Of a stretch of DNA of 64,000 nt, positions 1 to 64,000 are shown piece after piece. A program made the translations under genes and the position numbers. The notes beneath the pieces are model-generated. The model was not told the origin of the DNA. It did not search any database and saw nothing but the letters and a program-made list of their open reading frames with translations. The number at the start of each line of letters is the position of its first letter. Position 1 is the stretch's first letter. Source of the stretch: Pollenia angustigena (taxonomy: Eukaryota; Arthropoda; Insecta; Diptera; Polleniidae); contig OV884059.1 in assembly GCA_930367215.1 (NCBI GenBank), positions 221,704,803 through 221,768,802 on the forward strand, read 5' to 3'.

Positions 1-699
1 GAATTGACCACTGTGCATTGGCTTAAACTAATAATTTAAGTTTTTAAATTTAAGCCATTTTTTCTCAATTTTTTAAGTTTTTTTTTTTTTTTTATTTAAG
101 TTTTTTTTTTATTCCTCTTACAAATCATCAAGTTATATGAATTTTATTTAAAATTTATATTCCGATTTCATCATGTAATGTTCTACTTTCATAAGTTAAT
201 TGCTTCTACGCCATTTTCCAGCTTGCGACGACTTTCTTCAGCATTTTTGCCATTTTAATGGTTTGTACTATCGAGTAAAGTTTTGTGTATTAAAACAATT
301 GAGGGAAAAAGAATCTGAGAATGTTTTGCTCTTGTTTTTTCTTTCTCGTTATTTTCTGTTGTTTGGTTTAGAGCCAATTTTCAACATTAAGTTAAAATCA
401 CTATTTCGTTGTGGTAATTGATTATTTTTATTGATATAAATTCAAAAATGTTCATGCCTATTGACAAAAATTTAATTAAAAATGTGATAATCTAACTGTT
501 ACTAACTGTATCTAACTGTTCCTTTTTTTTGAATAAACTCAATATTTTCATCCTGGTTAAGTAAACGAACGAACAACGTATGCAAATTATAAAAATGTTG
601 GTCAACCTTGAAAACGAGCGTAGGTCGTCCCTACTTCTTGTTTTGTGTAGTTGGTTTTTACTGTTCCCTTTACCTTACTGGTCCCTTTCTCAATGCGCT
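1..699. other. AT-rich stretch without recognisable gene
   Basis: Low-complexity A+T-rich DNA with a poly-T run at about 72-110. Short open frames here lack family motifs. Nothing else is recognised. Confidence 0.6.
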
Positions 700-2095
700 G
701 TCACATATATTCATTGCGTGATGCTGCCGAGCCAGGGAGACAACGGGTTGGTCGAAGTGACGAAGCGCTGCCGTTCTGCCATCCGTAGAAAATCGGTCGA
801 TACGGCAGCGTTCTCAAGAACTGGGCATCGCCAAGACCACTTTATGGTGAATTTTGCGTAAAGATCTTGGTTTACTTCCATACAAGATCAAGCTGACTCA
901 AGAATTGATGCCAATGGTTCATTTGACGGCACGTGCGTTCTCCGATTGGGCTCTGGAGAAGATGCGCCAAGACGATGAGTTTCATCGCAAATCATATTCA
1001 GTGACGAAGCTCATTTTTGACTCAATGGGTTCGTCAATAAGCAAAATATGCGTTATCAGTTAGGTCAAATCAACATGTGCTTCACCACTTCATCCACAAA
1101 AAATATCTGTTTGTTGCGGCTTGCATGCCGGTGGCGTCATTGGGCCATATTTTGTCGCCGACAATAACGATCCTCCAGTTAGTGTGAATGGCGATCATTA
1201 TCGCGCCATGATCACTAGACTGGTCGCAATTTTTTTTTTTTAATTTAATTGTTTGCGCTGCTTAAAATATGAGGTTTGGTGTAAGAAATCATGATCTAAT
1301 TTTTCAGGTCAATCCGACGGTGCCTAGCCGTGCCGGGTGGGGCCCAAAGTTCCCCATATTATAAAAAAAACATATTTTCTATCAGATCTTTAAAGTTTTA
1401 CTAGTTGAAAAGCCAAAAATCAAAAATATGGCTTCGTTACGATCTTCCGCATGTATGTCCTATCCTTTCCGCAATTTTCTAAAGCCATCTGATGGCATAG
1501 CATTCGTAACGAAGCCATATTTCTGATTTTCGGCTTTTTTTTATAATATGGGTAACTTTGTGCCCCACCCGGCACGGCTAGGCACCGTCGGATTGACCTG
1601 AAAAATTAGATCATGATTTCTTACACCAAACCTCATATTTTAAGCAGCGCAAACAATTAAATTTAAAAAAAAAATCACATACAAGATGCGACCAGTCTAA
1701 TGATCACTGATTATTTTTGGCCCATATTGGAAAACATGGACTTGGACGACATGTGCTTTCAACAGGACGGTGCCACGCAGCACACGTTACAATCGATTTA
1801 TTGAAGAAATAAAGAAATCAAGAAATTTAGCAGTCAATTGGCCGAATCGTCAAATCATTGGTATATGCCAACAAGCCGACGACGTTGGAAGAACACAGAT
1901 TCAACATTAAGCGCGAAATAAATGAATCGACCGCTTCTGACGTGCCAGCGGTGGCCATATTTACGAAGTCAAGTTCCATACATAAATGTTTCGATTGTAT
2001 TTCAAGCCGATCATAAAGTTTTGGAAATATCTGAAGTAGTTTGCGTTTTATTTAAAAAAAAAGTTCTCTCATTAGAAAACCCTGTATTTTGTATC
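700..2095 (+). pseudogene. mariner-like (IS630/Tc1/mariner) transposase relic, split by another element
   Basis: Decayed DDE transposase gene. Readable pieces in order are an N-terminal SIRR-type helix-turn-helix remnant (about 760-830), RKDLGLLPYKIKLTQEL followed by SDWALEKM (about 857-965), a VNGDHYRAM segment just before 1208, and LENMDLDDM / FQQDGATQHT after 1725. These are the landmarks of the transposase family also found at 25807-26310. The frame is broken by several frameshifts and stops and by the element at 1216-1699. Removing that element and one copy of the 8-bp duplication rejoins the frame as RAMIT-DYFWPILEN. The 5' end and terminal repeat are not found. A possible 3' terminus lies near 2090. 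Non-functional. Confidence 0.8.
1216..1699. mobile_element. 484-bp inverted-repeat element with 8-bp target duplication (hAT-type MITE)
   Basis: The ends are TAGACTGGTCGCA and its exact complement. The inverted arms run ~150-200 bp inwards, including the block GCCGTGCCGGGTGGGGC on both sides. Flanks are identical 8-bp direct repeats ATGATCAC (1208-1215 and 1700-1707). Eight-bp duplications with TAG... ends fit the hAT superfamily; the P superfamily also makes 8-bp duplications and is not excluded. No ORF, so non-autonomous. A longer relative lies at 29807-30871. It interrupts a mariner relic and is therefore younger than it. Confidence 0.85.
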
Positions 2096-3932
2096 TGGGA
2101 AAGTTTATTTTATTGATATTGATATGATACAAAAGTTTGTTTTTTTCACTAATTAAAAATTATTTTAATTCATAGTTAATAAAAAGTTAAAATACTTTTG
2201 CTTATTAAAAAATTTTTCATTTGCCAAAAAAAAAAATTGATAATAATGCGAAAATACTTGACATCCCAACTAATAAAAAGTTTAAATTAAAGAGCATACA
2301 ACGAAAAACACTATTTGAACAAACAACTTTGAAAAACTATGAGAAAGAATCTTGTACTGGTAATTAGGATTTCTTATCTAGCGGAGTGAGACAAGAATCA
2401 AATTTTCTAAGTTTTTCACTTAACTCTTAATGGACAAACGCAAATACAATAAAAGAATTCACTCATTTGCACTCACAAATCAAAAATCGGTTGTTTTTGT
2501 TGAATCGTTTGAAGGCTGGCTAAAAAAAATAAGCATCATGAAAAGTATACAAGAGATTTAAAGACAAGTCATCAACAACAAAAGGCTTAAAAATGTGAAA
2601 AATCACAACTTTTTTTTCGTTTTTTTTTTTTAACTGACAGTTCTATTGTTTTACTGTCTTTCAACATTTTATTTTTGTTTTTCTTCTTTAGTTTCCATCA
2701 TCATGGCAATTTTCTTTTACTTTTTTTAATTTTACTTTTTTTATTGTCTATTTTTAGTTGAAGTTGTCGTTTGCGTTTATAGAATTTCTGATGTCCTTAA
2801 CGAGTCACGTGATCAGCAAGACTGATAACATTCAAAGATTAGGTTGGCGGTGATGAAGAAACAACAATAACAAAAAAAAACGGTTGATAATATAAAATTG
2901 TTTTGCCAAAGTTGTACGTTAGAAAAAAAAAGTGTCGTATTAAATCAGAGTTTTAGAAGAAACTTTAGACAAATTTAAATTGTTTTTTTTTCTAAATTTT
3001 TTTTCTAATTTATAAAACTTTTGGTCAGTTTGCTAATAAGGGAAACTTATTTAAAACTTATTTTGATTTAATAACCTGCTACTCATGCGATATGGTTGCA
3101 GAAAATTGGCAAATATTAATAAAGCCAAACATATCATGATTAAATCTGTCTATAACATGTCTAAAATCAAATAAATATTCAGTTTTTTTTATAAAATTTT
3201 ACTGTCAAAAATTAACCCAATATTTAGTTAAAACAATTAAATATTCAGGTATTTTATTAAATTCAGAAATTTTCGTTTACTCCACAAAAGAGCCGAATTC
3301 CTAAAACAATCAGACAGACACCTGTCCGCTTGGTTTTCTTATAAGCGAGATAGGGAGTATTATTATTTACTTACCCCGTTACACACGTTTATTTTACTTT
3401 TGTTGTACTGACCACGTTGTTTACAGAAGAACTCTCAATTATAAGACACCAGCAGCATGACCGATATGGCTTCGCAATTATTTTACTTTAAACATTTGAT
3501 GTATTTTACTAAATTATTTAAACAAATAGAAAATGGGAATTGCTTATACAAAACAAGCAATTCATTTTTTATAAATAAGTAAAACTTTATTTTTGGTAGT
3601 TAAATTATATAAAATAACTGAATGTTCGTTTGTTTTTACGGAATCCGTGGTTGAATTTTTGACAGTTAAAATTATATGAACTTTTCGTTACTTTAAATTA
3701 CATTTTCATTTAATTTAACATAAAGAAGAATTTAACTCAATCAACTGACAATATTAACTGCAACTGAAAATCCGTATTAATATGCACTTAGTTTTTTGAA
3801 TAACTGTTAGAATCAGTTAAAAATAGATTTGCTTGGAATTTTAAATGTTTATTTGTTTAAAAATGACTGAACGGAATATTTCTTAAATAAACTACAGACC
3901 GTTACTGTAATAATATCGTGAGTGTGTGTTTG
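2096..3932. other. AT-rich intergenic DNA
   Basis: No ORF with family motifs. A weak inverted repeat lies at about 2329-2417. Many A/T homopolymers. Otherwise nothing recognised. Confidence 0.6.
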
Positions 3933-3980
3933 AGGGAATCGAACTGGAAGCTCACAATCAACTAGCCTACCGGACTACCC
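3933..3980 (-). other. possible tRNA-derived (SINE-like) fragment
   Basis: Read on the minus strand, the segment contains AGTTCGATTCCC, a good match to the pol III B box / T-arm, preceded about 24 nt upstream by a GGTAGTCCGGTAGGC stretch resembling a D-arm / A box. Box spacing is shorter than in a normal tRNA and no full cloverleaf can be drawn. It could be a decayed SINE head or chance. Confidence 0.3.
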
Positions 3981-4989
3981 GTTTTCGGTGTTAATATTCC
4001 TGTTTGGCAAAATAAATATCCTTTAATGTTTGATTATATGATTTTGGATTCGCAACTTTCCCATGGCCATTAGCCAAAGGGAAGCTTACGCCTCACAGTA
4101 CTTTGTTCCATATACAAAAATAAGGGGAAACAATGTTATTCCAATGTTTAAAACAATTATTGTACTGTATTCGTATCTAAATAAATAGCATGTAGGATGA
4201 ACCGTTTTTATGTTAAATGCGTTTTGCCGCTGATTTTAAGCTTAATTCATGTACTAGGAAAACAATTGTTAAAAATTTATTTTAAAGAAGTATCACAATT
4301 TTTAAGTTAGTTTTTGGTAAAAAAGAAATTCGTCTTTGATATGAGCCCACACTTTATTTAAAGTATGCATTAGTAATGCTCTAGATGAATCTTAACCCAT
4401 ATCGTCCCAATGTTCGATTTTTTGAACAGTAAATTATACGCTATTTTGTAATTTTTTTATTTTTTTAGGTAAGACAATGAACAAATTTTTTTAAACAATT
4501 ATATATTGTAAGAGGTAAGCTACAAATATAAAAATAAAAGTTCTTACCAACTTCACTCCTCCCTTGTATAACAAGGGTTAAGAAAAATATTAATTTTAGC
4601 ATAATTGTACAAACTGAAAACTTTGCATAAAACATAAAAAAATTAAAAAAGTGAAAATGCAGATCCATTGAAAAACGATTAAACTTTCAACAACAGCAAA
4701 AATATTTCCGTGTTTTTCAATTGTGTGTTTGTTATTTGACTTTTTAAAGCAGTGTTCGATTTTTCGAACACTGGGCATCGTATATTACCATTTTTCTCGC
4801 ATTTGAATAAACGGAAATAAATTTATTCTGTTTTTGTTGAACAATAAAAAGCTTATGAACAATCAGCGTTCTGTGAGAAATGTTTTTCGTGCGATTCGAG
4901 GAACTTACGGTGCGCATAATCTACTACAGTCGTAGCTGAGAGTGTAATCATTGATTTAATTTTTTTCAAAATTTATGAAAATCAGAATG
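3981..4989. other. AT-rich DNA with a GTTCGA-type inverted repeat pair
   Basis: Contains TTAA-CCCATATCGTCCCAATG at about 4392-4412 and a complementary block CACTGGGCATCGTATA ending near 4783. Both carry the small palindrome TGTTCGAtttttCGAACA. A related end occurs at about 6893-6920. This may be a small DNA transposon, but the boundaries are uncertain. The rest is unassigned. Confidence 0.4.
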
Positions 4990-5748
4990 TTACCATCAAT
5001 GGTAACCTCGCACCATAATTTTTTTGTAAGGACTCAGGGGCTGACCCCTACTTATGCATTGCATTGGGTTTGAACTAGGAAAATAGGTTATGGAAAGGAA
5101 AGAAGAGGTAGAGTAGTGTCTGTGAACATTCGACTTGAATTTATTCATGTTGACCGTGAGAGGAAAGACTTCAGCAGGAAGGTTATTCCACATACGAACA
5201 GTCCGGCCAAAAAACGAATTTTCCCTGTAATGCATTGTACGATTTACCGGCCAACCGACCACAAAAGGATGGGCTCTTGAGGAAAAATCAACGTACTGGT
5301 TTCGGTCTCGGCCAAGCGTATCACTCATGTTCTGAAGCATAGCACCAACACCGGATACTCTTGGTATATAATCAAATGATTACGAATGGCAAAGGTTGCT
5401 GTCATTTGCAAAAGAGTAGATAAGGTTATTTAGAAAAATAAAAAAATATAAATAGTAGGAGAAAGAACGGGGCCTTGCGTTACCTCTGAATAAATTTTGA
5501 AATCATTTGACAAAACTCTATCTAAAACATCTCGTATAGTGCGACCTCTGGCAAAACTCACTATAAATCGAGAGAAATTATCACCGAAACCAAATGCAAT
5601 GAGTTTTCACAAGAGTGCACTACACCAGACTCTGTCAAACGTCTTGAAAATATCTTAAGTAATAACCTTACTTTCGCCAAAATTGTAAATGGAACTGCAC
5701 CAGTATAGCAACCTGGAAATCAAGCGCATGGTTTCGGTGAGATCTGTA
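4990..5748 (-). pseudogene. LINE reverse-transcriptase relic, C-terminal part
   Basis: Minus-strand relic of a Jockey/I-superfamily LINE. The best preserved part (4996-5340) reads DRNQYVDFSSRAHPF...NRTMHYRENSFFGRTVRMWNNLPAEVFP...FKSNVHRHY. This matches the conserved C-terminus of fly LINE ORF2 proteins (YRENSFFGRT.RMWN.LPAEVFP). Upstream, 5400-5740 carries decayed RT motifs in shifting frames (a VLSP-type motif B region and SFARGRT). Stops, frameshifts and an apparent internal deletion make it non-functional. Probably the same family as 24430-25110. Confidence 0.8.
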
Positions 5749-6466
5749 CCCATGTTCTGTAACTTTAGTGACAATTTTTGCATCGAAAAGATGGGAAACA
5801 AAATATTCCATCGTTTCTCGAAAAGTGAGAGAAATGTGTGTCTGTAACTCGTGTCGAAACCAGATTACGTCGTTAGGTTATAAATGTCATAATATTGTAC
5901 TCGAAGCCGATGTGACATTGCAGACGTTCAGAACGCCAGTAACACATATCGTTGACGGCGACCAAAATTTACCAAAAATTAAAAATTTTTCAACGATGGC
6001 GGCGAAAAGTCAACCGTCGGCTATACCAAATTGTGTAAAGAGAGACTTTAATGTTTGTTGTTTGCAAACGAGCTTTGAAGACATTCGTATATTTTATTAA
6101 AATATTAAAAGCAAAATAATAAAACAATGAAAAATGTGCCAAGAACAAAATATTATTATTATTATTATTCTTTGCATTTTGCATTTTTAATTGTTTTTTA
6201 GTGTTAAAATTTTTTTTCGCCCCATTTTTATTCGTGAGATTATTTAACAGTTCAAAGCGGGAACTTTTCTCACCAAAATGTTACAGACACACTTTTTCTG
6301 TAAATTGGCGAGTAATTTTCTTACGTGACAGCTAGTTCTCGCCAAAAAAAGTTACAGACACAGTTAAGTGAGAAAAACAGCTGTTTGTTTCAATTTATGG
6401 AATTTTTGTTTCATTTCACACATTTCAATCGAAAACTTTCTCGACGCGAGAGTTACAGAACATGGG
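5749..6466. mobile_element. 718-bp inverted-repeat element (family unknown)
   Basis: The ends are CCCATGTTCTGTAACT and AGTTACAGAACATGGG, perfect complements. The motifs GTTACAGACACA and TGTGTCTGTAAC recur inside in both orientations, so the subterminal regions are repetitive. It lies between a LINE relic and a mariner relic. No clear target duplication and no coding region; a 110-codon frame at 5768 has no recognisable motif. Confidence 0.6.
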
Positions 6467-6720
6467 CACTGGTTTCAATAAGACGGTGCTACGAGCCATA
6501 CATTTTGTTTAGCACTTAACTTCATGTTTTGCTATGGTAAATTTTCCACCTAGATCTTGCGATATTTCACCTTAGACCATTTTCTCTGGGGATATGTAAT
6601 GACTGGGGTCTTCAGGATTAAGTCAGATATGATTGATATTCCTGTTATTCGCGAGATACCAGTCGCTATGCTCGAATGAGTCGCCCGAACCATTAACCAA
6701 TTTTTAGTATCAATCATTCC
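6467..6720 (+). pseudogene. mariner-like transposase C-terminal fragment
   Basis: The plus strand reads, with frameshifts, W-F-Q-stop-DGATSHT (about 6470-6510) and then a RSCD-I-S/P-like block (about 6550-6590). These correspond to the second and third catalytic-aspartate regions of the mariner-like transposases in this window. Too broken to function. A pogo/Tigger-like terminus (complement of CAGTTGAACCTCGATTATCC) lies just downstream at about 6736-6756, without a partner found. Confidence 0.6.
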
Positions 6721-6961
6721 GGTCCTATGCGAGTCGGATAATCGAGGTTCAACTGTATATTTTTAATTTTATTAAATGCCTTGTTCAAGTTTTCTTAAAA
6801 AAAAATAAAATAAATTAGTTTCAGTTTATAAAAAGTTTAGGTTTTCCATATTTACAATCTATAGGAGCAATAAAATAAAAATGCTAAATAGTGCCCAATG
6901 TTCGATTAATCGAACACCATTTTTCTCAAAAACAAAAAATCTAAAAAAAATTTGGTCTTCA

Positions 6962-7219
6962 GCAGCCGTATTCGGTAATTCGGTAATTCGCTAAAGCTTA
7001 ATCTCTATCGCTAAAAATCTATAAAGTTTATTTAGCGATTTTTGGCTACGAATGCAATTCTGTAACGTGCATTGTTAAATTTTGCAATGCCATAAAAATC
7101 TAATTCGCCGCAATTTAAGTTTTTAATGTCATCGCTAAAATTTTTAACTTTTGTATTCTCTAAGGAATTTTAGCGATCGAGATTAAGCTTAAGCTAAGCG
7201 AATTACAGAATACGGCTGC
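6962..7219. mobile_element. 258-bp MITE
   Basis: The ends are GCAGCCGTATTC(G/T)GTAATTCG and its complement (GAATACGGCTGC at the right). Homology between arms continues through GCTTAATCTC(T/G)ATCGCTAAAA. The left arm carries a duplicated GGTAATTC. No ORF. No convincing target duplication, so the superfamily is not assigned. Confidence 0.75.
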
Positions 7220-7961
7220 AGATTCGTGTTTTCTAGTCCCAAATTATCTATTAACCACCAAGTTTTATAAAGTTACTCGAAAAAAAATCGCTGGAAAAAA
7301 AAGTGTCGCCGTAACTAAAAAGAAATTTTTTGATGGACAATTTTTTTCAATTTTCTCTGCTGTTTAAGAAACCAAGTGTCCGCCATTATGAATCAAAAGA
7401 AAAACTTTCCACATTTTAGTTCTAACTTAGAAATATATAATCTTTTTTAGAGGCCCGAAACGTATTTATTATTTTTTATAATTTAGTACTTTAGATTAAA
7501 AGCGATAAATATTTTTCTGTACGACAAAATTATACTATTTTCTTTGTACTGTGTTTAAAAATTAACGTTCTTAAGAAATTACCTTCAAGAAAATCTCTAC
7601 CGTTATTAGACATTATTATATAGCCATAAGAAAATGCAGGTTGTTTCTGCAAAAATATGAAAATCGTCAATATTTACTTTCAATTTAAAACAAAACTGAG
7701 GGCACCGTTTTTTAATAAGTTTTTTTTTAAAGAATATATGCTCCGTTGACCTTAATACTGATGTAAAAAAATTACCACATTTAAGTGTCATTTTTGTGCT
7801 TTTTCCAGAACACCAAATTATACTTGTTTTTTATATTTTTGTATGAAATATTTAAATTATGAAATTTGAATTTGAGTTGTTTGTATCATTGATGATTTAA
7901 GATTTCAAAATACTTCTTTAATAAAAACACTTTAAAATACTTTAATAACACAGTACAACAG
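7220..7961. other. AT-rich DNA without recognisable feature
   Basis: A/T-rich. A 61-codon minus-strand frame (7606-7791) has no recognisable motif. Nothing assigned. Confidence 0.6.
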
Positions 7962-7966
7962 ACAAT

Positions 7967-9858
7967 CTGGGGGGTGAGAAATTCCAAGTCAGGGTGATGG
8001 TACTAGGTCAGTGTAGTAAAACCCTCAAAGGGTTTGGCGTTCGTATGTGTCAGTTTTTTTTTTATGACATTTTAAATTTTTTCCTTATCTTGATGATTTT
8101 TCGCTTAATTGTAGCATTTTGGCAAAAACGTAGTTTAACATAACTCGAGAACCACTTGTCCGATTTTGATGAAACAAATTTAGAAAAATTAAGAATTACA
8201 ATTTCTCTAATCTGTTTCTATACCGTTTTCCTTTATGTGCAACACTTTCGAAGTTAAAAATGAATGTATGAAGGGAAAAAAGTATTTTTTGCCTAAAAAT
8301 TTAAATATTTTTTTTTTTTTTAAATTCATAAAAAATCCAAAATTGAAAAAGTGCCAAAACTAATTACTTTCGCGTAAAGTCACATAACTCATGAGCAAAA
8401 AAAGGCATAGATCATGAAAATCAATGCACGCGTTTCTCATTTATTCACAATTAGGTAAATGTATGAATTTCAAAAATTTGCTCCAGATATGCACATTATT
8501 TGGAGAAAACATTGACACTCACAAGCCGAACTCTCATATTTTTCTACTGTACTAAAAGAGAAATATTGATGTGGCAACACTGGTTCTGTAATGTTCACAC
8601 AAAACATGCATTGTCATTATACTTCTTCTCTTTCTCACACTGGTTCTGTGATTTTTGTCATTCAACAAGTGCCGACGAACGCGAACAGTAAAAGTGATTT
8701 TTCTCCAGTTTTTTTAAAGTGAACAAAAGAGAACAGAATATGGAACTGTGCAAGGCAGATATAAATAGCTTTTGCTACTGCTGTGGTCAATATGTCTCAA
8801 CACATAAAAAAAGGGGAAATTTCAGTACTGATTTTGTTCAAACATACGAGATGTACTTCAACCAAAATGTTATAGTGAACGAAAATTGGGTACCAAATAT
8901 AGTGTGTAAAAGCTGCTACAACCGTCTAATGGATTGGAAAAAAAAAAGACGTGAAAGTATGCCATTCGGTATGCCAATGACTTGGACTAATCCTGGCGAA
9001 AGTCACAATCCATTGAATTGCTATGCATGTGCGAATAAAGGAGCCGCAAAAAAGATAAGAAAATCGTATAATTACGTTGGTGTTGCAAGTGCCGTAACAC
9101 TATTGCCTCATTCGGACCACATTCCTGTGCCAAAAGCTTCTAGCCCAGATATTTTCTCTTCTACGACTGCTCCGACATATCATGCACGTGATGATCCCCC
9201 ATATGAGCCATCAGTATCCAATGAGCCAATTTTAAAATGTTTACTTAATTTTTTTAGTAGTTTATGGCCAGAAGTCTGGAGTTATTGGGGAAAATTTATA
9301 AAAAAGGCGATAAATGACACTTTTTGAATATAAACAAATATCAATATTCTTGTCAAAATGGGATACCTTCACTTAATTGTAAATAAAAGCGGAACGCGTT
9401 AATCGATTTCTATGATCTATGTCGCATAGTGTTTATAGGTTATGTGACTTTACATGAAATTAATAACACTTGATCCTTTTTTCCGTTTTGGATTTTTTAT
9501 GAATTTAAAAAAAAAATTTTTAATTTTTAGGCAAAAAAATATTTTTTTTTCTCTACAAATTTATTTTTACCGGCAAAACTGTTGATTATAAAGAAAAACG
9601 TTATATGAACGGATTAAAGAAATTGTAATTCTAAATTTTTTTCAGTTTGTTTTAGCAAAATCGGACAAGTGGTTCTCGAGTTATGTTAAACTACATTTTT
9701 GCCAAAATGTTACAACTAAGCGAAAAAACATCAAGATAAGGAAAAAATTTAAAATGTCATAAAAAAAAATACTGACACATACGAACGCCAAACCCTTTGA
9801 GGGTTTTACTGTACTGACCTAGTACCATCACCCTGACTTGGAATTTCTCACCCCCCAG
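7967..9858. mobile_element. 1.9-kb long-inverted-repeat element carrying one cysteine-rich ORF
   Basis: The outer ends are CTGGGGGGTGAGAAATTCC and its complement. The arms stay recognisably complementary for about 470 bp each (7967-8440 versus 9385-9858), including AGTCAGGGTGATGGTACTAG and AAACCCTCAAAGGGTTTGGC. The flanks carry direct repeats: ACAAT at 7962-7966 and 9859-9863, extendable to CAGACAAT if the terminal CAG is counted as flank. Duplication length is therefore 5-8 bp and the superfamily is open. Between the arms lies essentially only the ORF 8740-9327. No DDE transposase is visible, so mobilisation in trans is likely unless the ORF itself takes part. Confidence 0.85.
8740..9327 (+). 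CDS. cysteine-rich 195-aa protein of the long-inverted-repeat element
   Basis: Intact frame of 195 codons from the first ATG at 8740 (the frame is open upstream, but only to non-ATG codons). The N-terminal half holds three zinc-binding-like pairs: C12-x2-C15 (with an extra C14), C56-x2-C59 and C94-x2-C97, with H89 before the last. Conserved-looking blocks are KSCYNRLMDWKKKRRESMPF and FGMPMTWTNP...HNPLNCYAC. The middle (residues 110-165) is Ser/Pro-rich and low complexity. The C-terminus, around SSLWPEVWSYWGKFI, is aromatic. I recall similar cysteine/FG-x-PM-x-W proteins among unnamed arthropod hypotheticals, but this needs a search. A nucleic-acid-binding role is only an inference. It is the sole gene between the two inverted arms, and an uninterrupted frame amid relics suggests recent activity or selection. 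Confidence 0.7.
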   Translation: MELCKADINSFCYCCGQYVSTHKKRGNFSTDFVQTYEMYFNQNVIVNENWVPNIVCKSCYNRLMDWKKKRRESMPFGMPMTWTNPGESHNPLNCYACANKGAAKKIRKSYNYVGVASAVTLLPHSDHIPVPKASSPDIFSSTTAPTYHARDDPPYEPSVSNEPILKCLLNFFSSLWPEVWSYWGKFIKKAINDTF

Positions 9859-9863
9859 ACAAT

Positions 9864-10394
9864 AATCCCAAAAATGTTCCATAGTGTAATTATTTGTTAT
9901 TTTTGAATATTAAATAAATATCAAATTTTTTTCTTCATGTATATTTTCCTTAAAAGGACATACATACATTCATGTATAAGAAATTCATATCCTTCAGTTT
10001 GTTTGGCACTAAACTCTTTTATATTTAAATTTATATAATTTAAATGGAATAAAGCATAGTGATGTTATATTTTTGTGATCTTTTAAACAAAAGAATATTT
10101 TAAAATACAAAAATCCTTGCTAGAATTTTTAAAAAATTAAGAACATCAATTTTAACAGTATATTAAGATAGATTTGGTAATTTTCAATAATTCAACATAA
10201 AAAGTGTTGCCGAATAAAATTTAAAAAAAAAATATATATGGGAAGTACAAGAATCCTTTGACGGACTTTTTTCAAAACTTGAAATTTTGTTTATTATTAT
10301 CATATATCCATGCAAAATATTATTAGTCTGGGTCAGCTCCTTCTATTTTTGCACAATTTTGCTCTACAGAAAATGTATTGTGCGCCATCTAACA
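9864..10394. other. AT-rich DNA without recognisable feature
   Basis: Nothing recognised besides A/T-rich low-complexity sequence. Confidence 0.6.
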
Positions 10395-10999
10395 TTTCAA
10401 CTAAGGCCGAGGCCACGCAATGAGCGGCTAAGCATCAAGTGGCTGAGCGATGAGCGTCTAAAAATTAAAACATATGAAATACTACTGAAGTGGCCACGAA
10501 ATGTTCAACATTCATCGAAACTCAAAGTTATCCTTAGACAACAAAGTTATCTTATACAAGTCTATCATAAAACCAATATGGACATATGGCATCCAATTGT
10601 GGGGTACTGCATGCGCATCAAACATCCAGAAGCTACAAAGAAGACAGCCTAGAATATTACGGCAAATTGTCTGCGCCCCATGGTCTATACGTAATGACAA
10701 TTTCCACAGAGATCTTAACATCGCTACCATCCAGGAAGAAATTAAAAAGTATTCAGTCAAATACATAGATAAACTAATGGTCCATCCCAACTACCTCGCT
10801 CGGGATCTAATAAATTTCGAAGGTCACCGGAGGCTGAAAAGATCCGACACTTTGAGCCTAGCAGGCTTTTTTGACACTTGAATGCAATTAATTAGCGGTT
10901 ACATTGGTAACGGCTAACAAACACAAATAAGAATTAGGATTAAGCTTTGAATACATATTGTAATTTTCGACAAGAAAGATTCAATAAAAAAAAAAAAAA
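10395..10999 (+). pseudogene. 5'-truncated Jockey-like LINE with poly(A) tail
   Basis: The C-terminal end of ORF2 is readable at 10501-10881 (frame MFNIHRNSKL...GFFDT). It includes SKLSLDNKVILYKSIIKPIW, TYGIQLWGTA and NFHRDLNIATIQEEIKKYS, the conserved tail of Jockey-clade reverse transcriptases. A stop at 10879 is followed by ~100 nt of 3' UTR and an A-run (10986-10999) preceded by AATAAA. The copy is dead on arrival: the whole endonuclease and RT core are missing, as usual for 5'-truncated LINE insertions. 5' boundary approximate. Confidence 0.85.
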
Positions 11000-11089
11000 C
11001 ACATTTTCTACTTTCAAGATATGATTTACTTATATAAATCAATTCTTTATTTTTACGGTTTTTGTTTATTTGTAAATTTTTCACGCGAA

Positions 11090-11625
11090 ATTGAAAAATC
11101 TCGTTTATTGCAAAATTAAAAATACGAGATGGCAAATGATTCTTACTGTTGGCGCTTAATTAGACGAAATATTCTGATTGCATCAACGCATGTCCGTGTA
11201 AAATCACGGAAGAGGACATGCATTGATACAATTAGTTAAAACTGTTAGTCTGCTTTTACACGTTTCATCTTTTGATGCTCAACTCTTATGTTTTTAGGTG
11301 AGAGAAGAAAGAAAAAAGGGGGTTGGTACGGAGATGCCTGTACTCGGTCAGTAAGCTTGGTGTTTTTATTCGTTGGTATATGCACAACCACGCTGCATGT
11401 AATTTTTTTGTTTTCTTTTTCTCTTTGATTCGCTGTTAAAAACTTTTTTGTTGTTTTGAGCCGAAAAAAGTTGAAACCGATTGCTGCGTGTGATTATATT
11501 TTCATCTTTAAAAGGAAATTGAAAAGAAGTTGAGCATCAAAAGATGAAACGTGTAAATTCAGACTTAGAATCAATTGTCATCTCGTATTTTTAATTTTGT
11601 AACGAACGAGTTTTGCAACTCACCT
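11090..11625. mobile_element. double inverted-repeat element (MITE-like)
   Basis: Outer arms 11090-11145 and 11567-11625 are ~90% complementary (AGAATCA-TTG-CATCTCGTATTTTTAATTTTG type). Inner arms 11247-11287 and 11526-11566 share TTTACACGTTTCATCTTTTG and TGATGCTCAACT. Two inverted pairs in one ~535-bp unit suggest either a long foldback structure with an unpaired middle or a MITE nested in a MITE. No ORF. Confidence 0.65.
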
Positions 11626-12322
11626 ACTCATTTGTTTGTTAAGATTTGCTTAATAAGAACATAAAATACATTTTTAAAATACAATGAGTACCCAACACGG
11701 TTTTGCTTACTAAACATTGAGATTAATTACAACCAGGGCTATTGCAACAATAATTTTTAACTTTCCTTCATTTTGTATAAAATCATTAAAAACGTATTAA
11801 AACAAATCAAATTCTAAGCTTTCATTTAATTTATCTTTTAATAACAAAATTGTTGGATTAATCGACATTAATTAATCGATTTATTCGTTATTCGAAAATC
11901 GTCGTTTTAAAATTATTCGAACAAAAGTTGGTTTTGTTTGATCGATTAATCGAATTATTCTTAATCGGTTGACAACTCTAGTGTAAATATTGTGCTTAAG
12001 TCAGTTGTTAAAGTTTTTTTTTTTTTGTTGCTGATGTTGTGCTGTAATAAGCTTTTATGTAGCCTCTTAATTAAAAAAGTTTTCCTAACGTTAACATTGA
12101 CAAAATATTCTTAAACAATAAGGACATTAGAAACTAAGCCTAATACATACAAAGCACTTATCTATGCGAGTGTGTCCTGTGTTAAACAAAATTGCATTGG
12201 CAGATGAATCAAAAGGTTTTAAAGTGTTTTGAAATGATAAACATTGAAGCATAATTACTTTTCCTGTAAGACTTTTACGTTACTCTTTTTCAAAGTGCAA
12301 AAAAAATAGTTTTAATAATATT
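11626..12322. other. AT-rich DNA with ATTAATCGA-type repeats
   Basis: 11860-11965 is rich in ATTAATCGAT / TTATTCG motifs like the subterminal repeats of the hAT-type elements at 12323 and 37154. A candidate element 11734-11980 (CAGGGC.../...AACTCTA) lacks a target duplication and is not called. Confidence 0.45.
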
Positions 12323-12600
12323 TAGGGTGTTCCGCCGAGTAATCGAACAATTAATTGTTCGAATAATTTAAAATTGCTAATTTTGATTCAAGGATTAATC
12401 GAAGAATTTATACCGATTAATCGGATGATAATAATATATAGTATTCCTGTTAAATGTATAATTTTTTTTAAGTTTTAAGCCGAATAAACAAACCAACTGC
12501 ATGTGTCCGTTGGCAATAAAAAAAGTCATGTTTATTGAGTAATTCTGCTAATATTTGTGTAACATTTTTTCAACACAATTTAATAATTCATTTTACAAAA

Positions 12601-13148
12601 AAAACAAGTAAGAAAGTGTAGTCTGTTAGGCCGGCCATACGATACCCTACACCACAGTATTTCAAAACAAATATTCGGGAGTTTATGGCTATATGAATAG
12701 GGATCTATGTGTGTTTTAAATTTCATTGCAATCGGTTTGATACTTTTTGGGATGCAGAAATTGCCCCTATCTTCCCTGGTGGTCCTATTTTTAAATAATG
12801 CATAACTTATGTGTCCGTACAAATATAGATCTTTCAATGTTTTTAAATTCATTAAGATCGGTTTGATAGTTTCTGAGAGGCAAATATTGCCCCTCATCTG
12901 CCGTCGTGGCATTACGATTCGGGCCATTTTCTATAGGCTTGCTCCTAGTGCCAATTAGAACCTACTTGCCAATTTTTTTTAAATTATCTCCAAAATTGCG
13001 ACCTGTATTTTTCGCACTACGTTACATGGACAGCCAGCCAGCCAGACGGACGGAATACTTTAAGCTGGGTCTCGGACCATTTTAAGGTGTTACACACATC
13101 AGCACAAATGCAAAATACCCACTCCACTATTGTGGTGTGGGTATAAAA
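12601..13148. mobile_element. DINE-1/mini-me-like (Helentron-associated) element, diverged
   Basis: It begins ACAAGTAAGAAAGTG and has subterminal inverted repeats GATACCCTACACCACA and TGTGGTGTGGGTATA near the two ends. A short GTCY-type microsatellite (CAGCCAGCCAGACGGACGGA) lies at about 13031-13050, followed by a decayed DINE core. The architecture matches the better preserved copies at 34781 and 38176. Non-coding; Helentron machinery would act in trans. Confidence 0.7.
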
Positions 13149-13189
13149 ACGACAAAGGTATGTTAACTCAAAGATTTATATTAATTTAT

Positions 13190-14061
13190 CGGGTATGTTC
13201 TAGAAATCAAAATGAAGTGAAATTGAGATCGAACGATAATTTAAATTCAATTATTTGTTTTTGCAAAAATAGCACTGTGGAACACTAAGTTTGCGCTCTG
13301 AAACTTGAGATCGCTGATTTAAAATCTAATCTCCATTTTGCTCTATCAGCTCTAGTTTGCGAGATATACCATTATGTCCAAAATTAAGGCACTTTCACTA
13401 CATATATTGGAAAAACTGGAAAACGGTGTACCATATTCAGTTAAAAAAAACCCGAAACTCGGCGACAATATTATCTTTAAGCCGTGCTTATATTGTGTTT
13501 AAACTTGCCCCGAAGTTTCAGAGATATCGTTAAATTTTTGGAGAAAAATAGGAAAATTTTGAAAATAAACCAATTTTTTGTTCTTTAAAAATTCATTAAA
13601 AATAAGGACGCTACAAAAATCACAGTTTTGGTCTAAAACCATAATTTCAAGTGAAATGAGGGTTGTTTCATTGAAATCGGACCACAAGTTTTGATTTTAT
13701 TCACAATTTACTGAGAAAACTGAATATCGGTTTTCATACAAAAAGGAAAAAAGTTCATGACACACACATATTATACAGTGAAAGTGCCTTAATTTTAAAC
13801 ATAATGGTATATCTCGCAAACTAGAGCTCATAGATAAAAATGGAGATGCGATTTGAAATCAGCGACTTCAAATTATTAAAAATTTGCTATTAAATTTCAG
13901 AGCGCACAAAAAAAGTTCAAATTTCTTCCCTTGTGTAATAGATACATAAAGAATGAAGTAAATAAAATGGATTATTTTATATATGAACTTTCATTACAGG
14001 GTCGTTTCTAAAATTTGCCCGATTTTAAATCCACTTCACTTCGATTTCTAGAACACGCCCG
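13190..14061. mobile_element. 872-bp inverted-repeat element, host of a nested MITE
   Basis: The ends are CGGGTATGTTCTAGAAATC and the complement of CGGGCGTGTTCTAGAAATC. The arms stay similar for ~30 bp (to TGAAGTG). Target duplication unclear; superfamily not assigned. It contains the MITE 13273-13935. Confidence 0.7.
13273..13935. mobile_element. Transib-like palindromic MITE
   Basis: The termini are CACTGTGGAACA (left) and the complement of CACAAGGGAAGA (right), each followed after unequal spacers by the shared block GCGCTCTG. Long complementary arms carry AACTAGAGCT and AATTAAGGCACTTTCACT. Flanks AATAG (13268-13272) and AATAG (13937-13941) match if one T is left out. CAC ends with a 5-bp duplication would fit Transib. 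A second copy lies at 54416-54960. Confidence 0.6.
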
Positions 14062-14136
14062 TTTTATTTAACACAAAAGTTCATGCGTTTCGCATTCTAA
14101 ATGTAACAGGTGTCCCAAAATGTATTAACGTAGATG

Positions 14137-14556
14137 TTCTTCAGCAACTTCACTAATTGAAGCACAGCCGCGAATAACGTTGTAAACGCCACATTTTGCA
14201 AAAACGGTTTTCTTGCAGATAACCGTTAATCTTACTCTCTTACACAGTTTAAACATCAAATCAACCAAAACTATGCACCTTAACGCCTACAAAATGGCAT
14301 ACAAAGTGCTAGCCAGTGGAAGAACATTGCAAGTTTCTAACAAAATGATGAAACCGAAATGGAATAATGTTTTAAAAGCTTTTTGCATAAAAGTTTTTAT
14401 TATCATTATTTTTAATAATAGGAAAAAAATTATTTTTAAAACAAATAATGCTGCCTGTCAAAAAACGTTTTTTTGCTGTCCTGAAAAATTATTATTTTGT
14501 AACTTAAAACGTTATTCGCGGCTGTGCTTCAATTTATCACTTACTTGAAGAAGATG
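14137..14556. repeat. inverted repeat pair (small MITE)
   Basis: Arms 14137-14181 and 14506-14556 are about 85% complementary, with a perfect core GAAGCACAGCCGCGAATAAC. The interior is AT-rich and non-coding; the 111-codon frame at 14213 has no motif. Termini undetermined. Confidence 0.6.
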
Positions 14557-14841
14557 CTCAACCGACAAAATCAATGATACTTCGATCGATTATCTAGATT
14601 GAAAAAGCATATTAGAGGATACAATGTCCGTGAAAAGTTTCAAAAAATCCAAAGTTGTATTGACTTTTTATAAATCTAATTAAACAAAAAGTACTAATTT
14701 TTTTCTAAAATTATCGAAAACAAATGGCATAATTTATAAAATTTCTGGATTTATTCGATTAATCGATAAATTTTAAAATTTTATTCGATTATTCGATCGT
14801 TTAATCGAACAAAAACAAAAACCGATAAATTGAACACCCTA

Positions 14842-16141
14842 ATAATATAACAGAAATGGATATTTATCCTTTGACATAATTTTATTTTAAGGATCTGTGG
14901 AGATTTTTGGGGATAAGAAAATGGCTTTTTTGGGGCATAAAAAATCATGAATCGAGTAATGAATATAAAAAAAAAACATGGAACCCTGCCTTGTCAAACT
15001 CCACTCTTAATCGGTATGGCATTTGTTGTTACATCTCCCACTCTGGCATCTGCGTTATTATTCATAATTCATTTTCAGTGAAAGCTTATTTCACTTATGA
15101 ATCTGAACAATTTACACCTTCTTTCCTCTTTGGCATTGCTATAAAAAAAGACATTTTTTCATTTTTTCGAATTTATTCTATGAGCTAAATTTCAGTTTTG
15201 TATTTTATAAAGCTTTTTTTGTAATAGTTCTATTCCTACAATTTTTCAGAAATGACTTTAGCTCATAGAATAAATTCGAAAAAATGAAAAAATGTTGAAT
15301 ATAATATAAAGTTACCTTCGGAAGGAAATAATTCCCAGTTTCTATAAAAAAAGACGTAAATAAAAATTGTAGTCTTGTAGTCGCAATTTTTTTAAAACGC
15401 ATTTTTTTATTAAATTCTCTAAACAATTTAATAAAAAACTGCGTTTAAAAACAATCGCAACTACAATACTACAATTTTTATTAAGTTTTTTCCTTCTCCT
15501 GTAAAGTAAGGAAAATGTTAGTTAGGGCTTTTCTATATTAAAGTAACGATATACACCGTTATTATTTTTACATAAATTTAATTTTAATAACTCTATGAAT
15601 TAAAAATACTAATGCCAAAATATTTCTTCTGGTTCCCTAACCATTTCATTTGTCTTTTTACCTTTTTTACCATCATAAATAACAAACTAAATGCAGAAAA
15701 ACATTATCCCTTTATTTTAATTTCCTGTAATTTATAAAGCCATTTAGAAATATTCAAGAAACCGACATAAATTAAACCTTATTAAAAGTAACTTTTAAAA
15801 TTGAAAACTCATTACTAAAACACCGAGCCAATTACATGGTAAAATATATTGCCTTGACTTGTGGTACTTAGCCAAAAAGAGGAGAAAAAAAGGAACACAT
15901 GTTGTCCTTTTTTTTTGTTATTTCAAATAAAATCTCTCTTCGAAAACATCAAGCCCCAGATAATTTCTGCCATTAATTTTCCGTATTATAAAGTAAACAA
16001 AACCAAAAAAAAAAGAACACAGAAACAGTTAAAAAAAAAGAAAAGAAAGCAAATAAAAGGGGAAAATAATAAAACCAAAAGTCAAAAATTGTTAAGCTTA
16101 CAAAGTAATACATATACATACATACTCACATACAATTTTAT
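14842..16141. repeat. AT-rich DNA with two near-perfect hairpins
   Basis: Hairpin 1: arms about 15153-15195 and 15252-15296 (ATTTTTTCGAATTTATTCTA and complement, plus AGCTCAT). Hairpin 2: arms about 15357-15413 and 15425-15485 (AAATTGTAGT...CGCAATTTTTTTAAA and complement). The segment GTTACCTTCGGAAGGAA (15311-15327) recurs inverted near 41580. The lysine-rich frame at 15861-16247 is a translation of A-rich DNA, not a gene. Confidence 0.6.
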
Positions 16142-16920
16142 CCAACAAACAAGGAGGTTTGATTTCAAATTGAAAATATTTGAGATCAAACCTTTTCTCA
16201 AACTACAAACGTTTGATACTGATTTGAAAATCATTCAAAAATCATAGTATTGTCCACAAAAAAGGGAAACTTTTTTTAAATTGAGAAATTCTTTCAAACA
16301 TTATTCTCAAATGTTTTTCCAAATGTGGATTTTAATACAATGTGGAACATAAATCGTTTATATTTGTACATCAAACTTATATTTTATTCACTTTTCTTTT
16401 CTTACACTTTGTAATTAATATTTACATAAAAAATAATCAATATTTTTCCGAAGAAATTAAGATTTTTTAAAGGCGAATTCCTTTAGATGTAAAACATTTA
16501 ACTTTATTCGCCATTTTTCAAAGTTATTATATATCGTGCACTTTAGTGTTACCAAGTTTATTTTTTACTTGAGAATAACATTTGACAACAATTTGATATC
16601 AAATTAAAATGTTATGTTGTTTTCTTTTCTACAAAAAAAATGTGACATTTTATTTTAAAAAATGCAATTTAGTGTCTGTTTCTTAAAAATTTTGCTCCCG
16701 AAAAGGGTGGCTTGTTTTATTCTACAAACCTCACCCTTTTCGGGAGCAAAACTTTTAAGAAACAGACACCAAATTGCATTTTTTTATAAAAAAAATATCA
16801 CATTTTTTTTAGAAAATAAAACACCATTAATATCAAACAATTGAAAATGGTTTGAGACTTGTGGTTGAATATCAAATGCTAATGTCATTTAAAATCAAAT
16901 GTTTGACTTTGTGTTTTTTG
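16142..16920. mobile_element. MITE of the CCAACAAACA family (copy 1)
   Basis: The left end CCAACAAACAAGGAGGTTTG and right end (TTTGACTTTGTGTTTTTTGG) correspond to the two different ends of the copy at 57079-57731. The subterminal regions are built from (T)CAAACGTTTGAT-type repeats in both orientations. It contains a large hairpin at 16629-16807. Non-coding. Confidence 0.65.
16629..16807. repeat. long near-perfect hairpin
   Basis: Arms of ~75 bp (16629-16708 and 16731-16807) with core TTTGCTCCCGAAAAGGGTG and its complement and GTGTCTGTTTCTTAAAA. The loop is ~20 nt. The arms differ at only a few positions, so this is a young foldback inside the MITE. Confidence 0.8.
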
Positions 16921-16924
16921 GTTA

Positions 16925-17422
16925 CCTAACAAATACGAAGGTTTGATTTTAAATTGAAAATGATTTGAAATCAAACGTTTTCTCAAACGACAAACGTTTG
17001 ATAATCAATTGAAGGATCCTCAGCAAAAAGGGGAAATTATTATCAAGTTAAAAAATGCCTTTATTTTCAACTTTCTTTCAAACGTAATTCTCAAATGCTT
17101 TTTAAATGTGGACTATAATACAATGTGGAACATAGATAAAAATATTTTATTTTTTAATTTAAATTCATTATTTATTTAAAAAAAAACTGTGAGATAAACA
17201 TAGCTAAAAGATGAAATAATGTTCTTTCCGTCCCCTTATTCTTGCAAAGAAGAAATAATTGGCTCCCTTAAATTTTGAGGATTGAATTTGAAAAAAATTT
17301 CCCCTTTTTGTTGAGAATGCTATGATTTTTAAATGATTTTCAGATCTTTATCAAACGTTTGTCATTTGGGAAAACGTATGATTTCAAATTGAAAATTATT
17401 TGAAACCTCCGTGTTTGTTGGG
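16925..17422. mobile_element. MITE of the CCAACAAACA family (copy 2, adjacent)
   Basis: Starts CCTAACAAATACGAAGGTTT immediately after copy 1 and ends ACCTCCGTGTTTGTTGGG. Both ends are of the GGAGGTTT type. It shares the internal CAAACGTTTGAT repeats and the AAAAGGGGAAATT block with copy 1 and with 57079-57731. Confidence 0.6.
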
Positions 17423-17895
17423 AAGTATGTGTGTATTTACACACACTTTTAATACATTTACTGTTATTTAAGCTGTTGGTCTGCCATGTCTAATATCTTC
17501 TGCTGCTTTATTATGCCGGAGATTTCAAAGGCTTTAGTTGTTTCATTGTTTCTTTTTAGTTGTTGTTGTATTTGATGTTGTTGCTTTAGTGTTTTAATTT
17601 ATTTTATTTTTTTGTTAAGCATACTATCATGTCCTCGTAATGAGAGTCTGACCATTTTTTAAGCACCAAAAAGCAAGCAAGTAAAAATTAAATGTTATCA
17701 TTTTGTTTATTTGTACAAAATACGGATTTTAAGAGCATGTATCTTGTTTGTTTGTGTATGTTCATACATATATGTATTTGCTTCTTAAGAACTTTATCAA
17801 AATTATAAAATAATAAGGTAACTTAAAGACTTGCATTATACTGTTTTTTTTTTTTTATTTATTTATTTATTTATATGTTTATTTGTTGTCCCATA
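17423..17895. other. intergenic DNA, nothing recognised
   Basis: A/T-rich. Contains a short (ATTT)n tract at about 17859-17885. Confidence 0.6.
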
Positions 17896-18287
17896 AGCCT
17901 GGTACTCTGTTCAACATTTCACGTGAAATGCTGTCAAAACGCATATGAACAAAACTTGTGCGGAATATCTATGAAATAATGTTGATAGAGTTGCACTCTG
18001 TTCATTTTGTGAAAAAGTTCCGAAATGTTTCTGGCAAAATTTTTTTTACAACTGCGAAAAATTTTAGCTGCACTTATTTCGCGTGGAATTTTAAGCAAAA
18101 GTAAAATTAGTATTTTACATTTGAGGTTTGTTTACATACGCAAAACAATGTCGCATATTTTGTAGGAATAAAATCGTCAAATTATACAAACTCGCATGAT
18201 AAGTTACATTGAGACATATCAAAATTTTCGTGTGAAATAATTAATGTTGCTCAACATTTTTCACAAATTTGAACAGGGTACTAGGCT
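17896..18287. mobile_element. 392-bp MITE
   Basis: The ends AGCCTGGTACTCTGTTCAA and the complement of AGCCTAGTACCCTGTTCAA agree at 17 of 19 positions. Flanked by ATA on both sides (17893-17895, 18288-18290). Internal CTCTGTTCA and TTTCACGTGAAAT motifs echo the ends. Non-coding; superfamily not assigned. Confidence 0.7.
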
Positions 18288-18399
18288 ATACACAATACTT
18301 AAAGTCTTATATTACAGTATAGGACTGATTATTTGTTATACAATATAATCGGAAATAATTAAAAAAAAAAATTATTAAACATAAATCACAATCTTCTTC

Positions 18400-18845
18400 T
18401 CTATATAATAAAAATGAAATGTTGTCTGTTGCTGATCGCATAACTTGAGAACGGCTTAACCGATTTGGACGATTTTTTCTTTAAAATAATCACCATGGTC
18501 CAACTTAGGTTCCTATGGAAAGAAAATTTTGCCCCGCCCACTTTTTTCGATTAACCTAAAATCAGAAAACCGCTCCATCGATTTCACTAATTTTGTTTTC
18601 AAATGTTCGTATTAATCTGTTTTAAGTTTTCATCTAAAGAAAAGTTTACCACGCCTACTTTTACGCCCACTTTTTCTATTTATTTCACCGATTTGGACGA
18701 CTTTTCTTTAAAACGATCGCCATGGTCCAACTTAGGTTTTTACGGAAAGCAAATATTGCCCCTCCCACTTTTTTCGATTTACCTAAAATCAGAAAACGGC
18801 TCCATTGATCATTAGTTATCAGCTACCGAGCGAAGCCGTAGCACT
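18400..18845 (+). mobile_element. Helitron-like non-autonomous element (fragment)
   Basis: It starts TCTATATAATAAAAATGAAA, a typical Helitron-like 5' end (TC...). The body repeats ACCGATTTGGACGATTTTT, CCATGGTCCAACTTAGG and GCCCACTTTTTTCGATT, the same units as the minus-strand element at 59681-60572. The 3' part forms GCTAC/GTAGC pairing near 18825-18842 and is then cut by the poly-T tail of the LINE at 18853. No coding capacity. Confidence 0.65.
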
Positions 18846-19530
18846 TGAAATGTTTTTTTTTTTTTTTTTTATAAAAGTTGTTGAGAGTTCTTTCACTTAC
18901 TTTACTGCATTTCTGTATGTCTTATTGCGTAGCGTATGATTGTGCTCTTATTTTTTTAAATGTACCATTAGTGCTTCGCAAAATTATAAAATTTTTTATT
19001 GGGTATATACTAACATTAAAAATAGCTATTTACCATTCATATATTTATCCACATGTGAAACAATATCCAAAAAGAAAACAAAATTAATTATGATCTTTGA
19101 CTAGCAAAATACAAAATGATGTGTTTTTTAAACAATTGCGCGTTACTAATAACTTGAGATCTATGAGGAATTAAGTTCCAAAGATGGGTTGCATAGATAA
19201 AAAATTGCCACTCAGAAATGAGGCTGTGGTGACGAAATAATATTAATCTTCGTCCTCTGGCTGATACTGAGAAAACCAATCGTTCGTAAAGATGTTCGGG
19301 TTGACGAGTATATATAACCTTATGCAAAAATGCCATATAGCCGTTTCATAAAAGCTGCGGTGCTGTCATATCGTTTTATACCAAAAACATACCGTACAAT
19401 GTTTTTAAATACGATTTTCAGTTTTCTCTTACTGTGATCATCACAATTTCCAAAAAGTTCACATCCATACAATAATATGGGTATGAGATACGTTTAAGCT
19501 AGAAGTGCTCTTATATTAATGGGTTTACAG

Positions 19531-21386
19531 TAGAGCGACTCACCAAAAAAGTGCTCTATGTACCCTCCTAAAAATGAACCTTGGACTTTTTTAAGATGAC
19601 ATTTTGAGTATTTCGGCTCCAGTTTTGACCTCTCGTGAGCTGGACCAGTTTGAAAAAGGGTCTATTTTTGTATGTTTTGATAATTTAAGAATCTGTTTCC
19701 TTACCAACATATAAAAATTGGATATGGTAAGAAAGGGTTTTTTAAGCCGCATCCAACTGTATATACAATTTATCCAAGAACGATTATCCATGTCCTCTTT
19801 TTTAAGGATTTTCTGTAAAAAAAACGTGTTTTGAATTTTTTGTTCGGGGTTGTTTGTAATAAAAGTGCCAAATTAAAACATTTTAATCTTTAGTCGATTT
19901 AATTAAATACGTGTCTCAGCTTTTTTTGAAATTCGTGCTAGTTCGCGTTTTGGCAAAAATGCAATGGGGTGGTAACCCTTCGTTTTAAATAGGGCAATAT
20001 GGGTATCAAATTTTATCTTTTGGCAAGTATATCATCTTTGTATGTAAATAATCTAGATTTTTGCAAAATAGATGCATTTTACACGGTGCTCTGGAATATA
20101 AATAAATGCAATTTTGTAGTAACTCTAATATGATAGCGGATTTAGTTTCTAGATCATGCATGGATGAAAATAGGACTAAAGAAAGAAAAAAAGAAATGAT
20201 CCAAGACTTTTTGGCGGCATATTTTTTCGCAAAATAAAAAAAAAATTCAAGTCGTGAATCATTTCTTTTTTTCTTTCTTTAGTCCTATTTTCATCCATGC
20301 ATGATCTAGAAACTAAATCCGCTATCATATTAGAGTTACTACAAAATTGCATTTATTTATATTCCAGAGCACCGTGTAAAATGCATCTATTTTGCAAAAA
20401 TCTAGATTATTTACATACAAAGATGATATACTTGTCAAAAGATAAAATTTGATACCCATATTGCCCTATTTAACCCTTATGTGTGTGGAAAAAAAACACC
20501 TTCTATAGGGTGGATAGGTACCTGGGTACCTTCATGGAAATTGTATGAGAAATCTAATTTTTTGTCTTGTATTGTACAAACAATCGATGGTTAATGAAAT
20601 AATATTAGAATTTTACTCTGGTTTTCTCCTTTTCATATATTTTTTAAAATCCTACACCCAAAAAAAAAAAATTTGTAATATAAAACGTATACAGGTACCC
20701 AGGTACCTATTCACCCTATTAAGGGTGCAAAAAGCAAATTGGTATGCCACGCCCCCCCAAACTCATATTGTATATAAACACCTATGAAAATATAATAATA
20801 ACAAAAAGTTAGGAGTTCTCATGAAATTGTAGAATTGTAGACTAAAATCTTATATAAAAAATTTCGATTTGAAAACGCAATAGGTACACAGGTACCTGTC
20901 CACACACATAAGGGTTAAAACGACGGGTTACCACCCCATTGCATTTTTGCCAAAACGCGAACTAGCACGAATTTCAAAAAAAGCTAAGACACGTTTTTAA
21001 TTAAATCGACTAAAGATTAAAATGTGTTAATTTGGCACTTTTATTACAAACAACCCCGAACAAAAAATTCAAAAACCGTTTTTTTTTTACAGAAAATCCT
21101 TAAAAAAATGGACATGGATGATCGTCCTTGGACAAATTGTATATACAGTTGGATGCACCTTAAAAACCCTTTTTTACCATAACCAATTTGTATATGTTGG
21201 TAGGGAAACAGATTCTTAAATTAACAAAACATACAAAAATATACCCTTTTTCAAACTGGTCCAGCTCACGAGAGGTCAAAGCTGGAGCCGAAATATTCAA
21301 AATGTCATCTTAAAAAAGTCCAAGGTTCATTTTTAGGAGGGTACATCGAGCACGAATTTTGCTTCCATACAACTTGAGTCGCTCTA
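19531..21386. mobile_element. hAT-type giant palindrome (foldback) element
   Basis: The ends are TAGAGCGACTCA and its complement-like TGAGTCGCTCTA. Flanks GTTTACAG (19523-19530) and GTATACAG (21387-21394) are an 8-bp duplication with one mismatch. Almost the whole element is two inverted arms: left 19531 to ~20220, right ~20245 to 21386 with the 441-bp insertion 20474-20914 removed. The arms are >90% similar by eye; only ~25 bp of spacer remains. No ORF. The transcript would form a ~690-bp hairpin. Confidence 0.85.
20474..20914. mobile_element. piggyBac-type MITE with TTAA duplication
   Basis: The ends CCCTTATGTGTGTGG and CCACACACATAAGGG are perfect 15-bp inverted repeats starting with CCC, flanked by TTAA on both sides (20470-20473, 20915-20918). 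TTAA duplications and CCC ends are diagnostic of piggyBac. Inner inverted motifs (GGTACCTGGGTACCT and AGGTACCCAGGTACC) form a second layer. The other arm of the surrounding palindrome shows the empty site with a single TTAA. Non-coding; mobilised in trans. Confidence 0.9.
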
Positions 21387-21911
21387 GTATACAGTATTAA
21401 GATTGCCAAAGCGTTCTCAGCATAGAAAATGTACGCCCACAGGAATAATTTATATGGTCTGACCATGTGAGGGAACTGTTAAAATATACTCCAAGTTTTT
21501 TTGCAGAGTTAACAATTTCTATTGGTTGATTATTGATGGCTATAATTGGTGTAATTTGTATTTTCGATATTCGCTTTTGAATGATGATACATTTGGATTT
21601 TTTTGGACTTATACCCAGCCCGTTAGCTGTAGCCCACAAGTAAACACGATGCAATTCTTTATTGATCAATATTATCATCGTCGCAACTTATATAAAGCTG
21701 GACATCATCTGCATACATTTTAACCTTACATTGTTCAACAGTAAGCGGTGGATCGTTAGAGTACAATGAAAACAAAAGAGCGCCTTTAATTGATCCCTGA
21801 GGAACGCCTCTAATCACTGGTAAGCAGTTAGATTTCTTATTATTTGATTCAACATTCGTTAGATAGGACGCTATAAGACGTGTGGAATTTGATGAAAAGT
21901 ACTTTAAGAAC

Positions 21912-22736
21912 TATTATTTATATACATATATTGGGTAATTTTTAGTTGTATGCGAAATTTCGATATCGATAACTATTGTTTGACAATTAAAAATGTCAAG
22001 CTTCAAAATTGCACACAGAAAGAGTTTTTTTTTTACTTAATCACCATAAAATGTTGCGCCATTCTCCTTCAAGCCAAAAAAAATTTTATTGCAGACATAT
22101 GTGAGGCTTGGCTTAAGCAAAAAGTTATGACTCAAAGCGAACTTAAACTAATGTTAAATAAACGCAGCTCAGAAATATCTTGCTTTTTTTAATAAAAGTT
22201 TTGGATTTTCTTGTTTTACTTCGTCTATTTTAGGAAGCTGCTAGCTTAACAGCATATGAATGAACGCGTTTTGTAATATCCCTTAAATGCCCAAGGACAC
22301 CGATGTTGATAAAAAAAATATATAATGCGTAAAATGGTAAAAAAAAATCAACTGCGTACCAATTTGGCGAAAAAAATTTTTAAAAGCTATTTAGAAAAGG
22401 GTGGTTGTACTAGACACTTCCCCGTTAGTACTTTTCATCGAAAGTTCTAAAGGCCAGTTTACACGGTAATACAATGTATTACGACATTGTAAAAAATGTT
22501 GTAGAATGAGAAAAATCTTATCATGTAAAAGCAAAATGTATTGATTAAGAGAGAATACGAATACAAAATCGGACAAGCGGTCGGTAAATGCTTGTTTTCT
22601 AACAACACAGTTTGTTAAAAATAAAATTTTAAGTCAACAAACTATTTATTTTGAAAAATTTATCAAAATTACACTTTAAAAAATATCACTCAATAATACA
22701 TATTTAATAATAAAATAATTTAATATTTCTTCATCT
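21912..22736. other. intergenic DNA with a possible MITE end
   Basis: GGCCAGTTTACACGGTAATAC at about 22452 looks like a PIF-type terminus, but no partner was found. Otherwise A/T-rich with no recognised gene. Confidence 0.5.
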
Positions 22737-23979
22737 TCTAAATATATAAAAAGAAGTGTACACTTTGATGTCACCACTTACTGCGAAAACGGGTACACGG
22801 ATTTCAACAAAAACGTTGGGGTACGTTGGGGATAGTCTGTAGATGGTTTATATAAGGTTTGCATGACAACGGTCCAGTGGTTCCGGAGATTTTGCATTTA
22901 GATATTCCTATATATTCCCATACAAATATCAACAAAATGCCCTCCATTTTGATTTCCTTCGAAACGGCTTGACTGATTTTTATGAAATTTTGTATGTGTT
23001 TTTGTTAGGTATGAGAATGATCGTAGAGTATATTTTATATCGCTAGAGGGCGCAAAATAGGGCATAAGCTCCTCCTCCCTATATATTCTTAGCTTATCAA
23101 CCTGTTTTCTTAAAATTTGGCATGCAGGCACTGTAACATCTGACAGAAAATAGAGAATAGGGCGTGAAATAGGGCAAGAGGAGTAAAAGCTCCCCCTCCC
23201 TATAGCTGCTTAACAAATCGACCGATTTTCTTGAAATTTTGCAGGAAAATAGTTTAACATCTGGAAACAACTATAGCCTCAAATTTTTATTATTTAGGGC
23301 GAGAAATAGGGCAATAGAGGTAAAAGCTCCCCCTCCCGAGTTTCTTAAAATTTGGCATGCAGACGCTGTAACATCTGAAAGGAAATGGGGAATAGGGCGT
23401 GAGATAGGGCAATAGCGGTAAAAGCTTCCCCATCCTATATCTTTTAAACTAACGAGCGGTGTTTTCTTAAAATTTGGCATGCAGATACTGTAACATCTAA
23501 AAAGAAAATAGGGAATAGGAATCGAAATAGGGCAAGAAGGGTAAAAGCTCCCCCTCCCAATATATTCTCGAAAATTCGCAGCAAAATAGTGTTACAGCTG
23601 GAAAGTACTATAGACTATAGTTTTAATTATTTAGGGCGTAAAGCAGGAGGGGTAAAAGCTCCCTTCCCTATATCTTCTTAACTAATCAACCGGTTTTCTT
23701 AAAATTTGGCATGCAGACACTGTAACATCTGAAAAAGAAAGGGCATGAAATAAGGCAAGAGTAGTAAAAGCTCTCCCTTCCTATATCTTTTTAACTAATC
23801 AACTGATTTTCTTGAATTTTGGCGGGCAAATAGTGTAACATCTGGAAAGAACTAAAGCCTATAATTTTTATTATCGTCTAAACTAATCAACCGGTTTTTT
23901 TTTAAATTTGGCATGCAGACACTGTAACATCTGAAAAAAATAAGTTATATGGCAAAACAACGTTTGCCGGGACAGCTAG
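22737..23979 (+). mobile_element. Helitron-like non-autonomous element with internal tandem repeats
   Basis: Starts TCTAAATATATAAAAAG and ends GACAGCTAG followed by T. Just upstream of the CTAG lies a 6-bp hairpin (GGCAAA-loop-TTTGCC, ~23951-23968). TC...hairpin...CTAG is the Helitron signature, with no target duplication. The interior has at least six diverged copies of a unit with AATTTGGCATGCAGACACTG...TAACATCTGAAA and AAAGCTCCCCCTCCC. No Rep/helicase, so non-autonomous. Confidence 0.75.
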
Positions 23980-24429
23980 TATTTAATAAAAAAAAAAAGA
24001 TATGAATCAATGTAAAAACAGTATTTTTACAACTTTTGTCCATTTTTTAGCTCATAATTCTCCTTCGCTTAACAGTTTTAGTTGATTAAAATCTTTAGTA
24101 ACCAGCAAAATTTTAGTGTATTTATCAAAGAATAAAAATTAGGAATTAAGCACATCATAATTAATAAATAAACAATTAAAGATTCGATAAATATTTTATT
24201 TGATTTATTCAACATTTCCAAAAATTTATGTTAACAAATCACGTAAACATTTTGTTGAGACAAATTTTTTTGGGCAACTCCTTTTTTATTGACTCAATAA
24301 ACTTGGTTGTTGACTAAAAATTCAATACTTATACCTAAAAACTATTTTATCAATATTGCAAAAATCGTCATCGCAAAAAATTCAAAAATGTTTGTAATCA
24401 AATGTGCGATTTTCGTATTCAAATATGAA
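23980..24429. other. AT-rich DNA, nothing recognised
   Basis: No motif or repeat assigned. Confidence 0.6.
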
Positions 24430-25110
24430 AATATTTTTTTCTGAGCGACTGCGAAGGCTCCGGTCGGGTGCTTATTCGTGCCCGCGTCTCAGGGATAAGT
24501 TCACCCATCTCAGTTGAAAACTCACCATGGTAGTTTTGATAGAACAATGATGCACAACCCGTATTTCGACGATTAGGGAAAATAAGTCAATAGAGCTGGA
24601 TACTTTACTGTCATTGATGAGCTTCAACGCACTCCTTTGTACCCGATCCAGAAGCCCTAAGATAGACATTGAAGCAATTGTATTCCATTTTTGGTCGTTT
24701 ATAGGCGGTATAAATAGTGAGGTGATCAGACGGAGTGAAGTCATTCTTGCACCGTTTGAGGAAACCAAGACACTTGCATTCATCTTTCTACACTTGAAAA
24801 GCACATCGGTTCCAACGAACACATTGTAATTCATGCCTAGAAGATGATTCTTCAATATCACCCATGGATACAGATGGCGCTTACTCCTCAAGCCGTCTGT
24901 GGGTCAACATACAATATTGGGTCTAACGAGAATTAAAATCGACCCTATTCGTAAGAACCCACTCGGGGATCGTCGTAAGGTCATGATTAAGTGTGGCGTT
25001 CCTGTTCCGCCTCATAGCTTCAACCTCAGTAAGGCTTGGTCTGTGATTAAAGAAAACTTTAAGGAAAAAAGCTGCTGTCATCTGCAAAATAATAGTTTGA
25101 ATTAGAAATT
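24430..25110 (-). pseudogene. LINE reverse-transcriptase relic (same family type as 4990-5748)
   Basis: Minus-strand frames with frameshifts read, from 25110 downward: an ADDSSFF remnant of the catalytic motif, LNHDLTTIPEWVLTNRVDFN (the 'W...N...FN..K' block after it), ILGLLDRVQRSALKLINDSK (24670-24600 region) and FSTEMGELIPE. These are successive landmarks of a fly Jockey/I-superfamily RT C-terminal half. Several stops and shifts; inactive. No tail seen. Confidence 0.75.
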
Positions 25111-25524
25111 AGAACCAGGAGGTCGTTTAGAAAATTATAAAAAAGTGAAGGAGAAAGATAAGATAAAACTCATCTCATGAGAACCCATCTTAAACAACAC
25201 GTTTGAGTTTCTTTAAAGCTCGGCATATGAATAAAACTAAACAATAAAGCGGTGCATAAGTAAACAAAAACGAATAAACGAAATAATTTGCTGGTGAGTG
25301 CCCATTGTATCATTGAAGATACAAACACTGGACAAAGCTTTATGGCGGGTCCATGAACCCAATTATTTTAGGTTATTGCTAATAGCGTCTGGACATAAAT
25401 TCGAACCACCTTATATTTTTTCTGGACCTCAATTTCCGCTCAGATCTGAGATTTGACGTTGTAAATAACCCTCTGAACTTATTTTTTCAAAAATATAATT
25501 TTTTTAAGTTTTTGGCTATAGTAA
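25111..25524. other. intergenic DNA, nothing recognised
   Basis: No family motif found in any frame. Confidence 0.6.
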
Positions 25525-26402
25525 GGGTGATTTTTTAAGAGCTATAGGAAAGTTAAAAAAAAAACACATAAAATTCAGAAAAATGCATGAAATCTTTATT
25601 TGAATCGATAGTACGGTCCATATAATTTAATGTTTGAAGATTATTTCATGCAAAAGTTGACCGTGACTGCGCCTCAAGTTGTCCATCCGCTTAGTCCAAT
25701 TTTGGCATACTCTTTCGAACAAATGTTCGAATTTCGAATAAATGTTGTCTTCCAATGCGTCAATTGAAGCGGGCATGTGTGTATAGACATGAGCTTTAAC
25801 ATAGCCCTACAAAAAATAGTCTAAAGGCGTTAAATCGCACGATCTAGGCGGCCAATTGACCGGTCCCGAACGTGTAATAAAATGTTCACCGAACTCGCCT
25901 CTCAATAAATCCATTATTAAGCATGCTGTGTGGCATGTGGCACCGTCTTTTTGAAACAACATGTCATGCAAGTCAAGCTCTTGCATTTTGGGCAAAAAAA
26001 AGTTGGATATCATTTCTAGGTAGCGCTCACCATTCACAGTTACGTTACGATTCGCATCATCTTTGAAGAAGTACGGTCCAATGATGCCACCAGCCCATAA
26101 ACCGCACCAAACTGTGACTTTTTCTGGATGCATTGGTAGCTCTTGCAATGCTTCTGGCTGATCTTCACTCCATAATCGACAATTCTGCTTATTAACGTAC
26201 CCTTTGAGCCAAAAATGAGCTTCGTCAGAGCACGCATTTTGATAATAAAATTCAATAATTTGCAAGCGTTTTTCGTTTGTAAGACGATTCATGGTTAAAT
26301 TATAAACCAAACTAAAGATGTTTGACAGTGAAACAAAACACGAAACGTGCGTCAGCTGTTTAAACCAGTGTTTCCAAAAAGATAGTAGCTAAAATATCAC
26401 CC
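25525..26402 (-). mobile_element. internally deleted mariner-like element
   Basis: The ends GGGTGATTTTTTAAGAGCTAT (25525, left) and the complement of GGGTGATATTTTAGCTACTAT (right, ending 26402) form diverged ~20-bp terminal repeats. The interior is the minus-strand transposase pseudogene 25807-26310. A clean TA duplication is not visible at either end. At 878 bp it is shorter than a ~1.3-kb full element. Confidence 0.75.
25807..26310 (-). pseudogene. mariner-like transposase with in-frame internal deletion
   Basis: A 167-codon open frame. Residues 7-28 (RLTNEKRLQIIEFYYQNACS) are the start of the N-terminal helix-turn-helix. They are followed directly by DEAHFWLKGYVNKQNCRLWS, so the rest of the DNA-binding domain and the linker are missing, joined in frame at CS|DEAHF. 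The catalytic core is preserved: D of DEAHFW, D of FQKDGATCHTA and D of PPRSCDLTPLDYF, the last two separated by 36 residues. The frame ends at PLDYFL, before the usual C-terminal tail. It cannot bind its ends normally. The open frame may be a recent deletion derivative. Confidence 0.85.
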
Positions 26403-28376
26403 GACACATTATTTAGCGTTTGGCTCATACACCCAAGAACGATATCTATTTATTTAAGTGATTGTGTAGACGAACAGAGAGCCAAACACTATATAGTGTT
26501 CCGTTCTTCGTTAAAAAAAAAAACAGAACAAACATTAACTGCCTGTTTAACGATTTCGAACGTCAACGTTCGCATAGAAAAAACATTTCAAACAAAAACA
26601 AAATTCTGAAATTTGAACATACAGCCTGTTTTTAATGTTCTATAATGTTTATTTTTAACATCGATAAAGAAATGAACAAACAAAAAATTTTAGCAAAGCC
26701 CGCACAACGAACAGCTTGCGCATGTATTGTGTACATGTTTTGTTTTTGTAAAATTATTTTGCTGGCCGTTTTGTTTTTTTTTCGTATGTGTATTTTGTTA
26801 TTGTAAAAAATTTTTGGTTTTTTTTAACCAGCCAAAAGCGACGAACATTAATGAGCCGAACCGAACACAATCAAGTTTGTGGATTAAAAAAAACCCGAAA
26901 GGAATTAAATGTTTTCATCTTTTGTTGAGTTTGATAAAAACAGTATTATTTTTGTGTTTGAAAGATGACTAACAGGGAAACGTTACTTTTTTTTACTGAT
27001 TTTCTACACAACACTATTAGCGTTTGTGTTTACCACAAACCTACCGAACCGAACACTAAAGAGCGATATTTAGTTTTTTTTCGAGCACTGATTTAAGATG
27101 ATTTTCTACAGATTTCTAAACCCACTTGTGTAGTTTCTTTTTTATTTTCACTAAAAATGAGCCCGTGAAAATCTTTTTGATGGTTGTATATTTAAAGATA
27201 CAGTGGGCATTTAAGAGATATGACAACTAGGCGTTACCTATTTGACAACAGGTTGTCGTCAATTTGACAAATATTGTATTTTTTTTACAAATTTGACAAA
27301 AAAAAACAGATGTTATCGAAATATTGACATTACTTCATTGCCGTTTTAATACCATTTTCATTGAAAATGGTTTAACGTCTTTTTCCCGCTCTGTGTATTA
27401 GAAATCTTATTATTTCAGTTTTTACAATTCATGCAAACTAAAAGGGTATATAGAATTCATTATTACCAATTATAGTTCTTCTAGTTGCTACATTTGCAAT
27501 TCTACACAATTTTTTACTTATTTCTATTTAAAGAGCGTATTGTCAATGTCCTTAAGCCTCTTCTTATACCAGATACAATAACAGTCTTAATGCGTAACTA
27601 CTTAATGTAAGCAATCCCTTTTACGTTATACGTATTTAGTTCTTATTGACCAATTTTTTTTCTCTGAATTTTTTTTTATTTTTTCATTTGCTAAAAATCA
27701 CTTTTTGTACATTTTGTCTTGGTCTTGTGTTTTGCGCTGGTAAGACTCGTGTTTAAGTTAATGAGCCTTAAATGTTAAATTAAGAAAAAAACACAACACA
27801 ACAAATTGATGCTTAAAATCCTTAAAGCTTTCAGTGGTTGAAAGAAATACAAAAAATAAAATGGCAGTAAAAATATCTCAAAGAAGAGAAAGAAAAAACA
27901 GTAGAAATAAAAAGATCTACAGCAAGTATTTAGTACTTTGGACGCTTGTAACCAACCCACCGCATTCTTATTAGTAAAGTAAAGTAAAGTATTTGTATCT
28001 GAAAATTGTTTCTGAAACTATTTTACAAGTTGCTTTTAGTCTGCTTTTTTTTTTTTTTTGATTGAGCAAACTTTTTAACAGAGACCTTTACTAGGCTAAA
28101 GATGCCACTTCAAAGCGTTGCTTGTGTTAAGTTTAATTTTTAAGGAAAATACTTGCAATAACAAACAACCATTAAAGAGCTTAATTATTTTTGGGTGATG
28201 TCCAGTTTACTAATTAAAAAATAAATAAAAATTTTAAAATCCTTTTTAGTTATTATGAACTCAAGCATGCCAGAGTTAAATTTTAAGTTCTAGTTTCATT
28301 TTAAATTTTTGTAAGAATATTATTTGAATTAATTATACAATGATAGAGATTTAAATAACGTATAAACTTAATAATC
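26403..28376. other. AT-rich intergenic DNA
   Basis: No coding motif. A short AGTAAAGTAAAGTAAAGTA microsatellite lies at about 27974. The small frames at 26727 and 27775 are translations of T/A-rich DNA. Confidence 0.6.
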
Positions 28377-28379
28377 TTA

Positions 28380-28598
28380 GGCCCATTTTCACAACTTACC
28401 GATTGCTAAAGGTAGGATTTTATCGGACGTATAAAACGTGTTCCATTAGTGCAACTTTACTTTTACCTACCAGGTAGGATGGACCTTAATTTACTTTATC
28501 GCTCACTTTTGATTAAAGTAAAGTTTTAATAATGGAACAGTTTTTATAAGGCCGTTTAAAGTCTACTTTAAGCTATCGGTAAGTTGTGAAAACTGGCC
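28380..28598. mobile_element. 219-bp PIF/Harbinger-type MITE
   Basis: Terminal repeats GGCCCATTTTCACAACTTAC and (complement) GGCCAGTTTTCACAACTTAC match at 18 of 20 positions and continue through CGAT-GCT. Flanked by TTA on both sides (28377-28379, 28599-28601). TTA duplications with GGCC ends are typical of Tourist/PIF-Harbinger MITEs. No ORF. Confidence 0.8.
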
Positions 28599-28637
28599 TT
28601 AATATTGTAATGAAAGTAACTTTGGATTAGAATCACG

Positions 28638-29113
28638 CAGAGAAAAAACACGTTTAAATATGGGCACCTCCAACAATACTATGCTTAAAGAAAATTTAAA
28701 CCATATTATGTTAAATTTAACAATATTTTTGTCACCGACAACCATATTTCGGTTAAATTAGTCCCCTATCAAGAAACCACAACCATATTATGGTTGCCTC
28801 TAAACATGTTATGGTTAAATATGACAATAATTTGTTTTTAAATTCACTATAGATTTTCCTTTTTTTCAAGGGCAATGCTATGGTTAAAAACCAATCATGC
28901 TATTATAAGTGTTAAACATTTTTTAGTTATTATTAACCAAAATGTGTTCGGAAGCAATCATATTATGTTTGTGGCTTCTTGATCGAGGACTATTTTTACC
29001 ATAATATGGTTGTCGTTGACAATAATATAGTTAAATTTAACATAATATGGTTAAAATTTTCTTTAAACATAGTATTGTAGGAGGTGACCATATTTAAACA
29101 TGTTTTTTCTCTG
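28638..29113. mobile_element. 476-bp palindromic MITE
   Basis: The ends CAGAGAAAAAACACGTTTAA and the complement of CAGAGAAAAAACATGTTTAA; complementarity may extend outward to AATCAC. The arms are >150 bp and contain ACCATATTATG / CATAATATGGT repeats. A half copy lies at about 48966-49082. No clean duplication, so the superfamily is open. Confidence 0.75.
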
Positions 29114-29806
29114 GGTGATTAGTTTAATTTATTAGTTATTTTATTAGTTTAAATTGTTTTTGTATTTTTTGTATGCATATTTCTAGTGTAATAATCACTG
29201 TGCAGAATTTTCTAGTACAAATGTAATGTTAAAATTGTTGCGCATAATTGTACTTGTACACCACTGTGATAACTGGAATTTTCGACATATAATTACCAAT
29301 TCATTGTTAAGCCTTAAAGTATAATTTAGTTTAAGGATGTTAAATAGCTGAATTAAAATTCAGTGATAGTGTTAAAGCATAATGTACATTAATTACATTA
29401 ATTACATTAATACGTATTAGCCGAATAATAATGATCGAATCAGCGTTTTAAAACCGCAGTCAAAAAAGAAAAACTGCGATTTCTACCACTTCTTCATTTG
29501 TCCTTGGTCAAAAAAAACTGTTGCTTTTATTTTTAATTCTTTAAATTTAAAACAGTCTCTGTCAAACCACCTCTTAAAGGCTAAAGTTCAACACAAATTT
29601 TCGTTTTTTTTCTCGACAGTTTTTGGTTTTGACTGCAGTTTTTTAAACCCTGGATTGAATGGTCTAGAGCCATCTAGAGGTTTGGGCTAGCATATAAATA
29701 TTCGTGGAGCTTGGCATCGTTAGCTATAATTAGTAAGAAGATTAAAGTGTGTAGATCACAACGAAAATTAAAGTGTGTAGATCACAACGAAGATTAAAGT
29801 GTGTAT
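29114..29806. repeat. unassigned DNA ending in a ~27-bp tandem repeat
   Basis: From about 29739 the unit AGATTAAAGTGTGTAGATCA(CAACGA) occurs twice completely and a third time up to GTGTGTAT, where the element 29807-30871 is inserted. The sequence resumes GTGTGTATATCAC at 30872. A TATA-like ATATAAATATTCG lies at ~29693. A solo LTR was considered but not supported. Confidence 0.6.
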
Positions 29807-30871
29807 TAGACTGGTCGCATCTTGTATGGGATTTTTTTTTTTTTAAATTTAAATGTTTGCGCTGCTTTAAATATGAGGTTTGGTGTAAGAAATCAAGTCC
29901 TAATTTTTCAGCTCAATCCGACGGTGCCTAGTCGTGCCAAGTGGGGCCCAAAGTTCCCCATATGATAAAAAAAACATCTATTCAATTAGATACTAGATGA
30001 AAAGCCGGTCTTAAAGACCGAAAACAAAATTAAAAACAAAAATTCCGAAATTTTAAAAAAAGATTATGTTTCTAAAACGACTGCGCATATAAGAAAAACG
30101 TTTTACCTTTCTTAAAGTAAATTTTATTGCGGAGTTTCGGTTTTTTTTAGTTTTTCAATAAGCTTAAGCGTTTTTGAGTTACGCGAACATATGTTGTGCA
30201 ACCTCCCTAATTTTCGAAATAACGGTATATCTCGAAAACCAAAGCCAATATGAAGAAAAAAGTTTTTACTTTCTTAAAGTAAATTTTATTGCCGAATTTC
30301 GGCTTTTTTAGTTTTTCAATAAGCTAAAGCGTTTTTGAGTTGCGCGAACATATGTATTGTGCAACATCCTTAATTTTCGAAATAACGGTATATCTCTAAA
30401 ACTAAAGCTAACCTAAAAAAACGGCTAGCACCACTGGATTCAGCGACCCCGAATTAGTTTAAATTAGTTAAAAATCTTTCGTTCGTATCATACTAAAATA
30501 TTAAACTGCAAATACTTTAATCTATCTATACAATATATAATTTCTTAGTATGTCAGGATGTTTGCATGTATGTCCTATTCCTTCCGCAACTTTCTGAAGC
30601 CATCTGATGACATAGGAAGCTGAAATTTGGCATACTTAAAGTATTTTCTCTGCGGAAGATCGCAACGAAGCTAGATTCTTCGTTCTAGTATCTAGTATCT
30701 GATTGAATAGATGTTTTTTTTATCATATGGGGAACTTTGGGCCCCACTTGGCACAACTAGGCACCGTCGGATTGAGCTGAAAAATTAAGACTTGATTTCT
30801 TACACCAAACCTCATATTTTAAGCAGCGCAAACATGTAAATTAAAAAAAAAAAAAAATTGCGACCAGTCTA
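29807..30871. mobile_element. 1065-bp inverted-repeat element, longer relative of 1216-1699
   Basis: The ends TAGACTGGTCGCA and TGCGACCAGTCTA are shared with the 484-bp element, as are the GTGCC(A/G)(A/G)GTGGGGCCC region and the ATATGAGGTTTGGTGTAAGA region. A perfect 8-bp duplication GTGTGTAT flanks it (29799-29806, 30872-30879). The longer interior holds two diverged copies of a block with AACGGTATATCTC and AAGCGTTTTTGAGTT. No ORF. hAT-type by duplication size. Confidence 0.85.
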
Positions 30872-30879
30872 GTGTGTAT

Positions 30880-33249
30880 ATCACAAATAGAGGTCGCAAT
30901 TATAAATTACGGTTTTTAAACTGACTAAGTGCTAAATAAAGTTTGTGAACTGAAAAAGTGTTTAAAGTGTTGTGTTTATTTTATTAAAGTTGCAAGAAAA
31001 GCACTCAAGAGTTATTACGCATTAACGTAAAAATATGAAATTTTTGCATAATGAAAATGTGCAATGTCCTTTTATAATGAGGAATAAATATTAAAACATT
31101 TTACATGAACCGGTTTCAAATCCATGCATCTATTGAATGGACAGTATGCTTCTGAACATTATGATTTGCCATCATTTTCAACCATAAAGAAAGCGAAAAA
31201 AATTGAAAGCTACCTAAAAGGCAAAAGCTCTTTTAGTTCTGGAATTCAAGTGAAATCGAAAGAAATTTGTTTAAAAATTATCGTGATTTTTCATGATTTT
31301 TAGAGAAATTCTCATAAACATAAGTGATACTTAAAGTGGACCTTTAAATCAGGATCGTTTTGAAAATTTGTTCGATTAAAATTTCACTCGAATTTGATTC
31401 CCAGAACAGGGTTGAATATTTGGGATCTTCAAAATTGTTGCCCGCTTTCCTGGGTAATAAAAACCGCAATCGACATCAGCCAGTTTTTTTTTAAGAGTTC
31501 AGGCAGTGTCATTGTAAATTGGATTAGATGGACAAATTATAATCGATTTCATTTATACAAGTTTGCAAATTTTTTGTTATCAATGGACTTTTGAAACAAA
31601 AAAGAATAACACTTGTACGGTGAAAAGTCTTTACTGGTAAGTCCTTTATAAAATCTCTTCACATTTTTCAAATAACCTGTATAAAATCTTCTGCACAGCC
31701 AAATAAAATATACGAACTTATTACATTTAAATTCAAGTACGATATTCTCTCATTAAAAATCCTTTACAGCATGATTTTGTAAATTAAAAATTATTCACAA
31801 GAATCCAACTCAAAAGTAAATAAAATTAAAATGACACATGCTTGAACAATATTCTTATTAGCTTGGGTTAACAAATCTAAAGGGAAAAATGCATACAGAT
31901 GTTCAGAAAATTAAATTAAAATACCATTTTTAAGTACAAATATAATTAAAAATAATACTTAAACCTACACACATAGACTAAGAACCGCACAAATGCAAAC
32001 TTATGAAACACCAGTAGATTGTGATGCTGCAAATGATGTTGAAGCGAATGGAGTAATAACAACTCTATCAGATCCTTTACTTGCACATGGAAAGAGGACT
32101 GACTAATAATTGCCACAATTGCTACACACAATATAAATTAACATTGTTAGCCGAAGATATCAGTATGTGTGAATGTGTAAGCACGTGTGTCATTTGGTCT
32201 GCAACTGCAATAATTTTTTTTAGCACAGCGTTTTATGTCTGTATTAAGTGAAAAGGTGTTTGTGGGTGTAATATGCTTGTGTGAAAAAAATATTTATACA
32301 GACATAAAAAAACTCAAGTACACTCCAGCGGTCAGTGTGTCATGTATTAATTTCATTAAAATTGACTTTTTTGTTTTTGTTACAGTTACTACATTTACTA
32401 CCACCATAGCAAATACAAACACATACATGACCAGAAGGCTACCAAAAAGGCCATGTTTTCAATTGAAATTCATAGTGACTTTATATGAAAACCAACTAGA
32501 GACAAAACCAAATTGAATAAAATTGCAATACACAACAAAAACAGCAACTACAATGACAAAAAAAGAATACGTAATAGCAACAACATATTGCAAACAAAGG
32601 AAACCATTAGGTATATTTCCGTTCATCTATCTGTGTATGCCTGTGTGTGTGCGTTTTTTATGTGTTGTTTAATATCATGTGTAGCCTGAAAGTATGCTAA
32701 GGTTAGTATGTTGGTGTTTGCATCGCTACATCTGTGGTATTGGCTTAATTGAATTGGTAAAACCTGGAACAAAAAGCCAAATACAAAAAAGAAAATATGT
32801 ATATGTATTTGATTTTTTTCCAATTTGTATGGAAAGAACAGCACAAGATTGAAATTGAAAACTGTCAAATGAACGAAACCCTGTGTTAAACTCATAACGT
32901 GTTGCCAGTGTTCGAGTGCTTTTTTTCTATTTTGTTTTTGGTTATTGACGCTTGTGTACGTTTGTGTGTGAAAATGTGACTTTTTTGCTGCGCTTAAATG
33001 CACACATGTCCTTTGTCCACTTTTAACTTTTACAATTTTATGCAGCTACGTGAGTAAATTTTTTCTCTTTCTTTATATATTTCTGGCCTCATGTTGTAGA
33101 AACACAATTTACCAATATGCGTTTACACGTACACGGAGACCTTAACTTGAGATTCAATTAAAAGAAACTACTGTGAATGTGGCAACCTGTTAGATTTTTG
33201 ATTGAACAAAAGTCTGTTTTAATTTAAAATACAAAATATTTTTTTTTTA
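30880..33249. other. AT-rich intergenic DNA
   Basis: Frames at 31394, 32235 and 32623 are short, biased in composition and without family motifs. No element boundary found. Confidence 0.55.
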
Positions 33250-33822
33250 AAAAAACTCACAAAAAGACACTTTTTACACAAAGAGTCACTTTTTAAACAA
33301 AAAGTAAATTTTTACACAAAACGAAAATAATTATTACACAAAACGACACTTTTTAAACAAAAATCAGTTTTTACACAAAAATTCACTTTTTACACAAAAA
33401 AGTCACTCTTTACACAAGCAGTCACTTTTTACACAAAAAGTAAACTTTTTCACAAAAAGGAAATTATTACACAAACGACACTTTTTACACAAAAAAGTAA
33501 TTTTTACACAAAAAGTCACTTTTAACCAAAAAAAAGTTCATTTTACACAAAAAAGTCACTTTTTACAAAAAAAAGTCACTTTTTACACAAAAAATTCACT
33601 CTTTTCACAAAAAGTCACTTTTTACACAAAAAAGTCACTTTTTACACAAAAAAAGTCACTATGTACACAAACAGTCACTTTTTACACAAAAACTAAATTT
33701 TTTCACAAAAAGGAAATTATTACACAAACGACACTTTTCACACAAAAAGACACTTTTTACACATAAAAGTAATATATTACACAAAAAGTCACTTTTTATA
33801 CAAACAGTCACTTTTTACAATA
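33250..33822. repeat. minisatellite, ~19-21-bp unit
   Basis: About 28 imperfect copies of AAAAAGTCACTTTTTACAC. The unit is itself partly palindromic (AAAAAGT.ACTTTTT). Some copies share variant forms in order (TAAATTTTT.CACAAA, GGAAATTATTACACAAACG), so a higher-order repeat of several units was duplicated (about 33400-33500 and 33660-33760). Confidence 0.85.
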
Positions 33823-34780
33823 GTAATTAAAAAACCAAAAGTCTTAATTGATTTTTTTGCTTAAAATAAAATAACTAAAACTTGTAGAATTGTTTTTGGG
33901 ACTTATTTAAAAGCCTGAGTTATATCAATTTGAATAATTTAACACATTGTTTGAAATAGATGGCAAAGTTTTTGATCTTTTTTTTAATTAAAATTAAATA
34001 TATAATTTTTTAGAAAAAATAATTCACAATTTTAAATTTTTACTATTTTAAGTAATCAATGTAAATTTATCGGTAATAGGTGCAAAATCAGCAAATTATT
34101 TGCCTGATTCTATGAATTTGTTCTTTTATTTGTTCTGTGAAAATGCCAAATTTTAAAGACACTTTTAAAAACAATAAATAACAAATTTTATATCAAGTTC
34201 TTATTTAGGTTTACGAAAAAGTTCTCTTCAAATTTCATTTAACTAATTTAATTACAAATTCCTTTTAGCAACAAAAAATAAAACTAATTAATTGAAAAAT
34301 AACTAGAACGTAAAGAGCAAGATTTAAAAAAAAACACAAAAATATATAACAACCTTAAAAACTGTAACCACTAGAAATTTTCCATAATTTTCTTTGCAAA
34401 CTGCTAGAATTTTGTTTTTTTTAACATTTTGTTTTTTGCCTACTTTGTGTCTTTTGTGCAATTTACTTCATTTGTATGCTGGTTGCACTCAAATCTTATT
34501 TAAATTGAAATTATTAATTAGTGCCATAGAAGCCTTATGGCAAGAGCCAATTGTTTTTTTTTTACTCTACTTTTTTATGTTGCCACTGCTTCCTGCGCTG
34601 TAAAATAATAGCTGTGGCAGTAGGAGGAACATAAAGGCAACCAGCCAACAACTGCCCGTAAATTTACGATCACCACTAGCAACAGCAAACATTAAAAACA
34701 ACGTACTACTAAATATACGATTGTAAATATGCATGTCCTTTTACAAAAAAAATTTGTATTTATATAAATAGTTTTTATAA
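33823..34780. other. AT-rich intergenic DNA
   Basis: Nothing recognised. The 69-codon frame at 34394 is a hydrophobic translation of T-rich DNA. Confidence 0.55.
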
Positions 34781-36206
34781 AAAAACAAGTTAGAGTGCTA
34801 TATTCGGCTGTGCCGAATCTTTGATACCCTCCACCGACAGTTCGAATGTTTAAGGAGTAATATCTGTATGATGTCTATTTGTTATTATTATCTTATACTG
34901 TGACGAGTTGTTATTAATTATGGTTTTAGGTGTACTAAACTGTTTTCCGGGAGTTGGGTTTCTATGGGGCCTAGTGTAAATTATGTACCGATCTTCACGA
35001 AATTTCACAGTGTTATTTCTAGTCCTTTAAAACTGTGACGTACCAATTTCTGTTATGATAGCATTATTAATTATGGTTTTAGGTGTACTAAACCGGTTTC
35101 CGGGAGTAGGGTTTCTATGGGGCCTAGGGTAAATTATGTACCGATCTTAACGAAATTTCACAGTAAAATTTATAGTCCTTTTTAACTGTGATGAGCCAAA
35201 ATTTGTTATAATTGCATTATTTTTTACGGTTTTAGGCGTACTAAACTGTTTTCCGGTAGAAGAGTTTATATGGGCGTTAAGGTAAATTGTGGACCGATCG
35301 TCACGAAATTTCACAGTGTTATTTCTAGTCCTAAAAAAATGTGACGTACCAAATTTTGTTACGCTAGCGTTACTTTTTACGTTTTTAGGCGTACTAAGTT
35401 GTTTTCCGGGAGTAAAGTTTATATGGGGCCTATGGTAAATTATGAACCGATCTTCACGAAATTTCAAAGTTTTATTTTTAGTTCTATAAAACTTTGATGT
35501 ACTAAATTTTGTTATGATAGCATTATTTTTTGCGTTTTTAGGCGTACTAAGTTGTTTTCCGGAAGTAGGTTTTATATGGGGCCTATGGTAAATTATGGAC
35601 CGATCTTCACGAAACTTAACAGTTTAATTTCTAGTCCTATGTAACTGTGACTTGCCAAAATTTGTAATGATAGAATCGTTAGTTAGGGTTTTAGGCTTAA
35701 TATACTGTTTTCCGGGAGTAGGGCTTATATGGGGCCTAGGGTAAATTATTGACGAATCTTCACGAAATTTCACATCGTGATTTCCAGTTGAATAAAACGA
35801 ATTGTTGCGAAATCTTATATCATTCTGTGCATTTTTCCACCATTTATGTTAGTTTTTGTAACAAAATTATCAATTTTTTTTAGGTGGTGGTTTCACATTT
35901 TGATTCATAGCTCAGATCCTATTGAACCGATTTTGCTGAATTTCAATCCCAAACTGCTTAGGATAACTAAAAGCAATTTGACACCAAGTTTGTTGATTTC
36001 TTTTGAGTTTTTCGAAAGTGAGCGTGTTTTCAACAGACGGACAGACGGACAGACAGACGGACATGGCTAAATCGACTTAAAATTACTCAAGGACCCAGAA
36101 TATATATACTTTATAGGGTCTGAGATGAATAGTAAAAAAGTTTCACACGGAATGACAAACTGAATATACCCTCTTCACAACTAATTGTGGTGGAGGGTAT
36201 AAAAAT
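34781..36206 (-). mobile_element. DINE-1/mini-me (Helentron-associated) element, copy A
   Basis: Starts AACAAGTTAGAGTGC and has the subterminal inverted pair TACCCTCCACC (about 34826) and GGTGGAGGGTATAAAA (about 36189). The GTCY microsatellite (GACGGACAGACGG) is at 36037-36061. It is followed by the dipteran DINE core, complement of CCCTATAAAGTATATATATT. The middle holds about five tandem copies of a ~155-160-bp unit (GTTTTCCGGGAGTAGGGTTT...TTCACGAAATTTCACAGT). Non-coding. Strand is given relative to the usual Drosophila DINE orientation. Confidence 0.9.
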
Positions 36207-36935
36207 ACCATCACTGTTTAAATGTTATAAAAAAAGGCTACAAAAAATGGCGTTTGCAAAAAAAAGTTTGGATTACTACACAAAACTGTTAAACAAACAA
36301 ATAGATAAAGTTGGACAACGTTTATAGTAGCAACAACACCAACAAAAGTGGCATGTAGAAAAATTAATGTTGCAACATAACAGCCCAACATGTAGAATGA
36401 AATACAACAAAAAGAATAAACCAACAACCCACAACACAAATGTTTTTCAGTAGTTTTAGTTTTTTTTTTTTTTTTTTTTTTTGATATTTTATTTTGAGAA
36501 TTCAACCAAACCACAACAATAGTTGCATAAGTTTTTATTAGGTGTCAGCAATGGTTTTTGTGCCATTTTATTTCATCATCAACTCTACATGATTTCGCTA
36601 AATTTATAGAAAAAAAAACAAGCAAAAACAGTCAAAAAATTTACAAAAATTTTAGACAAATAACAATAAAATTCAATTTAAAAAAAAGGTTGAAATTAAT
36701 ATTTACTTGAACATATTTTTTGATTACAAATTTATCACAAAATTATAATTAACCGGCCTAAAACTTTTATATCCACCAAATATTTTCCTACGCAGACCTG
36801 CACTAAAAATATATATTTAATAAAACTAAAAAGTCACTGAATACTTTGTAGTAATATTTTAATTTTTCTTTTCATTCGAATTTTAAGTCTGACCCATGTG
36901 ACGTATGAGTTATGTAAATTCTATAGCAGTGCAAT
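36207..36935. other. intergenic DNA
   Basis: A T-run at 36461-36482. No gene recognised. Confidence 0.55.
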
Positions 36936-37153
36936 TAGAGTTTTTCTTTTCCCGGACTTGTTCATTTCCCGGGAAAGCGGGATTTATTTTTGAATTTCCC
37001 GGAATTCCGGGTATTCCCGCTCAATACAAATCCATGCAAAATATTATTTAATTTATTTGAACAAATAACATTTCCTGAGATCAATTATTATTTATTTATT
37101 TAATGGGTAATATAAACTTAAAAATGTTAAATATGGAAACAATTATTATCTAT

Positions 37154-40100
37154 TAGGGTATTCATGCAATCGACCTTTTGCTTTAATCGGTTAATCGCTC
37201 GATTAATTAACCGAGGTTTTGGTTTAATCGGTTTATAATTGGTTAATTTTGTTTTTAATCGGTTAACCGATTAATAAAGTTTTTTTTATAAATTAAGTAA
37301 TTTCAGTATATAAAAATGCATTAATTGCTTATTTCTTGGAGTTCATAAGTAAATACGAAAACAATAACAGGTAACAAACGTCACAATTCTTGAACTAAAA
37401 CGAGCATGTAAATAAAAAACAATTCACAAATATGTATGTAATATTCATTTTTTAATTAATGCACAAGGTGTGGTATCAAGTCATATCGTCATAATATCCT
37501 AAATAAAATTTAAGATTGTTTAAAGTAAATATTGTTGTATTTCAAACAAAATAAAAATTGTAATGCTGTGTTCATTGATTCGTCATGACTGTATAGTAGA
37601 AATCTAAATTATAAGCGGTATCTTACAACAGTTATATCGTTGGCTTAATATGCAAACCTGCTAACTCACTTTCAGCACATTTTACAGGAGAGAAAAATAA
37701 TATTTGAAGCTTGATAGAAAATAAAATTACAGTCAGTTTTACACACTTCAAGACTTATGGTGTTTTCTTTTCTAAAAAATAATAATGCATTATAGTTGTG
37801 TAATATATTTATTAGGTTACACGAACCCTTACAAAGTGATACATTTTTCTAAATTACAATGGAATAATATAATAGCTACGTTTTACACTCAACACTAATG
37901 TGTATTTAGCGTGTTAAATATTGAATGCAAAGTTTGTACTAAAAGCGATATTCACCACGTTTGTAGCAATTTTCAACATTTAATTTTCTTACAATTCCAA
38001 TAAGCGTTAACAGCACTGATTTTCAATAATTAATGTCAGCCGTTGTTAAAAATTTTGCGACAATAAAAATATAATTATTAAATAAAAGTAAAACAAACGA
38101 AAAACAAAAAGTTTTTATATCCATCACAATATAACTACAAATCACAATATAACGTAAATTGTCCGCAAACACAAGAAAAACAAGTTAGAGTGCTATATTC
38201 GGCTGTGCCGAATCTTTGATACCCTCCACCGACAGTTCGAATGTTTAAGGAGTAATATCTGTATGATGTTATTATTATCTTAAACTGTGACGATTTGTTA
38301 TTATTTATGGATTTAGGCGACTAAACTGTTTTCCGGTAGTAGGGTTTATATGGGGCCTAGGGTAAATTATGGACCGATCTTCACGAAATTTCACAGTCTT
38401 TTTCCCAGTTCTATAAAACTTTGATGTACCAAATTTTGTTATGATAGCATTATTTTTTACGGATTTAGGCGTACTAAACTGTTTTCCAGGAGTAGGGTTT
38501 ATATGGGGCCCAGGGTAAATTATGGACCGATCTTCACGAAATTACACAGTTTTATTTCTTGTCCTATAAAACTTTGATGTACCAAATTTTGTTATGATAG
38601 CATTATTTTTTACGGATTTAGGCGTACTAAGTTGTTTTCCGGGAGTAAAGTTTATATGGGGCCTATGGTAAATTATGAACCGATCTTCACGAAATTTCAA
38701 AGATTTTTTTTAGTTCTATAAAACTTTGATGTACCAAATTTTGTTATGATAGCATTATTTTTTACGTTTTTAGGCGTACTAAGTTGTTTTCCGGAAGTAG
38801 GTTTTATATGGGGCCTATGGTAAATTATGGACCGATCTTCACGAAACTTAACAGTTTAATTTCTCGTCCTATGTAACTGTGACTTGCCAAAATTTGTAAT
38901 GATAGCATTGTTAGTTAGGGTTTTAGGCTTAATATACTGTTTTCCGGGAGTAGGGCTTATATGGGGCCTAGGGTAAATTATGGACGGATCTTCACGAAAT
39001 TTCACAGCGTGATTTCCAGTTGAATAAAACGAATTGTTGCGAAATCTTATATCATTCTGTGCATTTTTCCACCATTTATGTAAGTTTTTGTAACAAAATT
39101 ATCAATTTTTTTTAGGTGGTGGTTCCACATTTAGATTCATAGCTCAGATCCTATTGAACCGATTTTGCTGAATTTCAATCCCAAACTGCTTAGGATAACT
39201 ACAAGCAATTGACACCAAGTTTGTTGATTTCTTTTGAGTTTTTCGAAAGTGAGCGTGTTTTCAACAGACGGACAGATGGACAGACAGACGGACATGGCTA
39301 AATCGACTTAAAATTACTCAAGGACCCAGAATATATATACTTTATAGGGTCTGAGATGAATAGTAAAAAAGTTTCACACGGAATGACAAACTGAATATAC
39401 CCTCTTCACAACTAATTGTGGTGGAGGGTATAAAAATACTTGCTTGCATAAAAAAGTACTTTACGCAGATGCAAAAAAGGGTATTATCTCACACTCAGTT
39501 ATAACTGCGGGTAAGAAATGGAACAAATTTGCCATTTATTGTTGCAACATGTTTAGAAAGGAAAACGACAACTTCTCACATTTTTGCATATATTTTTAGA
39601 ATGGAACGAAAACCCGCACGAATGGCAGCATATATGCAACATTATTGTCAGAAAAGAAAACACCATTAAATAGAAGAAAAACTACATGCTGGTCGACGAG
39701 GCGTATCTTTCTCTACCACACGGCATAAAAATCTCAATTTATATAAAAAGTGGACTTAGCCGGTTTCATATTAAGCCGACGACGATATATATTTCTGTAA
39801 TTATTTTAAGACATAAGGCTTGATATTTACTACCATGTGAATCCCCCAAATATTTACGTATGTATACAAAATAAAACTGCAATAATTTTATTAGTTATTT
39901 CAATAGTTAAAGGACATCTTATAAAATTATCATTTAGAAAAGTAATTTGGTTTAAATGTTTAGGATAAAAGCGATTCTTTTCATTAGTTTTGGCAAAAGT
40001 TTACTTGGAAAAAATTCTTTCACTTATCGTAGATGAATATCTAATTTCTTAGCCCTTTTCCAGGATTATGCCATTAGAGTTTTTTTAAATTTAATTTAAA

Positions 40101-40577
40101 AATTAACACTTCTGATTGTTTCGGTTAATTCTGTTAAAACACTGATATAAGAATATATGAGAAGAAACAAATAACTAAACACATACATATAAAAAGTACG
40201 TGAAACAAAAAAAAGGTGTTGGCAATCAAATATTTAACCCACTTTTCGCCACATTCCTGTTGATCGATGATGAAGATAAAAAAGCATGGAAAAACATTGT
40301 AAGTTTAGTCATCGGTCGGCGGGAAATGGGTTAAAATGAAGATCACCGAACACCTTTTTTGTTTGTATGAAAAAATATTTTCTAAACAAATACAAAAAAA
40401 TTATGTTATAATACTACAAAGTATTGAAAGTTTTGTTACTTCGGTTAATCGGTTAATCGACTGAAATTAATCGGTTTAATCGTTAATCGAAAAAAGCCAA
40501 TTTGAAATTAACCGATCAGTTAATCGGGTAGTAATTAATCGGTTAACCGGTTGACGGTTAACCGAATGAATACCCTA
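37154..40577. mobile_element. hAT-type non-autonomous element (3.4 kb) carrying a DINE-1 copy
   Basis: The ends TAGGGTATTCAT and ATGAATACCCTA are perfect complements. The flanks TTATCTAT / TTATCTAA (37146-37153, 40578-40585) are an 8-bp duplication with one mismatch. Both ends carry dense TTAATCGGTTAA repeats (37180-37280; 40440-40565), likely transposase binding repeats. No ORF. It is related in its ends to 12323-14841. Confidence 0.85.
38176..39436 (-). mobile_element. DINE-1/mini-me element, copy B (nested)
   Basis: Nearly identical to copy A at 34781-36206 in its first ~100 bp and last ~450 bp, with the same subterminal pair (TACCCTCCACC / GGTGGAGGGTA) and a shortened GTCY tract (39268-39292). 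It differs in the number and order of the internal ~155-bp tandem units. Nested in the hAT-type element, so it moved after that insertion. Confidence 0.9.
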
Positions 40578-40639
40578 TTATCTAAAGATGGCTTAACATA
40601 TTGGTTGTTAGCCAGATTGGCAAATAGGAAGCTAAAGAA

Positions 40640-41050
40640 AACAAAGGGAATGTCTTATACATGCAATAGGTAATAACTTATTAATTCTATTCAAACTTAT
40701 TTATTATTAATCTTCTGTATCTTAAACAAGTCTCTAAATGGTTAGTTAGAATGTCAAAAGAAAATGTTAGGCCGTTGAGTATATCCAACACCTCCACTAG
40801 ACTCAGTTGACATTTATTAAAGTACCTAAGTCTATATCCATTGAAAATAGAACAACATACAATAAAATGTAGGGTGTTTTCTGTTGCATCGAGGATGCAA
40901 ATGGTGCAAAAACCTTCTGTGCTGCTTTTTAACCGTCCCGAATTAATATTCAATAGGCGGCTGTACTGTACGGGATGGGGAAAAATTACCAGCTGGTTGC
41001 TGTTGAACAACAACCAGGGAGTGTGGCCAGATTGTCGGCGGCGCTGGTAA
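40640..41050 (-). pseudogene. I-like LINE ORF2 C-terminal fragment
   Basis: The minus-strand frame 40687-41013 ends ...GFCTICILDATENTLHFIVC...YRLRYFNKCQLSLVEVLDIL, an arrangement C-x2-C...H...C that matches the C-terminal cysteine motif of I-type fly LINEs, followed by LRYRRLIIN. All the RT and endonuclease are missing (5' truncation near 41050). The first ATG and the true borders are unclear. Confidence 0.65.
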
Positions 41051-42462
41051 GCTGGCGGTTCGCGTGGCTAGAGCTCGCCGGATGGGGGTGTCTCTTAACG
41101 ACCAAATTGCTCAAAACCCAGGTACAAAAACTCCATACCAGCTAGGAAATTAAAGAAAAATAAAGAAATGCTGGGGCTCGAAGTAGCTGTAAAAACAAAA
41201 ATAACAAGCAACAAAAAAACACATCTTTCTTCACCATTTCCACACATCTCCGGCTGATGACGTGCCGGGATTGACCCTCCCACTAGAGACGAAGTCTCTC
41301 CATGACATCCCTTAATTTCTATATGTCCCAAAACTCCACCTGCAAAAAGGATACCCTCCTCTACTTACCCGCCATTAAGTGAAATCTACCAAATCATAAT
41401 CAAAACGCAGGTACTACTCATTTTAAAACGTTATAAACCATGGTGTTGTTTTATTAAAAATAATAAAAAAATTGCAGAAAACGAATAAAAAACAAACTCT
41501 TTAATGAAAATTCATTTATGCTCGCAATTCTAATAAAATTTACAAACACAAAAAAATAGAAACTGGGAACCAATTCCTTCCGAAGGTTACTTTATATATT
41601 ATTCGAAAATTAAAAAATGTTAAACACAAAAAAATAATTTAATTTACTTTTAAATTTTCAAAGTCAAAAATTTATTTTTAATTTTCTCAAAATTTAAATT
41701 TACTTTTTAAAAAAAACCATTAAATCGAAATTACAATTTAACAATGAAAAACTCAAAAAAACATTAATAAAGCGGACATTTCTTTCTCCCCGCTTTCAGC
41801 CGCAAATTATTATAAAAAACTTGAGCTCCTGTCTCCTGGAGGAAGAAGATCCAAAAGTCTGCCGTCCGTCCGTGAAATGTCCCCTGTTCTAGCTTATGGT
41901 AAGTCTAAAATAACAGTCAATAAAAATATCTCACCTGCTTTAAAATTACCGCTTTTATTTTCCTCTGGGGAAACTTATTATGAAGGTTAAAGTTTACCCT
42001 AGCCCGAACGAAAACCTAGGTTTGAGCTCAACCCTAACCGCGCACTTTAGGCTCAAAATCGTCAAAAGGTCTGAAACCCGGTAAGCTTTCCCTCACAAAA
42101 AAAATTTGCTTAAATTTCAAAAAAAAAACAAGATCTATATATAAATTTTATTTGTCCGTAGGTCGTCTGTTTTTTTTTTGTTTTGTCCGATGTCAAGGCA
42201 GATACCTGTGTTCCCCAAGGTTTGGTGGTGCTTACGGCTGGCCGATTCCACGCTGGTGTGAAAATTATGATTCGGTAGCGCACTCGGCTGTTTCTTCTTT
42301 ATATTTTCTCTATTTTTTTCTTTTCATACAATTATTGTGTAAAAGTTTAAGTTTTAACCAGTTTTCCTTTTTTTTTATCTTAATTTTTCTCTTTTTGTTT
42401 TATATTAAAGGTTTTTGCCACTTTATTTTAATATTATTTAATATTTTAAATTTAGTGTTTAA
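41051..42462. other. unassigned DNA inside the large hAT-type element
   Basis: It is less A/T-biased at 41040-41350 and 41820-41900, where short open frames occur, but no family motif could be read. AACTGGGAACCAATTCCTTC at ~41562 echoes (inverted) the sequence at ~15311-15345. It may be part of another old insertion. Confidence 0.45.
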
Positions 42463-42946
42463 CCTTCATAAGGTCTTCGGGTCAAATCTGACCCATTTTG
42501 AAATAAAAGTTTACTTTTTCCTAAGAGTGAGTGATTTATATTTTTAATATTTTATCACTTTTATTTAATTTTAAATGCCAACAACTACGATAGGTTTTCG
42601 GAAAAAAATATTGGCGAAAAAAATATTTATAAAATTTTTTGCACTTAAGGTCTTTGGGTCATATATGACCTGTATCAAAATTCTTGAATTTTATTATTAA
42701 TTATTAATATTATTAATATTTGCCTTTCTAAAGCAACAAGATATAAAATCTTATGAATAACAGCTCTAGAATCCGATGAGTTATCAGATATAATATTCGT
42801 AAAATAATATTTGTTGAAACTAAAAATACTAATCTAGTGAATTTTAATATAAATGAACATTAATAACATTTTAAACTTGAAGAACAATGAAGTAAAAAAT
42901 AGTAAAATAACATAACAAGAAGATTATACATTTATAATTTATAACT

Positions 42947-45745
42947 TTATGCATAGTACGTCATTAACAATTTTTTGAATTTCATAGCGTTGCTGGTGAG
43001 TTGAATATTTGTAGGAATATGGTTCCAGAGATATATTGTGTAAACAAAAAATTGGTTAAAAGATGCGCTGTTTCTATATGTAAAGGTGATAATGCTATTA
43101 TTTCTTGCAGATGCTGTAAATGTTAGCTTACTGTATAGGTAGCTGGGTTCCTTAGTAATAATAATTTTGTGTAGAAAAAGTAAATTCTTAAACTTCAGAT
43201 AGTTATCAAAAGTCATTCCAAGGATTCGTCTGGAGTATGTTGTTACACTCGCAAACCTGGGTATAGCAAAAATGTAACGTATAATGTTATTAAACGTAGT
43301 ATTAAGCTTTCGTTTGTCATGAGCATTGCATCCGGCGAAAACTTCAGAAGAATAAGTAAGTTTTGGTATTATGTATGTTCTAGCTATCATCATTCTTATC
43401 TTCGGTGGTGTGAACGGTTGACTATACCATAGACTTCTGAGCATACCATATACTCCGCCGCACGTTTGGCTAATGTGGTCAGACCATGTAAGTGTTCTAT
43501 TGAAAACGACACCCAGATTTCTAGCCGAGTTGACCAACTCAATTTTCTTTCCACCAAGATATAAGCCTATGTCATCAGCGATTTTCATGCTCTTCTTGGA
43601 AATGATTAGGTATTTCGATTTTTTTGGATTTAGGCATAGGCCATTTGCCGTGGCCCAGTTATAAATCTTGTTGAGGTCGTAGTTAAGATTTCCAACTTTA
43701 TGACTTAACGATGTTTTGGAGCACTCAATGTATAGCTGGACATCATCGGCATACATATGCATGTTTGAGTGCTTGATCTGGGAAGGAAGGTCGTTGGCAT
43801 ACATTGAGTATAGAAGCGGACCAAGTATTGACCCCTGAGGAACACCTCTCGGCATGGGCAAAGGGCTGGATACAGTTCCATTGTTTGCTACAACTTGCCA
43901 TCTGTCTGAAAGATATGACGCAACTAGTTTCGATGCGGTGTCAGAAAAGTTAAACATTTTCAATAGTTTCATGGTCAGCATTTGGTGATCTACCGTATCG
44001 AAGGCCTTTGAGTGGTCAAGTAAAACCAGAAAGGTAATTTTACTTTCAACCATGCTCTTTCGAATATTTTCGCTTACTTCAGATAAGGCTGTAGTGCAGC
44101 TATGGCCTCGTCTGAAACCAGATTGGCGATCGGTAAGGAGATTGTGGTCAAGAGTGTACTTATAAATCTGGTTATATACGAGACGCTCAAAAACCTTTGA
44201 CAGGTATGGAAGGATGGATATTGGGCGATATTCCTTATCATTTTTGGGCACTGGTATAACTTTTGCAAGTTTCCAATCAGTTGGATAAGTGCTGGTTGTA
44301 ACAATAGAGTTGAATATGTGGTTAATATAATGAATTATATATGGTAATATTAGTTTTACAAAGCGTGGATGAATATCGTCAAGACCAACTGCATTGGATT
44401 TTACAGCTCGGAACCCTTCAACAGTATCGCAAATGGTGAAGCATTGAAATCCAAATTTGTTTGCGGAAATACGAGAAGAGTTTTGGTTGTAGAAATCAAG
44501 TTGAACCGGTGGTTTAGGAATGTTTGAAAAAGTGAAATTTAGTTTATCAACATCTATAACATTTGTAGCAGTACTTCTTTGAGAACTAACTATGCCTATA
44601 TCGCGAATTTGTTTCCATTTTTGTTTAGTGGTCACCGCAGTGCGAAATTTTTCCCCGTAGTAGGTTAATTTATCATGTCTTATTTTTGATACAACAGCTC
44701 TTCTAGCCACTCGAAAAATATTTTTTAGATCGTTAGTTTTGTAGCGTTTCCAGCGCCTATATAGTTCATCCCGACGTTCAATCAATAATTTTGTTTCTGA
44801 AGTGAACCATGGAGTTCTCCTGCCTTTAACTTTTTTGGTTTTCAGAGCTACATATTTGTTAAACAAATTAAGAATTTCACGATTTAGAAAATTTACTTTC
44901 TCACTAGTTGAAGTTATAAAATAAATTTCATCAAAATTTTAATTGCTAAGGTCTTCTTCCAGCGATATAAAATTTATATTTTTAAAATCACGGTAAGTGA
45001 ATTCTTCAGTTTGTTGTACGACTTTAAAATCGTAATTCAGAAATATAAGATCGTGTTTTGAAAAAATCGGTACTGCTAACTGATAATAGTGCATAATTTT
45101 ACGGTTTTCACCTACAAAGAAAAGATCCAGCAAGGTGGCACTAGTTGAAGTGAAATGTGTCGGTCTGGAGTTATTTGCTGAGAAAAGATTAAGAGCCATC
45201 ATAGCAGAGCGAATGCTCGATCCTAAGCTTGTGAGCAGGTTTGAATTGAAGTCGCCAGATATAATAATATTTGAATAGCTTACAGTTCGAGATTCCAATT
45301 CAGCAACAAGCGAATTTAATTTAATATACTTGTTTGGTCTATATACGCATCCCAGCAACAATTTGTCATGGCAGGAGTTTAGTTCAACTAATATGAACTC
45401 AACATAATTTTCCGCGTTAAAATCGCATACAAGCTTACATGAGACATTGTTTTTTATATATATCGCCACTCCCCCAGCATTACCTTTACGATCCGATCTA
45501 TATAGTTTGTACCCATTTAATCTAACAAGATTGTCATTGAGTGCGTCGTTAAACCACGTTTCGGAGACACATACAGCGTCTACACCAGAATCTTCAAAGA
45601 GGTAACGAAACTCATCAATTTTGCAATGAAGTCTCTGGGCATTAATGTGACAAACTTTGAAACCTTGATTTTGATTTGTTAAAATTCGAATCATATTATA
45701 GTTGCCTTCTCTGGAACCAAGAAGATCAGTTGATAGGTCTGTCAT
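42947..45745 (-). pseudogene. LINE ORF2 (endonuclease-reverse transcriptase), one in-frame stop
   Basis: Non-LTR retrotransposon ORF2, probably of the CR1/Jockey superfamily. First ATG at 45745 (the frame is open upstream). Part 1 (45745-44939) is an APE-type endonuclease with HINAQRL, SETWF, the NAGGVAIYI block, YRPN, SGDFN and S-K-HD near its end. A single TAA at 44939-44941 interrupts it. The same frame then continues (NFDEIYFITS...) into part 2, ending at 42947. RT motifs in part 2 are YRPISILPYLSKVFE, SGFRRGHSC, LLDHSKAFDTVDH (motif A), GVPQGSILGP, MYADDVQLY (catalytic motif C), NPKKSKY and LGVVFNRTLTWSDH. The C-terminus is LWNHIPTNIQL. Apart from the stop the ~930-codon frame looks intact, so the copy is young. 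Confidence 0.9.
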
Positions 45746-45936
45746 CACCCCTAAAGGCAACGCAACAACATTCAAAAAAGTAAAAGTACAAAGTATTCTT
45801 CGTTAAATAGTGGTTAAAGGATAATATATAATATATAGATAATGTAGAATTCTGTAAGTTAATTTTAGCTGTGAGCAGGTTATGCTTATATGCGTTATCA
45901 TAGTTTATAAAAGAATGAGAACGGTAGAACATTATT

Positions 45937-46236
45937 TTAACGAAAAAGCCGATCCAAGTCTTCTAAAAATTCAACAAGAACAGGGTCATCAGTGTTACGT
46001 TTTTTTATATAGACTAAACCCCTTAGGGTGTAAGCAGAGTAAATTTGTTTCTCCTTTTTCATGCGCAGTGCTGCCGTGAATATTTTGTGATTGTGCGGAG
46101 TTAGGTTTTCGTTGACGTATATTGGCTGATCACTTTCAATGCCAGCTTGACGTAAAGTTAGGAGCTTTTCCTGAAATAAATATGTATATGTATGTATTCT
46201 TGTAGTTCTTGATTTGACAGTTGGTTTAAATGGCAC
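45937..46236 (-). pseudogene. LINE ORF1 C-terminal fragment
   Basis: The frame contains LLTLRQAGIESDQPIYVNEN, LTPHNHKIFTAALRMKKEKQ and IYSAYTLRGLVYIKKR. This is the block found in ORF1 proteins of insect CR1-like LINEs ('ENLTP.N..IF..A...K....I...YT..G.VY'). It lies upstream of ORF2 on the same strand with ~190 bp between. The 5' part of ORF1 is missing, so the LINE is 5'-truncated near 46250. The ORF has no ATG at its beginning in this copy. Confidence 0.75.
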
Positions 46237-46842
46237 AGTGTGACTGCAGACAATTGTTTTACATCGTACTAATTAGGACAAAAATTGCTAAAGAATCAAA
46301 TTACTTTAGCAGGAAATATATGAAAAAAATGGAATTTCCACCAGAGCTTTTGCCAACTAAAAGCTATTATTAACATCAGCTTGACATGGCTAGAATCAAA
46401 ACTGTTTTGACAAACGTCAACATTTCTTAAAAAATTTAGGTTTTCAACTTGCCGCACCCTATATCAAGCTTTTAAAAACTTTACCCAAAGACTAATTTTC
46501 ACGAAAAATTGCGAAAAAAAAAGTGCATGAAGGAGCTGAGGAACAGCACTCGTCATCTTCAACCAAAACCTAGGAAAAAATAAGTTTACCAGTCAAAATA
46601 AGTTTGCCAATTATTTCACAAAACAAATACAACCACTTTATGTTAAATGTACTTTTGTATTCGCAATAAATGTCAACAATTAATACAGCTTCAATATACT
46701 GAATATATCTGGAAATAAAATATTAACTTTTAAAACATACTTAATTGAAAAAAGTAAGTTTTTATATAAAATTGTCTATTCGGGTCAAATTTGACCCGAA
46801 AACCGTTAACGTCAGCAAATTTGAAGATCTTATGAAGGTTAA

Positions 46843-47329
46843 ATGGCATACATTTGGCAATTGCCAGTGTTTAATTATATTACACTTAAGTTCAAATTCT
46901 CATTTTAAAATGTATATTAACTAATTAAATTTTAGTTACACTAAACTGTCTATTTTAAATAAAGCTTATATTTCACAATGCTTCACCCACTGTATTTTTT
47001 TACAATTCAAATTTTCCTTTCCTATAGATGCCGGTGGCCACTTGTCACACTTCTCAAAAGGAACGATAAAAAGATCGACATTTTCCATTTTTGTCCCCAC
47101 GAAACCTCGGGGACGCTATTGTTCACCATCTTAAAAACTTTTCAGCAATTTGCACCCTTTCTTTAAAAAAAAAAACATAAATAATTCATTTCCCTACCTA
47201 TGTTTTTCCTTTTCTTTTGCTACCTTTTTTTTTCTTTACAGCTGTCTCACTTCATAAACAAACAAAATTTTCCCTTTTGCATATAACACTGCCTTATCAT
47301 CCTTAGGGTACCCATAACACCGCCTCTAG
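46843..47329. other. unassigned DNA
   Basis: The segment 46975-47170 has an open frame of 62 codons without recognisable motif. Pyrimidine-rich tracts before CAG/TAG (47020-47035, 47225-47240) could look like splice acceptors, but no exon is supported. Confidence 0.45.
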
Positions 47330-47800
47330 CTCTTAGGAGAGGACTAATAGCACGAGCAGTCTGTTATATCTAACAAATTGAAGTTTAACTGCGAGTATAG
47401 ATCTTGGAATTGAGAATTACTTTTATTTCATATATAGAATTGACCATTCCTCAGCCCAAAAAGTGTGGTTTTCAATTACAGTTTCAGCAAGCTTGCGAGA
47501 CAGTATATTGTTCGGCATTTTAATATTTTATTTATGTAGTCAAAATGAAGTTTAAGTGTTTCCACAAATAACGAGTTAAGACCCGTTTTCAGGAAGAGCA
47601 TGTAGTTTGGAGTGCTACTAGGTAAGAACAGCACCTTTTTTATAAATATACCAAGAAGTTTTTCGCCGACATCATATTTTTTGTAACCCCATATTTGAGC
47701 ACCATATAACATAATAGAACGGACAGCAGATCTAAAGATTCTTAGCTTATTTATGTTTGAAATTTTGGGATGGCTAAAATTTTAAGCGCAGTACGATGAG
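47330..47800 (-). pseudogene. LINE ORF2 fragment
   Basis: The minus-strand frame 47476-47712 reads MLYGAQIWGYKKYDVGEKLL...FLPSSTPNYMLFLKTGL...VETLKLHFDYINKIL. It continues to ILSRKLAETVIENHTFWAEEW down to ~47410. This resembles the region after the RT domain of insect LINEs (YGA..WG....VE..., TPNYML..ETG). No catalytic motif is present. Clade not assigned. Confidence 0.65.
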
Positions 47801-48314
47801 ATTGCTAATTTAGATGTTAAAAGTTTGCAATTATAAAATTATCAATAAAGGTAAGAAAGCTATGTGAACATATGCAGTAAGTTATCAATCAAAGAATTGC
47901 CTCTACCGCCATAAAAATTCAACTCACCCTGAGCATCACCATTAGTTCTACCATTTAAGATCAATTAAATAAGTTGATAAATGTATTCAACTTTTTTATT
48001 TCAGTGGCCAAAAGGAGAAAGTTCTTAAGGCACCTTAAGATCTTCATGTTCATGGGCAAAATTTCAATTATTTTGTAAAATTTTTGAGGAAGTTATGGCA
48101 AAATGACTTTTTGGTTATCTTTTTTCAATGTGCAATTACGTTTGAATTAATAAAAACTTCCGATCTGTGACATTAGGAAGGTTTAGGAATAAAAACCTAA
48201 AAAACTATAACCGCAGTGAACTGATGATTATATTATTAGATTCGAAGTCAATTTCAAAAAGCCACCTTAAAAATTTTGAATTGTTCTCCTATAACACTTA
48301 AAATAAAGGAGGGG
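47801..48314. other. unassigned DNA
   Basis: No motif recognised. Ends in a G-run where the next element starts. Confidence 0.5.
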
Positions 48315-48965
48315 GGGGGGTGCTTTAATACCATGTGAGATAAGGCCATGATGGCTTTATCTCTCATTCAATAGGGAGATAAAGCCTTTTTTTTTTTTTT
48401 TTTTCATTTGAATGGGAGATAAAGCCATCATGGCCTTAGCTTACATTAGCAATATTATAAAATGGCTTTATCTCTCATTTCTGTTCCGGAGACACTAAAG
48501 TAAAGTATTGAAATCTGGCTTCGCATACTAAAGCTTTTCTGCGTGCAGGCCTGCGGCCGTGCTTACGGGTTTTTTCCTCCAGTAGGATGCGGCAGGTGGC
48601 TTCGCTGAATAAAGTTTTCCTGCGTGCGTCGCAAGAATAAAGAAATGTGGCTGTAGGAAATATCGCCCAAAGAAAAATGGCCCAAAAAAAAATTAAAAAT
48701 CGCCCAAATGAAGAATCGCCCAAAAGAACATGAAAAATAACCCAAAAAGTTATATATGCAATTTTGCCCAAATGAAACGAAAAAGAGCCCAAAATAAAAA
48801 TTAAATGAAAAAAAGAAAAATTGAATTTTTTCCAAAAAAAAAAAAAAATTAAAAATTACCCAATTTGCAAAACAGTGTTTATTATTCATATAAATTTAGA
48901 AAATTTAGTAACTTACAAATGTAAGCAAAAACACGTTTTATAATGGTTACAAATAACAAAACTAT

Positions 48966-49082
48966 TTTTAAAGAAACTTATTTTACCACAATGTGGTTGT
49001 CGGTGACATTGATTTGGTTAAATTAAACATAATATGGTCAACATTTTTTTAAAAATGGTTTTGTTGTTTTTTCTCTGGGTGC
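48966..49082. mobile_element. half copy of the 28638-29113 MITE family
   Basis: Contains ACCACAATGTGGTTGTCGGTG, TTAAACATAATATGGT and the terminus GTTTTTTCTCTGGGTG, matching the right half of the MITE at 28638-29113. The other half is missing. Confidence 0.65.
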
Positions 49083-49159
49083 ATATATTAAACATATAAC
49101 GAAAACACATTTGGGCGCAAAGATTTTCTTCCCTATGTTGTAACAAATACCGGCAGCAC

Positions 49160-50053
49160 TTACTAAAGCGTCTCGGCATAGCCGGCCTTCGGCCGGGCGC
49201 AAGGATTTTTTCCTTTATGGTATAACAAGTACCGGTTTCGCTAAGTAAAGCTTCTAAAATCTGCCTTGTTTCCGAACGAAGGCCGACTCGCAGACAAGCT
49301 TTAGTTATCGAAGCCTGTATTTGTTATACCATAGAGGAAAAAATCCTTGCGCCTGGCCGAAGGCCGGCTGGGCAGAGAAGCTTTAGTTAGCGAAGCCGGT
49401 TTTTGTTATACCAAAGAGGAGAAAATCGTTGCCCTCGGCCGAAGGCCGGCTGTGCAGAGAAGCTTCAGTTAGCGAAGCCGGTACTTGTTTTTATCAAAGA
49501 GGAGAAAATCCTTGCGCCGGCCATAGGCCCGCTATGCTTTCGAGTTTGTCTAGGGACACAATGACACTGGACGTTATGACATGCCACCTTTTGCAATATG
49601 TCCCGTTATTTTTCTCTGCCCAGCCGGCCTTCGGCCAGGCAGAGAAGCTTTAGTTAGCGAAGCCGGTTTTTGTTATACCAAAGAGGAGGAAATCGTTGCC
49701 CTCGGCCGAAGGCCGGCTGTGCAGAGAAGCTTCAGTTAGCGAAGCCGGTACTTGTTTTTATCAAAGAGGAGAAAATCCTTGCGCCGGCCATAGGCTAGCT
49801 ATGCTTTCGAGTTTGTCTACGGACACAATGACACTGGACGTTATGACATGCCACCTTTTGCAATATGTCCCGTTATTTTTCTCTGCCCAGCCGGCCTTCG
49901 GCCAGGCAGAGAAGCTTTAGTTAGCGAAGCCGGTTTTTGTTATACCAAAGAGGAGAAAATCGTTGCCCTCGGCCGAAGGCCGGCTGTGCAGAGAAGCTTC
50001 AGTTAGCGAAGCCGGTACTTGTTTTTATAAAAGAGGAGAAAATCCTTGCGCCG
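49160..50053. repeat. GC-rich 267-bp tandem array (left part)
   Basis: Two full and one partial unit with a 267-bp period (starts about 49429, 49696 and 49963), nearly identical to each other. Each contains GGCCGAAGGCCGGCTG palindromes, GCAGAGAAGCTT(C/T)AGTTAGCG and AATGACACTGGACGTTATGA. Upstream, 49160-49420 holds older related blocks, one inverted (49165-49255 against 49310-49410). The open frames in the units start at TTG, not ATG, and are not taken as genes. The array is cut by the Transib and resumes at 51979. Confidence 0.85.
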
Positions 50054-51978
50054 CACAGTGGGAAATTTTACGAGAAGGCGGTCAAAATTCCATAACTTTT
50101 GACTGGATCGGTATTTTTTTATGCGATTTTTTTTGCTTTGTTAGGCTTTAATTTGCACTATAAAACGTAAAATTCGACTGATAGGAGCAAAAGATATAGG
50201 GAGTTCAAAATGCATTTTCATTTTTTTGTTGAGTTTCGGTGTAAAAGTTGAATGTTTCAAATATGATTTTTTTATAATTTATCATTATTTCTCTTGTATT
50301 TTACAACTGATACTTATTTTTTTATTGTCGAACTTAGATCCTGTCAGAAAATGCCAATATTTGGCCCCTGTAAATTTTTTAGTCCCAATATTCACAGGGG
50401 CCAAAGGTTGGCTTTTTTGGGACGAGACGAGTTGTTATAAGGATACAACTGAAAAGGAATATTTTGAAAAATGCCCAAATAGCATTCTTGGCTATCGATA
50501 ACATTTTAGGTAATTCAACTTTTATTTTTGGTTTGAGATGTTTGTGTATTTTATTTTTATATATTAACTAGCTTAACCTGGTGAGCTTCGCTACACTTCT
50601 TTAACCACTTCTTGAAATGAGAGATATTTAATATATACATCCTATGGGAGGTATTTCCCCCCTGCGCCTACCCGCTTTATTTTTTTTCTCAAAAGTGTGG
50701 TATACCATAAGAGTGACTTCTACAAAGTTTGAACATTCTTACTATAACAATTCTTAAGATATGCGATATTAAACATTGGCGTCCTATGGGGGTGACACTT
50801 CCCCCGCTGCAATTTTATTTCAATTTTGGGGCTCAGTAGATCCTACTACAAAAAGTTCAGCAAAATGCGTCCAGCGGCTCTTAAGATATGCGATAATTAA
50901 TATTGGCATCCTATGGGGGTACCAATTCCCCTGTCCCTATAAAAAAAATAAGTAGCCTATTTTATTTTTAGGGCTCACGTGATGTTACTTTAAAAATTTC
51001 AGGAAAATCGGTTCAGTAGTTTCGTAGTCTATAAGCCAACAAACAAACAAACATACAAACATTTTTCATTTTTGTATATATGTATATAGATGCTCGCGGA
51101 AGAATCTGTAGTCTTTGTTCCTTTTTTCTTGCGCTTCTTCAGATAGATCTCCAACTGGTATAAAATTTTATGAACTGTGGTTGGCATATGTCTCCAAGAG
51201 TATTTTTTGTTATAAAGAATTGCTGTTTCATTTGCTTACTGGCCAAATTTTTTTACATTTATCTTTCTGCTACATGATATAACTTGTAAAATGATCTGGA
51301 ATCTTCTTATTAATTCAAAATGTACTCCTGTGATAATTTATGTGGCCTGAACTGCTTTATTTGTCGAAAATTCTTTAAGACTCATCTTCTTTAATTTCAG
51401 TAATGTGTCCTTGCAGGACTTATTTTTTTAACCGAATATCTTACCTTGGGTCACAGAAATTGCTGTAGTTCGCAAGTTCGTAACCAGATGTGTGTACAAT
51501 GGGGTATAGAAAAGTAGGTTAGATTCTGGACTACAAGAGAGTATAGATTTTTTTTGACGCGTTTGACGGGCAGGACTTATGCTCTATAAAGTAGGAAATT
51601 TCCGAGAAATTTTGACATTAAAAAAAAAAAAAAAAAATAAATAGTTCTAGAGGTCGCAGAGTTTAATGCTTTAAACCACGTGTAGCTAATAAAATAAACT
51701 AATTCACAAAACTTATTCTGTCAAAAAGTCTTAAAAAACAAAAAAGTTATGAGCATTTCAACTTCAAAAATTTACTCAGAAATTCAAAACTATAACCAAA
51801 TATTGAGAAAGTCCATTTCGGACCACCCTGTTCTCAATGAAATAGTTGAAATAGGGTTGAAATTTTTTGGCTCCCGAGGTTCACTAGTATTTACTTTCAC
51901 ATGAATAAAAAAATTTTAAGATCGGAGAACATAAAAAAAAATAATTTTGACCGCCTTCTCAAAATATGAACCAGTGTG
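50054..51978. mobile_element. non-autonomous Transib element with RSS-like heptamer end
   Basis: The left end CACAGTGGGAAATTTTACGA and right end (complement CACACTGGTTCATATTTTGA) share GAGAAGGCGGTCAAAATT. The flanks are an exact 5-bp GC-rich duplication CGCCG (50049-50053, 51979-51983). CACAGTG ends with 5-bp CG-rich duplications are the Transib hallmark; the family is the relative of RAG1, and CACAGTG equals the V(D)J recombination heptamer. The interrupted unit reads TTGCGCCGGCCATAGG in the intact neighbouring copies, which confirms the insertion. No transposase ORF; the interior holds a Helitron and T/A-rich DNA. Confidence 0.88.
50568..51090 (-). mobile_element. short Helitron-like element inside the Transib
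   Basis: On the minus strand it begins A|TCTATATACATATATACA (51090) and ends AAGCTAG|T (50568): TC start, CTAG end, inserted between A and T. The body has a few ~130-bp diverged repeats with CCTATGGGGGT and TTAAGATATGCGAT. Its CAAACAAACAAACATAC tract is typical of the family. No Rep/helicase. Confidence 0.75.
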
Positions 51979-52345
51979 CGCCGGCCATAGGCCCGCTATG
52001 CTTTCGAGTTTGTCTACGGACACAATGACACTGGACGTTATGACATGCCACCTTTTGCAATATGTCCCGTTATTTTTCTCTGCCCAGCCGGCCTTCGGCC
52101 AGGCAGAGAAGCTTTAGTTAGCGAAGCCGGTTTTTGTTATACCAAAGAGGAGAAAATCGTTGCCCTCGGCCGAAGGCCGGCTGTGCAGAGAAGCTTCAGT
52201 TAGCGAAGCCGGTACTTGTTTTTATCAAAGAGGAGAAAATCCTTGCGCCGGCCATAGGCCCGCTATGCTTTCGAGTTTGTCTACGGACACAATGACACTG
52301 GACGTTATGACATGCCACCTTTTGCAATATGTCCCGTTATTTTTA
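51979..52345. repeat. GC-rich 267-bp tandem array (right part)
   Basis: Continues the array in register after the Transib duplication: one full unit (about 51979-52245) and most of the next, ending at the CCCGTTATTTTTATAAATAAC junction. Confidence 0.85.
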
Positions 52346-53501
52346 TAAATAACATTTAGGAATTCGTCGAATAGTAATAATGAATGATTTAGACAAATAG
52401 TATGCCCGAAAAAATTTTTGGATGATTTTTCATATTGAAAAATCACTAAATTTTAAAAGCGAAAAATCACCCAATAATAACGAAAAATAGCCCAACAATT
52501 TTGGATCACTTTTCATATGAATTCAGGCCCAATTTTACATGGAATATTTTTGGGCGATTTTTCATTTATTTTTTTTGGGCCATTTTTCTTTGGGCGATTT
52601 TTCCTACAGCCAAAAAATGTTTTTCAATGATAGCTAAGGATTACCCCATTTACAGAATGTTTACACCATGCATAACAATTTTCTGAAAAAATATGGCTTT
52701 ATCTCTCATTTGCGAAAAAAAAATATGGCTATATCTCTCATTTCGCAAAATTTTAAGTATGACCTTACCTCTCAATGATTGGGCAATAAGGCCATTATGG
52801 CTTTATCTCCCATTCAATTGAGCAATAAAGCCATCATGGTCTTATCTCACATGGTTTTAAAGCACCCCCCAATATAAAACCAAAAAAGGTTAATTATTTA
52901 AACAAATTATTACAAAATATTTCGTTTAAAATAGGATTTTAGTTCATTATAAACATTTACAGAACCGTTTAAAGGCCTGTTCCCAATTTTCATTAAGAAG
53001 ATTTCATTGAGAAACACGTTTTCTTTCTACAGATGTTTGTCTTTATAGTTGTCAAAGGAACATTATATAATCCCTAGTCACTTTCAGTTTTCATAGCACT
53101 ATACGCATTGACATCTTTTTGGCGTCAGAAACTGTAGTTTTTCATTATGATAAATTGACAAAAAATTTTTTGGTGCATTTGATAAACTTTTTCCTAAAAG
53201 CAGTTGGTAACTATTAGAAGTAGCTGTGCTAGGCAAAAGTGATTTAAACCAAACAAAAGAGAGAGAAAAAATTAATTAAAACGAATCAAAAATTCGGAAT
53301 GCGTTTTTTTTTTTTTTTTTTGACTTAAGACCTTTTCGACTTACGGCTAAGATCTATTTCAATAATCTGTTGCCATAATTAAATAAAGAAAATCCCGGGA
53401 ACTCCCGCACAAATTTCCAGGGATTTTTTTTTCCCGAAAATTGTGCATAATCCTGGGATTTTTGTCCCGGGAAATCCCGTATGAAAAACACTAAGTGCAA
53501 T

Positions 53502-54415
53502 ACAACTGCATGACTATAACAAGCATAATAATTTGACTTTGCTTATAAATTTAGTGCTACAAACGTAGTTTTTATTGCATTTTTATTTTTATTTTTCATT
53601 TTAAATTTAATTGCCTCTTCTACAATAGAAAACAGCTGCAGAACTTTTCGGTCTAACCAGAGATTGAAACCAGATGCATGTTCTTGTATTGCAAATAGTA
53701 AAAAAATCAGGATAATAGGATTTAAGTCAATTAAGAAATGTTATTTTATAACATCAAAGCAAATAGCAAGACAAATGATTAAAATTAATAAAGGAACGAA
53801 GCTTATATCATTGGGTACGCCGATGATGCGATAACATTTTTTGAATTTTTAACAATTTGATTAAAAATATTTTTCAAGTGAGGAGAAGGGTTTCACAAAA
53901 TGGAGGGCTCAGAGCTGAAGCGAACCAAGTCAAAAATGAAAATTCGATAATATTTTGAGTTCGAGTAAGTGAATTTCCATTCATTTCTGGAGCCATTGAC
54001 ATGGGTTTATTACCGTTAACTTTGGAACGAAAAACTTTTTGATTTAGTCCGTTACAGAACTCGATAGAGTTAAACTTTGCGAAGAATTTCACACCAGTTT
54101 TGAAATACATATATGCACTTTATTTTATGACTTGGTTCGGTTCAGCTTTGAAATCTCCAAATAACCCCCCTTAATTATCTCACGTGCGTTGTCATAATCT
54201 TAAAAAAATTATTGGAAATGACAGCTAAAAAAATGCGACAGGTGGCTTACAACCAGCGCCTAAATCAGCTACTCAGAAAACGGAAACGATAATAGTTGAG
54301 GATCGCAGAGTATTAAAAATGCTAGAGATTAGAAAACAACGGACAAATTTATTTTTCAGACAATTTTTTTTATATCTAAAAAAATTAAACCAAATTCGTA
54401 GAACGAAGCCAATAA
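53502..54415. other. intergenic DNA, nothing recognised
   Basis: A/T-rich. The frame 53874-54110 (minus) has no family motif. Confidence 0.55.
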
Positions 54416-54960
54416 CACAAGGGAACAAATTTGTACTTTTTATGTGCGCTCTGAGAATTTATGTCAAATTTTAATAATTTGAGTTCGCTGATTTCAAATC
54501 TAAACTCCATTTATCTCTATCAGCTCTAGTTTGCGTGATATACCGTTATGTCCAAAATTAAGGCATTTTCACTACATATATTGAAATAATAATAAGACCA
54601 AAACTGCGTCTTTATTTTTTTTGAATTTTTAAAGAACAAAAATTGGTTTATTTTCAAAATTGTCCTACATTTTCTTTAAAAATTTTACGATATCCCTGAA
54701 ACTACAGGGCATATTTAAAAACAATGTAAAAACGGCTTAAAGATAATATTGTTGCCTAGTTTCGGATGTGTGGAATATGATACACCGTTTTCAAGTTATT
54801 CCAATATATGTAGTGAAAGTGCCTTAATTTTGGACATAACGGTATATCACGCAAACTAGAGCTGATAGAGAAAAATGGAGATTAGATTTAAGATCAACGA
54901 ACTCAAATTATTAAAAATTTGCAATCAAATTTCAGAGCGCAAAATTACTGTTCCGCCGTG
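54416..54960. mobile_element. Transib-like palindromic MITE (second copy)
   Basis: The termini CACAAGGGAACA (left) and complement of CACGGCGGAACA (right), then GCGCTCTG after unequal spacers, as in 13273-13935. The arms share AACTAGAGCTGATAGAG and CCTTAATTTTGGACATAACG. Flanks AATAA / AATAT agree only partly. Non-coding. Confidence 0.65.
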
Positions 54961-55129
54961 TAATATGTTAATTTTCCTTTTTATATTTATATCGTAGAAA
55001 AAATTAAAAAAAATGTTTCTAATCACCCAACTCATAGAATCAAGCAAACGATTTTTTTGATTTTCACCTATTACCAAAATGATTATATTAGTGGTGTACA
55101 AAAATAATTGCAAATGGCCTTGCAACATA

Positions 55130-56449
55130 CAGTATTCCACGGATAATTACCTCGACAAAAATGCCAATATTTTTGGGTAATTATGCGGGGTAAGCATTTA
55201 AACGAATACACTTAACTACCTCGTTGAAGTAATAATAAGAATACGTTTAACTACCACATTGAGGTAATTAGACGTATTTATTAACAAGATAACTTTGATG
55301 TATGAACAAATTTAAGAAAGGAATTTTAACATGAACCAGCTAAATCTTAAGAGATAGCAATAAAAAACAATAAGATTTGTTGTCTTAAATTTTATCTGTA
55401 GTGCTTTTTGAGATGTCCTATCATACCCTACTACTACTCATGGAAGCTGTAAATATGCAATTGCATGCTTTTTCTTGTGCGACCAATGAATACAGAAACA
55501 ATATATTTATGCGTTTAGAGCTTTAAATGAATTTTGGTATCGATTTGTTTGTACATAATTTCCATATTTTAACCATTGCTGCATTTTTATTGCACACATA
55601 TTTTAAGTTTTTAAAACATATTTTAATACATGTTAAGCAAAAAAAATTCCTTTAATTTCTGGTTAACAGATGAATTTTCTGTTGCTCTAATTTCGCCACC
55701 TACATTAAATTTTCACTGTACAATTTTAAGCCAAAGCAAGTTTTTGTTGAAGATAAATGTTTTTCGCAACTTATAACATAGAAACCTAGACGCATCGTTT
55801 AGTAAACGATCGAATCAGAAACACTTGTTTAAGTAATCATTTCGTGTCCGTCCGTCCATCTTGCTGGTTGTATGTCCATGTAAACCTTGTGCGAAAGAAA
55901 AGGTAGCAGTTTTTAGATAATTTGATAGAATTGGGTAAATACGTTTAGTTGTCATAAGAACAAAACCTATGAAAATTGTAAGAATCGGTCTATAATATCA
56001 CATAGTCCCCATGCAAACTTCAAACTTTAATCTCTTTAAGACAAAATATCTCATAAGTTTGGTGTATCTAGATAATATATAACTCTTATATGAATCTTGA
56101 CCTCATAACATAACTTTTAATGCAAATATTAATTTGTTGAATATTTTGCTTTTATTTTTTAAAAAAAATTTTAGTGCATATTTTCAAACTATTAACATGG
56201 AAAACTTGGATGCATTATTTGCTGTGTTTTTGTCAAATAGTACTGAGGCAATTAAACGAATGAAATTTAGGTATAATTTTGTTTTGGGGGTTAAATTTTT
56301 AAGGCAATTATCCGAATCGGGTAATTAAGCGTATGACAATTAATGGATTTTTGTTTAAAAAATGGAAGAAAAAAAAACGGGGATTTAAAACTCGAGGTAA
56401 ATAAGCATGAACGGCATTTAAGCGTGGGGTAATTAACCGGGTTATACTG
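55130..56449. mobile_element. pogo/Tigger-like non-autonomous element
   Basis: The left end CAGTATTCCACGGATAATTA and right end (complement CAGTATAACCCGGTTAATTA), flanked by TA on both sides (55128-55129, 56450-56451). CAGTA-TAA-C ends and a TA duplication fit the pogo/Tigger group of Tc1/mariner. GGTAATTAAGCG motifs repeat in both subterminal regions. No transposase readable; a 64-codon frame at 56134 has no motif. Confidence 0.7.
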
Positions 56450-56451
56450 TA

Positions 56452-57078
56452 GCAAGTGCAAAATGGTTTAGTAAAGTATACTTTTGGGATTATAGTAGAT
56501 ACTAACCATTTTGCATTTTACCATATGTAAGCCAAAGAATCATTAGCACGTTTAAGTCAATGTAGTCCACACTTTTGTCACTTTTTAAAGTAGATGTCGA
56601 ATTGAAAATTGCATATTTTTTAACATATATTTTTGTTTTTTTTTTTTTAATATAAAATCAAAATACGAATTCATAACAAAACAATTTTTTCTTCATATTA
56701 AAGGTAAATAAAAAATTGTAGACAACTTACTGACAATGTTGCTAAAAAGTCACCAAAATAGTCGACAAAACTGGTGCCTTGGAGACACTTGCACCCAGGT
56801 TTTCTTCAGGGAGCTTTTTGTTATTTCGGTATCAGAATCGGATACATTTTATTATTATATCTTAAAATTATTTTCCCTCTAATCTTATTCTGTACTCAGT
56901 TTTAAGAACTTTAATAATCGCTCGTAATATTTAGATATAATTGCAGCACATCAACTGTTTAAAACCGCTTACCCTTCTCTCTAGCCACTATTATCTTAAA
57001 CTCTTCTAACGCTTTTGCAACCGATTTGCAAACCTAACCAAATTGTTATAGTGATGAAATCATACACATACACGCTTA
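56452..57078. other. intergenic DNA with a short hairpin
   Basis: TGCAAAATGGTTTAGTA (about 56457) pairs with TACTAACCATTTTGCA (about 56501). Nothing else recognised. Confidence 0.55.
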
Positions 57079-57731
57079 CCCAACAAACAAGAAGTCAAAC
57101 TTTTGATATCAAACAAAATTCTCAAAGGTTTTGTTATTGTTTTATTTTAATATTAAAATTCAAATTGATAATGATTTGAAAATAAACATTTGACATCAAA
57201 TATTTTATAAATTTGATATCAAATTGGTATCAAATGTCAAATTCAAATCAAAAAATAAACTTGGCAATACATAAGCGAAAAATAAATGTAAACATTAAAA
57301 ATGGCGATCAAAGTCAATTTTTTACTTCGTGGCTTAATGTGTTTTACAAGTGAACGATCTGTTTCTTGTGAAAAATAAATAAAGGAAGCCAAGTATTTCG
57401 TCTTGCCAAGAATTAGAGGACGAAAAGAACTTTATTTCATATCAAGGCTTTGGTGCCGACTGTCTTTCTCACCGTTTATTTAAATAAATAATGAATAAAA
57501 TTAAAAAAAATTATACACCTTTATTTATGTTCCACATTGTATTATAATCCACATTTGAGAATTACGTTTGAAAGCAAGTTGAAAATAAAGGCATTTTTCA
57601 ATTTGAAAATAATTTCCCCTTTTTGTGGAGAATGCCATGATTTTCAAATCATTATAAAACGTTTGTCGTTTCAGAAAACGTTTGATATCAAATCGTTTTC
57701 AATTTCAAATCCAACCTCCGTGTTTGCTGGG
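57079..57731. mobile_element. MITE of the CCAACAAACA family (copy 3)
   Basis: The ends CCCAACAAACAAGAAGTC and (complement) CCCAGCAAACACGGAGG, flanked by TA (57077-57078, 57732-57733). The interior has CAAACGTTTTATAATGATTTG-type repeats and the block AATTTCCCC shared with 16142-17422. Non-coding. Confidence 0.75.
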
Positions 57732-57768
57732 TATATATTTAAGTAGAAATTCACATGAACTTAAATAA

Positions 57769-57789
57769 TATGTGTGTGTGTGTGTGTGT
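57769..57789. repeat. (TG)n microsatellite
   Basis: About ten TG units. CA/TG-rich DNA continues to ~58060. Confidence 0.9.
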
Positions 57790-58489
57790 TACTGATTGCG
57801 GTTGTGTTACTGTATGCATGTGTCTGTAAATCGATGTGTTTAATGTTGATATTTTGTACGTGCTGATTGACTGACTGACTACTGTGTCTGGCTGCACTGT
57901 CACACAAAATTCACCTTTTATCAACACATGTATGGTTAGGTTAATATGCAACTACTATTTTACATTGTATGCAGATTGTATTGAACAAGTATATAAAGTG
58001 GAATCGTGTGTAACTTGGTAAAATATTTTGTAAGCATGCGTGTGTGAAGTGTATGTATTTGTAATGTGGCTGTTAAAATGTTTGTTTGGATGTTATGTTC
58101 AATAGGCTGATAAACCACATACAAACAACAAGATTAATAATGTTGGCATACAACTGCATACACACAAAGGTATATACATACATACACATATATGTCATAT
58201 AAACTAAAGTACATGTTGCATTTAGGTGTATGTTTATGTTTGGTGGTATGAAATGAACACGTTTTATTTTATAGTTAATGTATATTTATATGCTTTTATT
58301 TTTAATAAAATTTTAATTAATTAGACAAAATTATGTGATAGTTTTTTATTTTTACAAAGTTTTTTTTTGTAAAATCGAAGCTGTTCTTATTTTTTCTAAA
58401 TCCAGCTCACTTATGAAAATTTGGAAGGACTAGATTAATGCTAAAAACATTTAAGTTCAGGTTAAAAATCTTATACAGGGAGGCGCATA
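57790..58489. other. intergenic DNA rich in TGTATG/CATACA motifs
   Basis: No gene or element boundary recognised. Confidence 0.55.
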
Positions 58490-59620
58490 AGTAACATTAT
58501 GACTGAATTAGTGAAAAAATAAGCTCAAAAAAGATAAACCAACTGTTTATTGTTGGTGTTTTGTCTAAGCTTTGATATCGTTGCGAGTAAGACTTGAGTG
58601 TTGTAATTCTCATTCGCTTTACAGTTGTATTTGAATAAAGCTAAAGATTTTCCAAAATCTTTGGAAAAACGTTTCCTGATAATCTGGCCTAAGCAACCAG
58701 TGAAATGCGTATAGGAACTAAATTTGCCCCAAACAATTAATTTAAATTATTTATCAAAAATAAACATTGTAAATTTAGCACGTGATAACGAAATCTTAAC
58801 GAAGAAAAAATTTTTGATTTACTTTTTTTTAGAATCAGCTTTGAAAATTTATCATGGAAGGACTCAACAACCTAGTACGAAAGTCAAATTTATTTAATTT
58901 TACTTTTAAAGTCAGCATTTGATTATTCAGACACAACGATGAAAAAGGATAATAAGCGATGGGGTCCACTTTCACCGCTATGATCCCGTGAATATACAAA
59001 ATTTCAGAATATGGGGAACCCAAATTTAAATGTACCCACTAAGAGGCATATTAATTTTTTACCATATTTTTTAAAAACAAAAAATCAAAACGAAGGTGTG
59101 GTTAATGTGAATGGCATTCAATACCAAGCGATGATTAAAAATTGTTTGAGGCCCGAGGTAGAGAACAATCCAGAATTGTTTTTTAAATGATATAGAACCA
59201 AAGCTCACACAGCTCTTCCAACAATGGCTCTCATGTGCGAAATTTTTGGCAATAGAATACTATTGCGTTTATCTGATTTTAACCAGCCACCGCGTTCTCC
59301 CGATTGCGGCTCCCAATTTTCTTTAGGCTAAACAGTAACTTTACCTTACCTTATTAAAATAAGTCCAATTAATTTCTTACAGATTGAAACGTTATATTTT
59401 ACTGCTTACTATAATCGTTCTTATTGCTTTACATACAACACAATAAAGAAGCTGATTTGCAACGTTGCTGTTACACCCGGCTAACTGAGACCTAAGCCAA
59501 GAGCCAACCAACAGATTAAGGCGAATATCCGACAAGAATTGAGGGCACTGGAACCTGAAATTATAGGAGAAGTTGTGTAAGAAGTTACCATTTAAAAGAT
59601 ATTATCTTTAAAACATAACT
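58490..59620 (+). pseudogene. mariner-like element relic
   Basis: It begins with a terminus-like CAGGGAGGCGCATAAGTAAC (about 58476). The transposase is readable only in patches: VVNVNGIQYQAMIKNCLRPE (59097-59156), a stop-laden THTALPTMA region in place of the second catalytic Asp, then SDFNQPPRSPDCGSQF (59272-59320) around the third Asp. Multiple frameshifts and stops. A different, older lineage than 25525-26402. Confidence 0.65.
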
Positions 59621-59680
59621 TGAACACATTTCCAAGCTATAATCTACGTTAAATAAAATTAGAAAGAAAAATATTATTAA

Positions 59681-60572
59681 CTAGCTGATCCGACAGACGT
59701 TGTACTTTCCAAATTAGAAAAAATGCTTGCGTTCGATTTTTAAAATCCGTTAAAAAAAAATTAACAGTTGAAAGAAAAATTATTCAAATCGATGGAGCCG
59801 TTTTCTGATTTTAGGTAAATCGAAAAAAGTGGGCTTAAAGTGGGCGGGGCAAAACTTTTTCTTTTAGTAAAAACTTAAGTTGGACCATGGCGATGATGTT
59901 AAAGAAAAAATCGTCCAAACCGGTCAAGCCGTTCTCAAGTTATGCGCTTAATAGAAAAAGTGGGCGTAAAAGTAGGCGTGGTACATTTTTCTTTCGATGA
60001 AAACGTAAAATGGATTAATACGAACATTTAAAAGAAAAATTAGTCAAATCTATGGAGCCGTTTTTTGATTTTAGGTAAATCGAAAAAAGTGGGCGGGGCA
60101 AAATGTTCTTTCCGTAAAAACCTTAGTTGGACCATGGCAATCATTTTAAATCAAAAATCATCCAAATCGGTCAAGCCGTTCTCAAGTTATGCGCTTAATA
60201 GAAAAAGTGGGCATAAAAGTAGGCGTGGTAAAGTTTTCTTTCGATGAAAACCTAAAATGGGTTAATACGAACATTTTAAAGAAAAATTTGTCAAATCGAT
60301 GGAGACGTTTTCTGATTTTAAGTAATTCGAAAAAGTGGGCGTAAAAGTGGGCGGGGCAAAATGTTATTTTCGTATAAATCTAAGTTGGACCATGACGATC
60401 ATTTTAAAGAAAAAATCGTCCAAATTATTTAGAAGTCATTGGAGATGCAATATGAAAATTGGATTTTGCCACGCCCCTCCGCCCGCAGACCGAAAATCAA
60501 CAATCAGACTTCACAGTGTCACCCGCCTGAATATTCTGAAGATCCCCTGAAAACTGCATCAAAATCGGCCTA
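59681..60572 (-). mobile_element. Helitron-like element (3' end left, 5' end in the microsatellite)
   Basis: On the minus strand it ends GTCTGTCGGATCAGCTAG|T at 59681, with a small CG-TCTGT-CG hairpin before it. The body consists of three to four ~250-bp repeats with GTTTTCTGATTTTAGGTAAA, AAAGTGGGCGGGGCAAAA and AGTTGGACCATGGC, the same units as 18400-18845. Its 5' side passes into the (ACAT)n tract. No Rep/helicase. Confidence 0.7.
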
Positions 60573-60614
60573 GCATACATTCATACATACATACATACAT
60601 ACATACATACATAC

Positions 60615-60645
<31 letters not shown>

Positions 60646-60694
60646 CATACAAACATACATACATACATACATACATACATACATACATACATAC
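60573..60694. repeat. (ACAT)n microsatellite, LINE target site
   Basis: About 29 near-perfect ACAT (CATA) units with a few single-base variants (TCAT, TTAC, AAAC). The tract stops where the R1-clade LINE begins. Confidence 0.9.
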
Positions 60695-61378
60695 AGATAG
60701 GGCTGGCTCAGGCTACTATCGGGGTCAGCAGGTGGCGGATCGCTGAATGGCCTGCAGATACGTAGGTTCGCTGCGAATATCTAATAAGCAGTCCCCGACC
60801 AAGAGCGGCAGGGTATGAGGGTACACCATAAAAAGGTGTTAATGCCCGTAGAAGACTATGCGACGTGGCGAGTGGGTACCGCCACTAAATAGGTATCCTC
60901 CATGGGGGTGCACTCAAGAGAGGTGCAGTTGGGAGAGTGACGCCTCCGTGGTTCCCCCAGTCATTCTTTCCGCCGAAGGGCATTAAGATCAAGTCCAGTA
61001 CGGTCTTAATTATGGTATTTCTGGAAAACTGGCACGATTTGACATAAACCTGGGCTGACAGCTGTGGTATTCTGGAACCTGAGTATGCATAAGTGGAATT
61101 CTGCAAAAATGGCTTCCCGGCTAATGCTACAACTGCCTCCGTCCCACCAAAACCTAGCAAGTCTCAAAGTACTTTCGAGGTTCGTCGCCGTTAAGTTGGT
61201 GCTTGCAGGATCGGATGTTTGTTCCCGACTTACACGGATCTGGCTCTGAACAGAAGGTTTCATAAGAACCTTTTGTCAACCCTCGCATGGCCTCACTGCT
61301 TGCAAAGACAACCATGGGATCTTGACGTGACTGCATAATCGAATCGGAGATAGAGGCTTTGAGTTGGGACCCAATAAC
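60695..61378 (+). mobile_element. 5' UTR of an R1-clade LINE
   Basis: GC-richer sequence from AGATAGGGCTGGCTCAGG to the first ATG of ORF1, ~680 bp. The boundary is the abrupt end of the ACAT repeats. Short frames on both strands here are not recognised as genes. As in other R1-like elements the internal promoter should lie in this segment (inferred). The element continues beyond the window. Confidence 0.75.
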
Positions 61379-62740
61379 ATGAATTTTGAAAACAAACAAC
61401 AAGGAGATATCGTGAAGATGAGAGATGAAAGGGGCGTAGAGAGCCCATTCGCAAGGAGTTCTGTGATAATGAGATCACCAACAGCAACTGTGGCAAGTGA
61501 GACATCTAGCAGCTGCGAAAATCCAAGTAGTAAAAATATGGACAAGTTAGGTGGTAAAATTAAGAGACTAATTGATTTTCTTAAAGGGAAAACTAACGTG
61601 CATAAGGAGATTGTTACACTTTCTCGTGAGATAGAGGCGCTGTTTATGCAAGTGTCGGAAGAGAATAATAGTGCGACCGCAAAAAGTGACGAAACCGTAC
61701 TTATTAGCACGCATACCCAAACAGAGGAGGCATTATGGCAAAAACTACCGCAAATAGCTGCTCCCAAACGGAAGAGAGATATCACAACCCTCAGCCCAAA
61801 AGAGAACAAGCCAAAGAAGAAAAAGGATACTATCCAAAAGATAACTGGTAATGGTGTAGAAAACTGTACAATGGGCAATACTGTTTTGACAGACACCATA
61901 GCCGAAATATCGCAAGGTGAAAGGACCAACTCTGATTGGGTCAAAGTTCGCCCAAGGGCTAAAAATAGAAAGAAACCTGTTAAGACAAGGAATAGAAGGA
62001 AAACGGGCCGCCCAGATGCACTTGTAATCCAGACATGTGGAGAAACCTTGTACGCCGACATACTAAAGAAAGTAAAAATAGATCCTAAGTTGGAAATTCT
62101 TGGCCAGAATGTAAATAATATAAGGAAAACTGCGAGAGGTGAACTACTTCTGGAACTTAATAAGCCTGCGCATCAGAGTACATGTGAGTTTAGGCACACA
62201 ATAGAAGAAGTCCTTGGCACGACGGCAGAAGTTCGGGCGTTGACTCATGAAATAGTTCTCGAAATAAGAGATATTGATGAGGTTACAGATAGAGAAGACG
62301 TTTACGAGGCGTTAGTGAACCTATCTGAAGAGTTCAAAACACTGCAGCTTTCTGCAATAAAATCTTTGAGGAGAGCTTACGGAGGTACACAAACGGCCAC
62401 CATTAGCCTTAGTACTGGATTAGCAAACAGACTACTGGAAGTCGCTAAAATCCGCATCGGATGGGTCCGGTGCCGAATACGAGAAAAAATAAGCCCAAGA
62501 AGATGCTTTAAATGTCTAGACTTTGGTCATCCAACTTCTAATTGCAGAAGCCAATTTGATCATTCAGGCAAATGCCTACGGTGTGGAGGAACTGGACACA
62601 AAATAAAAACGTGTAAGGAAAGCCCCGTTTGTATGCTTTGTAGTAGTGCTGCCTCTAGCACCAAGAGCGACCATGTAACAGGATGCGCAATTTGTCCATA
62701 CTATCAAAAAGCGCTTCAGTCCCTTAAAACTGGAAAATGA
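61379..62740 (+). CDS. R1-clade LINE ORF1 (Gag-like nucleic-acid-binding protein)
   Basis: 453 codons from the first ATG at 61379. The N-terminal half is charged and lysine-rich (residues ~130-230, with basic runs such as PKRKR and NKPKKKK). A conserved-looking middle follows (residues ~230-370: KVKIDPKLEILGQNVNNIRK, RGELLLELNK, RRAYGGTQTATISL). The C-terminus has three zinc knuckles at about residues 376-436: two of the form C-x2-C-x4-H-x4-C (CFKCLDFGHPTSNC, CLRCGGTGHKIKTC) and a third C-x2-C-x10-H-x3-C. Three knuckles are typical of R1/LOA-type ORF1 proteins, which package the LINE RNA. The stop TGA overlaps the ORF2 start (ATGA), suggesting coupled re-initiation. The frame is intact, so the copy is probably young. 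Confidence 0.9.
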   Translation: MNFENKQQGDIVKMRDERGVESPFARSSVIMRSPTATVASETSSSCENPSSKNMDKLGGKIKRLIDFLKGKTNVHKEIVTLSREIEALFMQVSEENNSATAKSDETVLISTHTQTEEALWQKLPQIAAPKRKRDITTLSPKENKPKKKKDTIQKITGNGVENCTMGNTVLTDTIAEISQGERTNSDWVKVRPRAKNRKKPVKTRNRRKTGRPDALVIQTCGETLYADILKKVKIDPKLEILGQNVNNIRKTARGELLLELNKPAHQSTCEFRHTIEEVLGTTAEVRALTHEIVLEIRDIDEVTDREDVYEALVNLSEEFKTLQLSAIKSLRRAYGGTQTATISLSTGLANRLLEVAKIRIGWVRCRIREKISPRRCFKCLDFGHPTSNCRSQFDHSGKCLRCGGTGHKIKTCKESPVCMLCSSAASSTKSDHVTGCAICPYYQKALQSLKTGK

Positions 62741-64000
62741 GAATACTCCAAATAAATCTCAACCACTGTCAAGCCGCCCAAGAGCTGCTAAAACAGAATG
62801 TTCGTGAATTAAATGTCGACATCGCCATACTCAGTGAACAATATCAAAACGTTGAATCCCCAAACTGGGTGTCTAATGGTTCAAACACTTCAGCAATCTC
62901 GTCGGTCAACAAGTTATTACTACAGGACAAAACAACACCACAATGTGGATTTACCCGCGCCACAGTTTCTGGAATACACATCTACAGTTGCTATATTCCA
63001 CCAAGATACACTATAGGAGAATTCGAAACCATTATCGACAACATAGTCTCTGATGCGATCCCTAGAAATCCTGTACTAATTGCAGGTGATTTCAATGCAT
63101 GGGCTACTGACTGGGGCAGCTCCCGCACAGATGGAAGAGGTAGGATACTACTTGAAGCATTTTCGGTACTTGGCGTGGTGTTAATGAACACAGGAAATGA
63201 GCAAACTTTTAGAAGAGGAGAAAGTGGGTCAATTATTGACATAGCTTTTGCCAGCAGTAGTATTGTAAGTCGAGTAAAATGGAATCTGTCTGATATTTAC
63301 ACACACAGCGATCACTATGCAATAACCATAGACATAGCACTTGACAAACCACCCGCACCTGTCAATATTCGGACAAAAAAGTTGGCAGGCTGGAAAGTTA
63401 ACACATTTGATAAAGATGTATTCAAAACCACAATGGAGGACCTTAACCTGTATGGCCAACCTGAAGCTATGGCAGAACAATTAGTTAACAGAATCTCCCG
63501 AGCATGTGATGCATCCATGGTGAGAAGGAAAAACAGCATTAATAAGCAACCAGTCTATTGGTGGAATGAAGAAATAGCCCAGCTGAGATCAGAATGTCTG
63601 CATGCTAGGCGACAATATACGAGAACGCGAGGCAGACCGAAGAATGAAATTCATCACCAAACGTTTAAAGCTAAGAGAAAATCGCTTAAGTTAGCGATAC
63701 GTAGAAGCAAGATAAGACGTTTTCTTGATATCTGTGATGATCTTGAGAATAACCCATGGGGACTTGCCTACAAATTGGTAACAAAGAAACTTAAATGTTT
63801 TAATCCCTCAGCACCTACAGATGAGTCAGTCCTTAAAGGAATCGTGGAACACCTTTTTCCTTATGAAACACCGACTTCCTTTGATAATAACATACATGAA
63901 GAGTTATATAACTATCCCCTCGTGACAAATTCTGAAATCGAAGATGCAATCGTAAAATTCCAAGATAAGAAAGCTCCGGGTTTGGACTGTATACCAAATC
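62737..64000 (+). CDS. R1-clade LINE ORF2 (endonuclease-reverse transcriptase), 5' part
   Basis: An open frame from ATG 62737 to the window end (421 codons, no stop), beginning MRILQINLNHCQAAQELL. Residues 1-230 are an APE-type endonuclease: N of INLNH, E of LSEQY, GDFNAWATDWGS (G117, D118), SIIDIAF and SDHYAI (S191, D192, H193). The opening is characteristic of the R1 clade (QINLNHC..AQ.LL). After a basic linker (residues ~265-330) the RT begins at about residue 412 with KAPGLDC. The rest of the RT and the 3' end lie outside. It overlaps ORF1 by 4 nt (ATGA). The (ACAT)n tract immediately 5' of the element fits the target of the Waldo group within R1. All visible catalytic residues are present. 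Confidence 0.9.
   Translation, partial: MRILQINLNHCQAAQELLKQNVRELNVDIAILSEQYQNVESPNWVSNGSNTSAISSVNKLLLQDKTTPQCGFTRATVSGIHIYSCYIPPRYTIGEFETIIDNIVSDAIPRNPVLIAGDFNAWATDWGSSRTDGRGRILLEAFSVLGVVLMNTGNEQTFRRGESGSIIDIAFASSSIVSRVKWNLSDIYTHSDHYAITIDIALDKPPAPVNIRTKKLAGWKVNTFDKDVFKTTMEDLNLYGQPEAMAEQLVNRISRACDASMVRRKNSINKQPVYWWNEEIAQLRSECLHARRQYTRTRGRPKNEIHHQTFKAKRKSLKLAIRRSKIRRFLDICDDLENNPWGLAYKLVTKKLKCFNPSAPTDESVLKGIVEHLFPYETPTSFDNNIHEELYNYPLVTNSEIEDAIVKFQDKKAPGLDCIPN

What the first reader, a model, noticed from the sequence alone, without database searches (positions are those of the whole stretch)
7967..9858. Possible undescribed element: long inverted arms wrapped tightly around one intact cysteine-rich ORF
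Seen: ~470-bp complementary arms, terminal CTGGGGGGTGAG, a flanking direct repeat of 5-8 bp (CAGACAAT), and between the arms almost nothing but an uninterrupted 195-codon frame with three C-x2-C pairs and an FGMPMTW block. No known transposase fold is visible. Inference: either the protein is an accessory or captured gene of a non-autonomous transposon, or it is a novel mobilisation protein binding the arms. An intact frame among relics implies recent spread or selection.
Basis: partly seen in the sequence, partly recalled or inferred. Interest (0 to 1): 0.85.

Follow-up and report, generated by a model that had tools for sequence, protein, structure and literature searches.

The report
Deletion derivative of a Chapaev3 transposon
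This is a shortened, non-autonomous copy of a known kind of animal jumping gene (Chapaev3, whose enzyme resembles in fold the RAG1 enzyme of our immune system) that kept only the front, zinc-binding part of its transposase; the copy is ordinary, but the unequal spacing at its two ends deserves a closer look.

The parts
7946..7948 (.). left target-site duplication TAA, preceded by A
   Evidence: same 3-bp flank on both sides in 22 of 24 copies with both ends
7949..7966 (+). left tip CACAGTACAACAGACAAT (18 bp before the arm)
   Evidence: near-constant in copies at different sites
7967..8464 (+). left inverted arm
8465..8739 (+). 5' leader of the transposase gene (promoter presumably here; not tested)
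   Evidence: position only; shared with longer copies
8740..9327 (+). 195-codon open frame: truncated transposase
8773..9147 (+). ZAD-like zinc domain with three C-x2-C pairs (residues 12 to about 136)
9234..9235 (.). internal-deletion junction with 2-bp microhomology (about 1.45 kb absent relative to copy L017)
9236..9327 (+). about 30 codons read from former 3' noncoding DNA
   Evidence: window residues 171-195 map to L017 3292-3366, beyond its modelled coding end near 2944
9363..9858 (-). right inverted arm
9859..9886 (-). right tip, CACTATGGAACATTTTTGGGATTATTGT on the minus strand (28 bp before the arm)
9887..9889 (.). right target-site duplication TAA, followed by T

Best explanation
The feature is a 1.94-kb internally deleted, non-autonomous copy of a roughly 3.3-kb cut-and-paste DNA transposon of the Chapaev3 kind. 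Shown: the tips, the 3-bp TWA duplication, the long inverted arms, the deletion junction, longer relatives in the same genome that encode the missing part, and the zinc domain shared with a transposase family spread across animals. Inferred: transposase made by longer copies binds the arms and tips in trans, cuts at CAC/GTG and inserts at A-TWA-T. The deletion arose by joining at a 2-bp microhomology, for instance during repair of an excision gap. The short element then moved at least once, because the same junction occurs at a second site. The 195-aa protein, if it is made at all, is a by-product that can bind DNA at most and cannot catalyse transposition.
Against: No Repbase or Dfam sequence was available, so the name Chapaev3 rests on hallmarks, not on a tree. 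Two of 24 copies lack a matching 3-bp flank and 4 of 24 left flanks are not TWA. Of five copies tried for a two-exon model of over 480 aa, two gave one (L017 with a 67-nt intron; L012 only with a 115-nt one, 501 aa) and three (L013, L015, L018) gave none; the L017 model also lacks the last 40 or so residues of P0224. The long arms and unequal tips are not among the hallmarks I read. No expression or transposition data exist here.
Confidence: 0.92

Rival explanations
1. The short element is kept because its protein acts as a repressor: the zinc domain binds the arms and blocks full-length transposase, as the KP deletion derivative is said to do for the Drosophila P element.
Against: dN/dS 0.91-1.11; 7 of 7 window-copy differences are non-synonymous, one of them (P121L) at a nearly invariant position of the family; the same-junction sister is frameshifted; only two copies carry this junction among the 40 candidates scored.
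Confidence: 0.1
2. A captured or host gene wrapped by transposon arms, or a novel mobilisation protein.
For: Compact layout: little besides one frame lies between the arms.
Against: The same N-terminal frame continues into a DDE transposase in longer copies of the same element, and hundreds of longer relatives are known (910 hits with E <= 0.001 among 1,968 candidates, 120 of them listed).
Confidence: 0.02
3. A member of Transib proper or of the RAG-like transposons.
For: Fold; tips CACAGTA and CACTATG resemble the RSS heptamer and Transib tips (recalled consensus).
Against: Transib and RAG-like elements make 5-bp duplications (PMC7204232 passages); here 3 bp. phmmer of P0224 and hmmsearch of the family profile found no RAG1 or Transib chain in the PDB up to E 10; hhalign to one RAG1 core sequence probability 0.2%, E 0.29.
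Confidence: 0.04
4. A P-superfamily foldback element such as Galileo (long arms, N-terminal zinc DNA-binding domain).
Confidence: 0.01

Closest known systems
Chapaev3 transposons (Merrow, Garfield, Conan; PMC4079192)
   Same: CAC/GTG tips, TWA duplication between A and T, C(2)C, LH and H(4)H motifs, transposase of about 556 aa, two exons as in Garfield and Merrow, non-autonomous internal-deletion derivatives
   Different: arms of about 500 bp (629 bp in a second family here) and tips of unequal length; no direct sequence comparison with Repbase was possible
Transib / RAG1 / RAG-like transposons
   Different: 3-bp not 5-bp duplication; no significant sequence similarity to RAG1 by phmmer, hmmsearch or hhalign
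KP element of Drosophila (P-element deletion derivative; recalled, listing)
   Same: internal deletion that keeps the N-terminal DNA-binding part
   Different: different transposase superfamily; no sign of selection or of wide spread of this junction
ZAD (zf-AD, PF07776) of insect C2H2 proteins
   Same: weak Pfam match E 0.0021, 18.7 bits against cut-off 28; fold resemblance
   Different: below the curated cut-off; a third C-x2-C pair and a PFG.PM.W block follow

Membership tests
Chapaev3 | 5'-CAC and GTG-3' tips | tested here: met
   CACAGTAC and CACTATGG in the window copy; both tips resolved in 24 of 41 rows examined
Chapaev3 | 3-bp TWA target-site duplication | tested here: met
   window TAA/TAA; 22 of 24 identical 3-bp flanks, 20 of 24 left flanks TWA
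Chapaev3 | insertion between A and T | tested here: met
   22 of 24 copies
Chapaev3 | DDE transposase with C(2)C, LH and H(4)H motifs | tested here: met
   met for the family: A2 of 72 relatives and L017; the window copy itself has lost this part
Chapaev3 | groups with Repbase Chapaev3 transposases in a tree | not testable with these tools
   no Repbase or Dfam sequences held
Chapaev3 | N-terminal Chapa zinc domain | tested here: inconclusive
   an N-terminal zinc-type domain is present, but no Chapa sequence was available; the domain is described in PMC4411706 (passages)
Transib | 5-bp target-site duplication | tested here: not met
   3 bp in 22 of 24 copies
Transib | RAG1/Transib catalytic fold | tested here: met
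RAG1 | sequence similarity to the RAG1 core | tested here: not met
   phmmer and hmmsearch against PDB sequences: no RAG1 chain up to E 10; hhalign to one RAG1 sequence probability 0.2%
zf-AD (ZAD) | Pfam gathering score | tested here: not met
   18.7 bits, cut-off 28; 4 of 72 relatives match at E <= 0.1
zf-AD (ZAD) | ZAD fold | tested here: inconclusive
P superfamily / Galileo | about 8-bp duplication (recalled) | tested here: not met
MITE | generally under 600 bp, homogeneous, amplified | tested here: not met
   1,938 bp; 2 copies with this junction among 40 scored of 836 candidates; size criterion from PMC4079192 passages

The most novel reading that the evidence does not exclude
Chapaev3 transposons carry unequal ends like the 12- and 23-signals of V(D)J recombination. 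A CAC heptamer-like tip is joined to the shared arm by a spacer that is longer on the 3' side: arms begin 18 and 28 bp from the tips in the window family, 19 and 29 in a second, 25 and 40 in a third, all in one genome. All 24 two-ended window-family copies have one short and one long end, even the 3 whose interior is inverted between the arms. With the RAG1-like fold and an N-terminal zinc domain, this would put asymmetric end pairing outside Transib and RAG.
Probability: 0.25. Interest if true: 0.6.

Novelty: new member of a known kind. Interest (0 to 1): 0.3.

Why it matters
As a locus it is ordinary: it explains one cysteine-rich orphan frame and corrects its boundaries. Two by-products matter more. 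A very large set of animal proteins and fragments (3,272 hits with E <= 0.001 among 3,671 candidates; the named ones among the 120 listed are called uncharacterized, hypothetical or unnamed, and none of the 120 carries a precomputed Pfam domain) can be read as Chapaev3-type transposases with a RAG1/Transib-like fold; Repbase, not held here, may already name many of them. And if the unequal tip spacing holds in other Chapaev3 families, the origin of the 12/23 asymmetry of V(D)J recombination could be tested on a much wider range of transposons.

Tried and rejected
Direct protein search with the window ORF found nothing (11 candidates, none with E <= 0.001); the relatives found later evidently shared too few exact words. 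Scans of viral contigs and genome contigs for DNA of relatives confirmed none. Sequence search of the PDB with the ORF, P0224 and the profile A2 gave no transposase. Pfam named no transposase in any of the 72 relatives of A2 at E <= 0.1; the fused entry P0233, not in A2, has a mariner domain in its other part. Rfam and tRNA scans of the window were empty. HzTransib does not appear in the 50 Foldseek rows printed, only in the VIA second look.

Ideas rejected: 5- or 8-bp duplication; the flanks as a repeated target (the shared stretch outside the arms is about 29-36 bp on the right, in one copy 54, and 18 bp on the left); selection on the frame; significant sequence similarity to RAG1 (hhalign probability 0.2%, E 0.29 for the core; probability 3.3%, E 0.013 for the N-terminal part). 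RAG1's N-terminal region also has a weak zf-AD match (E 0.0029); that is a lead only.

Against the 12/23 reading: the difference is 10, 10 and 15 bp, not constant. A fourth family (L062) gave no left end under the strict A-TWA-CAC rule. One short and one long end per copy may be plain descent. The three families come from one genome, the third from a single copy. In the second family the two copies have 3-bp flanks TAA/TAA and TAT/TAT, so one is not TWA.

Weak evidence: intactness of the frame alone says little. At 7.75% neutral substitution, 17% of simulated frames stay stop-free.

Full report
WHAT IS THERE. The window lies in a 1.37-Gb genome of 31 contigs. The two arms are real (7967-8464 and 9363-9858; 423 of 493 aligned bases identical), most alike in the outer 98 bp (97%). 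Between them lies one open frame of 195 codons, 8740-9327. A blastn of the element against the window found no second copy, only short AT-rich matches.

THE EDGES ARE ELSEWHERE. When the arm-to-arm element was searched in its own genome, many further copies appeared (40 of 3,033 candidates scored, so counts are lower bounds). At the copies with resolved ends the bases just outside the arms were nearly the same, so they are part of the element. Similarity ends at CACAGTAC on the 5' side and at CACTATGG (minus strand) on the 3' side. In the window this gives 7949-9886, 1,938 bp, flanked by TAA on both sides. In the larger set (41 rows holding the 5' half, in 39 loci; repeat fetches of a locus were dropped first, and the split copy L054 makes two rows) 24 rows have both ends: 22 have identical 3-bp flanks, 20 left flanks are TAA or TTA, and 22 sit between A and T. 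The two without matching flanks are L009 (ATA/TTA) and L045. The other 17 rows, L005 among them with an unresolved left tip, were left out of that count because one or both ends were missing or unresolved.

THE FRAME. Pfam gives only a weak zf-AD match (E 0.0021, below cut-off). A protein search with the ORF alone failed. I recalled a widespread animal family with the same cysteine layout; two recalled sequences plus the ORF as alignment A1 found 3,272 proteins with E <= 0.001 among 3,671 candidates. The 120 listed are database proteins, and phmmer with the window ORF reports 120 of the 120 at its default threshold (best 1e-30; the last row printed in my view is 9.3e-26). Identity is about 27-39%, over residues 3-11 to 131-170 in the 20 best BLASTP rows; the cysteines of the three C-x2-C pairs are invariant or nearly so. 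A third search returned 910 longer relatives among 1,968 candidates; most of the 120 listed are about 550-567 aa, and the named ones come from a turtle, a lamprey, a firefly, a frog, a caecilian, a moth and a pseudoscorpion. The window ORF follows the family through the linker to about residue 165 and then differs.

THE MISSING PART. In its own genome, 28 of the 35 places that hold the 5' half but do not run through stop at query 1269 (window 9235), and 10 separate rows start at 1268. A 150-bp query across that point gave 41 rows: 2 span it at 99% or more (the window copy and C3:249478213), a third spans it at 87%, 33 break at 75/76 and 5 start at 69 or 70 (40 of 836 candidates scored). The two-base overlap is microhomology, so the short form is a deletion. 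Longer copies encode the rest: L008 (fetched again as L011), L012, L013 and L015-L019 align to P0224 as far as residue 492-522, mostly at 36-48% identity by segment, with a change of frame near residue 390-415. L017 fits a gene of two exons with a 67-nt GT-AG intron, 517 aa, 216 of 502 positions identical to P0224, and keeps D, D, C(2)C, LH, H(4)H and E, but lacks the last 40 or so residues. Of the five copies tried, L012 gave a model only with a 115-nt intron (501 aa) and L013, L015 and L018 gave none over 480 aa. The last 25 or so residues of the window ORF correspond to DNA near the right arm of these copies, beyond the modelled coding end of L017, so they are read from noncoding DNA. L003, L004 and L005, which also align nearly from end to end, have other junctions.

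WHICH KNOWN KIND. PMC4079192 (passages and the whole of section 14) states for Chapaev3: TWA duplications, insertion between A and T, and for Chapaev in general CAC and GTG tips and motifs C(2)C, LH and H(4)H; Garfield of silkworm is 2,289 bp with a 556-aa transposase in two exons, while most other Chapaev3 transposases appear to have one exon; internal-deletion derivatives are described. PMC12730594 (passages) joins EnSpm, Mirage, Chapaev and Transib by C(2)C and H(3-4)H and by 2-5-bp duplications. PMC4411706 (passages) places Chapaev and Chapaev3 in the Transib superfamily with an N-terminal Chapa zinc domain. The hallmarks of ends, duplication and motifs were tested and met; the Chapa domain was inconclusive, and the tree with Repbase proteins could not be made.

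IS THE PROTEIN KEPT BY SELECTION? No sign of it. dN/dS is 1.11 over 25 copies and 0.91 over 42 rows, two loci (L051, L054) being split in two rows each. Of those 42 rows 18 have an intact first 165 codons, 12 are broken and 12 are partial. The window copy differs from the majority base at 7 places, all amino-acid changes. The same-junction sister has a 4-bp insertion in the frame and does not align over the first 25 bp of the left end. An intact frame is expected in a young copy.

MECHANISM. Inferred: longer copies supply transposase in trans. Two copies of one junction at two sites with different flanks show that the short form has moved at least once. The same genome holds other Chapaev3-like families. 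In one, 69 of 78 scored places (of 6,577 candidates) match P0224 residues 64-546 at 52% with an open frame of 508 aa (507 in one) and near-identical scores; two copies fetched are 99.9% identical over 2.6 kb, and the arms of one are 629 bp and 99.5% alike. So transposase of this kind is probably active in the species; whether it acts on the window family is not known.

A POSSIBLY NEW FEATURE. In the window family the arm starts 18 bp from the 5' tip and 28 bp from the 3' tip. Each of the 40 arm ends found in one scan was of one of these two types (22 short, 18 long), and all 24 two-ended copies have one of each: 21 in one orientation and 3 with the interior inverted between the arms. In the second family the values are 19 and 29, in a third (L061, one copy, TTA duplication) 25 and 40. 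In all three the longer spacer is on the 3' side of the gene, the three inverted copies excepted. This resembles the 12- and 23-spacers of V(D)J signals and the asymmetric ends of RAG-like and some Transib elements (PMC9435367, passages). I saw no report of it for Chapaev3 in searches; that is a limited search. Descent alone could explain the pairing within a family, and the 15-bp difference in the third argues against a strict helical-turn rule.

Noticed in passing
G000, e.g. L059 and L060 (C4:233577900-233581700, C4:237046400-237050200): A second Chapaev3-like family with 629-bp arms; 69 of 78 scored places have a 507-508-aa open frame with near-identical scores: a very recent burst.
   Followed up: partly
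L014, L023, L025: Interior inverted relative to the tips, as expected from recombination between the near-identical outer arms.
   Followed up: partly
L016 (C1:132937500-132947000): Two copies of the 5' half 4.17 kb apart in the same orientation with the same left flank over the 42 bases printed: a local duplication.
   Followed up: no
window 42947-45775, minus: Two frames of a non-LTR retrotransposon (RVT_1 E 3.7e-34; Exo_endo_phos 9.6e-10).
   Followed up: no
window 61364-62740, plus: 458-aa frame with gag-like CCHC-type cysteine motifs by eye, no Pfam match at E <= 0.001.
   Followed up: no
window 25807-26310, minus: Looks like a mariner-type transposase relic by eye; no Pfam match at E <= 0.001.
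   Followed up: no
window 19551-21353: Nested large inverted repeats, arms 172-225 nt, 95-99% complementary.
   Followed up: no
window 33258-33819: Tandem array of a 19-bp unit CACAAAAAGTCACTTTTTA, about 29 copies, itself partly palindromic.
   Followed up: no
window 34911-35788 and 38298-39007: Two arrays of a similar 153-bp satellite-like unit about 2.5 kb apart.
   Followed up: no
P0187 (Rhinatrema bivittatum) and P0233 (Cordylochernes scorpioides): Database entries in which the family's domain is fused to a zinc-finger protein with precomputed PF01352 (P0187) or to a mariner-type transposase domain (P0233); fusion or misannotation.
   Followed up: no
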